From Pseudomonas sp. RIT409 (GTDB lineage: Bacteria; Pseudomonadota; Gammaproteobacteria; Pseudomonadales; Pseudomonadaceae): a DNA stretch of 64,000 bases. The stretch lies in contig NZ_QARE02000011.1 in NCBI RefSeq assembly GCF_003052515.2, positions 1 to 64,000 of the forward strand, read 5' to 3'. Below, piece after piece: positions 1-64,000 of this stretch (position 1 is its first letter; each line of letters opens with the position of its first letter). The notes under the pieces are model-generated. The model ran no database searches. It was not told where the DNA came from and saw nothing but the letters and a program-made list of their open reading frames with translations. The position numbers and the translations under genes are program-made.

Positions 1-1
1 A

Positions 2-763
2 AATCGCCTGCTCACCGGCCAGGACCCGATGCAGATCCTTGGGCAGATCGCGGGCCAGATGGGCACGCAACAGACCAGCGCGGTCGATCCGCAAACCCGT
101 CAGGCGCCGCCGGCCAACGACGAACAGGCTGATTTCGTGCGGGCGATACTGGGTGACACCGAGGACACCTGGCGTCAGGTCTTCCAGCAAGGCGGCCGTC
201 AGTACAAGGATCCGACGCTGATCCTCTTCCGAGGCCAGGTGCAATCGGCCTGTGGCTTTGCTTCATCGGCCAGCGGGCCTTTCTATTGCCCGGCGGATCA
301 GCAGGTCTACTTGGACATGGATTTCTTCCGCGAAATGGCCCAGCGCTTCAAAGCCGCCGGAGATTTCGCCCAGGCGTATGTGATCGCACATGAAGTTGGC
401 CATCATGTGCAGACCTTGCTTGGGGTTTCAGCTAAAGTTGACGCCGCCCGTCAGCGCGGCGCCCGCATGGAAGGTGATAACGGTCTGCTGGTGCGCCAGG
501 AACTACAGGCGGACTGCCTGGCCGGTGTTTGGGCCTACAACGCTCAAAAGCGTTTGAACTGGCTTGAGCCCGGTGATATTGAAGAGGCTTTGAATGCGGC
601 CAACGCCATTGGCGACGACCGTTTGCAACAACAAAGCCAAGGGCGGGTAGTGCCCGACTCGTTCACCCATGGGACGTCTGCCCAGCGCGTCCGCTGGTTC
701 AAGACAGGTTTCGCCCAGGGACAAATCAACCAATGCGACACGTTCGCCGCCAAGAGCCTCTGA
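2..763 (+). CDS. Neutral zinc metallopeptidase, YpfJ type (5' partial)
   Basis: The frame is open to the left edge, so the start lies outside the window; about 253 codons are present of a family usually near 290 residues. The zinc-binding motif HEVGHH (about base 391) supplies the two histidines and the catalytic glutamate, and the downstream QELQADCLAG stretch supplies the likely third ligand. These features match the YpfJ/zinc-metallopeptidase family, members of which usually have an N-terminal membrane anchor that would be upstream here. The substrate is not known for the family. The gene ends six bases before the start of the next one, so the two may be co-transcribed. Confidence 0.85.
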   Translation, partial: NRLLTGQDPMQILGQIAGQMGTQQTSAVDPQTRQAPPANDEQADFVRAILGDTEDTWRQVFQQGGRQYKDPTLILFRGQVQSACGFASSASGPFYCPADQQVYLDMDFFREMAQRFKAAGDFAQAYVIAHEVGHHVQTLLGVSAKVDAARQRGARMEGDNGLLVRQELQADCLAGVWAYNAQKRLNWLEPGDIEEALNAANAIGDDRLQQQSQGRVVPDSFTHGTSAQRVRWFKTGFAQGQINQCDTFAAKSL

Positions 764-768
764 ATCCT

Positions 769-1758
769 ATGATGAAACCGCTTTCGATCCTGTTGTTGGG
801 CACCCTGATGAGCGTCACTGCTCATGCTGCGGATCAGGCGGTCAAATCCATCAGCCCCGACCGGCTGCTGATAAACGGAACCTCCCAGGCGACGCTGGGC
901 CTGAGCCAGAACTGGGTCCATCCCAGCCCCAACATCCAGCGTGTGGTGATCGTGTTTCACGGTCGCCTGCGTAACGCCCAGACTTACCTGCGCAGTGTCG
1001 AGCGTGCCGCCAATCAATCGCGGCAACGCTCGAAAACCTTGCTGATCGCACCGCAATTTCTGGACGAGAAAGACATCACCGCCCATCGCCTGCCCGACAG
1101 CATCCTGCGCTGGCACGGCAACGACTGGATGGCAGGCGAAAAATCGCTGGGAGCCAAACCGGTCAGCTCATTCGTGGTCATCGACCACATCCTCAAGCGC
1201 CTGAGCGACAGCAAGCTGTTTCCGAACCTGAAAGAAATCGTGATTGCCGGCCACTCCGGCGGTGCCCAAGTGGTGCAGCGTTACGCTGTGATCGGCGGCA
1301 AGGAAGACGCGCTTTTGAAGAAGGAAGGGATCAAATTGCGTTACGTGATCGCCAACCCGTCTTCGTATGCCTATTTCGATGCCACCCGCCCCCTGCCGGT
1401 CAATGCGGCCACCTGCCCGGCGTTTGATACCTGGAAATACGGCATGAACAAACTGCCGCCGTATGCGGGTAAGGACACTCCAGCCGAGCTGGAAGCGGCG
1501 TACGTGAAGCGTGATGTCACTTACCTGCTGGGCGATCAGGACACCGATCCCAACCACCCCGCGTTGGACAAGGATTGCGGCGCGGAAGCCCAGGGGCCGT
1601 TTCGTCTGGCACGCGGGCACAATTATTTCGACTACCTCACCCGGCGTCATCCGGAAGGCATTAACCAGCGGTTGATCGAAGTCAAAGGGGTGGGTCACAA
1701 CGGCAGCGCAATGTTCACCTCGCCAGAGGGGCAGGCGGCGTTGTTCAAAGGGAACTGA
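769..1758 (+). CDS. Secreted alpha/beta hydrolase of unknown substrate
   Basis: A 329-residue protein starting at one of two adjacent ATGs (769 or 772). An open frame also begins at 733, but the 769 start places a typical signal peptide (MMKPLSILLLG...AHA-A) at the N terminus. The nucleophile elbow GHSGGAQ (about residue 162) is the catalytic-serine motif of alpha/beta hydrolases, and the late GVGHNG supplies a plausible catalytic histidine. The protein should be periplasmic or exported. I do not recognise a specific enzyme; esterase or depolymerase-like activity is only an inference from the fold. It follows the metallopeptidase gene closely with a weak ribosome binding site. Confidence 0.75.
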   Translation: MMKPLSILLLGTLMSVTAHAADQAVKSISPDRLLINGTSQATLGLSQNWVHPSPNIQRVVIVFHGRLRNAQTYLRSVERAANQSRQRSKTLLIAPQFLDEKDITAHRLPDSILRWHGNDWMAGEKSLGAKPVSSFVVIDHILKRLSDSKLFPNLKEIVIAGHSGGAQVVQRYAVIGGKEDALLKKEGIKLRYVIANPSSYAYFDATRPLPVNAATCPAFDTWKYGMNKLPPYAGKDTPAELEAAYVKRDVTYLLGDQDTDPNHPALDKDCGAEAQGPFRLARGHNYFDYLTRRHPEGINQRLIEVKGVGHNGSAMFTSPEGQAALFKGN

Positions 1759-1839
1759 CCGGCGTCGCTCGCGACACCCCGCCCTGTGGAATGAGCCTGC
1801 TCACGCCCACGGGGCGAGGTGTGCGGCGCGATCAAAACG

Positions 1840-2430
1840 TTAACGCAGCCATTCACGCACTGCGCCGCAATCCTGCGCGTGCCAGTCCGTCAGTTCCGGC
1901 CAAGGGTTATCCGGCAGGTTGACCAGGACCGTATGCGTTCCCGCCGCTTTGCCACAGCGCAGGTCGAACTGATAGTCCCCCACCATGACCATCTGCGAAG
2001 GCGCGACGTCCCAAGCCCGCGCCAGCTTCAACAGCCCATCCGGATCAGGCTTGGGTGCAGCTTCATCGCGCCCGAGCACATCATCCACCTGAAAACAGTC
2101 CGCGATGCCGATGGCCTCCAGGGTCACATGCGCCAATTCGCGGGCATTGCGGGTCAGTACGCCCAGGCGACAGCCCCGCTGCGCCAGTTCACGCACCAGC
2201 TCGACAGCGCCTGGCGCAGGTTTGGAGGCGATGGCCAGTTCACGTTCGTGTTCGAGCAACCAGGCGTGCTTGGCTGCGGCCTCCTCAGAGGGCAGTGCGG
2301 CAAGGTGGCTGAGAATGTCGTCTTCCTGCGGGATGCCCAGCGCCCGCTTGATTGCCGGGAAGTCATGCACGGCAATCGTCAGGGTGCCGTCCATGTCGAA
2401 CACCCAATGGCGCAGTTGCGCGAGGCTCAT
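1840..2430 (-). CDS. HAD-superfamily phosphatase (IA-type)
   Basis: A 196-residue haloacid-dehalogenase hydrolase. Motif I is FDMDGTLT near residue 10, with both catalytic aspartates; motif II lies around GVLTRN, and motif III/IV is KPDPDG followed by MVGDYQFDL. A helical cap lies between motifs I and II. Cytosolic phosphatase of small phosphorylated metabolites, similar to phosphoglycolate-phosphatase-like proteins, but the substrate cannot be read from the sequence. The start at 2430 was chosen because its ATG overlaps the tesB stop codon (ATGA), which indicates translational coupling; a longer open frame upstream lies inside tesB. Confidence 0.85.
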   Translation of the reverse strand: MSLAQLRHWVFDMDGTLTIAVHDFPAIKRALGIPQEDDILSHLAALPSEEAAAKHAWLLEHERELAIASKPAPGAVELVRELAQRGCRLGVLTRNARELAHVTLEAIGIADCFQVDDVLGRDEAAPKPDPDGLLKLARAWDVAPSQMVMVGDYQFDLRCGKAAGTHTVLVNLPDNPWPELTDWHAQDCGAVREWLR

Positions 2431-3296
2431 GACCAATCCTTGCGATGGCGAATGAGGCCTTCCTGGCTGACCGATGCGACGAGGTTGCCCGCACGGTTGT
2501 AAACACTGCCCCGGGAAAAGCCCCGAGAATTGCCGGCCCAGGGGCTGTCCATGGCATAGAGCAGCCAATCATCCGCGCGCAGCTCGCCATGGAACCACAA
2601 CGAGTGATCGAGGCTGGCGATCTGCATGTCCTTCTGCCAGACAGTCTTGCCGTGGGGCAACAGCGACGTGGTCAGCAGGTTGAAATCCGACGCGTAGGCG
2701 AGCATGTATTTATGCAGCGCCGGAATATCCGGCAGCGTGCCATCGGCGCGGAACCACACGTACTTCACCGGATCGGTCGGCTTCGGGTTATAGGGGTCCG
2801 ATTGGGTGACCGGCCGGAATTCGATCGGTTTCGGGCACAGTAATTTGTCTTTCAGGTGCTCGGGAATCAGGTGCTCGCGCTGGCGCATCAACTCCAGTTC
2901 GGAAGCCAGGTTCTCCGGCCCGACCACTTGCGGCATCTGGCTCTGGTGCTCGAAGCCTTGCTCGTCGTATTGAAACGAGGCGCTGCAGGTGAAGATGGGG
3001 TTGCCCTTTTGAATGGCTGTCACACGGCGCGTGCTGAAACTGCCGCCATCGCGCACGCGGTCGACCTGGTACACCACCGGCAGATGCGCATCGCCGGGGC
3101 GTAGAAAGTAACCATGCAACGAATGGACATGGCGCTCGTCTTCAACGGTCTGGCTCGCCGCCGACAGCGACTGACCCAGCACCTGCCCGCCAAACAGCTG
3201 ACGAAAGCCCAGATCCTGGCTACGTCCACGGAAGAGGTTTTCTTCGATGGGCTCCAGGCTCAACAGCGACACCAGATCATCCAGCACATGGCTCAT
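2427..3296 (-). CDS. tesB: Acyl-CoA thioesterase II
   Basis: A 289-residue protein, against 286 in E. coli TesB. It is a tandem hot-dog fold thioesterase that hydrolyses acyl-CoA to free fatty acid and CoA. The sequence has the family motifs LDHSLWFH (with the catalytic aspartate) and, in the second half, SPWAGNSRGFSRG followed by SVSQEGLIR, which carries the catalytic glutamine. The start at 3296 (MSHVLDDL) follows a good AGGAA ribosome binding site six bases upstream, so the earlier in-frame starts are not used. It overlaps the HAD phosphatase gene downstream by four bases. Confidence 0.95.
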   Translation of the reverse strand: MSHVLDDLVSLLSLEPIEENLFRGRSQDLGFRQLFGGQVLGQSLSAASQTVEDERHVHSLHGYFLRPGDAHLPVVYQVDRVRDGGSFSTRRVTAIQKGNPIFTCSASFQYDEQGFEHQSQMPQVVGPENLASELELMRQREHLIPEHLKDKLLCPKPIEFRPVTQSDPYNPKPTDPVKYVWFRADGTLPDIPALHKYMLAYASDFNLLTTSLLPHGKTVWQKDMQIASLDHSLWFHGELRADDWLLYAMDSPWAGNSRGFSRGSVYNRAGNLVASVSQEGLIRHRKDWS

Positions 3297-3365
3297 TGGG
3301 GGTTCCTCGCACACAGTCATCACAAGCAGATCCAGCCACGGGCACCGTTGCGCGCCGGATGTGGC

Positions 3366-3402
3366 AATCGCGCGAGATGATACAGATGTTTACCGCGCGA
3401 TT
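3366..3402 (-). promoter_or_regulatory. Inverted repeat in the tesB upstream region
   Basis: Nine-base perfect arms (AATCGCGCG and CGCGCGATT) are separated by 19 bases about 70 bases upstream of the tesB start. The loop holds TATCAT on the minus strand, which could be a -10 element; no clear -35 is visible. It could be an operator or the end of a transcript from either side, since the acetyltransferase gene also ends here. Confidence 0.3.
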
Positions 3403-3410
3403 CGCGCCTC

Positions 3411-3974
3411 TTACAAGGTTGCGAGCCATTGCTGACGATTGATGCGATACAGCACATGCGCACGCAGCGGGTGGCCTTCGGGTAGGTTGGGGTGGTCGAA
3501 ATCGTCGTCGGGGCGGTTGTGCATGCCGATGGCCTGCATCACCTTTTGCGAAGGCAGGTTGCTGACAGAGGTGAATGAAACGATCTCGTCCAGCTCGACG
3601 TGTTCGAACCCACAGCCCAGCACGGTCCAGGCCGCTTCACTGGCGTAACCCAACCCCCAGTGTTCTCGTGCCAGCCGCCAGCCGATTTCAACCGCGGGGG
3701 TGAACGGCGCGTCGAACCCGACCACATTCAGTCCGGTGAAACCGATGAATTCACCTGTGTCCCTGCGCTCGAGCGCCCAGAGCCCGAAGCCGTACTCCGC
3801 AAAATGACCGCGAATGCGGCCAATCATCTTTGCGCTTTCTAGGCGCGTCAACGGCTGCGGGAAATAACGCATGACCTGAGGATCGGCGCACAGGTGCGCG
3901 AAGGCTGGCAAATCGTCATCGCGCCATTGACGCATCAACAAGCGCGGGCTGTTGAGCTCCAGTATCGGCTCCAT
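3411..3974 (-). CDS. GNAT-family N-acetyltransferase (RimJ/RimL-like)
   Basis: A 187-residue acetyltransferase that would transfer acetyl from acetyl-CoA to an amine. The N terminus has the SPRLLMRQWRDDD pattern typical of the RimJ/RimL-type GNAT proteins, and the acetyl-CoA loop is near GWRLAREHWGLGYASEA (about residues 90-105), in the place of the usual R/Q-x-x-G-x-G/A motif. The start at 3974 follows GGGGAG with seven-base spacing; a start seven codons earlier has no such site. The substrate could be a ribosomal protein N terminus or a small amine and is not determined. Confidence 0.85.
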   Translation of the reverse strand: MEPILELNSPRLLMRQWRDDDLPAFAHLCADPQVMRYFPQPLTRLESAKMIGRIRGHFAEYGFGLWALERRDTGEFIGFTGLNVVGFDAPFTPAVEIGWRLAREHWGLGYASEAAWTVLGCGFEHVELDEIVSFTSVSNLPSQKVMQAIGMHNRPDDDFDHPNLPEGHPLRAHVLYRINRQQWLATL

Positions 3975-4099
3975 CGAACATCTCCCCTGATTCACTGCTC
4001 AAATCCCTCACCGATGAATCAGCAACCGGCTTGCCATTCGGCTGTGCGCTGACGGCCATAACTGGCAAGATCCCCTTTCGCATTCGACACGTAGCCGCC

Positions 4100-5017
4100 A
4101 TGCCTCTGCCGCTTATCTACCACGAAGATTACAGCCCGGCGTTTCCGCCCGACCACCGTTTCCCGATGGACAAGTTCCGTCTGCTTCACGACCACCTTAT
4201 CGACAGCGGCTTGACCACGGATGCTCAACTATTCCGCCCACAGGTCTGCCCTGACGATATTCTCGCGTTGGCTCATGATCCGTCCTACATCCGTCGGTAC
4301 ATGGATGGCGATCTTTCCCGCGAGGATCAGCGTCGTTTGGGGCTGCCTTGGAGTGAAGACCTGGCTCGCCGTACCGTACGCGCCGTCGGCGGTTCGTTGC
4401 TCACGGCCGAGAAGGCGCTGCAGCATGGGCTGGCCTGCCACCTGGCCGGCGGAACCCACCATGCGCATTACGATTACCCCGCCGGTTTTTGCATCTTCAA
4501 CGACTTGGCCATCATCAGCCACTACTTGCTGCAGAGCGGCCGCGTGGACCGCGTCTTGATCTTTGACTGCGATGTGCATCAGGGCGACGGCACCGCGCGG
4601 ATTCTCGAACACACCGACGACGCCATCACCGTTTCCCTGCATTGCGAGAAAAACTTCCCCGCGCGCAAGGCCCGTAGCGACTGGGACATTCCCCTGCCAA
4701 TGGGCATGGGGGACGGCGATTACCTGAAAGTAGTCGACGACACGCTCAATTACCTCTTGCCGCTCTACCGTCCCGACCTAGTGCTCTATGACGCCGGGGT
4801 GGATGTGCATAAGGATGATGCGCTGGGGTACCTGAAGCTCACGGATGATGGTGTTGCGCAACGGGATGAAGCGGTCATGCGTCACTGCCTTGGGCGGGAC
4901 ATTCCGGTAATGGGCGTGATTGGCGGCGGCTACAGCAAGGACCGAGAGGCCCTGGCCCGGCGGCACGGGATTTTGCACCACAGCGCCAATAAGGTCTGGA
5001 TGTCGGAAGGGTTGTAA
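4100..5017 (+). CDS. Histone deacetylase-family (class IV-like) hydrolase
   Basis: A 305-residue zinc-dependent deacetylase-like protein. The diagnostic motifs are all present: GGTHHAH (tandem histidines), GFCIFND, DCDVHQGDGT with the zinc-binding Asp-His pair, and DAGVDVHKDD with the third zinc ligand. Bacterial members act on small acetylated amines (for example acetylpolyamines) or acetyl-lysine; none of this can be decided here. The start MPLPLIYHEDY at 4100 gives the family's usual N terminus; an earlier ATG at 4031 would add 23 residues unlike the family. It stands alone, divergent from the acetyltransferase gene. Confidence 0.9.
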   Translation: MPLPLIYHEDYSPAFPPDHRFPMDKFRLLHDHLIDSGLTTDAQLFRPQVCPDDILALAHDPSYIRRYMDGDLSREDQRRLGLPWSEDLARRTVRAVGGSLLTAEKALQHGLACHLAGGTHHAHYDYPAGFCIFNDLAIISHYLLQSGRVDRVLIFDCDVHQGDGTARILEHTDDAITVSLHCEKNFPARKARSDWDIPLPMGMGDGDYLKVVDDTLNYLLPLYRPDLVLYDAGVDVHKDDALGYLKLTDDGVAQRDEAVMRHCLGRDIPVMGVIGGGYSKDREALARRHGILHHSANKVWMSEGL

Positions 5018-5235
5018 GCTCGCCTTGGACGGACGGAGGCCTGGCGAGTCAAAGACTTACCCACATCGGCTGTGGAGCGGCCTGTGGATAAGCTGAGCGC
5101 AAGCATAGAGGCTCCTGTAAACACGGGCGCGGCAGCCCGCTGTACATTTTTTGCTCAATAGTTTTCCACAGGGCGCTCGTTCATCACAGCGCTCGGGTAG
5201 AATGCGCGGCCCACTTCTCGATTCGCACCTCGCTC

Positions 5236-6477
5236 ATGACATCAGCCACCCTCACTTCCCTCCCATCCGTCGCCATTATCGGGGGAGGCCCCGCAGGGTT
5301 GATGGCCGCTGAGGTGGTCAGCCGGGCAGGTTATCCTGTCGACCTCTACGACGGCATGCCCTCCGTTGGGCGCAAGTTTCTGCTGGCGGGCGTCGGCGGC
5401 ATGAACATCACCCATTCGGAAGCCTACCCCGCGTTTATTTCCCGCTACGCCGAACGCGCCGCGACGATCGCTCCCTTGCTGCGCGGTTTTGATGCCCCTG
5501 CGCTGCGCGACTGGATTCACGGGCTGGGCATTCAGACCTTCGTCGGCAGTTCGGGCCGCGTGTTCCCCACCGACATGAAAGCCGCGCCACTGCTGCGTGC
5601 CTGGCTCAAACGCCTACGAGAGCACGGGGTGGCGATTCACACTCGCCATCGCTGGCTGGGCTGGAATGCCGACGGCAGTCTGCGCATCGCCAGCCCCGAG
5701 GGCGAATTGGCCGTTGCTCCAGCCGCCACCCTGCTTGCATTGGGCGGTGCCAGTTGGCCACGTCTGGGGTCAGACGGCGCGTGGCTTCGGCTGCTGGAGG
5801 AGCGCGGCGTCAGCATCGCCCCCCTTCAGGCATCCAATTGTGGCTTCGAGGTGGCCGCTTGGAGTGAGGTGCTGCAGAGCAAGTTCGCTGGCGCACCATT
5901 GAAGAACGTCGCCATCGGCTTGCAGGGGCAATCGTTGCGCTTGGGCGAATGTGTGATCACGCAGTCCGGAATCGAGGGCAGCCTGATCTACGCCCTTTCG
6001 GCGCAGATTCGCCAACAGATCGTTGATCAGGGTGCGGCGACGGTGGAAATCGATCTGCTGCCCGGCAGACGACGGGTGGATGTGGAGAAGGCACTCGCCA
6101 GACCCCGCGGCTCTCGCTCGATGGCCAAGCACCTGCACAGTCAGGTCGGCATCGATGGGGTCAAGGCCGCCCTGCTGCGGGAACTGGCCTCTGCAGAAAC
6201 CTTCAACGACACCCGCCAGTTGGCGCAGGCCATCAAGGGGCTGCCGCTGACGCTGGTTCGGCCTCGCCCGCTGGAAGAAGCGATCAGCACCGCAGGTGGT
6301 GTTCCTTTCGAGGCGCTGGACGATAACCTCATGTTCAAGTCGCTGCCCGGCGTTTTCTGCGCAGGTGAGATGCTCGACTGGGAAGCGCCCACGGGTGGCT
6401 ACTTGCTGACCGCCTGTTTCGCCAGTGGGCGTGCCGCCGGGTTGGGGCTGGTAGCGCACCTGCGCGGCAGTTCCTGA
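5236..6477 (+). CDS. FAD-dependent flavoprotein, TIGR03862/HI0933-like
   Basis: A 413-residue flavoprotein. The N-terminal dinucleotide-binding motif VAIIGGGPAGLMAAE (about residues 12-26) is followed by GRKFLLAGVGGMNITHSE, the signature of the HI0933/BaiN group. A C-terminal CAGEMLDWEAPTGGYLLTACFASGRAAG segment closes the FAD site. Proteins of this group are putative reductases or dehydrogenases, and no substrate is established for this subfamily as far as I know. The start at 5236 was taken as the first in-frame ATG. A TAGAAT hexamer near 5198 could be its -10 element. Confidence 0.85.
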   Translation: MTSATLTSLPSVAIIGGGPAGLMAAEVVSRAGYPVDLYDGMPSVGRKFLLAGVGGMNITHSEAYPAFISRYAERAATIAPLLRGFDAPALRDWIHGLGIQTFVGSSGRVFPTDMKAAPLLRAWLKRLREHGVAIHTRHRWLGWNADGSLRIASPEGELAVAPAATLLALGGASWPRLGSDGAWLRLLEERGVSIAPLQASNCGFEVAAWSEVLQSKFAGAPLKNVAIGLQGQSLRLGECVITQSGIEGSLIYALSAQIRQQIVDQGAATVEIDLLPGRRRVDVEKALARPRGSRSMAKHLHSQVGIDGVKAALLRELASAETFNDTRQLAQAIKGLPLTLVRPRPLEEAISTAGGVPFEALDDNLMFKSLPGVFCAGEMLDWEAPTGGYLLTACFASGRAAGLGLVAHLRGSS

Positions 6478-6500
6478 CTCGAGCACCGCCGCGCCCACGC

Positions 6501-7682
6501 TCACGCCACTCGATCGACCTGCGGCTTCAGCGGCTGCACCGCCTCCGGCTTGTCGGCAGCGGGCCTGGCCTTGCCCGCCCCGCCCAACACCCGTTTGCCC
6601 AGTTCGTAGCCTTTCATCTCGATGTATTTATGGGCAAACGCGGCGAGGATCACGCAGGCGCCTGCCACGGCGATGACGAAGAGGTTGTTCGCCCACACCG
6701 ATCCCGTGTCCATGAACCGCTGACCACCGATCATCGGCGCCAGAGCGAGCCCTGTGACCTTCTGCGCGACGATGAAAATCGTCGACAGTGAGAACAGCAG
6801 CGCGGCATGGGTCATGTAGATCGAGTAAGACAACTTGCCCAGCAAAACGAACGGGCCAGTCTTGAGCAGCGTCGACACCAGGCCACCCTCGAAGGCGAAC
6901 AAAAGCACCAGCGCACAGAACGTCAGGCTGCCGACCGGCGAGCGAAAGTTGAAGTCGTTCATCACGATCCACCAAGTGGCATACATCATGGCGCATTCGA
7001 GCACCGTGACCAGCCACGGCTTGAACGTCCACTTATCGCGGATCATCAGGTAGACCAGATAGGTGATATTACCGGCGAAGAAGCAGGACAGGCCGAGCAT
7101 TGCCCGCTCCACCAGTGGCTCGTTTTCCGAAAAGATCAGCATGAAGGCGACCAGCGAAATGGCAGCGAACATCAGAAAGCGGTTCTTCATCGACAACAGG
7201 CACAGCGCGCCGAACAGCAGATAAATGTAAAACTCGATGCTGATGGTCCAGGAAGGGTAATTGAACGACATGGTTTCGGTGAGCGAAGTCCATGCCTGCA
7301 CGAGAAACAGGTTGGGCAGGATCTCGCGCGGGGCAAACAGGCCGGTAAACGGCACGTTGTTCAGATCAAAGCCCTTCTTGTAGGCCGTCCAACGGACCGT
7401 TTCAAACAGAATGAATACCGCCAGCATCGTCAGGTGCAGCGGGTACAGGCGAAAGACCCGGGAGATGAAAAACGCTTTGAATGAGAGGTTGGGCTTCATG
7501 CCGTAGGTATGCGCCAGAACGAAGCCACTGAGCACGAAGAAGAAGTTGAGCAGAACTTCGTCGCGACGAAAGAATGGCAGCGTGATGAAACTGTCAACGA
7601 CATGCAAATGGAAAAAAACAACCAACAAGGCGCAAATGCCTCTGAAACTGTCGAGGGTGGTAAAGCGCTGAACAGGCTTCAT
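6501..7682 (-). CDS. Acyltransferase-3 family membrane protein
   Basis: A 393-residue integral membrane acyltransferase with about ten hydrophobic helices. The N terminus TTLDSFRGICALLVVFFH carries the family motif with the conserved arginine and the catalytic-type histidine, and LNFFFVLSGFVLAHTYG follows. Members O-acylate sugars of lipopolysaccharide, exopolysaccharide or other envelope glycans. The last 30 or so residues are a basic, proline-rich cytoplasmic tail. The start at 7682 follows CGGAAG with seven-base spacing. No glycan biosynthesis genes are next to it, so the acceptor is unknown. Confidence 0.85.
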   Translation of the reverse strand: MKPVQRFTTLDSFRGICALLVVFFHLHVVDSFITLPFFRRDEVLLNFFFVLSGFVLAHTYGMKPNLSFKAFFISRVFRLYPLHLTMLAVFILFETVRWTAYKKGFDLNNVPFTGLFAPREILPNLFLVQAWTSLTETMSFNYPSWTISIEFYIYLLFGALCLLSMKNRFLMFAAISLVAFMLIFSENEPLVERAMLGLSCFFAGNITYLVYLMIRDKWTFKPWLVTVLECAMMYATWWIVMNDFNFRSPVGSLTFCALVLLFAFEGGLVSTLLKTGPFVLLGKLSYSIYMTHAALLFSLSTIFIVAQKVTGLALAPMIGGQRFMDTGSVWANNLFVIAVAGACVILAAFAHKYIEMKGYELGKRVLGGAGKARPAADKPEAVQPLKPQVDRVA

Positions 7683-8063
7683 AACGCAACTTCCGTACTG
7701 GTTGATGAAATCGCCACCCTGCCGAAGCTGGCGCCAGTACACGGTATTGGGTTCCCCTGTGCCTCAACAGTTGAAATATTTCATCCCGCCGGTTCCCGGG
7801 TGCGCAAAAGTTGACGCCATCGATCGTGATCAATGACTTTACAGTCACCGAAAAATGTATCGCCCACGCAACGTCGGGAAATTGGCTTCGTGAACGCCGC
7901 ATCCAGACGGCTTCTCCGGCAACCCAGCCCCACGAACGCGCTTCGCTCAACTATCAATGGCGGCGATGATCGCTACCACTCGTATTGACTTCTTAATGAT
8001 TCGGCGCGGCGTAACATCACCTCCATACCGAGTCACCCACTACCGACTTCTGGAGCTACCGAC
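7683..8063. other. Intergenic region between divergent genes
   Basis: A 381-base gap with no supportable gene. It must carry the promoters of the acyltransferase gene (leftwards) and the repeat protein gene (rightwards). An imperfect ANR/FNR-like site (TCGAT-N4-ATCAA) lies at 7820-7833, and a TTGACT at about 7986 lacks a well-spaced -10. I see no strong regulatory site. Confidence 0.4.
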
Positions 8064-8396
8064 ATGAACACTCAAAAACTGATCCTGGGCCTGGCCTTCT
8101 CTGTACTGGCAACCGGCGCGTTTGCACTGCCCACTGTCCACGGCACCAGCGCCGTAGCGGAAAACGGTTCATCCCATACCCACATCGAGCGCGTGGCCGC
8201 CGATGGCGCGGACCGTGTAGGTGCCAATCGCGTGGCTGAAAACGGCTCCGATCGCACCGCTCTGGGTCGCATCGCTGCCGACGGCGCGGACCGTGTAGGT
8301 GCCAATCGCGTGGCTGAAAACGGCTCCGATCGCACCGCTCTGGGTCGCATCGCTGCCGACGGCGCGGATCGCGTAGGTGCCAACCGCCTGAGCTGA
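8064..8396 (+). CDS. Small secreted protein of six 13-residue repeats
   Basis: 110 residues: a signal peptide (MNTQKLILGLAFSVLATGAFA, cut before LP), a short linker to residue 31, then exactly six 13-residue units and a final serine. The consensus unit is A-[AE]-[DN]-G-[AS]-D-R-x-x-x-x-R-[VIL]; alternating units read AADGADRVGANRV and AENGSDRTALGRI. The first unit (AENGSSHTHIERV) is the most divergent. The mature protein would be small, hydrophilic and periplasmic or secreted. A ribosome binding site is seen at GGAG, upstream of the ATG. I recall short AEGGSDR-repeat proteins in other pseudomonads, some labelled phage infection protein, but no established function. Confidence 0.75.
   Translation: MNTQKLILGLAFSVLATGAFALPTVHGTSAVAENGSSHTHIERVAADGADRVGANRVAENGSDRTALGRIAADGADRVGANRVAENGSDRTALGRIAADGADRVGANRLS
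8205..8360 (+). repeat. Two identical 78-bp tandem repeats inside the repeat-protein gene
   Basis: Bases 8205-8282 and 8283-8360 are identical, and a third, diverged partial copy continues from 8361 to about 8391. Each 78-bp copy encodes two 13-residue units, so duplication or loss of a copy keeps the reading frame and changes protein length by 26 residues. Confidence 0.9.
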
Positions 8397-8420
8397 TCTT
8401 TCCGCCCCCAGCCCCTCCCA

Positions 8421-8449
8421 GCCCGGCCTTTGCCGGGCTTGATTTTTCC
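8421..8449 (+). terminator. Intrinsic terminator of the repeat-protein gene
   Basis: A GCCCGGC / GCCGGGC stem with a four-base loop is followed by TTGATTTTT. It lies 25 bases after the stop codon. Confidence 0.8.
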
Positions 8450-8544
8450 CCCCATCAATCCGCGTCACCCCATGCACTTCTTCGCCCTGGCGTCTGATCC
8501 TCAGCCATGCTTTCAAGAAGCCCCGAGAGGCGTCCTGACATTTC

Positions 8545-8572
8545 TTTCAGTTTTTCCGAGACTGGCCGATGC
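8545..8572 (+). promoter_or_regulatory. Sigma-28 (FliA)-type promoter of the HBM chemoreceptor
   Basis: CAGTTT at 8548-8553, an 11-base spacer and GCCGATGC at 8565-8572 fit the flagellar sigma-28 consensus (-35 TAAAGTTT, N11, GCCGATAA). It lies about 90 bases before the chemoreceptor ATG. Confidence 0.6.
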
Positions 8573-8659
8573 ATTCGTAAGACTCACTGTTTCGCTGGCC
8601 CTGATAACAATAACTCTCCAGCTGACGACTTCGAAAAAACGGACATTCTGGAGATTGAC

Positions 8660-10582
8660 ATGAAAAGCTGGTTCGCAAACATCAGCGTCAACACGAAACT
8701 GGCCCTTGGGTTCGGCATCGTTCTCGTTTTCACTGCCTTGCTGGCTCTCATCGGCTGGAACAGCCTGGGCAACATGACCTACCGCAGCGAGCGGGTGGCT
8801 GACATCACCAAGCTGGGTCAAAAACTCACCGACCTTCGCGTGACCCGACTGCAATACATGCTCAGCAGTGGCGACGAAACCGCCGCGCAAAGCGTCCAGA
8901 CGGCGCTGGATAACTACAAAGCCCAGCAGCAATTCCTGCTCACCACCTTCAGCAACCCGCTGAACGTGCCGGTGATCAAGGCGCTGAGCGATCAGATCAG
9001 CGCCTATCAAAATTCACTCAACAAAATGCGTGACGGCTATAGGCTCAGCGCCAAGGTCCGTGCCGACATGGGTGTGGACGCGGTGAAGGCGGCCGATCTG
9101 ATCGCCGCAATCACCGATGACGTGATGAAGCTCGACCCGAGCGACGAACGACGATTCGCGCAGTACCAGACCATCATCAAGGCCAAGGAAGACGTTATGC
9201 TGGTGCGCTACGAAGTGCGCGGCTACACCGGTAATGTCACGGCCAAGACCGAGGAAGCGGCTCAGCGTCAACTGGCAGCGGCCATCAGCGGGCTGGATCA
9301 GCTGAAGGCGACCTTCAGTGGCACCCAGGCCGATCGTCTCAAGCAACTGGAAGCGTCGCTGATCGGCTACCGCAACTCGGTACAAGGCTTCAAGGACGCT
9401 ACGGACAGCATCAATGCCGCCCGCGCCGAGATGACGGAAGAGCAGACGAACATCGTCAAGCTCAGCCAGCAATTGGTCGATATTCAGAACTCGCTGGGCG
9501 AGTCGGATACGCGCCAGGCACGTATGCTGCAGATTGGCGGCACCCTGCTGGCGCTGATCTTCGGCGCGCTGGCGGCGGTACTCATTACTCGCCAGATCAC
9601 CCGCCCCCTGCAAGAAACCCTGGCGGTGGTCGACCGAATTGCATCTGGGGACCTGACGCAGAACCTGGTTGTGACGCGCAAGGACGAGTTGGGTGTGTTG
9701 CAGCAAGGCATTCAGCGAATGGGCGCGACCCTGCGCGACCTGATCGGCGGCATTCGTGACAGCGTGACGCAGATCGCCAGCGCTGCTGAAGAACTGTCAG
9801 CGGTCACCGAACAGACCAGCGCTGGCGTGAACAGCCAGAAAGTCGAGACCGACCAGGTGGCCACCGCTATGCACGAAATGTCGGCCACCGTGCACGAGGT
9901 TGCGCGCAATGCCGAACAGGCCTCTGTCGCCGCCTCGGCCGCCGACACGGAAGCGCGCGCGGGTGACAAGGTGGTTGGCGAGGCGATCGCGCAGATCGAG
10001 AAACTGGCCACTGAAGTGATTCGCTCGACAGACGCCATGAGCGTGCTGGAAAACGAAAGCGACAAGATCGGCAAAGTCATGGACGTGATCAAGGCCGTGG
10101 CCGAGCAGACCAACCTGCTGGCTTTGAACGCCGCCATCGAGGCAGCCCGAGCGGGCGAAGCCGGACGTGGATTTGCCGTGGTGGCCGACGAAGTGCGCGG
10201 TCTGGCGCAACGCACCCAACAATCGACGGAAGAAATCGAAGGCCTGGTTGCGGCGCTGCAGAACGGCACACGTCAGGTGTCGGACATGATGCTCAGCAGC
10301 CGTAACCTGACCGACAGCAGCGTCGCGCTGACCCGCAAGGCGGGCACGTCGCTGGAAAGCATTACCCGAACGGTGTCGAACATCCAGGCGATGAACCAGC
10401 AGATCGCAGCCGCAGCCGAGCAGCAGAGCTCGGTGGCTGAAGAAATCAGCCGCAGCATCGTCAACGTTCGCGACGTGTCCGAACAGACCGCCGCCGCCAG
10501 CGAGGAAACCGCCGCGTCCAGCGTCGAGCTGGCCCGCCTGGGCAATCAACTGCAGATGCTGGTCAGCCACTTCAAGGTCTGA
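8660..10582 (+). CDS. Methyl-accepting chemotaxis protein with HBM sensor domain
   Basis: A 640-residue transmembrane chemoreceptor. TM1 is at about residues 11-33, a long helical periplasmic domain of about 250 residues follows, then TM2 near 290-312, HAMP ([20 protein letters not shown]) and a cytoplasmic signalling domain with the CheA/CheW-binding hairpin tip [19 protein letters not shown] near residue 490. Length and helical sensor match the helical bimodular (HBM) receptors such as P. putida McpS, which bind TCA-cycle intermediates; the ligand here is not proven. The start at 8660 follows GGAGATTGAC; an upstream in-frame extension is rejected. The last residues LVSHFKV lack a CheR-tethering pentapeptide. 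Confidence 0.93.
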
Positions 10583-10587
10583 TACGC

Positions 10588-10627
10588 AAAAGCCGCGTTC
10601 CGGGAGCTACCCGGACGCGGCTTTTTT
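10588..10627 (+). terminator. Intrinsic terminator of the HBM chemoreceptor gene
   Basis: AAAAGCCGCGT and ACGCGGCTTTTTT form a long stem with an inner CCGGG/CCCGG pairing, followed by a T run. It lies directly after the stop codon. Confidence 0.9.
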
Positions 10628-10731
10628 GCAACTTCACCTTCTTGCAGCAGCCCGGTCAGTCACCCTTCACGGATTAGAACCGAAGAAGAGGGTGGACTGG
10701 ATGCCCGCTCCCCCTTCACATCGCACAGGCC

Positions 10732-12048
10732 TCAGCCCGAAAGCTGATTGGCAAATTGCCCCACCGCGCTCACCACTTTTCGCGCGCCGTCCTGGATCTC
10801 CACGATCACCGAGCCCGCCTCACTGGCCAGTTCCAGTCCCTGCTGGGCCTGTTGCTTGCCATTGATGATCACGTTGACGGCCTGTTCGGCCAGTTGCTGG
10901 TTCTGTTGAACCACGCCCACGATTTCTTCAGTGGCTTTGCTGGTGCGCGAGGCCAACTGCCGGACTTCATCGGCAACCACTGCAAAGCCGCGCCCTTGCT
11001 CGCCGGCGCGCGCTGCTTCGATGGCCGCGTTGAGTGCCAGCAGGTTGGTCTGATCGGCAATGCTGCTGATGCTTTGAATGATCGAACCGATCAACTGCGA
11101 CTGTTTGTCCAACGCTGCAATGCGTTCGGCGGCCTGCTCCATGTGCCCGGCCAGCTCACGCAGCGCGTCGACGGTCTGACTGACCACGGCGGCCCCTTTC
11201 TGCGCGCTGCCGTCGGTTTGCTGAGAGGTACTGAAGGCGATGCTCGCCGCATCCGCGACTGCCATCTCGCGGTTAACCTGATCGGTGATGACGGTGGCGA
11301 ATTTCACCACCTTGTACAACCGGTCGTGAGCATCGGTGATCGGGTTGTAGGACGCTTCGAGCCAGACCTCACGGCCGCGGCTGTCGACGCGTTTGAAACG
11401 TCCGGTCACGAACTCGCCACGGCGTAACGTGTCCCAGAACGCTTCATACGCCGGCGAGTTGGACTCCACCGCGTCGCAGAACATGCGGTGGTGCTGACCT
11501 TGAATCTGCGCTAGCGAGTAGCCCATGGAGCCGAGAAAACGCTCGTTGGCCGTCAGCACTTCGCCGTCAAGATTGAACTCGATCACCGCGGTAGAACGCT
11601 GCAAGGCTTCGATCAGATTTTCATGTTCGCGGGAGTTTTCGATGGTGCGTGTGAGGTCACTGGAGTGGACGGTGAAATGCTTCACCACCCCGGCACTGTC
11701 ACGCACGGGCTGAACGATCGAGCGCAACCAGGCTTCCTGGCCGTTGCCTCGCATCAATCGCAGCGCGCCGCTGAGGTGCTCTCCCCGGCTGATTGCCGTT
11801 CTTACCCGATGATGGAAATCCAGGTTCATCACATGCGCAGGAACCAGTTCCTCGATGGAGCGCCCGACGAGGTCGGCGTTTCGATAATGCATTTCGTTTT
11901 CGAAATTACCGTTGACCGACTCGATACGACCTTGCGCGTCCAGGCGCATGCACAGCATCTCGCTGTCCAGACTGCTCCTCACCTGCTCTACGGAAGAAAG
12001 TTCTTCGCGCAGGGCAGCCAACTCTTGTTTTAGACGTTTATTGAACAT
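10732..12048 (-). CDS. Soluble PAS-PAS chemoreceptor, BdlA-like
   Basis: 438 residues and no transmembrane segment. A short N-terminal coiled coil (residues 1-28) leads into two PAS domains (about 30-135 and 150-255), then a short signalling domain with the hairpin tip [20 protein letters not shown] near residue 340. This PAS-PAS-MCP arrangement and length match BdlA of P. aeruginosa (about 417 residues), a cytosolic receptor needed for biofilm dispersion, and Aer-like energy sensors. The signalling domain lacks the long methylation helices of full-length receptors. It may sense redox state or oxygen via a PAS cofactor; that is inference. It converges on the HBM receptor gene. Confidence 0.85.
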
Positions 12049-12088
12049 GAACGACGAGCTTCCGAAGAGGTGACGGGAATCGCCCTTA

Positions 12089-12115
12089 GCATCGGCCCTG
12101 CAGTAGCTTTCTTGA
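12089..12115 (-). promoter_or_regulatory. Sigma-28 (FliA)-type promoter of the PAS chemoreceptor
   Basis: Read on the minus strand: TCAAGAAA, an 11-base spacer, then GCCGATGC, about 40 bases before the start codon. The same -10 octamer stands upstream of the HBM receptor gene. Confidence 0.6.
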
Positions 12116-12298
12116 GGTGCGCCCCAGGCCAGCCGTCGTATTTCCCGGCAGGCAAACCGAGGGAAACCTCACCACGCCCTCGTGCTCATGATCGTGCCGA
12201 TTGTGCATAAAGGGATTTACACCTCCGACAATTGCCACATACTTGCCGGCGCCTTTTTTATTTCGTCAGCATCATTTTCAAAAGCCAAGGTCATCTTC

Positions 12299-13090
12299 AT
12301 GAAGAAAATTCTCCCCTACCTTCTGAGCGCCGCCATCACCTTCATCCCGTCGGCCTTCACGCAGGCCGCAACCCCGGTCGCGCCCGTTCAACTGATCGTC
12401 CTCAGCTCCGGTGGCATCATGGGTGCGTTCAAGGCGGTCTCGCCGGATTACGAACAACGCGTGGGCGTCAAACTTCAGGGCGAAGTCGCGCCGTCCATGG
12501 GCGCCACGCCGCAAGCCATCCCCAATCGCCTTGCCCGTAACGAACCTGCCGATGTGGTGCTGATGGTCGGGGCGGCGCTGGACAAGCTGATCAAGGACGG
12601 GCAGGTCGATCCGAAAACCCGCGTCGACCTGGGCAAATCCTACATCGCGATGGCCGTCAAGCACGGCGCGCCGCATCCGGACATCAGCACCATGGAAGCT
12701 TTCAAGCAGACCCTGCTCGACGCCAAGAGCATCGCGTATTCCGATAGCGCCAGCGGCGTGTACCTGTCACGGGTGCTGTTCAACCAGATGCACATTGCCG
12801 AACGCATTCAAGGCAAGAGCCGGATGATCCCGGCCACGCCGGTCGGTGAAGTGGTTGCCCGGGGTGATGCGGAAATCGGCTTTCAGCAATTGAGCGAACT
12901 CAAACCGGTGGAAGGTATCGACATCATTGGCCTGATCCCCGACCAGGCGCAGCAGATGACGCTGTATTCGGCCGGCGTGGTCGCCCGCAGCAAGCACCCG
13001 GAACAGGCCCGGCAATTTCTGGAATTTCTGAGTTCGTCTGCTGCGGCGCCCGCGATCAAGGCCAGCGGATTGGACCCGATCGCGAAGTGA
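12299..13090 (+). CDS. Periplasmic solute-binding protein, ModA-like
   Basis: A 263-residue type-2 periplasmic binding protein. The signal peptide MKKILPYLLSAAITFIPSAFTQAA is cut near residue 24. The mature part begins VQLIVLSSGGIMGAFKAVSPDYEQR and ends HPEQARQFLEFLSSSAAAPAIKASGLDP, the pattern of molybdate/extracellular solute-binding proteins (ModA superfamily). No ABC permease or ATPase is adjacent, so it is an orphan; the ligand could be an oxyanion or something else. An open frame starts earlier at 12182, but only the 12299 start gives the signal peptide. Confidence 0.8.
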   Translation: MKKILPYLLSAAITFIPSAFTQAATPVAPVQLIVLSSGGIMGAFKAVSPDYEQRVGVKLQGEVAPSMGATPQAIPNRLARNEPADVVLMVGAALDKLIKDGQVDPKTRVDLGKSYIAMAVKHGAPHPDISTMEAFKQTLLDAKSIAYSDSASGVYLSRVLFNQMHIAERIQGKSRMIPATPVGEVVARGDAEIGFQQLSELKPVEGIDIIGLIPDQAQQMTLYSAGVVARSKHPEQARQFLEFLSSSAAAPAIKASGLDPIAK

Positions 13091-13141
13091 GTCGGCGGCT
13101 GAGGCCGTTGGCGCGGTCTCTCCCTGGCGGCGCAGGCCGCC

Positions 13142-13609
13142 TCAGGTCAGATCCAGCTCGACCAATTCGCCCCGCACCGCGAGGCCATCGATGTGCAGGA
13201 TTCCCACCGTGATCGGCAGTTTGAATCGTCGCGGCCCGGCACTGCCGGGGTTGATGAACAACACGCCGTGCCGTAACGCTTGCAGCGGCTTGTGGGAATG
13301 CCCCGTGACCACCACGCCAATGTCGGGCGGCAATGTCTCAGGAACATCGGCCAAAATGTGGGTCACGTAGATCCCGACCGACCCGACACGCACGGTGGCC
13401 TCGAAGGGCACGCTTGCCGCCCAGGCATCGTCGGTGTCGTTGTTGCCGCGCACCACGGTCAGCGGGGCGATGTTCCTGAGCGCATCGAGGATCTCAGGCT
13501 TGCCGATGTCACCACCATGAATCAGGTGATCGCAGCCCCGCAATGCGTCGACCGCCTGGGGGCGAAGCAAGCCGTGGGTGTCCGAAATCAGGCCGACTTT
13601 CGTTGCCAT
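13142..13609 (-). CDS. Calcineurin-like metallophosphoesterase, YfcE family
   Basis: 155 residues, the usual size of the YfcE/MJ0936 group of small phosphodiesterases. Metal-binding motifs are in order: GLISDTHG, HGGDIG, RGNNDTDD, and VVTGHSHKP with the closing NPGSAGPRR. These bind two metal ions at the active site. Natural substrates are not established for this group. The gene sits three bases after the stop of the MFS transporter gene on the same strand, so the two are probably one transcript. Confidence 0.88.
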   Translation of the reverse strand: MATKVGLISDTHGLLRPQAVDALRGCDHLIHGGDIGKPEILDALRNIAPLTVVRGNNDTDDAWAASVPFEATVRVGSVGIYVTHILADVPETLPPDIGVVVTGHSHKPLQALRHGVLFINPGSAGPRRFKLPITVGILHIDGLAVRGELVELDLT

Positions 13610-13612
13610 CGC

Positions 13613-14818
13613 TCAACTCCCGCTCGCCGCCAGTGCCGCTTGGCGAGACTGCACACGCTTCATGCTGATCATCGCCAGCAATGCGACCAGTGCCACCAGC
13701 GTCGCAAAGAACTCGCCAACGTGGGGCAAGCCGAATGACCGGACGCTGAAACCGACCGCCACCACGGGCACCGAGATGGAGATATACAACACCACGAAAA
13801 ACGCCGACGTCACGGCCGCCTTCTGATGCGCAGGGCTGCAGGCGGTGACCGCGCCCATGCCCGCGCGCAGGATCATGCCCTGCCCGAGGCCCGCCAGCAG
13901 CCCCGCTCCCACCAACAGCAGCAACTGCGCCGTAGCAATGCTCAACCCCAGGCAGACCATGCCTGCGATCAACCCTGCGCAGCCCAGGGTCATATGCACG
14001 CCTTTGGGCAGCCATTGCAGCAACGCCTGCCCGAGGATCGACGCCACGAAAAACAAGCCGATCACTGCACCGATCAGGACCCCGCCCCGAACCTGCATGA
14101 TATGCATCATCACCGAGGGCACCATGCTGGTAAACAATCCCGCTACGCTGAACCCGGCCAGCCCCGCAATCGACGCCGAGATGAACACGCCACGCACCGA
14201 GGCGGGCACCGAAGGTTTCTGTATGGCCAGCTTGAGCCGTGGTGGGCGCTTTACCGTCTCGCGGATCACGGCAACGCCTAGCGCGGCCAGCACGAGCAGC
14301 GCGAGATGAACGTAGAAAATCAGATTCAGCGGGTCTTGCAGATATTGGGAGGTGAACCCTGCCAACAATGGGCCGACGCCCAGGCCCAGCATGTTCGCTG
14401 CAGTGGCCACCAGCGTGGCGTTCTTCCAGGTTTTAGGCGCCAGTTCGATCACGGCGACAGTGGCGGTCCCCGTCATGATGCCAGCGGAAAAACCGGAAAA
14501 CAGGCGCCCCAGCAGCAGGCCCCCGATCGAATCGGACAGTAGAAAAATCACCGCACTGAGCGCCCCCATGAACAACCCGGCGAGCAGCATGGGGCGCCGC
14601 CCCACTTGATCCGACCAACTGCCGACCGCCAACAAGGCCGCGATCACGCCTGCCGCGTAGATCGAAAAGATGATGGTCAGCCAACTCGCATCAAACCCCA
14701 GCCGCTGTTGATAAATCGCGTAAAGCGGGGTGGGCAGCGTCGTGCCCACCATGGCAATCAGCAGGGCAGCCGCCGCGATGAGGAAATCGCGTGAGGACGT
14801 TGAATCGGGCGAGGTCAT
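13613..14818 (-). CDS. Major facilitator superfamily transporter
   Basis: 401 residues with about twelve hydrophobic segments. The motif-A-like loop GSWSDQVGRRPMLL between helices 2 and 3 identifies the major facilitator fold. An aligned second half starts at about residue 205. The N-terminal TTLPTPLYAIYQQRLGFDASW resembles sugar-efflux and drug-exporter members, but the substrate and direction are not determined. The start at 14818 follows GGAGGGTTC. Divergent from the LacI-type regulator gene, with an operator-like palindrome between them, so it could also belong to that regulon. Confidence 0.85.
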   Translation of the reverse strand: MTSPDSTSSRDFLIAAAALLIAMVGTTLPTPLYAIYQQRLGFDASWLTIIFSIYAAGVIAALLAVGSWSDQVGRRPMLLAGLFMGALSAVIFLLSDSIGGLLLGRLFSGFSAGIMTGTATVAVIELAPKTWKNATLVATAANMLGLGVGPLLAGFTSQYLQDPLNLIFYVHLALLVLAALGVAVIRETVKRPPRLKLAIQKPSVPASVRGVFISASIAGLAGFSVAGLFTSMVPSVMMHIMQVRGGVLIGAVIGLFFVASILGQALLQWLPKGVHMTLGCAGLIAGMVCLGLSIATAQLLLLVGAGLLAGLGQGMILRAGMGAVTACSPAHQKAAVTSAFFVVLYISISVPVVAVGFSVRSFGLPHVGEFFATLVALVALLAMISMKRVQSRQAALAASGS

Positions 14819-14966
14819 GAACCCTCCATGAACGACAAAAAAGGACACACAGTATTGGTCAATTCGATACCGGGCGCCCTGAAAGTTCTGCGAAGGGTGA
14901 CCTGCTGCGCCTGAAACGGTGACCGAGCCCGGCGGACCAAGGCATGTGAGCGCCCGAAAAACCGAC

Positions 14967-14984
14967 AATGAAAACGTTAACATC
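14967..14984. promoter_or_regulatory. Candidate LacI-family operator between MFS and regulator genes
   Basis: AATGAAAAC/GTTAACATC is an imperfect palindrome centred on CpG, as is usual for LacI-family sites. It shares AATG-N4-CGTTAACAT with the site at 23302-23319. It lies 107 bases before the regulator start and 149 bases from the MFS start. Confidence 0.55.
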
Positions 14985-15090
14985 TGCAGCGTTCTACTGA
15001 GCCGTTCAACCTGTCATCGTGCTAGCCTTAGCCCTTTAAGCGTCCATGCGGCCCTGCCGATGACGTCTCGTTTCAAGGCGCCCGGAATTC

Positions 15091-16107
15091 ATGAGTAAAA
15101 AGACGCCCGTCACCATTTCCGACATTGCACGGCGAGTCAACATGACGCCGGTCACAGTGTCTCGTGCACTCAACAAACCTGACTTGGTCAAGCCTGCAAC
15201 CCTGGCGCGGATTCTGGAAGTGGCGCAGGAGTTGGACTATGTGCCCAACGCTTTCGCCCGCAGCCTGAAGCGCAGCGAAAGTCTGATCATCGGTGTGATT
15301 ACCGCGTCGGTGGATAACCCGTTCTACAGCGAAATGATCAAAGCCATCTCCCGTGAGGCGAAGAAGCACGGCTACACCATCATGCTGGTGGACACCGATG
15401 GCTCCGAGGAGTTGGAGCGCAAGGCAGTCGACACCCTGCTCAGCTATCGCGTGGCGGGCATCGTGTTGTCGCCGGTCTCGGACGAACCGGAATACCAGCC
15501 CAATTACCTTCATCGCTTGAGCAACGGCGACGTGCCCGTCGTGCAACTCGACCGCGCGCTGCACGGCAGCCCCTTCAGTCACGTGGTGCTCGACAACTAT
15601 CACAGCGGGCTCAAGGGTGCCCGCTATCTGCTGGCGCAAAGTCCAGACATGCGTCGACTGCTGGTGCTGACGGGGCCGGCCCACTCACGGATTTCCGAAG
15701 AGCGCCTCAAAGGCGTGAAAGCGGCGCTGGCCGAAAGTGGCAAAGCGGTGCAGTTGGACATTCGAGTCGGGGATTACACCCTCGAACCCTCTTACCAGAG
15801 CACACTGGACTACCTGCGCGACAACACCGCACCGGACGCGATCTTCGGCTTCAACCAGTTGATCACACTCGGTGCAATGCGGGCATTGCGAGACCGCGGC
15901 ATCGCCCACGACAGCCTGCCCATCTGCGGTATCGATCGCCTGCCCTTCGCGGATATTTTCGGCATCCCCATCGCATGTATCGCCCACGATGCCTCCCGGG
16001 CGGGAAGCAGTGCAGTCACGTTATTGCTCGAGCGTATTCAGGATCGCTACTTGCCCAAGGCGAAGGTGGTAATCGCAGGGGAGTTGGAGAACGGCACGGT
16101 CGGGTGA
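15091..16107 (+). CDS. LacI-family transcriptional regulator
   Basis: 338 residues. The N-terminal helix-turn-helix TISDIARRVNMTPVTVSRAL (residues 8-27) and the hinge region YVPNAFARSLKRSES are typical of LacI/GalR regulators. The rest is a periplasmic-binding-like sensor domain (from about residue 62, IIGVITASVDNPFYSEM). Such proteins usually repress sugar or polyol genes and release DNA when bound to the inducer. The convergent ABC/kinase/dehydrogenase operon is the obvious target; a shared palindrome upstream of both supports this. The C terminus EGELENGTVG-like segment is cut short just past the sensor domain, as normal for the family. Confidence 0.93.
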   Translation: MSKKTPVTISDIARRVNMTPVTVSRALNKPDLVKPATLARILEVAQELDYVPNAFARSLKRSESLIIGVITASVDNPFYSEMIKAISREAKKHGYTIMLVDTDGSEELERKAVDTLLSYRVAGIVLSPVSDEPEYQPNYLHRLSNGDVPVVQLDRALHGSPFSHVVLDNYHSGLKGARYLLAQSPDMRRLLVLTGPAHSRISEERLKGVKAALAESGKAVQLDIRVGDYTLEPSYQSTLDYLRDNTAPDAIFGFNQLITLGAMRALRDRGIAHDSLPICGIDRLPFADIFGIPIACIAHDASRAGSSAVTLLLERIQDRYLPKAKVVIAGELENGTVG

Positions 16108-16173
16108 GGTCACCGCGGAGCCGACGAGGGGCACGAGCATGCCCGCCTGCTGATCTGCCCCGCAGAGGTTATG

Positions 16174-16195
16174 GCCCCTCCCGGGTTTGAGGGGC
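16174..16195. terminator. Hairpin between the convergent regulator and SDR genes
   Basis: GCCCCTC and GAGGGGC form a seven-base stem with an eight-base loop. There is no T run on either strand, so it is a weak terminator candidate. Confidence 0.4.
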
Positions 16196-16207
16196 AGCTC
16201 CACAAGG

Positions 16208-16945
16208 TTATCGACTGGTGTAACCCCCATCGATGGGCAGCGTGACCCCACTGATCATCGAGGCCGCCTCGCTCAGCAGAAACAGAATCGGTGCCGCCAC
16301 TTCCGCTGTTTCAGCGAAACGGCCCAATGGAATGGCCGCCAGCGCCGGGTCGCGCTTGCTCGGCTCGCTCCAGGCCATCTGCGCCATGGGGGTGAGGGTA
16401 ACCGTGGGATTGACGCTGTTGACACGTATCCCGTACCGGCCCCACTCGCCGCATTGCACCCGCGTCATGGCATCCATCGCACCTTTCGACGCGCAGTAAC
16501 TCAGGTGGTCGTCCAGCGCCACCAGAGAGGCCTGACTCGAAACGTTGACGATGCTGCCTTTCACCCCGTCCCTGATCATGGCTTTCGCCACCTGCGCGGC
16601 AACCAGCGCCGAGGCACGGACGTTGACCGCCATGACCTGGTCGAACGCCAGTGCGCTGACCTCGGTGGCAGCTTCCAGAATGGAAATGCCAGCGCAATTG
16701 ACCAACCCGTGCATCGTGGGCAGATCATCGAGCGAAGCGCTCAGTTGCGCCTGATCCGCCATGTCCACCCGCAGGACCCGGCAACCCTGCCCTTCCAGTT
16801 TCTGCAAGGCGGCCGGATCACGGCCCATCCCGTACACCTCCGCGCCGCCGGCCAACAACTGCTGAACGACCTCCCAGCCGATGCCACTGCTGGCGCCGGT
16901 GACCAGCAACCGCTGGCCGCTGAAGTCAAAACGGACGTTACTCAC
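16208..16945 (-). CDS. Short-chain dehydrogenase, DCXR/L-xylulose-reductase-like
   Basis: 245 residues. The NAD(P)-binding motif is TGASSGIG (about residues 15-22), the NAG motif VNCAGIS, the catalytic serine in VNVSSQASL, and YCASK gives the catalytic Tyr and Lys. The C-terminal half (VNSVNPTVTLTPM, IPLGRFAE, TLPIDGGY) closely resembles the dicarbonyl/L-xylulose reductase branch, which interconverts a polyol and a ketose. The start is taken as GTG at 16945, seven bases after GGGAG and two bases after the kinase stop; the ATG just before it is followed at once by a stop. It is the last gene of the operon. Confidence 0.9.
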   Translation of the reverse strand: MSNVRFDFSGQRLLVTGASSGIGWEVVQQLLAGGAEVYGMGRDPAALQKLEGQGCRVLRVDMADQAQLSASLDDLPTMHGLVNCAGISILEAATEVSALAFDQVMAVNVRASALVAAQVAKAMIRDGVKGSIVNVSSQASLVALDDHLSYCASKGAMDAMTRVQCGEWGRYGIRVNSVNPTVTLTPMAQMAWSEPSKRDPALAAIPLGRFAETAEVAAPILFLLSEAASMISGVTLPIDGGYTSR

Positions 16946-16947
16946 AT

Positions 16948-18480
16948 TCACGCTCCCTGTAGACGATGCATGATGGGTTTGAGCGCCGGGTAAAGCGCCA
17001 CGTAATCGGCGAACAACCGCGAGTAGACGGCAACGTTTTCGGCTCGAGGTTCGGCTCGGCGCTCCAGTTGCACCCAGCCTTTGTGCACTTGGGCTTCGTC
17101 GACCAGCCCTACCGCGTGGGCCGCGAGAAGCGCCGCACCGAGTGCTGCCTCGACCTCCTGAACGATGGTGTACACGGGAAATTGGGTAACGTCGGCGATG
17201 ATCTGCATCCACAGGTCCGAGTGACTCGCGCCGCCGACAACAATCAAACGGGGATCCAGCGACCGCGCGCCTTTGGTGCCCGCTTCGATGTTGTGGCGCA
17301 GCGCGTAGGTGACGCCTTCGAGCACCGCACGGTAGAGATGAGTCCGGGTGTGATACAGGTTGAGGCCGACAAAACTGCCACTGGCTTTCGCGTCCCAGAC
17401 CGGACTGCGTTCACCCATCAGGTATGGCTGGAACAACACCCCGTCGCTGCCCGCCGGAATCTTCGTGGCGGCACGTTCCAGAATGGCGTGGCTGTCTTCG
17501 CCCGTCTCGCGGCTTTGGTTTTCTTCAGCCTGGCAGAACTGCTCGCGAAACCAACTGACGGACGCCCCGGCGGTGATTGCACCGCCAAAAATGTAAAGAT
17601 CGCTCGCGCCATTGAAGACGTGGGGAAAACTCACCAGCCCGTGACGCGCATCGACCTGCTGATTGAGGTAGCCCCAACACATGCTGGTGCCGATCATTGC
17701 GACATGGTTACCCGCCTCTGTGACACCTGCGGCGAAGGTCGCCATGGCCGCATCGACCCCACCGCCGAGCAAAGGAGTTCCGGCCTTCAGTCCAAGGCGC
17801 TCGGCCCATTCCGGCAGCAACCCAGCGACGACATCACCGGAATGCACCAGCCGCTCGGGCATCATCGCCCTGGGAATGCCCAGCGCATCCAGCATCTCGA
17901 CCGACCAACGCCTGGCCTCGATATCGTAGACACCGCCGATATTGCCCGCCGAACTGTGGTCCACCGCCAACTCACCGGTGAGGCAATAGTTGATGTAGCT
18001 GTTGGGTGGCAATAGGTAGCGGGTATCCGCCCAAACGTTCGGCTGTTGTTCCTTGAGCCAGAGCATCTTGGTGAAGCCGTAATAACTGTCCACCCCGTTC
18101 CCGGTAATCGCGTACAGGCGCTCAAGATCCACGTGAGCCCGAACCCACTCCACCTGCGCTTCGGCGCGCCGATCCATCCAGATCAGGCAGGGGTAGAGCG
18201 GCGTGATCTGCGCATCCACCGCAATGCCGGAACCGCCGTACAGGCTGCTGACACAGAGCGATTTGACACGGTCCTTCGGCACCTGGCTTTTAGCCATGCA
18301 AGCCGCGACGCACACCTCCACCGCATCGAGCCAGACTTGCGGCCACTGCTCGGCCCAACGCGGCTTGGGCGTATCGACCTTATACGCGTGGCTGTGCTGC
18401 GCGACGATTCGCCCCTCGGCATCGACCAGCAATGCCTTGGTGCTCTGGGTGCCGATGTCGACCCCGATGACGTATTCCAT
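16948..18480 (-). CDS. FGGY-family carbohydrate kinase
   Basis: 510 residues, the normal size of the family. The N-terminal phosphate-binding segment YVIGVDIGTQSTKALLVD (residues 3-20) and the C-terminal ADP-binding VVGGASHSDLWMQIIADV (about 415-432) frame two ribonuclease-H-like domains. The catalytic aspartate is expected in GGVDAAMATFAAG. FGGY kinases phosphorylate C3 to C7 sugars; xylulose, ribulose or erythritol kinases are the nearest alternatives. Placed between two dehydrogenase genes, it most likely phosphorylates the ketose they produce. The start at 18480 gives the family N terminus. Confidence 0.9.
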   Translation of the reverse strand: MEYVIGVDIGTQSTKALLVDAEGRIVAQHSHAYKVDTPKPRWAEQWPQVWLDAVEVCVAACMAKSQVPKDRVKSLCVSSLYGGSGIAVDAQITPLYPCLIWMDRRAEAQVEWVRAHVDLERLYAITGNGVDSYYGFTKMLWLKEQQPNVWADTRYLLPPNSYINYCLTGELAVDHSSAGNIGGVYDIEARRWSVEMLDALGIPRAMMPERLVHSGDVVAGLLPEWAERLGLKAGTPLLGGGVDAAMATFAAGVTEAGNHVAMIGTSMCWGYLNQQVDARHGLVSFPHVFNGASDLYIFGGAITAGASVSWFREQFCQAEENQSRETGEDSHAILERAATKIPAGSDGVLFQPYLMGERSPVWDAKASGSFVGLNLYHTRTHLYRAVLEGVTYALRHNIEAGTKGARSLDPRLIVVGGASHSDLWMQIIADVTQFPVYTIVQEVEAALGAALLAAHAVGLVDEAQVHKGWVQLERRAEPRAENVAVYSRLFADYVALYPALKPIMHRLQGA

Positions 18481-18530
18481 CTTCACCCGCTCTCTTGTTA
18501 GGGGATCAGCCACAGGCGCCGGGCTGTCCG

Positions 18531-19622
18531 TCAGGCCCCAGTGACCGGCTTGAGCAGCACCTTGATCGACCGAGTCGAATTCGCCAGCTCGAACGCTTCG
18601 GCGAAGTCATCCAGGCCGAAGTCATGGGTGACGATACCCTTGGAGGTCACCAGGCCGCGCTCGAACAGGTCGATAGCGATCGGATAGCAATACGGCCCCA
18701 GGTGAGCGCCGCGCACATCCAGCTCCTTGCGGTCGCCGATGATGGACCAGTCGGCGCTGGTTTCGGCACCAAACACGCTGAACTCGACGAAACGGCCCAA
18801 CTTGCGAATCAGGTCCAGGCCCTGCGTCACGCCCACCGGCACCCCAGTGGTTTCGATGTAGACGTCGCAGCCATAACCGTCGGTGAGGCCGTTGATGATT
18901 TCTTTGGCATTGTCACGGCTAGGGTTGATCACCACGTCAGCACCGAACTTCTTCGCCAGCTCCAGACGCTCATCGACCATGTCGATGACCACAAGCTTTT
19001 TCGGCGTTTTGAGGGCGGCTACCTGCACCATGCACAGGCCCAGCGTCCCTGCGCCAGCGATCACCAGCACATCGTCGAGTTGCACGTCGCCGCGGTTGAC
19101 CGTGTGAATCGAGCAGGCCATGGGTTCGATCAGCGCCGAGTCCTCCAGCGACACGGATTCCGGGATCTTGTGCACGATGGCAGTTTTCGGAATACGCATG
19201 TACTGAGCCATCCCGCCTTCGGCGACGTCCTTCTGGAAACCGAAGATGTTGTGCACCTCACACATCCAGTACTTCCCGGACTTGCAGAATTTGCACTTTT
19301 CGCAGGGGACGATCTGCTCGGCGATCACTTTGTCGCCGACCTTCACGCCGAAGTGCTCTTCGGCGCCCTCGCCGATGGAGTCCACATAACCGAAGAATTC
19401 GTGGCCCGGCACCACCGGTGCCTTGACCCAGGGGCTTTCGCCGCCCCAGAACATGGCCGCGCCGGAGTGACATTTGCAGTCGCTGGCACAGATGCCACAC
19501 GCGCCGATGCGAATCACCAGTTCGTTTGCACGGGCCACCGGCTTGCCGATGCGCTCCAGACGGTAGTCTTTCGGCGCGTGGCAGACGACAGCTTGCATGG
19601 TGTTCGTTGTGTTTTGTTCCAT
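18531..19622 (-). CDS. Zinc-dependent polyol/alcohol dehydrogenase
   Basis: 363 residues, medium-chain dehydrogenase. Catalytic zinc ligands lie in GACGICASDCK and PGHEFFGYV; the structural zinc site is C-x2-C-x2-C-x7-C in CEKCKFCKSGKYWMC. The Rossmann motif VIAGAGTLGLCMVQVA follows at about residue 182. The sequence fits the threonine/sorbitol-type group, and I recall similar proteins annotated erythritol/L-threitol dehydrogenase. It would oxidise a polyol to a ketose with NAD. The start at 19622 has AGGTGA six bases upstream. A REPIN separates it from the permease gene. Confidence 0.9.
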   Translation of the reverse strand: MEQNTTNTMQAVVCHAPKDYRLERIGKPVARANELVIRIGACGICASDCKCHSGAAMFWGGESPWVKAPVVPGHEFFGYVDSIGEGAEEHFGVKVGDKVIAEQIVPCEKCKFCKSGKYWMCEVHNIFGFQKDVAEGGMAQYMRIPKTAIVHKIPESVSLEDSALIEPMACSIHTVNRGDVQLDDVLVIAGAGTLGLCMVQVAALKTPKKLVVIDMVDERLELAKKFGADVVINPSRDNAKEIINGLTDGYGCDVYIETTGVPVGVTQGLDLIRKLGRFVEFSVFGAETSADWSIIGDRKELDVRGAHLGPYCYPIAIDLFERGLVTSKGIVTHDFGLDDFAEAFELANSTRSIKVLLKPVTGA

Positions 19623-19655
19623 GTCGGTTCACCTGTTGAGGATGTTTGATGACCC

Positions 19656-19741
19656 GTAGGAGCGCGCTTGCCCGCGATCGCGCTCTGCCGTTGACAGCAC
19701 CGCCTTCGGCCCGCTGCCATCGCGGGCAAGCGCGCTCCTAC
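19656..19741. repeat. REPIN: paired REP sequences in inverted orientation
   Basis: Two perfect 23-base inverted arms (19656-19678 and 19719-19741), each containing GTAGGAGCGCGCTTGCCCGC or its complement, are separated by 40 bases. This is the common pseudomonad REP doublet layout. It sits inside the operon, between the permease and dehydrogenase genes, where it can act as an RNA hairpin that protects the upstream message or lowers downstream expression. Confidence 0.9.
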
Positions 19742-19760
19742 ATACGTTGTTGTTCCATCT

Positions 19761-20753
19761 CTATTTGTGCCGCTGCCGACTGATGAAAATCGCCAGCAGG
19801 ATGATTCCGCCCTTGATGACGCTCTGTACGTAGGGCGACACGCCCAGCATGTTCAGGCCGTTGTTGAGCACCCCCAGCAACATGGCTCCCACGAGCGTGC
19901 CGATGATCACGCCGCGCCCACCGGCGATGGACGCGCCACCGAGCACCACCGCTGCGATAGCGTCCAGCTCGAAGCCGACCCCGGCGTTGGGCTGGCCACT
20001 CATCAACCGCGAGGACAGCACCAGCCCGGCAATCGCGGCAGTGAGGCCGCTGATCGAGTAGACCAGCAACTTGAAACGCGACGCACGCACCCCTGAAAGG
20101 CGCACCGCCTCTTCATTGCCGCCAATGGCGTAGACGTAGCGCCCGATACGGGTGTGTTGAAGCAGCACCCAGGCGAAGAGATAGGTCAGCAGCATGATCA
20201 GGATCGGCACCTGAATGCCGAACAACGTGCCGCGACCGAACCAGGCGAACCAGTCCGGCATGCCGGAAATCGGATAGCCATCGGTGTACATCAGGCCCAG
20301 GCCGCGAGCGATGCCCATGGTGGCCAGGGTGACAATGATCGGGGGCATTTTCAGGTAAGCGACGAATACCCCGTTCCCCACACCGAACCCCACGCCGATG
20401 AGCAACCCGATGAGTATCGCGATCGGCGCCGGTACGCCTGCCACCATCAGGCCAGTGGTCAAGGTGCCGGACAAGGCCATCACCGGCCCCACCGACAGGT
20501 CGATACCGCCCGTGAGAATCACACACGTCATGCCCACGGCGATGATTGCGTTGATCGAAACCTGCCGGGCAATGTTTTCCAGATTCGCACCGGTGAGAAA
20601 TTTGTCGCTGGCGAAGATCATGAAGATCGTCACCACCACCAGCCCGACGAAGGGGTAAAACGCCGGTGAGCGAAGCAACTGGGCGACATTGAATTTCGCG
20701 CTGGCCTTGGGGCGATCGGTTTGTGCGGTCATGGATTTAATGGACGTGTTCAC
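19761..20753 (-). CDS. Sugar ABC transporter permease, RbsC type
   Basis: 330 residues with eight to ten hydrophobic helices. The segment [24 protein letters not shown] and the later [22 protein letters not shown] are signatures of ribose/xylose-type permeases. It forms the membrane channel, probably as a homodimer, with the neighbouring ATPase. The start is taken as GTG at 20753, eight bases after GGGAG and overlapping the end of the ATPase gene by 17 bases; ATG at 20732 has no ribosome binding site. Confidence 0.92.
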
Positions 20754-22248
20754 TGTTCAGACTCCCGGTGGCATGGCGCATCACTTCTTGCGGGTTGATA
20801 GCCGATGACTCCAGCACGTTGACGATGGCGCCTTTGTTGAACACCGCCACGCGATCGCACATGCCGATGATTTCCGGCAATTCCGAGGAGATCATGATGA
20901 TCGCGAAGCCTTGTTCGGTGAGTTTGCGCATCAGGTTGTAAATCTCTGCCTTGGCGCCGACGTCGATCCCTCGTGTCGGTTCGTCGAAGATCAGAATGTC
21001 GCAGTGGTGATTGATCCAGCGCGCGATCACCACCTTCTGCTGATTGCCACCGCTGAGGTTGATGACGCGGCTTTCACAGGTCGGCGCCTTGATCGACAGC
21101 TGCTTCATCAGCGCCGCCGTGGTGGCGTCTTCCTTGTTCCGGTCGAGCAGGTGCGCAGCGCCTTCGTATTTGCCCAGGTTGTTCAGCGAGATGTTCTCGC
21201 GAATACTGAAATCGACGATCAACCCTTCGCTCTTGCGGCTTTCCGGCAACAGGCCGATGCCATTGGCGAGCGAATGCGCAGGGTCGCTGAGGTTGACCGG
21301 CTGGCCACGCAACACCACGTCCTTGGTGACCACCGGCAAGGCGCCAATCACCCCGAGGGCCAATTCCGTCCGGCCTGAGCCGACCAGGCCGGCAAACCCG
21401 AGAATTTCGCCCTTGTGCAAATCAAAGCGGTTGTGCGGGCCATTGCGCGTCAGTTGAATGTCACGGACTTGCAGCACCACATCGCCCAGCGGCTTATTGG
21501 GCTTGGGTGGGAAACTGGCCTCGAGGCGTCGCCCGACCATCATCTCCACCAGCGTGTCGATGTCGCTGTCGGCCACGGTCAACGCCCCGACGTTGGCACC
21601 GTCACGTAGCACGCTGATGCGGTCGCACACTTGGAAGATTTCCTCCAGATGGTGCGAAATGAAGATCACCGCCACACCTTGGCTTTTCAGCTCACGCATG
21701 ATGTCGAACAGCAGATCGGCTTCGGACGGTGTCAGCGTGGCGGTCGGCTCATCGAGAATCAGCAAGCGCGCATCCAGGGCAAGGGCCTTGGCGATTTCGA
21801 CGAATTGCTGCTCGGCGACGCTCAGGTGCTCAACGGAGCAGTCGAGGTTGATCTTCACCCCCAGCCGATCGAACAGCGCGATGGCTTTTTCGCGCATGTC
21901 CTTTTTGCGCAACAAGCCCAGCCCATTGACCCACTCATGGCCAAGAAAGATGTTCTCTACGGCCGTGAGGTAAGGGATCAGGCTGAACTCCTGGAACACG
22001 ATGCCGATCCCGGCCGCGATGGCTTCGTTGTACGTTGCGAAATGCTGCTCGGCCCCATCGATGAGAATGCTGCCTTTGTCCTGATGTTCGACACCGGCGA
22101 GGATCTTCATCAGGGTGGATTTACCCGCGCCGTTCTCGCCCAACAGCGCGTGGATCTCACCCCGCTCGACCTGCAGATTGATCGACTTGAGCGCATGCAC
22201 GCCAGGGTAGCTTTTACAGATGTTTTCCAGTTGCAGAAGGCAGCTCAT
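20737..22248 (-). CDS. Sugar ABC transporter ATPase, two-domain (RbsA type)
   Basis: 503 residues with two nucleotide-binding domains. The first has Walker [10 protein letters not shown] (about residue 36), a signature LSVAEQQ and Walker [12 protein letters not shown]. The second has a degenerate Walker A region GLVGSGRTE, signature LSGGNQQK and [12 protein letters not shown]. This is the RbsA/XylG/MglA layout, and it powers uptake of a monosaccharide or polyol. ATG at 22248 is preceded by GAGG at five bases; a GTG two codons earlier is less well placed. Confidence 0.93.
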
Positions 22249-22320
22249 GGGCACCTCGTCAAACCGCAGCTCGGCTGAAGCCGCACCGCTCGCCTTACCG
22301 GACGAGCAGCGACGTTTCGT

Positions 22321-23265
22321 TTACCAGGAAAAGGTTTTGGCCTTGGCCTGATCCACCAGCAGGATGTTGACCGGAAGGGTCGCCGGGACTTGCGCGCCCC
22401 ATTTTTTGGCCAGCGCCACGCCAAGGGCCAGACGCACCTGATCGCGTGGGTACTGGGCGGAGGTGGCGATGAACTTGCTGTTCGGCTTCTGGATTTCCTT
22501 CACCGCCTCAGGCGAGCCATCGACGCTGGTCAGCTTCACGTCCATGCCACTGGATTCGATGGCGGCCAACGCACCAAGCGAGCCGTTGTCGTTGACGCTG
22601 AACAGCCCCTTGAGGTTTGGCTGCGCCTGCAGCATGTTTTCGGTCACGCTGAGGGCCTGGTCGCGTTCCTGTTTGCCGTTCTGAATGCTGACAATCTTGA
22701 TGTCGGGATGCTTGGCCAGTGCGTCCTTGCAACCGCGGACACGCTCCAGGATCGGCACCACGGCAATACCGTCGAGGATCGCGACGTCGCCTTTGCCACC
22801 GATGTTCTTGGCCAGGTACTCACAGGCCTCGACGCCCGCATCGTAGTTCTTGGACCCCACGAAGGAGTCCAGCGGACCGTCGGCCTGAGCGTCGACCGCC
22901 ACGACGACCACACCCTTGTCGTGGGCCTGCTTGACGGCGGACTGCACGCCAACCGAGTCGGTGGGGTTGATGATCAGGATATCGATGCCCTTCTGCAGCA
23001 TGTCTTCGATATCGCTGATCTGTTTGGAAACGTCATGCCGCGCGTCGGTGACCAGCAGCGTCGCACCAATGCTGCCGGTCGCGTCCTGCAGGGCGTTTTT
23101 CATGGTGACGAAATAGGGGTTGTTGATCTCTTGGAAAGACGCACCGATCTTCAGCGGCCCGGTCTTGGCGTCAGCGGCGTGCACGGAGAAAGACCCGGCG
23201 CACGCGACAGCTACGGCGAGAGAACACAAAACAGAGGAAAAGCCTTTTCTGAGGCGAGTTGTCAT
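22321..23265 (-). CDS. Periplasmic sugar/polyol-binding protein, RbsB type
   Basis: 314 residues. The signal peptide MTTRLRKGFSSVLCSLAVAV...VHA is followed by a type-1 periplasmic binding fold: IGASFQEINNPYFVTMKNAL, IDILIINPTDSVGVQSAVKQA, and VDAQADGPLDSFVGSKNYDAG. It captures the substrate for the adjacent ATPase and permease. The start at 23265 is the first that gives a signal peptide; the open frame upstream runs through the promoter region. First gene of a six-gene operon, preceded by a promoter and a near-perfect LacI-type palindrome. Confidence 0.93.
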   Translation of the reverse strand: MTTRLRKGFSSVLCSLAVAVACAGSFSVHAADAKTGPLKIGASFQEINNPYFVTMKNALQDATGSIGATLLVTDARHDVSKQISDIEDMLQKGIDILIINPTDSVGVQSAVKQAHDKGVVVVAVDAQADGPLDSFVGSKNYDAGVEACEYLAKNIGGKGDVAILDGIAVVPILERVRGCKDALAKHPDIKIVSIQNGKQERDQALSVTENMLQAQPNLKGLFSVNDNGSLGALAAIESSGMDVKLTSVDGSPEAVKEIQKPNSKFIATSAQYPRDQVRLALGVALAKKWGAQVPATLPVNILLVDQAKAKTFSW

Positions 23266-23301
23266 AGCGAAAAATCCCGTTGTTTTTATTGTTAAAGCGG
23301 A

Positions 23302-23319
23302 AATGTCATCGTTAACATT
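23302..23319. promoter_or_regulatory. LacI-type operator at the polyol operon promoter
   Basis: AATGTCATC/GTTAACATT is an 18-base palindrome with 7 of 9 matching positions per arm around a central CpG. It starts five bases downstream of the likely -10, covering the transcription start, as expected for a repressor site. Confidence 0.65.
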
Positions 23320-23323
23320 TTTG

Positions 23324-23352
23324 AAATTAGCAGAGAATATTAGGGTTCGCAA
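23324..23352 (-). promoter_or_regulatory. Sigma-70-type promoter of the polyol operon
   Basis: On the minus strand TTGCGA (23352-23347) and TAATTT (23329-23324) are separated by exactly 17 bases. The hexamers are only moderate matches, but the position directly before the operator fits. Confidence 0.45.
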
Positions 23353-23451
23353 CAGGCCGTCTCTGACCACATATCGGTTGACTCGGGCAAGGAGGTATCT
23401 CCTTCGATAGTTGCCGGGTTTCGGGGCGGGCCCTGGCTGTAGCCATCTGCG

Positions 23452-23481
23452 TTGACAAATTTCGTAACCGCTGCCGATAAT
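23452..23481 (+). promoter_or_regulatory. udh: Sigma-70 promoter of the uronate operon
   Basis: TTGACA at 23452-23457, an 18-base spacer and GATAAT at 23476-23481. Strong match to consensus, 65 bases before the udh start. Confidence 0.7.
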
Positions 23482-23489
23482 CCAGCCCA

Positions 23490-23501
23490 TGTCATACGAC
23501 A
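23490..23501. promoter_or_regulatory. Candidate GntR-type operator of the uronate operon
   Basis: TGTC-ATAC-GACA is a short palindrome eight bases after the -10 element, over the likely transcription start. Its form suits GntR-family regulators, which often control uronate genes; no such regulator is in the window. Confidence 0.4.
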
Positions 23502-23545
23502 ACCGATAACACCCTTACAAGAACGTCAATATCAGGGCCCCTTAC

Positions 23546-24370
23546 ATGACTGAATCCGTCGCCCATTCCCCTTTCAACTGCATTCTGCTGACCGGTGCGG
23601 CAGGCGGGCTCGGTAAGGTACTGCGCGAGAGCCTGCGCCCTTACGCGCGTACCCTTCGCTTATCCGACATTGCCGAGATGGCCCCTTCGGATGGCCCTCA
23701 TGAGGAGGTCAGGGTCTGCGACCTGGCCGACAAAAACGCGGTCGATCAACTCGTAGAGGGCGTCGACGCCATCGTTCATTTCGGAGGGGTGTCCACGGAG
23801 CACGCGTTCGAGGACATTCTCGGCCCGAACATCTGCGGCGTTTACCACATCTACGAAGCCGCTAGACGTCATGGCGTCAAGCGCGTCATCTTCGCCAGCT
23901 CTAACCATGTCATCGGCTTCTATCGCCAGGATCAGACACTCGACGCCGCTGCGGTGAAGCGGCCCGACAGCTACTACGGGCTGTCCAAGTCGTACGGCGA
24001 GGACATGGCCAGTTTCTACTTCGACCGGTATGGCATCGAGACCGTCAGCATCCGTATCGGCTCGTCATTCCCTGAAGCGCAAAACCGTCGCATGCTCAGC
24101 AGTTGGTTGAGTTATGACGACCTCACCCAACTGATCGAACGCGGCCTGTTCACGCCCAATGTCGGGCATACCGTGGTGTATGGCGCTTCGAACAATCGGA
24201 CAGTGTGGTGGGACAATCGCCTGGCCAGCCATCTGGATTACCAGCCCAAAGACAGCTCCGAACAGTTTCGCGCAAAGGTCGAAGCGCAACCTGCACCTGC
24301 CGCCGATGATCCGGCGATGGTGTACCAAGGGGGCGCATTCGTTGCGGCGGGGCCGTTTGGCGACGACTGA
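23546..24370 (+). CDS. udh: Uronate dehydrogenase
   Basis: 274 residues, NAD-dependent extended SDR. The cofactor motif TGAAGGLG is near residue 16, and the catalytic pair is Tyr144/Lys148 in YYGLSK, with the serine in FASSNHVIG. It oxidises D-galacturonate or D-glucuronate to the aldarate lactone, the first step of the oxidative uronate route. The size and the unusual NHVIGFYR and WWDNRLA segments match the Udh characterised from P. syringae, to my recollection. It is followed after 43 bases by the lactonase gene. D-glucarate/galactarate dehydratase genes are not in the window. Confidence 0.9.
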   Translation: MTESVAHSPFNCILLTGAAGGLGKVLRESLRPYARTLRLSDIAEMAPSDGPHEEVRVCDLADKNAVDQLVEGVDAIVHFGGVSTEHAFEDILGPNICGVYHIYEAARRHGVKRVIFASSNHVIGFYRQDQTLDAAAVKRPDSYYGLSKSYGEDMASFYFDRYGIETVSIRIGSSFPEAQNRRMLSSWLSYDDLTQLIERGLFTPNVGHTVVYGASNNRTVWWDNRLASHLDYQPKDSSEQFRAKVEAQPAPAADDPAMVYQGGAFVAAGPFGDD

Positions 24371-24413
24371 GTGCCTGTGCCGCAGGCACTCTTTCCTCTA
24401 CGGATGAACCCTC

Positions 24414-25301
24414 ATGCAGGCTGAGTTGATTCTCGACGCGCGTAACGCAACAGGTGAAAGCCCGGTGTGGCATGTCCAGGAACAGGCACTTTACTGGGTC
24501 GACATTCCTGCCGGGCGTTTGCACCGCTGGCGAATCAGCGATGGGCGCGCCGGCACCTGGACAGCCCCGAACATGCTCGCCTGCATTGCGAGCCAAGGCG
24601 ATGGCAGTTGGCTGGCAGGCATGGAAGATGGGCTGTACCGCATTCACCCCAACGACGATGGCACGCTTGCGTCAGACTGTTTGACCCACGTTGCGCATCC
24701 GCAAGCAAACATGCGCTTCAACGACGGACGTTGTGACCGTCAAGGCAGATTCTGGGCGGGCACCATGGCGATGGACATGGCTGCGGCCAGCGCCGTCGGC
24801 TCGCTCTACCGCTACACCGAGGATCAGCGAGAGCCGCTTCGCCCTGCCCTCTGCGACATGCTGGTGCCCAACGGACTGGGCTTCAGCCCCGATGGGCGCG
24901 TGATGTACCTCTCCGACTCCCACCCCTCCGTGCAGCGCATCTGGGCGTTCGATTACGACATCGATAGCGGCACCCCTCACAATCGCCGCCTGTTCGTGGA
25001 CATGAATCACTACCCGGGCCGCCCGGACGGCGCTGCGGTGGACGCTGACGGCTGCTACTGGATTTGCGGCAATGACGCCGGCCTGATCCATCGCTTCACC
25101 CCTGCCGGCAAACTGGATCGTTCATTGTCCGTGCCCGTGAAAAAACCCGCGATGTGCGCCTTTGGGGGGCGCGATCTGAGCACATTGTTCGTGACGTCCA
25201 TCCGGCCGGGAGGGGACATCAGCGACCAGCCACTGGCCGGCGGTGTATTTGCGCTGAGACCTGGCGTCGAAGGCATGGCGGAATCCCATTTCGGTGGGTG
25301 A
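24414..25301 (+). CDS. uxuL: SMP-30-family aldarolactonase
   Basis: 295 residues, six-bladed beta-propeller of the SMP-30/gluconolactonase family. Metal ligands are in GESPVWH (Glu), NMRFNDGRCD (Asn), VPNGLGFSPD (Asn) and LSDSHPSVQ (Asp). It would hydrolyse the lactone made by Udh to galactarate or glucarate. The pair order udh-lactonase matches what I recall for UxuL in P. syringae; the symbol is based on that context. No separate promoter is visible in the 43-base gap, so it is probably co-transcribed with udh. Confidence 0.82.
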   Translation: MQAELILDARNATGESPVWHVQEQALYWVDIPAGRLHRWRISDGRAGTWTAPNMLACIASQGDGSWLAGMEDGLYRIHPNDDGTLASDCLTHVAHPQANMRFNDGRCDRQGRFWAGTMAMDMAAASAVGSLYRYTEDQREPLRPALCDMLVPNGLGFSPDGRVMYLSDSHPSVQRIWAFDYDIDSGTPHNRRLFVDMNHYPGRPDGAAVDADGCYWICGNDAGLIHRFTPAGKLDRSLSVPVKKPAMCAFGGRDLSTLFVTSIRPGGDISDQPLAGGVFALRPGVEGMAESHFGG

Positions 25302-25596
25302 TCGGGCCACTAGAATGGGGATTGCGCTCGCCTCAGGGCGCGTTTTAAACAACACCTGGTGGATCCAGACATGCCGGAATGGTCGAGCTCAATCACGGTA
25401 TCTGTCCCGCGCAAGCGCTCTCCAATCCGCTGAAAACTACAAAATAGAATTTTGAATAACCTTATGTAATCCGGTTATCTTCATAAATTTCCTGCATAAA
25501 CTACTCTTCTATATTTATGACAAATCGTGATTAGCGTTCAGCGGATTTATATCTTTATGATCTGAGCCACACCAACCTAAAAACAGGGGTTCAGGC
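25302..25596. other. AT-rich promoter region of the sulfur operon
   Basis: 295 bases with markedly low GC between about 25,440 and 25,565, containing several TTATG and ATAAA runs (for example around 25,465 and 25,495). No clear sigma-70 pair stands out. CysB-type regulators bind AT-rich imperfect repeats, so this may be the sulfur-limitation control region; this is inference. Confidence 0.4.
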
Positions 25597-26508
25597 ATGG
25601 CCATTCAGATCAAACCCGTGGCAGGGAAAATCGGTGCCGAGTTGAGCGGCATCAAACTCTCCGGCGACATTTCCGAGCAAGACTTCGACTTCATCCACCA
25701 GGCACTGCTGAAACACAAGGTGCTGTTTTTCCGCGATCAATTCCTCACCGACGAACAGCACGAAAACTTCTCCCGCCGCTTTGGCGAACAAGTGCCCCAT
25801 CCGACTGTTCCCTCAGCCGAACAAAGTGCTGCCATCCTGAACCTCGATTCCCGGGAAACCCGCGCCAATTCCTGGCACACCGACGTCACCTTCGTCGCCA
25901 ATTACCCGAAAATCTCCATCCTGCGCGGCGTGGTCATCCCGCCTTATGGCGGCGACACGGTATGGGCCAACACCGCCGCTGCATACGCTGACCTTCCCGC
26001 CCCGTTGAAAACCCTGGCCGACAGCTTGCGTGCATTGCACACCAACCTCTACGACTACGCAGCGCCAAAGGACACCGGCGAGGCTGGCCTGAAACGCTAT
26101 CGCGAGCAGTTCACCGCGCAGGTGTACGAAACCGAGCATCCACTGGTGCGCGTGCACCCGGAAACCGGCGAGCGCAGCCTGATTCTCGGCCACTTCGTGA
26201 AGCACATCCTGGGCGTCAGCAGTAACGACTCCAAGCAACTGATCCGCCTGTTCCACGATCGCATCACTCAAATCGACAATACCGTGCGCTGGCGCTGGAG
26301 CGAGGGGGATGTCGCCATCTGGGATAACCGGGCGACCCAACACATCGCCATCAACGATTACGGCCAGGCGCAACGCATCGTACGCCGCACCACCGTTGCC
26401 GGTGACATTCCAGTGGGCGTCGATGGGCGTTTCAGCCAGGCAATCAAGCCCACACCTGAAACCCTTTCTCCACGAACAGAAGCCGATAAAAAACACTTGG
26501 CTGCCTGA
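25597..26508 (+). CDS. atsK: Alpha-ketoglutarate-dependent sulfate-ester dioxygenase (AtsK-like)
   Basis: 303 residues, TauD/TfdA family. Iron ligands are His94 and Asp96 in WHTDVTF and His249 in RATQHIAINDYG; the 2-oxoglutarate-binding arginine is in RIVRRTTVAG. It would oxidise alkyl sulfate esters to an aldehyde and sulfate, using oxygen and 2-oxoglutarate. The sequence closely follows P. putida AtsK (for example GGDTVWANTAAAY, TVYETEHP-like and RWRWSEGDVAIWDNRATQH). TauD is the alternative, but the neighbouring importer and the match to AtsK favour sulfate esters. It heads a five-gene operon. Confidence 0.85.
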   Translation: MAIQIKPVAGKIGAELSGIKLSGDISEQDFDFIHQALLKHKVLFFRDQFLTDEQHENFSRRFGEQVPHPTVPSAEQSAAILNLDSRETRANSWHTDVTFVANYPKISILRGVVIPPYGGDTVWANTAAAYADLPAPLKTLADSLRALHTNLYDYAAPKDTGEAGLKRYREQFTAQVYETEHPLVRVHPETGERSLILGHFVKHILGVSSNDSKQLIRLFHDRITQIDNTVRWRWSEGDVAIWDNRATQHIAINDYGQAQRIVRRTTVAGDIPVGVDGRFSQAIKPTPETLSPRTEADKKHLAA

Positions 26509-26543
26509 TTCCCTAACCCCCCCTCGTTCAAGGAAGCACCGTC

Positions 26544-27662
26544 ATGGCAAAGGCCAAGCGAACATCTGTATTCAGCAAAACAAGCGTAGCTACCGCACTG
26601 GCGGCGCTGCTGATGATGCCCTTGGTTCAAGCCGATGTACTGCGCATCGGCGTGGCCAGTGCAGGCGGCGGCGACCCCGTGACCTTCAGTGGCTCACCGC
26701 TGGGCATCGTGCGCAATCAACAATTACTGGAAAAAGCCTTCGAGGGCACGGGGACCGAAATCCAGTGGTTCTTCTTCAAGGGTGCTGGCCCTGCCGTCAA
26801 CGAGGCGCTGTCGAACAAGCAGCTGGATTTCGCCTACGAGGGTGACCTGCCGCAAGTGGTGGGCCGCGCCAACGGCCTGGACACCAAGCTGCTGGCCGCC
26901 ATTGGCGTGCGCTCGAACGTTTACCTGGCCGTGCCGAAAGGTTCCGATATCAAAACCATCGAAGATCTCAAGGGCAAGAAAGTCGCTGTGTTCCGGGGCA
27001 CCAACGGGCATCTGGTTTCGATCAACTTGCTGGCGGACCACGGCCTGACCGAGCGCGACCTGAAAGTGATCAACCTCGACAGTGGCAGCAGCCAGGCGGC
27101 GCTGGTTTCCAAGGGTGTGGACGCCGCGTTCGGCGGGCGCGAACTGTTCAAACTGCGCGACCAAGGGCTGGCCGACATCATTTTCGACAACCCGACCAAC
27201 GATGTCCGATACACCCGACAGTGCGCCCTGTTGGTTCGTGGGGAATACGAAAGAGAGCATTCCGCCAACGTGCAGAAAGTCGTCGATACACTGGTGGAAG
27301 CCGCCAAGTGGGAATCAGAGGAAAGCAACCGGGACGCCGTGCTCAATGAGTGGGCCAAAACCAACGAGCCGGTTGCCTCGCTCAAGGCCGATTTCAGCCA
27401 CATCGCTCTGCGCGACAGTGCCTCGCCACTGGTGGATGACTTCCTGCGCGGGCGTTACCAGGCGGTGGCCGATCAAGCCCGGGATGAAAAGATGATTCGC
27501 CGCCCGGTGAGCATCGATGGCTGGTTCGAGACCAAATACCTGGATAACGCATTGAAGTCCAAAGGCTTGCAGCATTACTGGACGGCCTACGGCGCGGATG
27601 GCAAATCCACCGGCAACACCGCCACGGCGTCGTCGGACAAAGCCGTCAATAACGGAGGCTGA
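26544..27662 (+). CDS. Sulfonate/sulfate-ester ABC transporter substrate-binding protein
   Basis: 372 residues, longer than SsuA (about 320). The signal peptide ends near VQA-D (about residue 31). The mature protein starts LRIGVASAGGGDP and has IKTIEDLKGKKVAVFRGTNG in the NrtA/SsuA pattern, then a C-terminal extension with a low-complexity tail (TGNTATASSDKAVNNGG). It would deliver sulfate esters or sulfonates to the permeases; it corresponds to AtsR in P. putida by position. It starts 35 bases after atsK. Confidence 0.85.
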   Translation: MAKAKRTSVFSKTSVATALAALLMMPLVQADVLRIGVASAGGGDPVTFSGSPLGIVRNQQLLEKAFEGTGTEIQWFFFKGAGPAVNEALSNKQLDFAYEGDLPQVVGRANGLDTKLLAAIGVRSNVYLAVPKGSDIKTIEDLKGKKVAVFRGTNGHLVSINLLADHGLTERDLKVINLDSGSSQAALVSKGVDAAFGGRELFKLRDQGLADIIFDNPTNDVRYTRQCALLVRGEYEREHSANVQKVVDTLVEAAKWESEESNRDAVLNEWAKTNEPVASLKADFSHIALRDSASPLVDDFLRGRYQAVADQARDEKMIRRPVSIDGWFETKYLDNALKSKGLQHYWTAYGADGKSTGNTATASSDKAVNNGG

Positions 27663-27666
27663 CGCC

Positions 27667-28578
27667 ATGGCCAGAGCCAATGCCACCGCACTTGATCGAC
27701 GAGAGCCCTCGACCAAAGCGCTCGCGCCGGTGGAGCGACTGCCCAACTTTCCCTCCCGTGCGCCCCGACGGCTCGTGGTCCGCGAGGGTCTTCGATCACC
27801 TTGGCGGTACACTGCGTTGAACGCCGCCTTGCCGTGGCTGCTGCCGGTCACGTTGCTCGGGCTCTGGTACCTGGGCGCCGAGAGAGGCTGGTTGTCGGAG
27901 CAGGTGCTGCCGCCGCCCGCCTATGTCTATCAGACGCTGGTCGACCTGGTGACCACTGGCGACCTGTGGCTGAACGCTTCAGCCAGCCTGCAACGGGTGC
28001 TGGTGGGCTTCCTGATCGGCTCGGGGCTTGGCGTGCTTCTGGGTTTGGTCATGGGGCTGTCGAAGACGGTCGAGGACTATGTGCTGCCGACGTTCAACGC
28101 CTTGGTGCAAATCCCGGTCCTGGGCTGGATGCCATTCGCGCTGCTGCTGTTCGGCATCGGCGAACCGTTGAAATATGTGCTCATCGCCCACGCAGCGCTG
28201 GTGCCTGTCACGCTCTGCACCTTGCAAGCCTTCCATCAGGTGCCCAAGCGTCTGCTGGAAGTCGGTCGCGCCTACGGTTTCAGCCAGCGTCAGATCGTCA
28301 CCGACATCGTTATACCGTCAGCGGTGGCCCCGATTTTCACCGGCCTGCGGCTCGGTTTCACCAAGGCCTGGCTCTCACTGGTGGTGGTCGAGTTGCTCGC
28401 GTCCAGTGAAGGCCTGGGTTACCTGATCGCGTATGGGCGTCAGTTGTTCCAGCTGGATTTGGTGATGGCGGCCGTGGTGGTGGTCGGAACCGTCGGGCTG
28501 CTGATCGACCGCGGCTTCGAAGCCATGGAACGTCGTCTCAACAAAGGGCGACCCATTACGTCGGGGAGGCTCATATGA
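27667..28578 (+). CDS. ABC transporter permease, SsuC type (first)
   Basis: 303 residues. A cytoplasmic N-terminal tail of about 55 residues precedes six hydrophobic helices, and the EAA loop is EVGRAYGFSQRQIVTDIVIPSAVAPIF. SsuC/TauC-like. The start at 27667 follows GGAGG at eight bases; an upstream frame starting inside the binding-protein gene is rejected. Together with the next gene it could form a heterodimeric channel. It overlaps the second permease by four bases (ATGA). Confidence 0.87.
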   Translation: MARANATALDRREPSTKALAPVERLPNFPSRAPRRLVVREGLRSPWRYTALNAALPWLLPVTLLGLWYLGAERGWLSEQVLPPPAYVYQTLVDLVTTGDLWLNASASLQRVLVGFLIGSGLGVLLGLVMGLSKTVEDYVLPTFNALVQIPVLGWMPFALLLFGIGEPLKYVLIAHAALVPVTLCTLQAFHQVPKRLLEVGRAYGFSQRQIVTDIVIPSAVAPIFTGLRLGFTKAWLSLVVVELLASSEGLGYLIAYGRQLFQLDLVMAAVVVVGTVGLLIDRGFEAMERRLNKGRPITSGRLI

Positions 28579-29363
28579 CCAGCGCAACACTCATACAGGT
28601 CTCTCGCCCGCATCGTTATCGCGGCTGGGTACTGCCCGTCGTCGGCGTCGCAGTGTGGTGGCTCGCGGCAAGCCAGGGCTGGAGCGATTCGGGCCTGCTG
28701 GTGGCCCCGCAGAAGGTCGCCCTCACCGCTTGGGACCAAGTGACCTCGGGGCAATTCTGGCGGGCTATCTCGTCGAGCCTGGCGCGCAACCTCAGCGGCT
28801 TTTTCATTGGCACTGTGCTTGGTCTCATCCTTGGCTGTCTGCTGGGTATCTCGCGGCGTTTCGAGCGGCTCGTCGGCCCGAGCTTCAATACCTTCAAACA
28901 GATATCCCTTTTTGCGTGGATTCCACTGATCTCGGTGTGGTTCGGCTTGGGGGATGTGGCGAAGGTCGTCTTTCTGTCGCTGGCCGCGCTGGTGCCCGTG
29001 GTGGTGAACACCTGCGACGGTTTGCGCAATGTCCCCAATGCCTTTCTGGAGGTCGCGAGGGTGTATGGCTTCAGCCGCTGGCAGACTATCTTCGGCGTCA
29101 TGCTGCCCGCCGCACTGCCTTCGATTTTCACCGGCATCTACCTGGCGCTGGTGTATTCCTGGCTGGCCACCATCGGCGCGGAATACCTGCTGGTATCCGG
29201 CGACGGGATCGGTAACACACTGATCGATGGCAGCGAACATTTCATGATGGACCTGGTGCTGTTCGGCATGGTGATCATCGGGCTGGTGGGCTGGGCGCTG
29301 AATGTGCTGGCACGCCGACTGGAGCGACGCCTGCAACGGCTTTATGGCATCACACCTCGTTAA
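28575..29363 (+). CDS. ABC transporter permease, SsuC type (second)
   Basis: 262 residues with six hydrophobic helices and the EAA loop EVARVYGFSRWQTIFGVMLPAALPSIF. The start overlaps the stop of the first permease. This second permease is related to the first but distinct, so the transporter has two different membrane subunits instead of the SsuC homodimer. Confidence 0.87.
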   Translation: MTSATLIQVSRPHRYRGWVLPVVGVAVWWLAASQGWSDSGLLVAPQKVALTAWDQVTSGQFWRAISSSLARNLSGFFIGTVLGLILGCLLGISRRFERLVGPSFNTFKQISLFAWIPLISVWFGLGDVAKVVFLSLAALVPVVVNTCDGLRNVPNAFLEVARVYGFSRWQTIFGVMLPAALPSIFTGIYLALVYSWLATIGAEYLLVSGDGIGNTLIDGSEHFMMDLVLFGMVIIGLVGWALNVLARRLERRLQRLYGITPR

Positions 29364-29386
29364 CGATTTTGCACAAGGGAATTACC

Positions 29387-30181
29387 ATGACGGCCACCCC
29401 CCAGCTTTCTCTTCCTGCGCAGCACGGCAATGGCCTGCGCCTGGAGCACGTCAGCAAACGCTTCGTCAACGCGGGCGGGGACACTCAGTTGCACGTGCTC
29501 GACAACATTCAACTGGACATCGCCCCGGGAGAATTCATCACCATCGTCGGTGCCAGCGGCTGTGGCAAGTCAACGTTGCTGCGGCTGATTCTGGGCCTGG
29601 AGGAAACGAACGAAGGGCGGATTCTGCTGGACGAGAAACCGATCAAAGGCACCGGGCTTGAGCGTGGCATCGTGTTTCAGGACCACCGCCTGTTCCCTTG
29701 GCTGACCGTTGAACAGAACGTCGCCGTGGGCCTGAAAAACGCGCCACTGTCCCCTGCGCAAAAGCGCGACACAGTTCGGGAACACATTCACCTGGTCGGC
29801 CTTCAGGACTTTACGGCGTCCTACCCGCACCAGATCTCCGGCGGCATGGCGCAACGCGTGGCCATTGCGCGCGGGCTGGTCAATCGCCCGAGCGTCCTGC
29901 TGCTCGACGAACCCTTCGGCGCCCTCGATGCGCTGACGCGCACGCGACTCCAGCGGGAACTGCAGAACATCTGGCAGCAGGAAAGGATCACGATGGTCCA
30001 TGTCACCCATGATGTGGACGAAGCGGTTTACCTGGGCGATCGCGTTGTGGTCATGCAACCCCATCCGGGGCGTATCCGGCGTATCGTCGACATTGACCTT
30101 CCCCGCCCGCGCAATAGCAGCGACGCGCGGTTCATTGCCCTGAGGGACGACGTCCTGAGCGACTTTGCGGAAGTTTCATAG
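29387..30181 (+). CDS. ABC transporter ATPase, SsuB/TauB type
   Basis: 264 residues, single nucleotide-binding domain. Walker A is GASGCGKST (about residue 54), the signature is ISGGMAQRVAIARG and Walker B is VLLLDEPFGALD; the H-loop is VHVTHDVDEAVYLGDRV. Energises uptake by the two preceding permeases. The start at 29387 follows AAGGGAA; a TTG six codons earlier is less likely. It ends 27 bases before the convergent diguanylate cyclase gene. Confidence 0.92.
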   Translation: MTATPQLSLPAQHGNGLRLEHVSKRFVNAGGDTQLHVLDNIQLDIAPGEFITIVGASGCGKSTLLRLILGLEETNEGRILLDEKPIKGTGLERGIVFQDHRLFPWLTVEQNVAVGLKNAPLSPAQKRDTVREHIHLVGLQDFTASYPHQISGGMAQRVAIARGLVNRPSVLLLDEPFGALDALTRTRLQRELQNIWQQERITMVHVTHDVDEAVYLGDRVVVMQPHPGRIRRIVDIDLPRPRNSSDARFIALRDDVLSDFAEVS

Positions 30182-30207
30182 GCGCGCTTGTCGCGTTGCC
30201 CCTGGCC

Positions 30208-31167
30208 TCAGGCAGCGCCGTGCAGCGATACCCGATTCCGTCCATTTTTCTTGGAGGCGTATAACGCCTGATCCGCCCATTCGATGAGGGTCTTGTGCTC
30301 CGAGAGTGGGGAGGTCATGTCGGCGACACCCAAGCTGATGGTGATCCGGATGGTTTCGCCTTCATGCTGGATTTCCTGAGCCTCGACCGCCACCCGCAGG
30401 CGCTCGGCGAACATCCCGCCACCGTATTTGTCGGTGTCCGGCAGCAACACGGCGTACTCCTCCCCCCCGTATCGCCCGGCGATGTCGGAATCGCGAACGT
30501 GCTCACGGATCACGTCGGCCACGCGCTGAATCACCTTGTCACCGCCTTGATGACCAAAGGTGTCGTTGACGCGTTTGAAGTGGTCGATGTCGAACATCAC
30601 CAAGGCCGCCGAAGTGCCGTAACGCACGTGCCGCGCATATTCCAGGCGCAGCGCCTCCTCCCAGTGCCCGCGGTTGTAGAGCCCCGTCAACCGATCGGTG
30701 CTGGACAGCTTCTGCAGTTCCTGGTTGGCGGCCTGCAGTTGCAGCCGGTTGGTCGCCACGTCGGTCACGTCATAGATGACCAGGCAGACGTGCGTCACTT
30801 CACCGCTGGTGGCCCGTAGCGGGAACATCGTGGTGTTCTGGTACATGAAGTCCTGTTGCCCGGTGATCGGCTGGTAGCTCTTGAAACGCACCAGGTAAGG
30901 ACGCTGTTCCCAAATCGTGAACGCCGGGGTGCCGAGGGTGACCACACTGTCGATCTTCTTTTTCAGCCACTCCTGATGGACCTCGGGAAACAGCTCGAAG
31001 AACGAACGGTTCGCCGCTTCATACGGCAGCACGCCCGAGCGGTTTTCCATGAAGGTGTTCCACACCTGTACGCGGTATTCCTGATCCAGCACCACCACAC
31101 CGACGTCGATGCTTTGGGTGATGGTCAGCAGCCAGTGCAGCTCTTTGATGTCGATACGATCGTTCAT
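30208..31167 (-). CDS. PAS-GGDEF diguanylate cyclase
   Basis: 319 residues, soluble. A PAS domain (about 15-135) precedes a GGDEF domain (about 150-310). The catalytic motif is GGEEY (about residue 233), active-site competent, and the inhibitory RxxD site (RDSD) lies five residues before it, so product inhibition is expected. It makes cyclic di-GMP from two GTP. The gene starts three bases after the stop of the receiver-CheC gene, so the PAS-cyclase and that protein are probably produced together and may work together. Confidence 0.92.
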   Translation of the reverse strand: MNDRIDIKELHWLLTITQSIDVGVVVLDQEYRVQVWNTFMENRSGVLPYEAANRSFFELFPEVHQEWLKKKIDSVVTLGTPAFTIWEQRPYLVRFKSYQPITGQQDFMYQNTTMFPLRATSGEVTHVCLVIYDVTDVATNRLQLQAANQELQKLSSTDRLTGLYNRGHWEEALRLEYARHVRYGTSAALVMFDIDHFKRVNDTFGHQGGDKVIQRVADVIREHVRDSDIAGRYGGEEYAVLLPDTDKYGGGMFAERLRVAVEAQEIQHEGETIRITISLGVADMTSPLSEHKTLIEWADQALYASKKNGRNRVSLHGAA

Positions 31168-31170
31168 GAA

Positions 31171-32169
31171 TCAACTCATCAGGTAGGCGAGTTTGCCTGA
31201 CAGCCGCTCTACCGAGTCCTCGGTGAACAACATCAACAAATCGAAATGAATGTTGTGCCCTTCCAGGCTGTAGCTGATCTCGACAGCGAGGGTCTTCTTC
31301 CAGCGCTGCTGATTGATGCGGATCAGTTCCTCGATACCACTGTGGGCGCCGAGTACCTGAGGATGACCTTGGGAGAATGCGATGTCGATCTGCTCGGCGA
31401 TACCACTGAGACACGCGCCGATGAGGATCGACGACAGGTCCAGCAGCATTTCCATGTCCGAGTAATCCTTGTCGCGGATCTTCATCAACTGCGCCATGTC
31501 GGCGATCTCGGAATCGTGGAACAGGAGCAATGCCTCGCCTGCAATTCCACCGCCGATGTAGCCCTGGCATACCGCGGTCAGGCGCTCGCTGCCCTGTGCA
31601 TCGGCCAAGGCCATGTGCAGCTCGCCCACCTCCAGAATGTTGACGTTGGGCACCGGCAGTTGCACGAACACGCCCAGTACCCTCGCCAGGAGAGCAGCGG
31701 CCCGCCCCATGGCGACGTTGACCGTCTCACGGAACGCGTCCTGGAAGCTGATGGCGGTCGGCTCGGCCTTCGGTGTCAGCACCTTGGGCGCACTCGGCTC
31801 GCCCATGAGGCCCAGCCGTTGCAACGTGAGATGAAGTTCGAGAGGGTCTGCCGGCTTTTTCAGGAATGCCAAGGCACCGAGCTCGCGCGTCCGGCGCACC
31901 GCTTCGTCTTGAACGTCACCGGAAACCACGATCACCTTGGCCTGCAGGTTTTCCTCGCGAATGGCTGCGAGTGCCTGATACCCGTCCATGTCCGGCATGG
32001 TCAGGTCAAGTAACACCACCTGCCCCAACCCAAGCCGAATGGCCTCCAGGCCTTCGTGCCCATTGGTCGCGGTTGTAACCGACACGCCCCAGTCAGGGGG
32101 CAAGGCGCGCATGAGCTGTTTGCGCGCCATGTTGGAGTCATCGCAAATCAGCAGGGGAATCGTGGGCAT
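31171..32169 (-). CDS. Response regulator receiver fused to a CheC/CheX-like domain
   Basis: 332 residues. The receiver domain (about 1-120) has the acidic pair in LLICDDSN, the phospho-acceptor Asp in LLDLTMPDMDG, and the lysine in FLKKPAD. After a linker to about 145 there is a CheC-type domain: the first E-x2-N motif is ETVN; the second, usually E-x2-N, reads DLSS and is degenerate. CheC-type proteins remove phosphate from CheY-like receivers, so it may tune a phosphorelay. The start at 32169 is MPTIPLLICDD; a longer frame begins five codons earlier. Confidence 0.85.
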   Translation of the reverse strand: MPTIPLLICDDSNMARKQLMRALPPDWGVSVTTATNGHEGLEAIRLGLGQVVLLDLTMPDMDGYQALAAIREENLQAKVIVVSGDVQDEAVRRTRELGALAFLKKPADPLELHLTLQRLGLMGEPSAPKVLTPKAEPTAISFQDAFRETVNVAMGRAAALLARVLGVFVQLPVPNVNILEVGELHMALADAQGSERLTAVCQGYIGGGIAGEALLLFHDSEIADMAQLMKIRDKDYSDMEMLLDLSSILIGACLSGIAEQIDIAFSQGHPQVLGAHSGIEELIRINQQRWKKTLAVEISYSLEGHNIHFDLLMLFTEDSVERLSGKLAYLMS

Positions 32170-32666
32170 TGCTTTCGATCTCACGGCAAAAGAGTTTCAG
32201 GCGGTGCCCGGATAATCTGTGCAATCAATTGTTTGGCAGTACGCTCTGCGCTTTCAATCCAAACCTATCGATAACGAGTAGCAGAGAAAGTGAGTCGAAT
32301 CTTCACTCATTCAGCAACAAGCTGCACCCTATGCAATATTTATGCTCATAAAGACTTCAAACAGCAAACTTCAACAACATAAAGAAACGCTGGAATGTTG
32401 ACGTCAACCGGCCAGCGAAATCACACGCCTGGCTTAATAAAAACAGCGAAATGTTTCGAAAAGGAGTGGCAAGGCCGGGTTTAGAGCGGGGGTAGATGAC
32501 GAGAGTGGGTAGCCTCATCACGAGGTGCCGGTACTAAAGGATGAGTCATGAAAGTATCGCTGAAGCGTAACAACAATGCCGATGCGATAAACACGTGCAG
32601 TGGGATCCTATTGATCGCCCACGCCTGAACCAAGTCAGTGCGCGGCTGCAACGCGATAAACATTCT
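32170..32666. other. Intergenic region, relatively AT-rich
   Basis: 497 bases with clearly lower GC than its surroundings. It carries the promoter of the receiver-CheC gene at its left. I see no convincing gene: a 29-codon frame at 32548-32637 has AAGGA before the ATG but no recognisable product, and the other frames are no better. Confidence 0.4.
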
Positions 32667-33032
32667 TCAACTCAAGGTTGATTCAAGACAATCAATCAAT
32701 GTTTGAGTGTGAAAAGGTTTGGCAAGAAAACAAATCGCACTCCCGGTCATCGCACGCCGGCGAATCGATTCTTCCGCAAAGGCGGTAATGAAGATGGTCG
32801 GAATGTGTATGCCTTGCGCAGCGAGGTGTTCATGCAATTCCACGCCGCTCATGTTCGGCATCTGCACATCCGTGATCAGGCAATCGGTCCGCCCTATATC
32901 CTCCGAGCCAAGAAAGGCTTCAGCCGAGGAAAAGACGCAAACGAGAAAACCCAGCGAACGAACGAGGCTATCGATACTGGCGCGGACCGCTTCATCGTCA
33001 TCGACGACAGCGATCAGGGGAGAGCTGGACAA
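32667..33032 (-). CDS. Single-domain response regulator receiver (FixJ type)
   Basis: 121 residues that are a complete receiver domain and nothing else: VVDDDEAVR (acidic residues), TDVQMPNMSG (phospho-acceptor), IFITAFAEE (threonine) and FLAKPF (lysine). The order is like the FixJ/NodW receivers with the output domain missing. The start is uncertain: TTG at 33032, with AAGG eight bases upstream, gives MSSSPLIAVVDDDE; a frame to 33086 also starts with TTG but has no such site. Its partner kinase and output are not shown by the sequence. Confidence 0.75.
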   Translation of the reverse strand: MSSSPLIAVVDDDEAVRASIDSLVRSLGFLVCVFSSAEAFLGSEDIGRTDCLITDVQMPNMSGVELHEHLAAQGIHIPTIFITAFAEESIRRRAMTGSAICFLAKPFHTQTLIDCLESTLS

Positions 33033-33187
33033 ACAAATTACCTTCGATAGCAGACGGGTATGAATGCACGGTACCGTGCTCGACAACGGGTCACACGTTA
33101 CCGGCCTCGCTTACCGCCGAGAATTATACGGTTGTATGAAAATGACGAGAGGAAGATTTCTGACTGCCCAGACAATTTTCCTTACGC

Positions 33188-35197
33188 TCATACCCACCGC
33201 TCAGTGGTGAACGCGAACTCGATACGCTCTTGAAGGAATGTCTCGAAAGCATGGGCTTCCAATGCCTTGGCATAGTAATAGCCCTGCGCTTCGTCGCAAC
33301 CGCGCACTCTCAACGCGTCGAGAACGGAAAAGTCTTCCACCCCTTCAGCAATCACCTTCATATCGAAACTGTGGCCGAGTGTGATGACTGCTTGCACGAT
33401 GGCCGCATCCTGCGCATTGCTGAGCATGCCGCGCACGAAGGACTGGTCGATTTTCAACTTATCCACTGCGAAGCGCTTCAGGTAAGCCATGCTGGAATAA
33501 CCCGTGCCGAAATCATCGATGGACATCCGCACCCCCAGCGCCTTCAACCCGCGAACCGTGTCCAGCACCCGCTCGGAGTGCTCGATCAGAATCGATTCGG
33601 TCAACTCCAGCTCCAGCAGATGCGGCTTCAGGCCGCTTTCGTAGAGTGCCCGCCTCACGTCCTGAACCAGATTGCCTTGGCGGAACTGCACCGCCGAGCA
33701 ATTCATCGCCACGCTCAGCTCACCCAACCCCGCCGCTTGCCACGCGACGGCCTGATGGCACACCTGGTGTAACAGCCAGCGGCTGATCGGGATGATCAAA
33801 CCGCTGGACTCCGCAACCGGAATGAATTCGCCGGGAGCAATCGGACCCTGTCCCGGATGGTTCCAGCGCAGCAACGCCTCGGCACCGATGACGGCCCCCG
33901 TACCCAGGTCGATCTGCGGCTGGTAGTGCACTTGCAATTCGCGTTGTTCGAATGCCAGCCGCAATTCGCTCTGGACATGCAGAAAGCGCAGCTCGCGCGC
34001 GCCCATGGCCGCTTCGTAAAGCACCCATGTGTTTCGTCCATTGCGCTTGGCCTGGGCCATGGCCGTGTCGGCGGCTTTCAAGAGCGAGCCGAAATCATGC
34101 CCGTGGGCAGGGTACGCCGCGATACCGACAGAAGCTGAAACGGACAACGTGTAGCCCGCCAATTCGAGAGGTTGCTGCATGACATACAGCACGTCTTTGA
34201 TTATCTGCGCGATGCGCGAAAAATCGTCATCGTTCACCAGCACGAGAAACTCGTCGCCGCTCAACCGGGCCACCGTATCGACTGTTGGTCTGAGCGCGAG
34301 CAAGCGCTGCGCCAGACGCGTCAGCGCCGTATCCCCTGCGACGTGTCCCAGCGAATCATTGATGGTCTTGAAGTTATCGACGTCAATGTAAAACAACGAC
34401 AGACGCGACACCCCATCACCTTCGTTGATGGCCTGGTTGACCCGCTCCAGCAGATAGCGGCGGTTGGGCAAGCCGGTCATCTCATCATGGAATGCACTGT
34501 CCCGGAGCTCGTCCAGGATCTGCTGCCGACGAAGGCGATTGGCCTGTAGGCGCAACGTCAGGCTGACAACCAGCAAGTACAGCCCACCGCACACGATCGA
34601 TGACGCGATGACGGTGTATTTCCAGCCCAGCAGGTAATCTTCCGCCGCGAGCCCGATGACCAGCGCCAGCGGCAACTCATCGATGCGCCGGAAGCTGTAC
34701 AGGCGCTTGACGCCGTCCACCGGAGAAAAGGTGATCAGGGTCCCTTCCTTGGCATTCTCAGTCAGCATGCGACCTATGGGGTCGGCGGCGGACGGTGCCG
34801 GAGTGCCGAGAGGCGCGGGTGGCATCCGGAGCAGGTTTTGCGCAACGTCAGTACGGCGCAAGGTGATGACGCCGTGAGCGCCGACGTCGACGTCTCTTAG
34901 CACCTCACGCACTTTTTCCAGCGGGACGTTTTGAACGTCGTACGGGATGTCGTGAAAGGTATTGCTCAGCCGCGCCTCCAGGATGCGGCTCAAATTGCCC
35001 ACATCGGAAATCGCCTGCCGCTGCGCTTGCTGATGCAGCCATCCAAGGAGCGCACCCAGCAGCAATGCGATTGCCAGCGCCAACCCGCCCCAGAGCCAAA
35101 CGCGAAATTCCGGCGCGGCTCCCTTTGTGTCGTCGGTGATAGACGCCGGCAGGAAAGCGGTCAGCGCGCCGCCAGCGGGTGCGGTGTACTCAGTCAT
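33188..35197 (-). CDS. Membrane GGDEF-EAL protein, likely cyclic di-GMP phosphodiesterase
   Basis: 669 residues. An N-terminal helix (about 33-52) and a second one near residue 195-215 enclose a periplasmic sensor region. The GGDEF domain has SGDEF in place of GGDEF and no RxxD inhibitory site. The EAL domain has GAEALLRW, the conserved IDDFGTGYSSMAYL with KIDQSFVRG, and AEGVED, all the residues expected of an active phosphodiesterase. Degradation of cyclic di-GMP is the most likely role. It sits between the FixJ-like pair and a lone receiver, with a 20-base palindrome just upstream of its start. Confidence 0.92.
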   Translation of the reverse strand: MTEYTAPAGGALTAFLPASITDDTKGAAPEFRVWLWGGLALAIALLLGALLGWLHQQAQRQAISDVGNLSRILEARLSNTFHDIPYDVQNVPLEKVREVLRDVDVGAHGVITLRRTDVAQNLLRMPPAPLGTPAPSAADPIGRMLTENAKEGTLITFSPVDGVKRLYSFRRIDELPLALVIGLAAEDYLLGWKYTVIASSIVCGGLYLLVVSLTLRLQANRLRRQQILDELRDSAFHDEMTGLPNRRYLLERVNQAINEGDGVSRLSLFYIDVDNFKTINDSLGHVAGDTALTRLAQRLLALRPTVDTVARLSGDEFLVLVNDDDFSRIAQIIKDVLYVMQQPLELAGYTLSVSASVGIAAYPAHGHDFGSLLKAADTAMAQAKRNGRNTWVLYEAAMGARELRFLHVQSELRLAFEQRELQVHYQPQIDLGTGAVIGAEALLRWNHPGQGPIAPGEFIPVAESSGLIIPISRWLLHQVCHQAVAWQAAGLGELSVAMNCSAVQFRQGNLVQDVRRALYESGLKPHLLELELTESILIEHSERVLDTVRGLKALGVRMSIDDFGTGYSSMAYLKRFAVDKLKIDQSFVRGMLSNAQDAAIVQAVITLGHSFDMKVIAEGVEDFSVLDALRVRGCDEAQGYYYAKALEAHAFETFLQERIEFAFTTERWV

Positions 35198-35225
35198 CGA
35201 TAGCGCTCAGGAGGATGGGGTGCAG

Positions 35226-35245
35226 GCCTGAAAGAACTTTCAGGC
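35226..35245. repeat. Perfect 9-bp-arm palindrome upstream of the GGDEF-EAL gene
   Basis: GCCTGAAAG-AA-CTTTCAGGC, 29 bases before the GGDEF-EAL start codon. There is no T run after it on the minus strand, so an operator is more likely than a terminator. Confidence 0.6.
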
Positions 35246-35303
35246 TCGTGAAAAGAAATTATCACTATCATCCACTGATGCCGATTAGCTATCAGGCTGA
35301 CCT

Positions 35304-35323
35304 GCTCATACTCAGGTATGAGC
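35304..35323 (-). terminator. Hairpin after the FixJ-like gene
   Basis: GCTCATAC-TCAG-GTATGAGC, perfect eight-base arms, three bases after the stop codon. There is no T run, so it is a weak terminator or an mRNA-stabilising hairpin. Confidence 0.45.
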
Positions 35324-35326
35324 GCC

Positions 35327-35947
35327 CTACACCCCCTCGAGCACCTGCGACATCTTCACCAGATCGGCGAAGGTGCGGGCCTGCATCTTTTTCATGGCGT
35401 GGCCCCGGTGAATCTTGACGGTGATTTCGCTCAGTCCCATTTCCGCCGCGATCTGTTTGTTCATGAGGCCTCTCACTGCGTAGGCCATCACCTCCTGCTC
35501 GCGGGCGGTGAGGGTCTGGTAGCGCGTCAACAGTTCCGCTGAAGCCTTGCCACTTTCGCGGCGCCGGGCATCCTGCTGCAACGCCAATGAAACGGCATCC
35601 AGCAAGTCCTGCTCGCGGTATGGTTTGACCAGGAAATCCAGCGCACCGGCCTTCATGGCCCTCACCGACATGGCAATGTCGCCGTGTCCGCTCACGAACA
35701 CGATTGGCATCGCCACTTTCATGTCCGCCAGACGCACTTGAAAATCCAGACCGCTCTCCCCCTGAAGGCGCACGTCGAGAATCAGGCAAGCGGGAACGTC
35801 CTCGAAGGGGTGCCGCAAAAACTCCGCCCCCGATGCATAGGTGTGCACCCTCATCCCCACCGATCGCAACAGGCTATCGAGCCCTGTGCGGATCGCCGGA
35901 TCGTCATCGACGACGAACACCACTGGACTCAGCTCAGGGCCGCTCAT
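35327..35947 (-). CDS. FixJ/NarL-family response regulator (LuxR-type HTH)
   Basis: 206 residues. The receiver domain (about 8-120) has FVVDDDPAIR, LILDVRLQGESG with the phospho-acceptor, SGHGDIAMSVRAMKAGALDFLVKP; a linker leads into a LuxR-type DNA-binding domain (TAREQEVMAYAVRGLMNKQIAAEMG, SEITVKIHRGHAMKK, about 140-205). The arrangement is that of FixJ/TtrR/NodW. The start overlaps the stop of the histidine kinase by four bases, so the two are a translation-coupled pair. Confidence 0.93.
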   Translation of the reverse strand: MSGPELSPVVFVVDDDPAIRTGLDSLLRSVGMRVHTYASGAEFLRHPFEDVPACLILDVRLQGESGLDFQVRLADMKVAMPIVFVSGHGDIAMSVRAMKAGALDFLVKPYREQDLLDAVSLALQQDARRRESGKASAELLTRYQTLTAREQEVMAYAVRGLMNKQIAAEMGLSEITVKIHRGHAMKKMQARTFADLVKMSQVLEGV

Positions 35948-37437
35948 GACGCAACCGGCTCACAGAGTGGAAGCGAGAAATTCAGGCTCGCCCCATGCCC
36001 CAACTCACTTTCCGCCCAGATCCGCCCACCATGAGCATCGATGATCGAGCGACAGATCGACAGGCCCATGCCCATCCCCTCCGGTTTGGTGGTGAAAAAA
36101 GGATTGAACAGATTCGGTAGGTTCTGCGCTGAAATGCCTGGCCCGTTATCCCGAAGGCAAAGCGTTGCGTCGCCGTCCTCACTGTTGCCCAGCGACACAC
36201 TCAAGGTGCGCGCCCGGCCATGCATGCCTGACATGGCCTGCACCGCGTTGATCAGCAGGTTGATGATGACCTGCTGTAACTGTACGCGATCGCCCCTGAC
36301 CCAAACGGGCTCATCGGCCGCCTGCAGCACCAGGCTCACTCGATGCCGCGACACTTCCCGGCGGACCAGATCCGCAGCCTCATGCAGCACGTCATGAAGG
36401 TCAAGCAGGACATGTTGAGGATCGGTCTTGCGCGACAGCGTGCGAATGCGACGGATCACCTCACTGGCCCTATGCGCTTCGCTTTTGATGCGTTCGATGG
36501 CGCTGCGCACTTCGTCCAGATTCGGGACTTCCCGGTTCAACCAGCGCAACCCCGCTTCGGCATTGGTGGTCACCGCTGACAGGGGCTGGTTGACTTCGTG
36601 CGCAATGGAGGCTGCCATTTCCCCCAGTGTGGTCACGCGGGTGACGTGCGCCAATTGGCTTTGGGAGCGATGAAGCGCCTCCTCTGCCTCTTTGGTCGCC
36701 GTCACGTCCATCAACGCACCGATGTACTCACAGCCGCCAGAACCATCCTCCACCTGCTGCGCGAGCATACGCACCGATTTGCAGGATCCGTCCGGCATTA
36801 ACAGGCGAAACTCCGCTTCCATGTTGGCGTGCCGGGCATAGGCCTGCTCGATCAGCGATTTGAGGTCGTCGATGTCGTCGGGGTGGGTACGGCTCATCAT
36901 GTATTCGAGCGTTGGTTGCAGCGACTCATCGAACTGGAAAATACGCCGCGCCTCGTCGGACCAATACATCCGGGCGCTGGGCATCTTCAGCCCGATGCTG
37001 CCCGTCAGGCTCAAGCGCTGGGCACCGGCCAAGAAAGCCTCGCTGCGATGCAACAAATGGATCTGCGCCTGGAGGGCGTCCCGAGATGCCATGTGCTTCA
37101 TCGCAAGGAACGCCGTGATGGCGATGGCGCACAGACTGACCAGGCAACGTGCGAAGGGAGGCACCATCCATTCGGCGCCGTGGGACAGCAAAAAGGCAGC
37201 GAGCGTAAGCACTCCGCAACCGATCGACACCGCCATGACGCTCTTGCGCGAGAACACGTCGGCGCACATCAGGATGACCGTGACGTACAAGACCGCGATG
37301 GCCACGTCCAACGAGCTGAGCCAGTCGATCAGGAAGATGATCATCGCCAGCATCACCGCCCCTGCTCGCAACAGCCAGATGCTGGGTGACACCTCCGTAT
37401 GAGGAGCGGCCGATGGTCCGGCGGAAAACCTTTTCAT
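35944..37437 (-). CDS. Membrane PAS sensor histidine kinase (FixL-like)
   Basis: 497 residues. Four or five hydrophobic helices span about residues 20-115, then a PAS domain near 135-265 (MYWSDEARRIFQFDES to EYIGALMDVT), a dimerisation and phosphoacceptor domain with SIAHEVNQPLSAV (the phosphoacceptor histidine near residue 290) and a HATPase domain with N, G1 (DNGPGIS), F (NPFFTTKPEG) and G2 (GMGMGLSI) boxes. HEVNQP is typical of FixL-type kinases. The sensed signal is unknown; no haem-binding PAS histidine is obvious. It is the first gene of the pair. Confidence 0.93.
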   Translation of the reverse strand: MKRFSAGPSAAPHTEVSPSIWLLRAGAVMLAMIIFLIDWLSSLDVAIAVLYVTVILMCADVFSRKSVMAVSIGCGVLTLAAFLLSHGAEWMVPPFARCLVSLCAIAITAFLAMKHMASRDALQAQIHLLHRSEAFLAGAQRLSLTGSIGLKMPSARMYWSDEARRIFQFDESLQPTLEYMMSRTHPDDIDDLKSLIEQAYARHANMEAEFRLLMPDGSCKSVRMLAQQVEDGSGGCEYIGALMDVTATKEAEEALHRSQSQLAHVTRVTTLGEMAASIAHEVNQPLSAVTTNAEAGLRWLNREVPNLDEVRSAIERIKSEAHRASEVIRRIRTLSRKTDPQHVLLDLHDVLHEAADLVRREVSRHRVSLVLQAADEPVWVRGDRVQLQQVIINLLINAVQAMSGMHGRARTLSVSLGNSEDGDATLCLRDNGPGISAQNLPNLFNPFFTTKPEGMGMGLSICRSIIDAHGGRIWAESELGHGASLNFSLPLCEPVAS

Positions 37438-37858
37438 TGCGACAGTCTTGCCTTGTTATGAGTCGTTGGTGAGGCAGCGCAAATCTTTTCGCGGGCGACG
37501 CACGCCTGCGGCTAACTCTACGTCAGGGCGCAGGCCAGAATAATAAGGTGCAGCATCGACACGCTTCCATTGCACTCAGGTATAGATAGCCAGGAAGAGC
37601 CTCCCCGGATAGGGCCTCAAAAAGCGGACAGCGAACCAGCGTAATGCCGAAACGAGAGGAAGACTTGAGCGAATGTGCTCAATTGAGGAAATCGCACCAG
37701 CTCCGAACAGAGCATGGCTGGAAATAGAACAAGCCCCGGCGCGGGCGCCAGGGCTTGTAATGGCCACATCCTTATGGCCTTCGCATGAACCTCGAATCGA
37801 TAGATCCGCGGCCTCCCTGGCCGTAAATCATCGGGTTCCCCGGTTCCTGAGAATTGGC
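37438..37858. other. Intergenic region between the sensor kinase and BON genes
   Basis: 421 bases that hold the sensor-kinase promoter at the left and the terminator of the BON gene at 37719-37758. No credible gene is seen. Confidence 0.5.
37719..37758 (-). terminator. Terminator of the BON-domain gene
   Basis: ACAAGCCC and GGGCTTGT frame an inner GGCG/CGCC pairing; on the minus strand the hairpin is followed by TTCTATTTCC. It lies about 100 bases after the stop codon. Confidence 0.7.
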
Positions 37859-38209
37859 TTACTCAGCTTTCAGGCCGTCAGCCGATACGGCTTTGACGCC
37901 TTTGATCTTTTTGGTGATGTCAACAGCCATCTTCTTCTGTGCATCGGTGACCGCGACATCCGAAGACAGGGAAACCACGCCTTTGTTGGTTTCGACCTTG
38001 ATGTCGGAGCCAGGGATGCCTTTCTCGGTCAGCAGGTCGGATTTAACCTTGGTGGTGATCCAAGTGTCAGAAGTGGCTTCTTTAGCTTTGGTAACTTCAC
38101 CTGCGGCTAGCTGCATAGGCGCCTGATTGGAGGTTTCGGCCATGGCTACGTTAGCCATGGTCAGGGTCAGAGCGGTGGCAGCGGCAGCAGCGATAGCGAA
38201 CTTCTTCAT
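37859..38209 (-). CDS. Periplasmic BON-domain protein (OsmY-like)
   Basis: 116 residues. Signal peptide MKKFAIAAAAATALTLTMANVAMA, then one BON domain (SDTWITTKVKSDLL to VKAVSADGLKAE, with the family's IKVETNKGVVSLSSDV core). OsmY-like proteins are periplasmic and are induced by osmotic or envelope stress. The start at 38209 follows AGGAG at nine bases; the longer frame is not needed. It stands next to pnp as in other pseudomonads, and has its own sigma-54-type promoter. Confidence 0.9.
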   Translation of the reverse strand: MKKFAIAAAAATALTLTMANVAMAETSNQAPMQLAAGEVTKAKEATSDTWITTKVKSDLLTEKGIPGSDIKVETNKGVVSLSSDVAVTDAQKKMAVDITKKIKGVKAVSADGLKAE

Positions 38210-38276
38210 ACGAGTAACTCCTGTTTTTCTCAGAATCTGCAACCAACCTCATTGGCTGCAGGGTTACCCTACTATC

Positions 38277-38291
38277 GCAAGCGGTGTGCCA
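38277..38291 (-). promoter_or_regulatory. Sigma-54 (RpoN)-type promoter of the BON gene
   Basis: TGGCAC-ACCGC-TTGC on the minus strand matches the -24/-12 consensus, with the right five-base spacer. It is about 68 bases before the BON start codon. Confidence 0.65.
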
Positions 38292-38454
38292 AACTTCTTA
38301 CAACCTATAAATACTGTTAAATCAATGAGTTATAAATTCTCGGATCCAGCCTGATCGTGCAGATTGCCCGTTTCCAAAAAGTTCCGCTTGCAAGATGCAT
38401 GTTGCCACCGTGCGTCGATTGTTTGGAGGGCGTCGTAACCTGTTATTTATGTTC

Positions 38455-38480
38455 AAAAAAAAGGGCCCCGAAGGGCCCTT
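38455..38480 (-). terminator. Intrinsic terminator of pnp
   Basis: AAGGGCCC-CGAA-GGGCCCTT stem followed on the minus strand by eight T residues, about 25 bases after the pnp stop. Confidence 0.95.
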
Positions 38481-38504
38481 CCATTCATCCGTCACGACGT
38501 GCGG

Positions 38505-40610
38505 TCAAACGCCCGACGCTTTGGCTGCCGCAACGTCTTTGATCGACAGCTTGATGCGGCCGCGGTTGTCCACGTCCAACACCAGCACTTCGACTTCCTG
38601 ACCTTCTTTCAGTACGTCGGTGACTTTCTCGACGCGAGCATCGCTCAGCATGGAGATGTGCACCAGACCGTCCTTGCCAGGCAGGATGTTGACAAAGGCG
38701 CCGAAGTCGACGATGCGCTCGACCTTACCGAGGTAGATCTTGCCGATTTCGGCCTCTGCAGTGATGCCCAGAACACGCTGGCGCGCGGCTTCGGCAGCTT
38801 CTTTGGTCTCGCCGAAGATCTTGATCGAGCCGTCGTCTTCGATGTCGATGGAAGCCTTGGTTTCTTCGCAGATGGCACGAATGGTCGCGCCGCCCTTACC
38901 GATGACGTCACGGATCTTGTCGGTGTCGATCTTCATCGAAATCATCGTTGGAGCATTTTCCGACAGCTCGGAACGCGATTGGCCGATGACGTTGTTCATC
39001 TGACCCAGAATGTTCAGACGAGCTTCCAAGGCCTGACCCAAAGCGATCTCCATGATCTCTTCGGTGATGCCCTTGATCTTGATGTCCATCTGCAGCGCCG
39101 TGACACCGTTCGCGGTACCGGCCACTTTGAAGTCCATGTCGCCGAGGTGGTCTTCGTCACCCAGGATGTCGGTCAGAACAGCGAATTTCTCGCCTTCCTT
39201 GACCAGGCCCATGGCGATACCGGCCACAGGTGCCTTCATCGGCACGCCCGCGTCCATCAAAGCCAGCGAAGCGCCACAAACGGACGCCATGGAGCTGGAA
39301 CCGTTGGATTCGGTGATTTCCGAAACGACACGAACGGTGTACGGGAACTCGTCAGCCGGAGGCAGCATGGCCTGAACGCCACGACGTGCCAAACGACCGT
39401 GGCCGATTTCACGACGACCGGCACCGCCCATGCGGCCGCACTCGCCCACCGAGAACGGTGGGAAGTTGTAGTGCAGCATGAAGGAATCTTTCTTCTCGCC
39501 TTCCAGGGTGTCCAGCAACTGAGCGTCACGCGCGGTGCCCAAGGTAGCCACGACCAGCGCCTGAGTTTCGCCACGGGTGAAAAGGGCCGAGCCGTGGGTC
39601 TTCGGCAGAACGCCAACTTCAATGTTCAGCGGACGCACGGTGCGGTTGTCACGGCCATCGATACGCGGTTTGCCGTTGACGATGTTCTCGCGAACGGTAC
39701 GGTATTCGATCTCGCCGAAAGCGGCTTTGACTTCCGAAGCCGACGGGCTCCCTTCTTCGACGGCCAGTTTGGCAACGACCTGATCCTTCAACTCGCCCAG
39801 GCGTGCATAGCGGTCAGCCTTGACGGTGATGGTGTACGCCTCGGAGATGGCCGCACCGAATTCGGCGCGGATCGCGTTCAGCAGCGCCGTGGCCTCAGGC
39901 TGAGGAGCCCATGCCCAAGTCGGCTTACCCGCTTCGGCGGCCAGTTCCTTGACGGCCTTGATCACGGCCTGGAATTCGTCGTGGGCAAACAGCACAGCGC
40001 CCAGCATCTGGTCTTCGGTCAGCTCCTTGGCTTCCGATTCAACCATCAGTACCGCTTCTTCGGTACCGGCGACAACCATGTCCAGGCTCGACGCTTTCAG
40101 TTGCTCGTACGTCGGGTTCAGCAGATAGCCGGTGCTTTCGTGGAAAGCCACGCGTGCAGCGCCGATCGGGCCATCGAAAGGGATGCCGGAAATGGCCAGT
40201 GCAGCGGAGGTGCCGATCATGGCAGCGATGTCCGGATCGGTCTTTTTGCTGGTGGACACGACGGTGCAGACAACCTGCACTTCATTCATGAAGCCTTCAG
40301 GAAACAATGGGCGGATCGGACGGTCGATCAGACGCGAAGTCAGTGTTTCTTTCTCGGAAGGACGCCCTTCACGCTTGAAGAAACCGCCAGGAATTTTACC
40401 GGCGGCGTAGGTTTTTTCCTGGTAGTGAACGGACAGCGGGAAGAAGCCTTTGCTTGCGTCCGCTTGCTTGGCGCCGACTACGGTCACGAGCACGGTGACG
40501 TCGTTGTCAACGGTGACCAATACCGCACCAGAAGCCTGACGGGCGATGCGGCCTGTCTCCAGCGTGACGGTCGACTGACCGAATTGAAACTTCTTGATTA
40601 CCGGGTTCAC
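38505..40610 (-). CDS. pnp: Polyribonucleotide nucleotidyltransferase
   Basis: 701 residues. Two RNase PH domains, then KH ([25 protein letters not shown], about 555-600) and S1 (about 620-690) domains. It degrades RNA phosphorolytically from the 3' end and forms part of the degradosome. Active-site segments are in place, including the second PH domain's [11 protein letters not shown] and the FPPFSVGE region. The start at 40610 follows AGGAAACCGTGAACCCGGTAA-like leader sequence with AGGAAA upstream. It follows rpsO after 177 bases, the standard order. Confidence 0.97.
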
Positions 40611-40699
40611 GGTTTCCTACCTTCTTTGTGGCTCTTGGGGGAACTGGTTTCTTGCGAATTCTTGGGTATCGGCGGGAATCGGACCCAGCCGTTACACCA

Positions 40700-40754
40700 G
40701 ATAAAACTAGAGGCTGGGAGCTCGCCAGCCCACAGGCATGATGGCCTGCGGGAC
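40700..40754 (-). terminator. Two hairpins between rpsO and pnp
   Basis: GGCTGG/CCAGCC (about 40712-40730) followed on the minus strand by TCTAGTTTTATC, and CCGCAGGC/GCCTGTGG (about 40735-40754). The first resembles a partial terminator, as in the E. coli rpsO-pnp gap, where an attenuator and RNase III sites lie. Confidence 0.5.
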
Positions 40755-40787
40755 GTGACGAACAACCAACCTCTAACTGCGGCGTTA

Positions 40788-41057
40788 TTAGCGACGCAGA
40801 CCCAGACGACCGATCAGGGCGCTGTAACGGCTAACGTCCTTACCTTTCAGGTAATCCAGCAGCTTGCGGCGCTGGTTTACCATGCGGATCAGACCACGAC
40901 GGGAGTGGTGGTCCTTACCGTTGGCCTTGAAGTGGCCTTGCAGCTTGTTGATGTTGGCGGTCAGCAGTGCAACTTGCACTTCTGGCGAACCAGTATCACC
41001 GGCAGCTTGCTGGTAGTCGGTTACGATCTGAGCTTTTTCTTCAACGCTGAGTGCCAT
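40788..41057 (-). CDS. rpsO: 30S ribosomal protein S15
   Basis: 89 residues, the usual length. The conserved [24 protein letters not shown] and [23 protein letters not shown] segments identify S15, which binds 16S rRNA early in 30S assembly. A strongly structured leader lies upstream (41078-41156), where autoregulation may act. Start has AAGGA seven bases upstream. Confidence 0.98.
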
Positions 41058-41077
41058 GTGGGCATTCCTTATTTCGG

Positions 41078-41156
41078 GAAACCGCTCGCGAAAAGCGGTT
41101 TCAACAGGCCGGGAGCAATTCCCGTATTAAAAAAGGAGGAGTGACCATGCCTGTTG
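41078..41156 (-). promoter_or_regulatory. Structured leader of rpsO
   Basis: An outer arm pair (CAACAGGC / GCCTGTTG) encloses a CGGGA/TCCCG hairpin, and a second stem (GAAACCGCT / AGCGGTTTC) stands directly before the ribosome binding site region. S15 represses its own translation in several bacteria through varied leader structures; a similar role here is inference. Confidence 0.4.
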
Positions 41157-41206
41157 ACAGCCACCCTCGTACCGCCGCGTCAGGATATCCGACACAACGG
41201 CTTCGG

Positions 41207-42124
41207 TCACTCTGACCGAATCAGTCGACGCGGCGCAATACGCCCGTCTTCACTCACTTCACCGATTCCGATGAAACGACCTTCATGATCCTGCACCCGC
41301 ACCATGCCGAATTTCGGCGCATCCGGCGCGCGAACGGGTTGCCCGTGCAACCAGTAAAACGAACTGTGCTCGGAAAACTTCAGCAGTGGCCAGTCTTGCA
41401 GACCGCTGTCGGAGGGCATCAGGAAACGGTCGACCGCCTCGTTGCCACCTTCGGCGTGCACGGCTTCCAGCTCTTCGAGGGTGACCGTTTGTGCCAGCGT
41501 GAACGGTCCGGCTTGGGTACGACGCAACTCTGCGACATAGGCACCACAGCCGAGCTCTTCACCGATATCCTCCACCAGCGTGCGAATGTAGGTGCCTTTG
41601 CTGCAACCGACCGATAGCCGGGCAGTCTCGCCCTCGCACGCCAGTAATTCCAGGCGCGCAATAGTAACAGAACGCGCTTCACGCTCCACCACTTCCCCTG
41701 CGCGGGCCAGCTTGTACAACGGTTGACCATCACGCTTGAGAGCCGAGTACATGGGCGGTATCTGACTGATTTCTCCGCGAAAAGCAGGCAGGACCGCCTC
41801 AATATCGGCGCGACCAACGGTCACGGGACGGGTTTGCAACACCTCGCCTTCCGCGTCGGCGGTGGTGGTAGTCTTGCCCAATTGCATCAACGTCTCGTAG
41901 CCCTTGTCGGAATCGAGCAGATACTGGGAAAACTTGGTCGCCTCGCCGAAGCACAACGGCAGGACGCCGGTCGCCAGAGGGTCGAGACTGCCGGTGTGCC
42001 CGGCCTTTTCCGCATTGAGCAACCAGCGCACTTTCTGCAACGCAGCGTTGGAGGTAAACCCCAGCGGCTTGTCCAGCAGGATGATGCCACTGACGTTACG
42101 GCGGATACGCTTGACCTGAGCCAC
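41207..42124 (-). CDS. truB: tRNA pseudouridine-55 synthase
   Basis: 305 residues, standard for the family. The motif [12 protein letters not shown] has the catalytic aspartate, and KPLGFTSN and the later [16 protein letters not shown] regions are family signatures. It makes pseudouridine 55 in the T loop of elongator tRNAs. Four bases after the rbfA stop, so part of the nusA-infB-rbfA-truB transcript. Confidence 0.97.
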
Positions 42125-42128
42125 GCCG

Positions 42129-42530
42129 TCAGTCCTCCGAACCGTCTTGCTTCGCGGCCGGCTCGTGCTGGCTGTCCTCGGCCACAGCGCGCTCGATCAG
42201 CGCCGACAGGTGGGCGCCACGGGAGACGCTCTCGTCGTAGTGGAAGTGCAATTGCGGGACGCTGCGCAGCTTCATCTCGCGGCCCAGTTGCATACGCAGG
42301 AAGCCTGCCGCAGCGTTCAACACCTTGAGGGTTTGAGCGATGTCTTGCGCGCCATCCTGCCCCATCACGGTGATGTAGATTTTGGCGTGACCGACGTCAC
42401 GGCTCACGTCCACGGCTGTAATGGTGACCAGACCTACGCGAGGGTCCTTGACTTCACGACGGATCAACTGTGCCAGCTCGCGCTGCATCTGATCGCCGAT
42501 ACGTTGGGTGCGGCTGTATTCTTTTGCCAT
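42129..42530 (-). CDS. rbfA: Ribosome-binding factor A
   Basis: 133 residues, KH-like fold factor needed for 30S maturation and cold adaptation. Family segments [30 protein letters not shown] and [21 protein letters not shown] are present. The start ATG at 42530 is followed by the usual [12 protein letters not shown] terminus. A stem in the 157-base gap upstream may attenuate readthrough from infB. Confidence 0.96.
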
Positions 42531-42582
42531 GTCTTGTTACCTGTACTGACCCACGGCATGAGCCGTACGGTCTGAAAGCGGC

Positions 42583-42617
42583 AAACGCCCGGCCAGGCTG
42601 AAGCCGGACCGGGCGTT
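42583..42617 (-). terminator. GC-rich hairpin between infB and rbfA
   Basis: AACGCCCGG / CCGGGCGTT with an inner stem, followed on the minus strand by only GTTTGCC. Likely a partial terminator or processing hairpin inside the operon. Confidence 0.5.
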
Positions 42618-42687
42618 GCGTTGAGAGTTCATGACACTCGGCGGGCACAGGCCTGCGACGAGTATCGCGACTCTTGAGGCTCGCGAT

Positions 42688-45219
42688 TCAGAGGCTGCGG
42701 GCCACTTCGACCTTCTCGAACACTTCGATCTTGTCGCCGACCTTGACGTCGTTGTAGCTCTTGACGCCGATACCGCACTCCATGCCGGCACGCACTTCAG
42801 AAGCGTCATCCTTGAAGCGACGCAGGGACTCCAGCTCGCCTTCGAAGATAACGATGTCTTCACGCAGTACGCGAATCGGACGGTTCCGGTACACGACACC
42901 TTCGGTGACCATGCAACCTGCGATCGCACCGAATTTCGGCGAGCGGAACACGTCACGCACTTCGGCGATACCCAGGATGTTTTCCCGGACGTCGCTGCCA
43001 AGCATGCCGGTGAGGGCCTTCTTGACGTCTTCGATGATGTCGTAGATGACATTGTAATAACGCATGTCCAGACCTTCCTGCTCGACGATCTTGCGCGCAC
43101 CGGCATCGGCACGCACGTTGAAGCCGAACAGAACAGCGTTGGAAGCCAGCGCCAGGTTGGCGTCGCTTTCGGTGATACCACCGACGCCGCCACCCACGAC
43201 ACGCACCTGCACTTCATCGTTGCCCAGGCCGTTCAGAGCACCTTGCAGCGCTTCAAGAGAGCCACGAACATCGGATTTGAGGACGATGTTGAGCGTCTTC
43301 TTCTCTTCCTGCCCCATGCTCTCGAAGATGTTTTCCAGCTTGCCTGCGTGAGCACGGGCCAGCTTGACTTCGCGGAACTTGCCTTGACGGAACAGCGCCA
43401 CTTCGCGAGCTTTCTTCTCGTCAGCGACCACACTCATCTCGTCGCCCGCATCCGGCGTACCGTCCAGGCCGAGAATCTCGACCGGGATGGCCGGGCCAGC
43501 TTCCTTGATGGGCTTGCCGTTCTCATCGAGCATGGCGCGGACGCGACCGTAGTTGGAGCCGACCAGAACCATATCGCCTTGACGCAGCGTACCGTCCTGA
43601 ACCAGGACGGTGGCCACAGGACCACGCCCCTTGTCCAGACGCGATTCAACTACCACACCGCGACCCGGCGCGGAAGGCGTGGCCTTGAGCTCCAGAACTT
43701 CGGCCTGGAGCAGGACAGCTTCCAGCAACTCGTCGACGCCCGTACCCATTTTCGCCGAAACCGGTACGAATGGGCTGTCGCCACCCCACTCTTCAGGGTT
43801 CACGCCGTGGGCGGCCAATTCACTCTTGATGCGGTCCAGGTCAGCGCCCGGTTTGTCGATCTTGTTCACGGCGACCACCAGCGGCACACCGGCAGCCTGT
43901 GCGTGCTGCACGGCTTCGATGGTCTGCGGCATCACGCCGTCGTCTGCGGCGACGACCAGAATCACGATGTCGGTGGCCTTGGCACCACGAGCACGCATTG
44001 CGGTAAACGCAGCGTGGCCCGGGGTGTCCAGGAAGGTCACCATGCCACGCTCGGTTTCCACGTGGTAAGCACCGATGTGCTGAGTAATACCACCGGCCTC
44101 GCCAGCAGCGACCTTGGCACGACGGATGTAGTCGAGCAGAGAGGTCTTACCGTGGTCGACGTGGCCCATGACGGTCACGACCGGCGCACGAGGTACGGTC
44201 TCACCTTCGAACTTCAGCGACTCGGCGAGGGAATCTTCCAGCGCGGTGTCACTGATCAGGGTCACTTTGTGGCCCAGTTCTTCAGCAACCAGTTGGGCAG
44301 TTTCCTGATCCAGTACCTGGTTGATGGTGGCCGGGGTACCCAGCTTGAACATGAACTTGATGATTTCAGCGGCCTTGACCGACATCTGCTGGGCGAGGTC
44401 GCCCACAGTGATGGTCTCGCCAATCTTCACTTCACGGATCACAGGACCGGTTGGGTTCTGGAAGCCATGCGCGTTACGCTTCTTCAGTTTGGCCTTGCCA
44501 CCGCGACCGCCACGACGGAAACCATCGCTTTCTTCGTCCGTGGTGCGCGGAGCAACGCGCGGCGCGGGCGCCTTCTCCTTGACGGTGGCACGATGCGGGG
44601 CGTTCTTGCGTTCACCATCACCACCGCCGCGACGGTTGCTATCGTCGTTACGGGTGCGATCAGGCCGGCGCGGCTCGTCCTTCTTCCGGGCATCGGCAGC
44701 GGGAGCGGCCACTGGAGCCGCTTCGACAGGCGCGTCCACGGCCTGTGGAGCGGGCTCTGGCTCTGGCGCAGGTGCAACGGCCTCGGCAGCTTCCGGAGCT
44801 GGAGCAGGCTGACGGCGCGCTTCTTCCTCGGCACGCAGACGGGCTTCTTCTTCAGCCTTTTGACGGGCGGCATTTTCTACCGCACGACGTTCTTCCTGCT
44901 CACGCTTGCGCTCGGCTTCGATTTCTTCCGGGCTGCGCTGTACAAAGACTTTCTTCTTGCGCACTTCCACGCTGATGCTTTTGCTACCGGCAACGCGCAG
45001 GGTACTGGTGGTCTTACGCTGCAAAGTGATCTTGCGCGGTTCTTCCACTTTTGCCTTGTGGCCGCTTTTCAGGTGCGTCAACAGGGCTTGCTTTTCGTTA
45101 TCGGTCACAACTTGCTCGGCGGCGGTGTGCGGCAGACCTGCCTCACGCATCTGCTGTAGCAGGCGCTCTACCGGTGTGTCGACCGTTTTGGCCAGTTCTT
45201 TCACCGTGACTTGCGTCAT
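42688..45219 (-). CDS. infB: Translation initiation factor IF-2
   Basis: 843 residues. An N-terminal domain ([21 protein letters not shown]), a long charged and alanine/glutamate-rich linker (about residues 90-270), then the GTPase domain with GHVDHGKT (about 350) and the NKID G4 motif, and C-terminal domains that bind fMet-tRNA. Delivers initiator tRNA to the 30S subunit. AGGAGAG lies upstream of the ATG at 45219. Confidence 0.98.
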
Positions 45220-45246
45220 GCACTTCTCTCCTCAGGCCGCATTTAC

Positions 45247-46728
45247 TTACTCGAACCAATGGGCTCGGGCGGCCATGATCAACTTGCCGGCACGATCATC
45301 GTCAATGCCGTCGATGTCGAGCAGGTCGTCAATAGACTGCTCGGCCAGGTCTTCGCGGGTAATCACGCCGCGCACCGCCAGTTCCATCGCCAAATCCTTG
45401 TCCATGCCCTCAAGTGAGAGCAGGTCTTCGGCCGGATGGGCGTCTGCCAGCTTTTCCTCAGTAGCGATGGCTTTGGTCAACAAACGATCCTTGGCACGAG
45501 CACGAAGCTCGTTGACGATGTCTTCGTCGAAGCCGTCGATGTTGAGCATTTCTTCCAACGGTACGTAGGCAATCTCTTCCAGGCTGGTGAAGCCTTCGTC
45601 GACCAGCACCTGAGCCAGTTCTTCGTCGACTTCCAGCTCGTCGATGAAGTTGCGCAGGATGTCGCCGGTTTCCGCTTGCTGCTTGGCCTGGATGTCCGAT
45701 TCGGTCATCACGTTCAGGGTCCAGCCGGTCAACTGACTGGCAAGGCGAACGTTCTGGCCACCACGGCCAATCGCCTGGGCCAGGTTATCTGCACCTACAG
45801 CGATATCCATGGCGTGGGCGTCTTCATCAACGATGATCGCCGCCACTTCGGCAGGCGACATGGCGTTGATGACAAACTGTGCAGGGTTGTCGTCCCACAG
45901 CACGATATCCACACGCTCACCGCCCAGCTCACCGGAGACAGCCTGGACACGCGAACCGCGCATGCCGATGCAGGCGCCTTGCGGGTCAATGCGCTTGTCC
46001 TTGGAGCGAACTGCGATTTTTGCACGCGATCCAGGATCGCGAGAGGCAGCCATCACCTCGATCAGGCCTTCGGCGATTTCCGGAACTTCAATCCGGAAAA
46101 GCTCGATCAGCATTTCCGGCGCGGTACGCGACAGGATCAGCTGAGGGCCGCGGTTTTCGGTGCGGATCTCTTTGAGCAATGCACGGACGCGAACACCCAC
46201 ACGGAAAGTCTCCCGCGAGATGATGTCTTCACGCGCCAGCAACGCCTCGGCATTGTTACCCAGGTCGACGATGACATTGTCACGTGTCACCTTTTTAACA
46301 GTGCCGGAAATGATTTCGCCCAGACGCTCGCGATAAGCATCGACGACCTGAGCACGTTCGGCTTCGCGAACCTTCTGCACGATGACCTGCTTGGCAGTCT
46401 GCGCAGCGATGCGGCCGAATTCGATGGATTCGATTTTCTCTTCTACGACGTCACCGACCTTGGCGCCCGGGTGGGTCTGAGCCACCTTCGTTGGCCAGGT
46501 TTCGATCGCCGGATCGTCAAGATCGTCTTCTTCGACAACGGTCCAGCGACGGAACGTCTCATAGGAACCGGTGTGGCGATTGATCTCCACACGCAGGTCC
46601 ACTTCGTCTTCGAAACGCTTTTTGGTGGCCGTGGCCAAAGCAATTTCAAGCGCTTCAAAAATCACGCCGGCCGGTACGCCTTTTTCATTGGATACCGACT
46701 CAACAACCAGCAGTACTTCTTTGCTCAT
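45247..46728 (-). CDS. nusA: Transcription termination/antitermination factor NusA
   Basis: 493 residues. N-terminal RNA polymerase-binding domain ([19 protein letters not shown]), S1 domain near 135-200, two KH domains ([21 protein letters not shown] and [17 protein letters not shown]), and two acidic C-terminal repeats ([15 protein letters not shown]). It modulates pausing and termination and acts in antitermination complexes. The start at 46728 follows GAGG at six bases. Followed by infB after 27 bases. Confidence 0.98.
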
Positions 46729-46787
46729 CGTACGCCTCGCCTTTCGCAAGCCATTGGATCCGCGGGATCCGCAGTATCTGGCACGTC

Positions 46788-47246
46788 TCAGTCAAACGTG
46801 GGAATAATGTTGGCCTTGTCGATCAGATCGATCGGCAACAGGTACTCATGGGCATCCACTTGCACCACGACATCCTGCTCCTCCACCCCGCGGAGAAGAC
46901 CTTGAAAGTTACGTCGCCCTTCGAAAGGCGAGCGCAGCTTTATTTTCACTTGTTCCCCGGCATGCGAGGCAAACTGTTCGAGCGTGAACAGCGGGCGATC
47001 CATGCCGGGAGAGGAAACTTCGAGGGTGTATTCAGAGCTGATCGGATCTTCGACATCCAGAACACCACTGACCTGGCGGCTGACGCCTTCACAGTCGTCC
47101 ACCAGAATCCCGCCTTCCTTATCGATATAAATGCGCAGCAACGAGTGCCGACCCTGGGAGATGAATTCAATCCCCCAACATTGATAGCCAAGGCCCTCGA
47201 CCACTGGGGCCAACAAGGCCTGCAACTGTTCTAGCTTGCTCGACAC
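46788..47246 (-). CDS. rimP: Ribosome maturation factor RimP
   Basis: 152 residues with a GTG start at 47246, preceded by GAGGGGGTTCAG. The N-terminal [20 protein letters not shown] and the [21 protein letters not shown] and [11 protein letters not shown] segments match RimP of P. aeruginosa as I recall it. It assists 30S assembly. It is the first gene of the rimP-nusA-infB operon, directly after the initiator tRNA gene. A longer frame in the same direction runs into the tRNA and is rejected. Confidence 0.96.
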
Positions 47247-47341
47247 CTGAACCCCCTCGTGCATGCTGTGCAAATAAAAAATGGGCGAAGCGCCCATCAT
47301 GAAAACGCCGTTGAATAGCGGCGTCATAAAGTGTCCAGCTA

Positions 47342-47366
47342 ACAAAAAGCCCCTTAAAAGGGGCTC
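47342..47366 (-). terminator. Terminator after tRNA-fMet
   Basis: AGCCCCTT-TTAA-GGGGCT followed by TTTTTG on the minus strand, ten bases after the tRNA. Confidence 0.85.
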
Positions 47367-47375
47367 AGCGAAAAC

Positions 47376-47452
<77 letters not shown>

Positions 47453-47513
47453 ACAAAGCTGGGGCGGAAGTATACGACCGAACCCGATCTGGGTCAATCC
47501 GACACATCCACCT

Positions 47514-47538
47514 ACAAGAAAGCCCGCTACTGCGGGCT
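47514..47538 (-). terminator. Terminator after tRNA-Leu
   Basis: AGCCCGC-AGTA-GCGGGCT stem with TTTCTTG following on the minus strand, 12 bases after the tRNA. Confidence 0.8.
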
Positions 47539-47549
47539 GCCTTGTTAAT

Positions 47550-47635
47550 TGGTACCGAGAAGGGGACTCGAACCCCTACACCCTATGGGCACAACCACCT
47601 CAAGGTTGCGTGTCTACCAATTCCACCACCTCGGC
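47550..47635 (-). tRNA. tRNA-Leu (GAG)
   Basis: 86 nucleotides with encoded CCA. The acceptor starts GCCGAGG, the anticodon loop TTGAGGT gives GAG (reads CUC/CUU), a long variable arm follows the anticodon stem, and the T arm is GGTTCGAGTCC. Confidence 0.97.
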
Positions 47636-47680
47636 ATTACAACTCTTTTTGCAGCCCCAATATCAGCTGCGAATTCCGTA

Positions 47681-48824
<1,144 letters not shown>

Positions 48825-48890
48825 GCTGTACCTCGTCGGTCAAAGTGGGCGCAGATGTTACCCAACAGTTTCAACACTGGCAAGCCGAAA

Positions 48891-50234
48891 TCAGGCGCAA
48901 ACTTCCGTGACCAGTTTCGCGAGCTCGTCAGCGTAACTTTTCACCTGGTTTTCTTCCTCGCCTTCGACCATCACCCGCACCAGGGGCTCTGTCCCGGACT
49001 TGCGCAACAGGACACGCCCGCGCCCACCCATCGCCGCAGTGACCCGCTCGCAGGCTTCCTTCACGGCAGGGTGCTGCACAGGGTCGACCTTGCTGCCTTC
49101 AAAGCGCACATTGACCAATACCTGCGGGCATTTCTTCACACCTTGGCGCGACTCGGCCAGACTCTGACCCGTGCGCTTCAAAGCCAGGAGCACTTGAAGC
49201 GCCGCGATAATGGCGTCGCCAGTCGTGGTGTGCTGGAAGCAAACGACATGGCCTGAGTTTTCGCCGCCTACTTGCCAGTCACGCTCCAACAGCTCAGCGA
49301 TGACGTAACGGTCGCCAACGTTGGCGCGAACGAACGGAATGTTGAGATCGGCCAGCGCCAGCTCCAGCCCCAGGTTGCTCATCAGCGTACCCACGACACC
49401 ACCCTGAAGCCGTCCGCGCTCCAGCAAGTCTCTGGCGATGATGAATAACAGCTCGTCACCGTCGACTACCGTACCGGTGTGATCAACCATCAGCACCCGA
49501 TCGCCGTCGCCATCGAAGCCAATGCCCAGGTCGGCCTTTTCGGCCACCACGGCAGCCTGGAGATTGCCCATGTGGGTCGAGCCGCAGTCGTCGTTGATGT
49601 TCAGCCCGTTAGGGGTAGCAGACAGCACCGAAACCTGAGCGCCCAACTCTCGGAAAACGTTGGGAGCGACCTTGTACGTGGCGCCGTGTGCGCAGTCGAT
49701 CACAAGTTTCAGCCCCGCAAAACTGGTGCTCGTCGGCACGCTGCTTTTGCAGAATTCGATGTATCGACCCGCAGCGTCGTTGATACGCGACACCTTGCCG
49801 AGCTTCTCGGACTCGACAACCGTCATCGGCGCATCGAGCAACTCTTCGATCATCATCTCGATATCGTCCGGCAGCTTGGTGCCCTGCCCGGAGAAAAATT
49901 TGATGCCGTTGTCATAATGCGGGTTATGCGATGCACTGATCACGATGCCCGCTTGCGCCTGAAACGTGCGGGTCAAATAGGCGATTGCCGGGGTTGGCAT
50001 CGGACCTAACAGCATGACATCGGCACCGGCCGCGGAGAGGCCGGCTTCGAGCGCGGATTCGAACATGTAGCCCGAGATACGCGTGTCCTTGCCCACCAGG
50101 ATGCGGCACGCGCCCATCTTGCGGAACGCCATCCCCGCCGCCCAGCCAAGCTTGAGCATGAAATCCGGGGTGATCGGGAATTGACCGACACGACCGCGAA
50201 TGCCGTCTGTTCCGAAATATTTCTTCTTGGTCAT
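48891..50234 (-). CDS. glmM: Phosphoglucosamine mutase
   Basis: 447 residues. The catalytic serine loop is [15 protein letters not shown] (about residue 101), the metal loop [13 protein letters not shown], and the C-terminal phosphate loop VRMSG-like segment is [15 protein letters not shown]. It turns glucosamine-6-phosphate into glucosamine-1-phosphate for peptidoglycan and LPS. The start at 50234 gives [14 protein letters not shown]. 16 bases after folP. Confidence 0.97.
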
Positions 50235-50250
50235 GGGTGCTCCAGCCTTC

Positions 50251-51102
50251 TTATTTTGCCGACTCGACAGCGGCAATCATCCGCACCACGTCGACAGTTT
50301 CCGCCACATCGTGGACACGTAAAATTTTTGCGCCCTGCATTACAGCCATCGCGGCCAGGGCAAGCGCGCCGTAGAGACGCTCGTCGACAGGCTTGTCCAG
50401 GACCTTCCCGATCATGCTCTTGCGCGAAACGCCGACCAAGAGAGGGCGCCCCAGCGCATGGAGCGCTGGCATGTGCTTGAACAGGCTGAGGTTGTGATCC
50501 AGGGTCTTGGCGAAGCCGTAGCCGGGGTCAAGGACAATGTTCTCAACCGGAATTCCCGCTGCGACACACGCCTCCATGCGCGCCTTGAGAAACGACGCCA
50601 CCTCCCCGACGAGATCGTCGTAGTGTGGATCGTCCTGCATGTTCGTCGGCTCACCGCGCATGTGCATCAGACAAACCGGCAAACCTGTCGCGACAGCGGC
50701 ATCCAAGGCGCCCTCTCGTTGAAGGGAGCGCACGTCGTTGATGAGACCCGCACCAAGGCGAGCCGTCTCCCGCATCACCGCCGGCGTGGAAGTGTCCACG
50801 GAAATGATGACATCGAGTTCGCGGGCGATGGCCTCGACAATCGGCGCAACGCGCTCCAACTCTTCGAGCGGAGCCACTGGCCGGGCGCCAGGACGCGTCG
50901 ACTCCCCCCCGACATCGATGAGCGTGGCGCCCGCCGCGACCATGGACTGGGCATGCCTCAGCGCGAGATCACGCTGTGCGAAACGACCGCCATCCGAAAA
51001 CGAGTCAGGCGTGATGTTGAGGATGCCCATGACATGGGGCCGCGATAAATCAAGAACCCGGTTGCCGCAAGGCAACCGGGTCGGGTACAGCGTGGAAGTC
51101 AT
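50251..51102 (-). CDS. folP: Dihydropteroate synthase
   Basis: 283 residues. Motifs are [29 protein letters not shown]-like ([10 protein letters not shown]) and [10 protein letters not shown]; sulfonamide-target enzyme that joins p-aminobenzoate to the pterin. Follows ftsH by eight bases. Confidence 0.97.
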
Positions 51103-51110
51103 GTCAGGCC

Positions 51111-53021
<1,911 letters not shown>

Positions 53022-53208
53022 ATCGTTCAATTAGCTACCCTCTGAAGCAAGCGCCAGGCTGGAGCGTGCCTCGCATGATATTCACCGGCCTAACTTACTA
53101 CAGAACCTACAGGCGTGGCAGGCGGCGTCTGTAACCCTTTGTGAAACTTTGACAACAAGATGTTCGTTACGCTTCGTAAATAAAGCCATTTGAAAAAAGC
53201 TATTGCCT

Positions 53209-53859
53209 TTACTCGAAACCGCCCGGCACTTCATAGCCGCCCTTGAAACCCCGTCCCAGCAGGTATTGCTCGCGGGAACGGTCGCGGGACGACGTGGGCT
53301 TGCGCATCTGCACCTTGTCGAACATTTTCCGGACTTCTTTGTGGTAGGCATCGAAACCTTCCCCCTGGAAGATTTTGATCAAAAAATCACCACCCGGACG
53401 CAATACTCGACCCGCCAGGTCGAGCGCCAGCTCACACAGGAACATGGCGCGTGGCATATCCACAGCGCTTACTCCACTCATATTGGGGGCCATATCCGAA
53501 ATCACAAGGTCCACTTCGGTATTCCCGATAGCCGAGAGGATCTGTTTGAACACATCGTCCTCGGTGAAATCCCCCTGGATAAAGGTCACATCAGGGATGC
53601 TGTCCATTTCCAAGATGTCGGAAGCGATCAAACGCCCTTGCCCACCAATCAGACGACTGGTCACCTGGGACCAGCCTCCTGGGGCGGCACCAAGATCGAC
53701 TACCGTCATCCCTGGACGGATCAAGCGGTCCTTTTCCTGGATTTCCAGCAGTTTGTAGCTCGCACGCGAACGGTAGCCGTCCTTTTGCGCCTGTTTGACG
53801 AAGGGGTCGTTGAAATGCTCTCTGAGCCAGTTATGGCTACTTTTGGAACGCTGCGCCAC
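53209..53859 (-). CDS. rlmE: 23S rRNA 2'-O-methyltransferase RlmE (FtsJ)
   Basis: 216 residues. SAM-binding motif [15 protein letters not shown], the catalytic Lys-Asp-Lys-Glu set in the early [25 protein letters not shown] regions. Methylates U2552 of 23S rRNA. The GTG start at 53859 follows GAGG at six bases; an upstream extension from 53904 is rejected. It precedes ftsH, the usual order. Confidence 0.96.
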
Positions 53860-53961
53860 GGGGCACCTCGATGATAAGGGTCGTGATTGACTGGGCGGAG
53901 CCACGGCCCCTCGGGTAAAATGCCCGCCAATTTTACAGAATCAGACGAAAAGGGTCAGATT

Positions 53962-54270
53962 ATGCCGCTCAATAACGAGCAGAAGAAACAATACAAATCC
54001 ATCGGACATGACCTGAAGCCAGTCTTGATGGTGGCAGGCAATGGGTTGAGCGAGGGCGTACTGGCCGAGCTTGACCGCGCGCTCGTGGATCATGAACTGA
54101 TCAAAGTCCAGATCAAGCTGGAAGACCGCGACGAACGTCGCGCGGTCATCGATGAACTGTGCAAGCTGGGCCGTGCGGAACTCGTGCAGACCATCGGCAA
54201 AATGGCGTTGATTTACCGCAAGAACCCGCAGCCAAACAAGCAACTCTCCAACATCCACCGTTACAAATAA
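53962..54270 (+). CDS. yhbY: CRM-domain RNA-binding protein YhbY
   Basis: 102 residues. The single CRS1-YhbY domain has KSIGHDLKPVLMVAGNGLSEGVLAELDRAL, with the GxxG loop region, and ends KNPQPNKQLSNIHRY. It binds pre-50S particles and helps large-subunit assembly. AAGGG lies eight bases upstream of the ATG at 53962; a longer frame begins in the rlmE promoter region and is rejected. It is divergent from rlmE, and convergent with greA. Confidence 0.94.
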   Translation: MPLNNEQKKQYKSIGHDLKPVLMVAGNGLSEGVLAELDRALVDHELIKVQIKLEDRDERRAVIDELCKLGRAELVQTIGKMALIYRKNPQPNKQLSNIHRYK

Positions 54271-54325
54271 CGGCATCAACGCTCAGGCCGCGAGTTCGCG
54301 CCCCCGAGCGTAACCTGCTTGTCAT

Positions 54326-54350
54326 CGGAAGCCGGAAATCCCGGCTTCCG
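54326..54350. terminator. Bidirectional hairpin between yhbY and greA
   Basis: CGGAAGCCGG and CCGGCTTCCG form a ten-base stem with a five-base loop, extended by CCTGCT/AGCAGG. There is no T run, so termination is only likely, not sure. Confidence 0.6.
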
Positions 54351-54360
54351 AGGCAGCAGG

Positions 54361-54843
54361 TCAGATGTGCTTGACCTCCACGATTTCGTACTCGACCAGA
54401 CCGCTTGGGGTCTTGATCGCAACGACATCGCCTTCTTCCTTGCCAATGATCGCCCGGGCAATCGGCGCACTCACCGAGATCTTGCCGAGTTTGATATTGG
54501 CTTCATCTTCGCCCACGATCTGGTAGGTCACCTGCTCGTCGGTATCGACGTTCGCCAGATCGACGGTCGTACCGAAGATAACCTTACCGGTGTGCGCGAT
54601 GGTGGTGACGTCGATCACCACGGAGTTCTGCAAGCGCCCCTCAATATCCCGGATTCGCGCCTCGACCATGCCCTGCTCTTCACGAGCGGCATGGTATTCG
54701 GCATTTTCCTTCAGGTCGCCCAACTCACGCGCCTCACCGATAGCCTGGCTCAAGCGCGGACGCTCGACCTTGCTCAGGTGATTCAGCTCTTCTTCCAGGG
54801 CGCGGGCGCCCTGAACGGTCATTGGATATTTGGTCATGCTCAT
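54361..54843 (-). CDS. greA: Transcription elongation factor GreA
   Basis: 160 residues from ATG at 54843, which overlaps the carB stop as ATGA and has AGGA eight bases upstream; a second ATG two codons later gives the 158-residue form. N-terminal coiled coil with [17 protein letters not shown] at its tip, then a C-terminal FKBP-like domain. Rescues stalled RNA polymerase by transcript cleavage. Last gene of the carA-carB-greA row. Confidence 0.97.
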
Positions 54844-57800
54844 GCGTTAAGTCCTGCGTGCAGATCCTGCAAGCGACGAACGGTTTTTTCCGGACCGAAT
54901 TTCAACGCTTCGCAGATGGCTTCACCGGCCGCGATGGTGGTCGTGCAGTAAATCTTGTGCTGCAACGCATTGCGGCGGATCGAATAAGAGTCAGCAATGG
55001 ACTGACGGCCTTCGGTCGTGTTGATGATCAGCGACACCTCGTCGTTCTTGATCATGTCGACCACGTGTGGACGGCCCTCGGTCACCTTGTTGACACGACG
55101 AACTTTCAGACCGGCCGCCTCGATGACGCGTGCAGTGCCTGCAGTGGCCACGACTTCGAAGCCCAGTTCGATCAAGTCGCGGGCAACGCCTGCAACCAAT
55201 TGCTTGTCATCATCACGGACGCTGATGAACGCGGTGCCACCGGTCGGCAGCACTTCGCTTGCACCCATCTGCGCCTTGGCGAATGCCTCGCCAAATGTAT
55301 CACCCACCCCCATGACTTCGCCGGTCGACTTCATTTCCGGGCCGAGGATCGGGTCGACGCCAGGGAATTTGGCGAAGGGGAATACTGCTTCCTTGACACT
55401 GTAGAAGTTCGGGATGATTTCCTGAGTGAAGCCCAACTCTTTCAGGGTCTTACCCGCCATGACGCGCGCAGCGATCATGGCCAGCGAAGTGCCGATGCAC
55501 TTGGAAACGAAAGGCACGGTACGCGAAGCCCGTGGGTTAACTTCGATCACGTAGATCTTGTCGCCCTGCAGTGCCAGTTGTACGTTCATCAGGCCCACAA
55601 CGCCCAGCTCGAGCGCCATCTTGCGCACCTGCTCACGGACTTGATCCTGCACGTCCTTGCTGAGCGAATAAGGCGGCAGCGAGCACGCTGAGTCACCCGA
55701 GTGAACACCCGCCTGCTCGATGTGCTGCATGATCGCGCCGATGACCACGTCGGTACCGTCACAAACCGCATCGACGTCCATCTCGATGGCGCAGTTGAGG
55801 AAGTGATCGAGCAACACCGGGCTGTCGTTGGAAACCTGCACCGCTTCGCGCAGGTAACGCTTCAATTCGTCCAGTTCATAGACGATCTCCATGGCGCGCC
55901 CACCCAGAACGTAGGACGGACGCACCACCAGTGGGTAGCCGATGCCGCCGGCAGCCTGAATGGCTTCGTCCTCGCTGCGCACGGTAGCGTTCGGCGGCTG
56001 CAGCAGGTTCAAGCGCTGAACCATCTGCTGGAAGCGTTCACGGTCTTCGGCACGGTCGATGGCATCGGGGCTGGTGCCGATGATCGGTACGCCCGCCTCT
56101 TCCAGGGCACGTGCCAGCTTCAAAGGCGTCTGGCCACCGTAGTGCACGATGACACCTTTCGGCTTCTCGACACGGCAGATTTCCAGCACGTCTTCCAGCG
56201 TCAGCGGCTCGAAGTACAGACGGTCCGAGGTGTCATAGTCGGTGGACACGGTTTCCGGGTTGCAGTTGACCATGATGGTCTCGTAACCGTCTTCACGCAG
56301 GGCCAGCGCGGCATGCACACAGCAGTAGTCGAACTCGATACCTTGCCCGATACGGTTCGGGCCGCCACCCAGAATCATGATCTTGTCGCGAGTGGACGGA
56401 TTGGCCTCGCACTCTTCCTCGTACGTGGAGTACAGGTAGGCGGTGTCGGTGGCGAACTCGGCTGCGCACGTGTCGACGCGCTTGTAAACCGGCAGCACCT
56501 CCAGCTTGTGGCGATGGCGACGCAGGTTCTTGTCGGTGATGCCCAGCAGCTTGGCCAGACGCTGATCGGAGAAGCCCTTGCGCTTCAGGCGCAGCATCAG
56601 GTCTTTGTCGATGGAGGACAGGGCCAGGGTCTTGACCTTCTCCTCTTCCTTGATCAGGTCTTCGATCTGGATCAGGAACCAGTGATCAATGTTGGTCAGG
56701 GCGAAAATTTCGTCGCGCGTCATGCCCGCCCGGAAAGCGTCGGCAACGTACCAGATACGCTCGGCACCCGGCACCGTCAGTTCGCGCTTGAGGATGCTGT
56801 TGGCTTCAGGCCCGGCCAGATCGACTTTAGGGTCCAGACCGCAAGCCCCCACTTCCAGGCCGCGAAGAGCCTTCTGCAGCGACTCCTGGAACGTGCGGCC
56901 GATGGCCATGACTTCACCCACGGATTTCATCTGGGTGGTCAGGCGAGCGTCGGCTTTCGGGAATTTCTCGAAGGCAAAGCGCGGCAGCTTGGTCACGACG
57001 TAGTCGATGGAAGGCTCGAAGGACGCTGGCGTGCGGCCGCCAGTGATGTCGTTCTGCAATTCGTCGAGGGTGTACCCGATGGCCAGCTTGGCAGCGATCT
57101 TGGCGATCGGGAAACCGGTGGCTTTGGAGGCCAGGGCCGATGAGCGGGAAACCCGCGGGTTCATCTCGATCACAACCATGCGGCCGGTGTCCGGGCAGAT
57201 ACCGAACTGGACGTTGGAACCCCCGGTTTCAACGCCGATCTCACGCAGCACCGCCAGCGAGGCGTTGCGCATGATCTGGTATTCCTTGTCGGTCAAGGTC
57301 TGTGCAGGCGCGACGGTGATCGAGTCACCGGTATGCACGCCCATCGGGTCGAAGTTCTCGATGGAGCAGACGATGATGCAGTTGTCCTTTTTGTCACGGA
57401 CAACTTCCATTTCGTATTCTTTCCAGCCGATCAGCGATTCGTCGATCAGCAGTTCCTTGGTCGGCGACAGATCCAGACCGCGAGCGCAGATCTCTTCGAA
57501 TTCTTCACGGTTGTAGGCGATGCCGCCGCCGGTGCCGCCCATGGTGAAGGACGGACGAATGATGCATGGGAAGCCCAGCTTCTCGAGGACCGCATTGGCC
57601 TCTTCCATGCTGTGGGCGATACCGGAGCGCGGGCATTCCAGACCGATGGATTTCATGGCCTTGTCGAAACGGGACCGGTCTTCGGCCTTGTCGATGGTGT
57701 CGGCGTTGGCCCCGATCATTTCGACGCCGAACTTCTCCAGGACGCCTTCGCGTTCCAGATCCAGTGCGCAGTTCAACGCAGTCTGGCCGCCCATGGTTGG

Positions 57801-58061
57801 CAGCAGTGCGTCTGGACGCTCTTTCTCGATGATCTTGGCAACGGTCGCCCACTTGATCGGCTCGATGTAAGTGGCGTCGGCCATGGCCGGGTCGGTCATG
57901 ATGGTGGCTGGGTTGGAGTTCACCAGAATGACGCGGTAACCCTCCTCGCGCAGCGCCTTGCAGGCCTGAGCGCCGGAGTAGTCGAATTCACAGGCCTGGC
58001 CGATCACGATCGGGCCAGCACCAAGAATCAGGATGCTTTTAATGTCTGTACGTTTTGGCAT
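54840..58061 (-). CDS. carB: Carbamoyl-phosphate synthase, large subunit
   Basis: 1073 residues, the normal size. Two homologous synthetase halves with ATP-grasp folds (first [21 protein letters not shown], second [20 protein letters not shown]) and a C-terminal MGS-like allosteric domain, which binds ornithine and UMP in E. coli. Makes carbamoyl phosphate from bicarbonate, ammonia and two ATP, for arginine and pyrimidines. 127 bases separate it from carA. Confidence 0.98.
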
Positions 58062-58188
58062 GGGTTGTCACTCGAATCCTGTGTCAGTCGGCAAGCCGTC
58101 TTGAACATTCTCTGAGGTGGCCGGGCAGGCTGTCGGATGAATCCGGCCTGCCGCAGCCACCTGCTCGCTACAGTCGCAAGTCAGCCGC

Positions 58189-59325
58189 TTAGCGGCGCTT
58201 GGCCATGGCTGTGATAAAGCGATCAAACAGCGGCGCGACGTCGTTAGGGCCCGGGCTCGCTTCAGGGTGACCCTGGAAGCTGAAGGCGTCCTTGTCGGTG
58301 CGCTCGATACCTTGCAGGGTGCCGTCGAACAGCGATTTGTGAATCGCGCGGACGTTGCCCGGCAAGGTGGCTTCGTCGACCGCAAAGCCGTGGTTCTGGC
58401 TGGTGATCATGACGACACCAGTGTCCATATCCTGAACCGGGTGGTTGGCACCGTGGTGGCCGTGACCCATCTTGACGGTTTTCGCACCCGAGGCCAGGGC
58501 CAGCAGTTGGTGACCCAGGCAGATACCGAATACCGGAATGTCGGTTTCCAGAACATCCTTGATGGCTTGAATGGCGTAGTCGCAGGGCTCGGGATCGCCT
58601 GGGCCGTTGGACAGGAATACGCCGTCCGGGTTGAGGGCCAACACTTCACGAGCAGGGGTCTGGGCAGGCACCACGGTCACGCGGCAGCCGCGCTCGACCA
58701 GCATGCGCAGGATGTTGGTCTTGACGCCGTAGTCGTACGCCACGACGTTGTACGGCAGGTCAGCGGCAGCGATGTCAGGGTGGCTGTCGGTCTGCAGGCT
58801 CCAAACGCTGGAACGCCACTCGTAGCTTTCCTTGGTGCTGACGACCTTGGCCAGGTCCATGCCTTTCAGGCCGGGGAAGCCACGCGCTGCTGCGATGGCC
58901 GCTTCTTCGGAAATGTTGTCGCCGGCCATGATGCAGCCGTCCTGGGCGCCTTTCTCGCGCAGGATGCGAGTGAGACGTCGAGTATCGATGCCTGCGATGG
59001 CGACAACGTTGTTGGCTTTCAGGTAGTCAGCCAGCGACATTTTGTTGCGCCAGTTGCTCGCGACCAGAGGCAGATCGCGAATCACCAGACCGGCGGACCA
59101 CACGCGGTCCGACTCGGCATCTTCCGGGGTGGTGCCGGTGTTGCCGATATGAGGGTAGGTCAAGGTAACGATTTGCTGGGCATAGGAAGGATCGGTAAGG
59201 ATTTCCTGATAGCCGGTCATTGCGGTGTTGAACACCACCTCACCAACGGTCTGACCGTCGGCTCCAATGGCTTCGCCGCGAAAAATGCTGCCATCAGCAA
59301 GGGCGAGTATGGCTGGCTTAGTCAA
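58189..59325 (-). CDS. carA: Carbamoyl-phosphate synthase, small subunit
   Basis: 378 residues from TTG at 59325, preceded by GGGAGG at five bases; the longer frame in the leader is rejected. Class-I glutamine amidotransferase with the catalytic cysteine at residue 269 in GICLGHQLL and the His-Glu pair in [11 protein letters not shown]. Supplies ammonia to CarB. A structured leader with a terminator precedes it (59370-59412). Confidence 0.97.
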
Positions 59326-59369
59326 GAAGACCTCCCGTAATAAAGCCTGAAAGGGCGATCGCAGGTTGT

Positions 59370-59412
59370 AAAAAAGCGGAATGACGTATTGACACGTCAC
59401 CCCGCTTTTTTT
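59370..59412 (-). terminator. Attenuator-like intrinsic terminator in the carA leader
   Basis: Minus-strand stem AAAAAAAGCGGGGTGACG / CGTCATTCCGCTTTTTT with a short loop and a T run, 45 bases before the carA start. It either ends the dapB transcript or attenuates carA. Confidence 0.8.
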
Positions 59413-59444
59413 CGTCGAATTATCTGCGCGCTTTTAGTGGACAC
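59397..59444 (-). CDS. Candidate carA leader peptide (15 codons)
   Basis: GTG at 59444 opens [15 protein letters not shown] and the stop TGA (59399-59397) falls in the left arm of the terminator. Tandem Arg-Arg then Lys-Lys codons precede the stem. No strong ribosome binding site is seen, so translation is unproven. In P. aeruginosa, carAB leader attenuation with a short peptide was proposed, as I recall. Confidence 0.4.
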
Positions 59445-59617
59445 ACTAAAGCTGTAGCTTACAGAAAAAGGCTTTTTTAATCCACCGCTAAAACGCCTTG
59501 AAGGCAGAGGAATGCGACAGGCCATCGCGAAGCGGTGTACCACTGCAGGTGCAATACCAGGGAAAACCTGTTTCACACCTGCAGCGGAAGGGAGATCAAA
59601 CGATCAACAAAGGGCGA

Positions 59618-61562
<1,945 letters not shown>

Positions 61563-61910
61563 AAGTTTTCTGCACTCTTGAGGACGTCCGACACCACGCT
61601 CCTGAGCGTGTCGAACTCGTTGAGCCCCTTTCAGGCCCGGACCCAACTCACGTCAATTAACGATCCTGGTCTTGGTTCAACGGCCTTTGATCGACCGAGT
61701 AAAACGGCAGAACAAACCGGACTGCAGGAGCAAACCGGCTTAGCCACAAGGCGCACGACATGATTCGCGCCCCTTAGAATTTTGCGGATTCCAGACACGC
61801 CAACGCGGGAGCAAGCCCCCGCGCGGCGACATCCTACCAGCGACCACTCAAAAGTGGTCAACCGGCGATCAAGTGAGCCTGCGCTTTCTCAGGGCTTCTC
61901 ACTTCACCCA
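61563..61910. other. dnaK-dnaJ intergenic region
   Basis: 348 bases with no gene. It holds a GACCACT/AGTGGTC hairpin at 61842-61859, a CGCGGG/CCCGCG stem at 61804-61823 resembling part of a REP sequence, and no clear promoter. dnaJ may be read from dnaK or from its own start here. Confidence 0.45.
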
Positions 61911-63827
<1,917 letters not shown>

Positions 63828-63907
63828 GTTTGACTCTCCCGAAACTTTAATTAGGTTGCCGCAACTGCATTTACAAATTGCGGTAATTCTTTGAATGCAT
63901 GGCCTTG

Positions 63908-63935
63908 TAATGGGGGCCGCTCAGCCGATTTCAAG
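63908..63935 (-). promoter_or_regulatory. Sigma-32 heat-shock promoter of dnaK
   Basis: Minus strand: CTTGAA (63935-63930), a 14-base spacer and CCCCATTA (63915-63908), a close match to the sigma-32 consensus. It is about 80 bases before the dnaK ATG. Confidence 0.8.
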
Positions 63936-64000
63936 CCTGCTCATCAATCGATGGCGCAACGGGCGACGGCGCCTTGCTGACCACGACCATGGCTGGGCGA
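63931..64000 (-). CDS. grpE: GrpE nucleotide-exchange factor, C-terminal end (partial)
   Basis: The last 22 codons and the stop of a gene that continues past the window: RPAMVVVSKAPSPVAP then SIDEQA. The order grpE-dnaK-dnaJ and the C-terminal RPAMVVVSK pattern identify it. The stop codon is overlapped by the dnaK sigma-32 promoter. Confidence 0.9.
   Translation of the reverse strand, partial: RPAMVVVSKAPSPVAPSIDEQA

Follow-up and report, generated by a model that had tools for sequence, protein, structure and literature searches.

What does a small, apparently exported protein made almost wholly of tandem 13-residue units do for a pseudomonad, and what governs its production? The gene that raises this question lies in a 64,000-nucleotide stretch of Pseudomonas sp. 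RIT409 DNA, the whole of which we call the window. Its product belongs to a known but nearly unstudied kind. PA4881 of P. aeruginosa is reported to be a tandem-repeat protein under MexT (PMC3557286), and its function is described as unknown (PMC3557286, PMC8466533). The informative fact about the window gene is its shared MexT-type promoter. We propose, with a probability of roughly 0.6, that its product is a secreted and probably flexible repeat protein, belonging to the MexT regulon and active in the envelope when oxidants or electrophiles cause stress.

The features of the gene are collected in Table 1. A 31-residue leader followed by six 13-residue units and one serine, the layout given by the first-pass annotation, accounts for all 110 residues in that register. 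The units come in two flavours, AADGADRVGANRV and AENGSDRTALGRI, which alternate, and the DNA therefore repeats with a period of 26 residues, or 78 bp, at 95% matches by TRF. Copies 8199-8276 and 8277-8354 share 77 of their 78 bases, and an exact self-match of 86 bp at an offset of 78 (8205-8290 and 8283-8368) contains the two identical 78-bp copies noted earlier, their register shifted by a few bases. Leader-like starts occur throughout a 41-row family alignment, and export of the window protein is strongly indicated by its sequence. From the stop codon to the terminator-like hairpin is 24 bp, and a T run follows the hairpin; because the same scan would yield 0.9 such hairpins by chance in this 1 kb, the evidence for a terminator is the place of the hairpin after the stop. 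The neighbours of the gene are an acyltransferase-3 gene of opposite orientation and, downstream, a gene for an HBM-type chemoreceptor. In three syntenic orthologues (L042, L044 and L045), the acyltransferase and repeat genes are separated by an extra gene, which we take to be of the RclC/DUF417 type; no such ORF is listed there for the window.

Table 1 Features of the repeat-protein gene and its putative promoter in the window
Feature	Position	Strand	Basis
LysR-type box ATCA-N7-CGAT	7953..7967	+	perfect match to MexT nod-box ATYA(N7)YGAT
Putative weak -35 element TTCTTA	7990..7995	+	22 nt after box; register common to orthologues and most family promoters
Putative -10 element TAACAT	8012..8017	+	16-bp spacer; same basis as -35 element
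Ribosome-binding site GGAG	8052..8055	+	GGAG kept in 7 of 7 aligned syntenic genes
Repeat-protein gene, 110 aa	8064..8396	+	ORF call; codon-level conservation
Predicted Sec signal peptide MNTQKLILGLAFSVLATGAFA	8064..8126	+	judged from sequence; putative cleavage site
Six 13-residue units, two alternating flavours, then LS	8154..8387	+	
78-bp DNA tandem repeat, 2.5 copies, with 86-bp exact self-match	8199..8396	+	TRF
Intrinsic-terminator-like hairpin, then TGATTTTTCC	8420..8439	+	hairpin scan

The window gene is one member of a widespread family. Four more members occur in its own genome: a tandem pair on contig C45 (154 and 159 aa), a short and weakly matching 85-aa ORF on C11 (E 5.8e-4), and a gene on C57 (L004; G000:C57:231874-232827; L010:3806-4924) of 342-372 aa, its start being uncertain, with 20 units by our search expression and a non-repeat C-terminal tail. 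A genus-level search matched 143 of 149 genomes, the own genome among them, and the nearest named orthologues among the matches listed are from Pseudomonas sp. SLFW, Bc-h and UBA1879 and from P. abietaniphila, the named relatives among those matches being nearly all Pseudomonas. At the level of the order, 4 of 194 genomes matched, all four in the window's genus. This is an undercount, because another query matched 45 of 119 genomes of the taxonomic family (10 of 19 genera) and a PA4881-type query matched 24 of 25 genomes of a sister genus (that of genome G422); G241, G269 and G316, for example, match the latter query though they are matchless in the order-level search. Over 189 distinct units, a set defined by a search expression that fixes Gly and limits other positions, the consensus is [VI]-A-[EA]-[DG]-G-[AS]-D-R-[TV]-G-A-N-R. 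Distant members keep a core, A-[EDA]-[NDG]-G-[SAF], at periods of 14 residues (L125, L127), 18 and 21, once 22 (L122, L123), or 25-26 (L124). That the core is constant while the period varies suggests that function resides in the core. Crude clustering of the neighbour genes of 32 family loci gave no obvious partner gene; the largest cluster, chemoreceptors at 8 loci, comes mostly from the syntenic ones, and smaller clusters recur.

The upstream regions of these genes also resemble one another. An alignment of syntenic orthologues reveals a conserved block of ~100 bp before the gene, and the same block recurs, in register, at many paralogues from unrelated loci. A sigma-70 consensus scan found no promoter upstream of the window gene because the -35 element is weak; the promoter in Table 1 came from the orthologue alignment. 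We described the block by the pattern ATYA-N7-YGAT-N22-TTYTTA-N16-TANNAT (18 scored positions), which was written after inspecting the sequences and of which the box alone had been published as a consensus, and scored it in 65 members drawn from 61 loci among the first 85, picked by script for having enough 13-spaced cores and including related species that are not independent. The other 24 loci were duplicates, contained the same genes in a different cut, or failed the filter. At most 4 of 18 mismatches were found in 54 of the 64 members with enough upstream sequence, and in these 54 the box, lying 103-126 bp 5' of the start, is perfect in 30, has one mismatch in 23 and two in 1. By comparison, 9 of 1280 Markov-1 shuffles reach 4 mismatches or fewer and 51 of 1280 reach 5 or fewer, whereas none of 165 upstream regions of neighbouring ORFs (called crudely, some spurious) has 5 or fewer. 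The ten misfits are L024, the related L052-L056, L073, L070, the own-genome C57 paralogue (7 mismatches) and L032, which misses from its scripted start and has 2 mismatches from a later one. Most family members thus have one putative promoter in a fixed register.

Across the whole own genome, the pattern occurs 14 times with 3 mismatches or fewer, against 6 times for a backwards control. The only match with no mismatch is the window gene and the only one with a single mismatch is the C11 paralogue; the C45 paralogues are one of two matches with 2 mismatches and one of ten with 3. The remaining ten matches are unassigned or due to chance. Two matches with 3 mismatches precede genes for small leader-bearing proteins (L139 and L133; G000:C34:340333 and C4:84081), which possibly belong to the same regulon or are chance finds, since the backwards control also yields matches.

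Which regulator, then, would act at this box? MexT is reported to bind nod-boxes of the form ATYA(N7)YGAT (PMC11432991), the part of the family pattern that was published beforehand; counting the second half-site as well leaves the window box with 2 of 13 mismatches (GCTAC instead of AYYAT). In a published RNA-seq table of genes lowered by mexT deletion in PAO1, at OD 1.0 and with RhlR-core genes filtered out, PA4881 stands first at log2 -6.5, ahead of mexF at -6.4 and mexE at -6.3 (PMC12607905), and four further sources group it with mexEF-oprN or MexT (PMC3848899, PMC4521719, PMC10848761, PMC5700673). The window's genome has the corresponding genes, which we name by similarity and position. 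A MexT orthologue on C15 is 82% identical to the LysR gene beside mexE in G422, and an oxidoreductase gene adjoins it in the position of mexS, which is reported to be adjacent to mexT (PMC11432991). A mexE orthologue lies on C57, with 70-71% identity to the sister-genus gene that adjoins mexT; ~100 bp before its start is a box that departs from the consensus at 1 of 13 positions (L142:726). The best boxes at three other pump loci have 2 to 3 mismatches.

The sister genus extends the comparison. Repeat genes there are often paired. In 19 of 20 loci, the first gene is preceded at 110-113 bp by a box without mismatch (0 of 13), the twentieth (L162) having only 40 bp of upstream sequence; the corresponding distance in the window is 111 bp to the ATG. 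An earlier consensus for MexT reads ATCA-N5-GTCGAT-N4-ACYAT, and one sister-genus promoter (L159) agrees with it exactly. Boxes of the second genes have 2 to 3 mismatches in 16 of 17 cases and none in one. The full pattern fits less well: the 19 first genes have 3 of 18 mismatches in one case, 4 in four and 5 in fourteen. Across genera, the apparent box and its distance are common, the -35 and -10 elements only loosely so. Because the -35/-10 register is loose there and absent at the own-genome mexE (7 of 18 mismatches), it counts against reading the block as a MexT promoter and lowers our confidence slightly. Control of the window gene by MexT is strongly inferred.

A LysR regulator other than MexT, either a MexT-like paralogue or a PA2206-type protein, would imply a different stimulus. 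The own genome has three MexT-like LysR genes (C15:36613, C39:6992 and C57:186394; 82, 70 and 60% identical to G422 mexT), so the regulon may be split, and the second or third of these could be the one that acts here. In P. syringae 1448A, the MexT motif is given as ATN11AT, and the same motif is given for eleven regulators including MexT (PMC11957545); PA2206 is reported to bind the PA4881 promoter as well (PMC3557286). Against this stand the place of PA4881 at the top of the MexT regulon table (PMC12607905), the identity of the family box with the MexT nod-box and the similar box before mexE. We regard control by another such regulator as possible, if unlikely.

Control by MexT bears on function, since a shared MexT-type promoter points to stress defence for the family. 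Electrophiles are among the stimuli of MexT. A review lists HOCl, HOBr and HOSCN as inducers (PMC8466533). No increase in peroxide susceptibility is reported for PA4881 in PMC3557286, which counts against a simple role in H2O2 defence.

How the array has been maintained bears on function too. We compared the window gene (L001) with six genes that have the same flanking genes, leaving out L043, whose protein is identical to that of L012. Array length differs between species in 13-residue steps, from 6 to 13 units: 6 in L001 and L012, 8 in L042 and L045, 9 in L044, 10 in L041 and 13 in L013. The first-pass annotation had suggested variation between strains; the variation is present, and with one genome per species it is variation between species. 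Expressed as uncorrected proportions, over unit pairs that are neither independent nor in every case positionally equivalent, pS and pN of the commoner, AADGADRVGANR-type units are 0.604 and 0.034 between the seven genes (564 pairs) and 0.344 and 0.030 within genes (102 pairs, 3 identical in DNA), whereas the rarer AENGS-type units give 0.56 and 0.179 between genes and 0.374 and 0.142 within them (2 of 30 pairs identical in DNA). The leader gives 0.242 and 0.059. Codon conservation in relatives, which had been proposed as a check on the gene, is evident for both unit types, pN lying below pS. The reading frame is real, and the units are maintained at the protein level, the commoner type most strongly. 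They are also partly homogenised in DNA, within-gene pS of the AADGADRVGANR-type units being lower than between-gene pS. Recent duplication or gene conversion, offered earlier to explain the identity of the DNA copies, is thus part of the explanation but not its sole cause, because purifying selection also acts on the units.

These results weigh on the view that the product is a surface or extracellular protein, such as an adhesin, a matrix component or an antigen-like protein, whose length is varied for recognition and whose stress control is incidental. A signal-peptide-like leader, a tandem array that ranges from 6 to 13 units over the seven syntenic genes and the several family matches held by many genomes would all suit such a protein. 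The commoner unit, however, is near-invariant (pN 0.034), not diversifying; the crude neighbour clustering, which used no domain annotation, brought no anchor or secretion partner to notice next to the family genes; and the shared promoter links most members to a stress-type regulator. We therefore consider recognition at the surface an improbable primary role.

The composition of the protein is also informative. The mature sequences of 65 members (8535 residues, the leader cut by a simple rule, and the repeats making residue counts far from independent) contain no Cys and no Trp, with 0.20% Met, 0.18% Tyr, 0.53% Lys and 12.2% Arg; 156 neighbouring ORFs of at least 250 aa have 1.14% Cys, 1.32% Trp, 2.0% Met, 2.1% Tyr, 2.9% Lys and 7.1% Arg. 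Cys and Trp are absent from 65 of 65 members and from 189 of 189 distinct units. A secreted chain without oxidisable side chains, under an apparent oxidant-stress regulator, suggests an envelope protectant or buffer, and we infer a protective function for the window protein. Structure predictions are of low confidence: an AlphaFold2 model of the window protein has a mean pLDDT of 40.8 and no Foldseek match in the PDB, and a model of the 13-unit orthologue (mean pLDDT 44.5) has strands at 13-residue spacing with low confidence. AlphaFold2 is reported to produce unrealistic beta-solenoids for repeat proteins (PMC11795689), and we therefore set the solenoid-like pattern aside.

We propose the following sequence of events for a MexT-controlled protectant. 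MexT, or a close MexT-like LysR regulator, would bind the ATCA-N7-CGAT box at about -65 and bring polymerase to a promoter whose -35 element is poor, as part of a response to disulfide, nitrosative and hypohalous-acid stress that also includes the MexEF-OprN pump. Sec would export the product to the periplasm or outside the cell as a probably flexible chain rich in Ala, Gly, Arg and Asp, without Cys or Trp and with nearly no Met, Tyr or Lys. The repeated core, A-[EA]-x-G-x-D-R in its 13-residue form, would serve as a short motif, and the number of its copies would set valency or capacity. That number could be altered by slippage or unequal recombination in the DNA repeat, while selection would preserve each unit. 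In the envelope, the protein might then shield or buffer during such stress. As a speculative extension that we hold to be doubtful, the arrays could be sacrificial, oxidation-proof arginine buffers: MexT-induced arrays with 12% Arg, in recurring D-R and N-R pairs, would be cheap, expandable targets on which reactive dicarbonyls or chlorinating species are spent while MexEF-OprN exports small toxicants, copy number setting the capacity. Least probable of all is a polyprotein-like precursor cut after Arg into short signal or antimicrobial peptides, which would fit the Arg that ends 86% of the 189 distinct units and the constant core at periods of 13, 14, 18, 21 and ~26 residues among relatives, but not the first unit that begins right at the leader in L039, L052 and L058, nor the neighbourhoods, in which crude clustering gave no noticeable dedicated protease, modifying enzyme or exporter.

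More broadly, matches in 143 of 149 genus genomes, arrays that vary by species and, for the most part, one promoter suggest that PA4881-like proteins are not just a P. aeruginosa curiosity. In the literature, the primary MexT papers (Tian 2009, Fargier 2012) aside, we found no description of the family outside P. aeruginosa, and nothing on repeat peptides or a 13-residue or tridecapeptide repeat of this family. Genes of the family would serve as markers of the MexT regulon in species other than P. aeruginosa, and what MexT protects against becomes testable through a small, defined group of proteins.

Short Gly/Asp- or Asn-containing tandem units occur in other secreted proteins, including RTX, curli and further structural repeat families. 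The window protein lacks the RTX pattern GGxGxD, and searches of Pfam, NCBIfam, PHROGs and the PDB linked it to no named family and no solved structure with a meaningful score, its two Pfam matches being at chance level (E 0.095 and 0.14, far under the cut-offs); the view that the unit is unlike any nameable repeat is borne out to that extent. Matches of relatives to TetR_N, TIGR03620 and other models were rejected as sums over repeats. For example, one relative (L022:1492-2223) reaches 39 bits with TetR_N, where the Pfam cut-off is 24, without any single stretch being significant, and repeat proteins of this kind may be prone to misannotation.

Another likeness is to PtrA, a copper-induced periplasmic protein of copper tolerance (PMC8872213, PMC7763554, PMC7744410, PMC8531726). 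Its N-terminal domain (NCBIfam NF041599) has a signal peptide and then AEGGxDR, near one repeat unit, in a single copy, whereas the window protein is an array. Because PtrA-like proteins start with this motif after the leader, some relatives match the model: 14 of the 41 aligned do so at E 0.01 or better, scores that summed repeats inflate, unrelated models matching relatives too. The window protein itself has no match, and no match in its own genome exceeds the curated 31-bit cut-off. A common origin of the PtrA motif and the repeat unit is possible. We set a role in copper tolerance aside; the shared motif is short and the window protein is without a model match. PtrA-N matches are numerous per genome (15 in G030) and seem to be of two kinds, one of ~68 aa whose tail is charged or rich in His/Cys, the other of ~110 aa.

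The closest known system is that of PA4881. Its apparent relatives in the sister genus have a leader, tandem repeats with the core VAENGSx, varying length and a perfect MexT-type box, and a bacterioferritin-like gene is present in 10 of the 20 loci fetched; PA4880 is, we assume, annotated as a bacterioferritin. No PA4882-like Tat protein was seen in those 20 loci, and an assignment of the second G422 repeat gene to PA4882 was dropped, since PA4882 has a predicted Tat signal (PMC6085387). The family thus appears to include PA4881 relatives, a link drawn from published wording, the box and the bacterioferritin-like gene rather than from the PA4881 sequence itself. Like these proteins, the window protein has a Sec-type leader followed by tandem units with the core A-[EDA]-x-G, and BLASTP matches it to two G422 repeat proteins at E 3e-6 and 3e-8, values from single comparisons of low-complexity proteins. 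The sister-genus units, however, have 18 residues, or 21 where the gene is the second of a pair, against 13 in the window protein, and the proteins end in a C-terminal tail, VAESGGDxVFDAHLKA, whereas the window protein has no tail and ends in LS. Their locus can adjoin the bacterioferritin-like gene, whereas the window gene lies between the acyltransferase-3 and HBM chemoreceptor genes. These differences in locus and tail argue that the window gene is a relative of the PA4881-type genes, not an orthologue.
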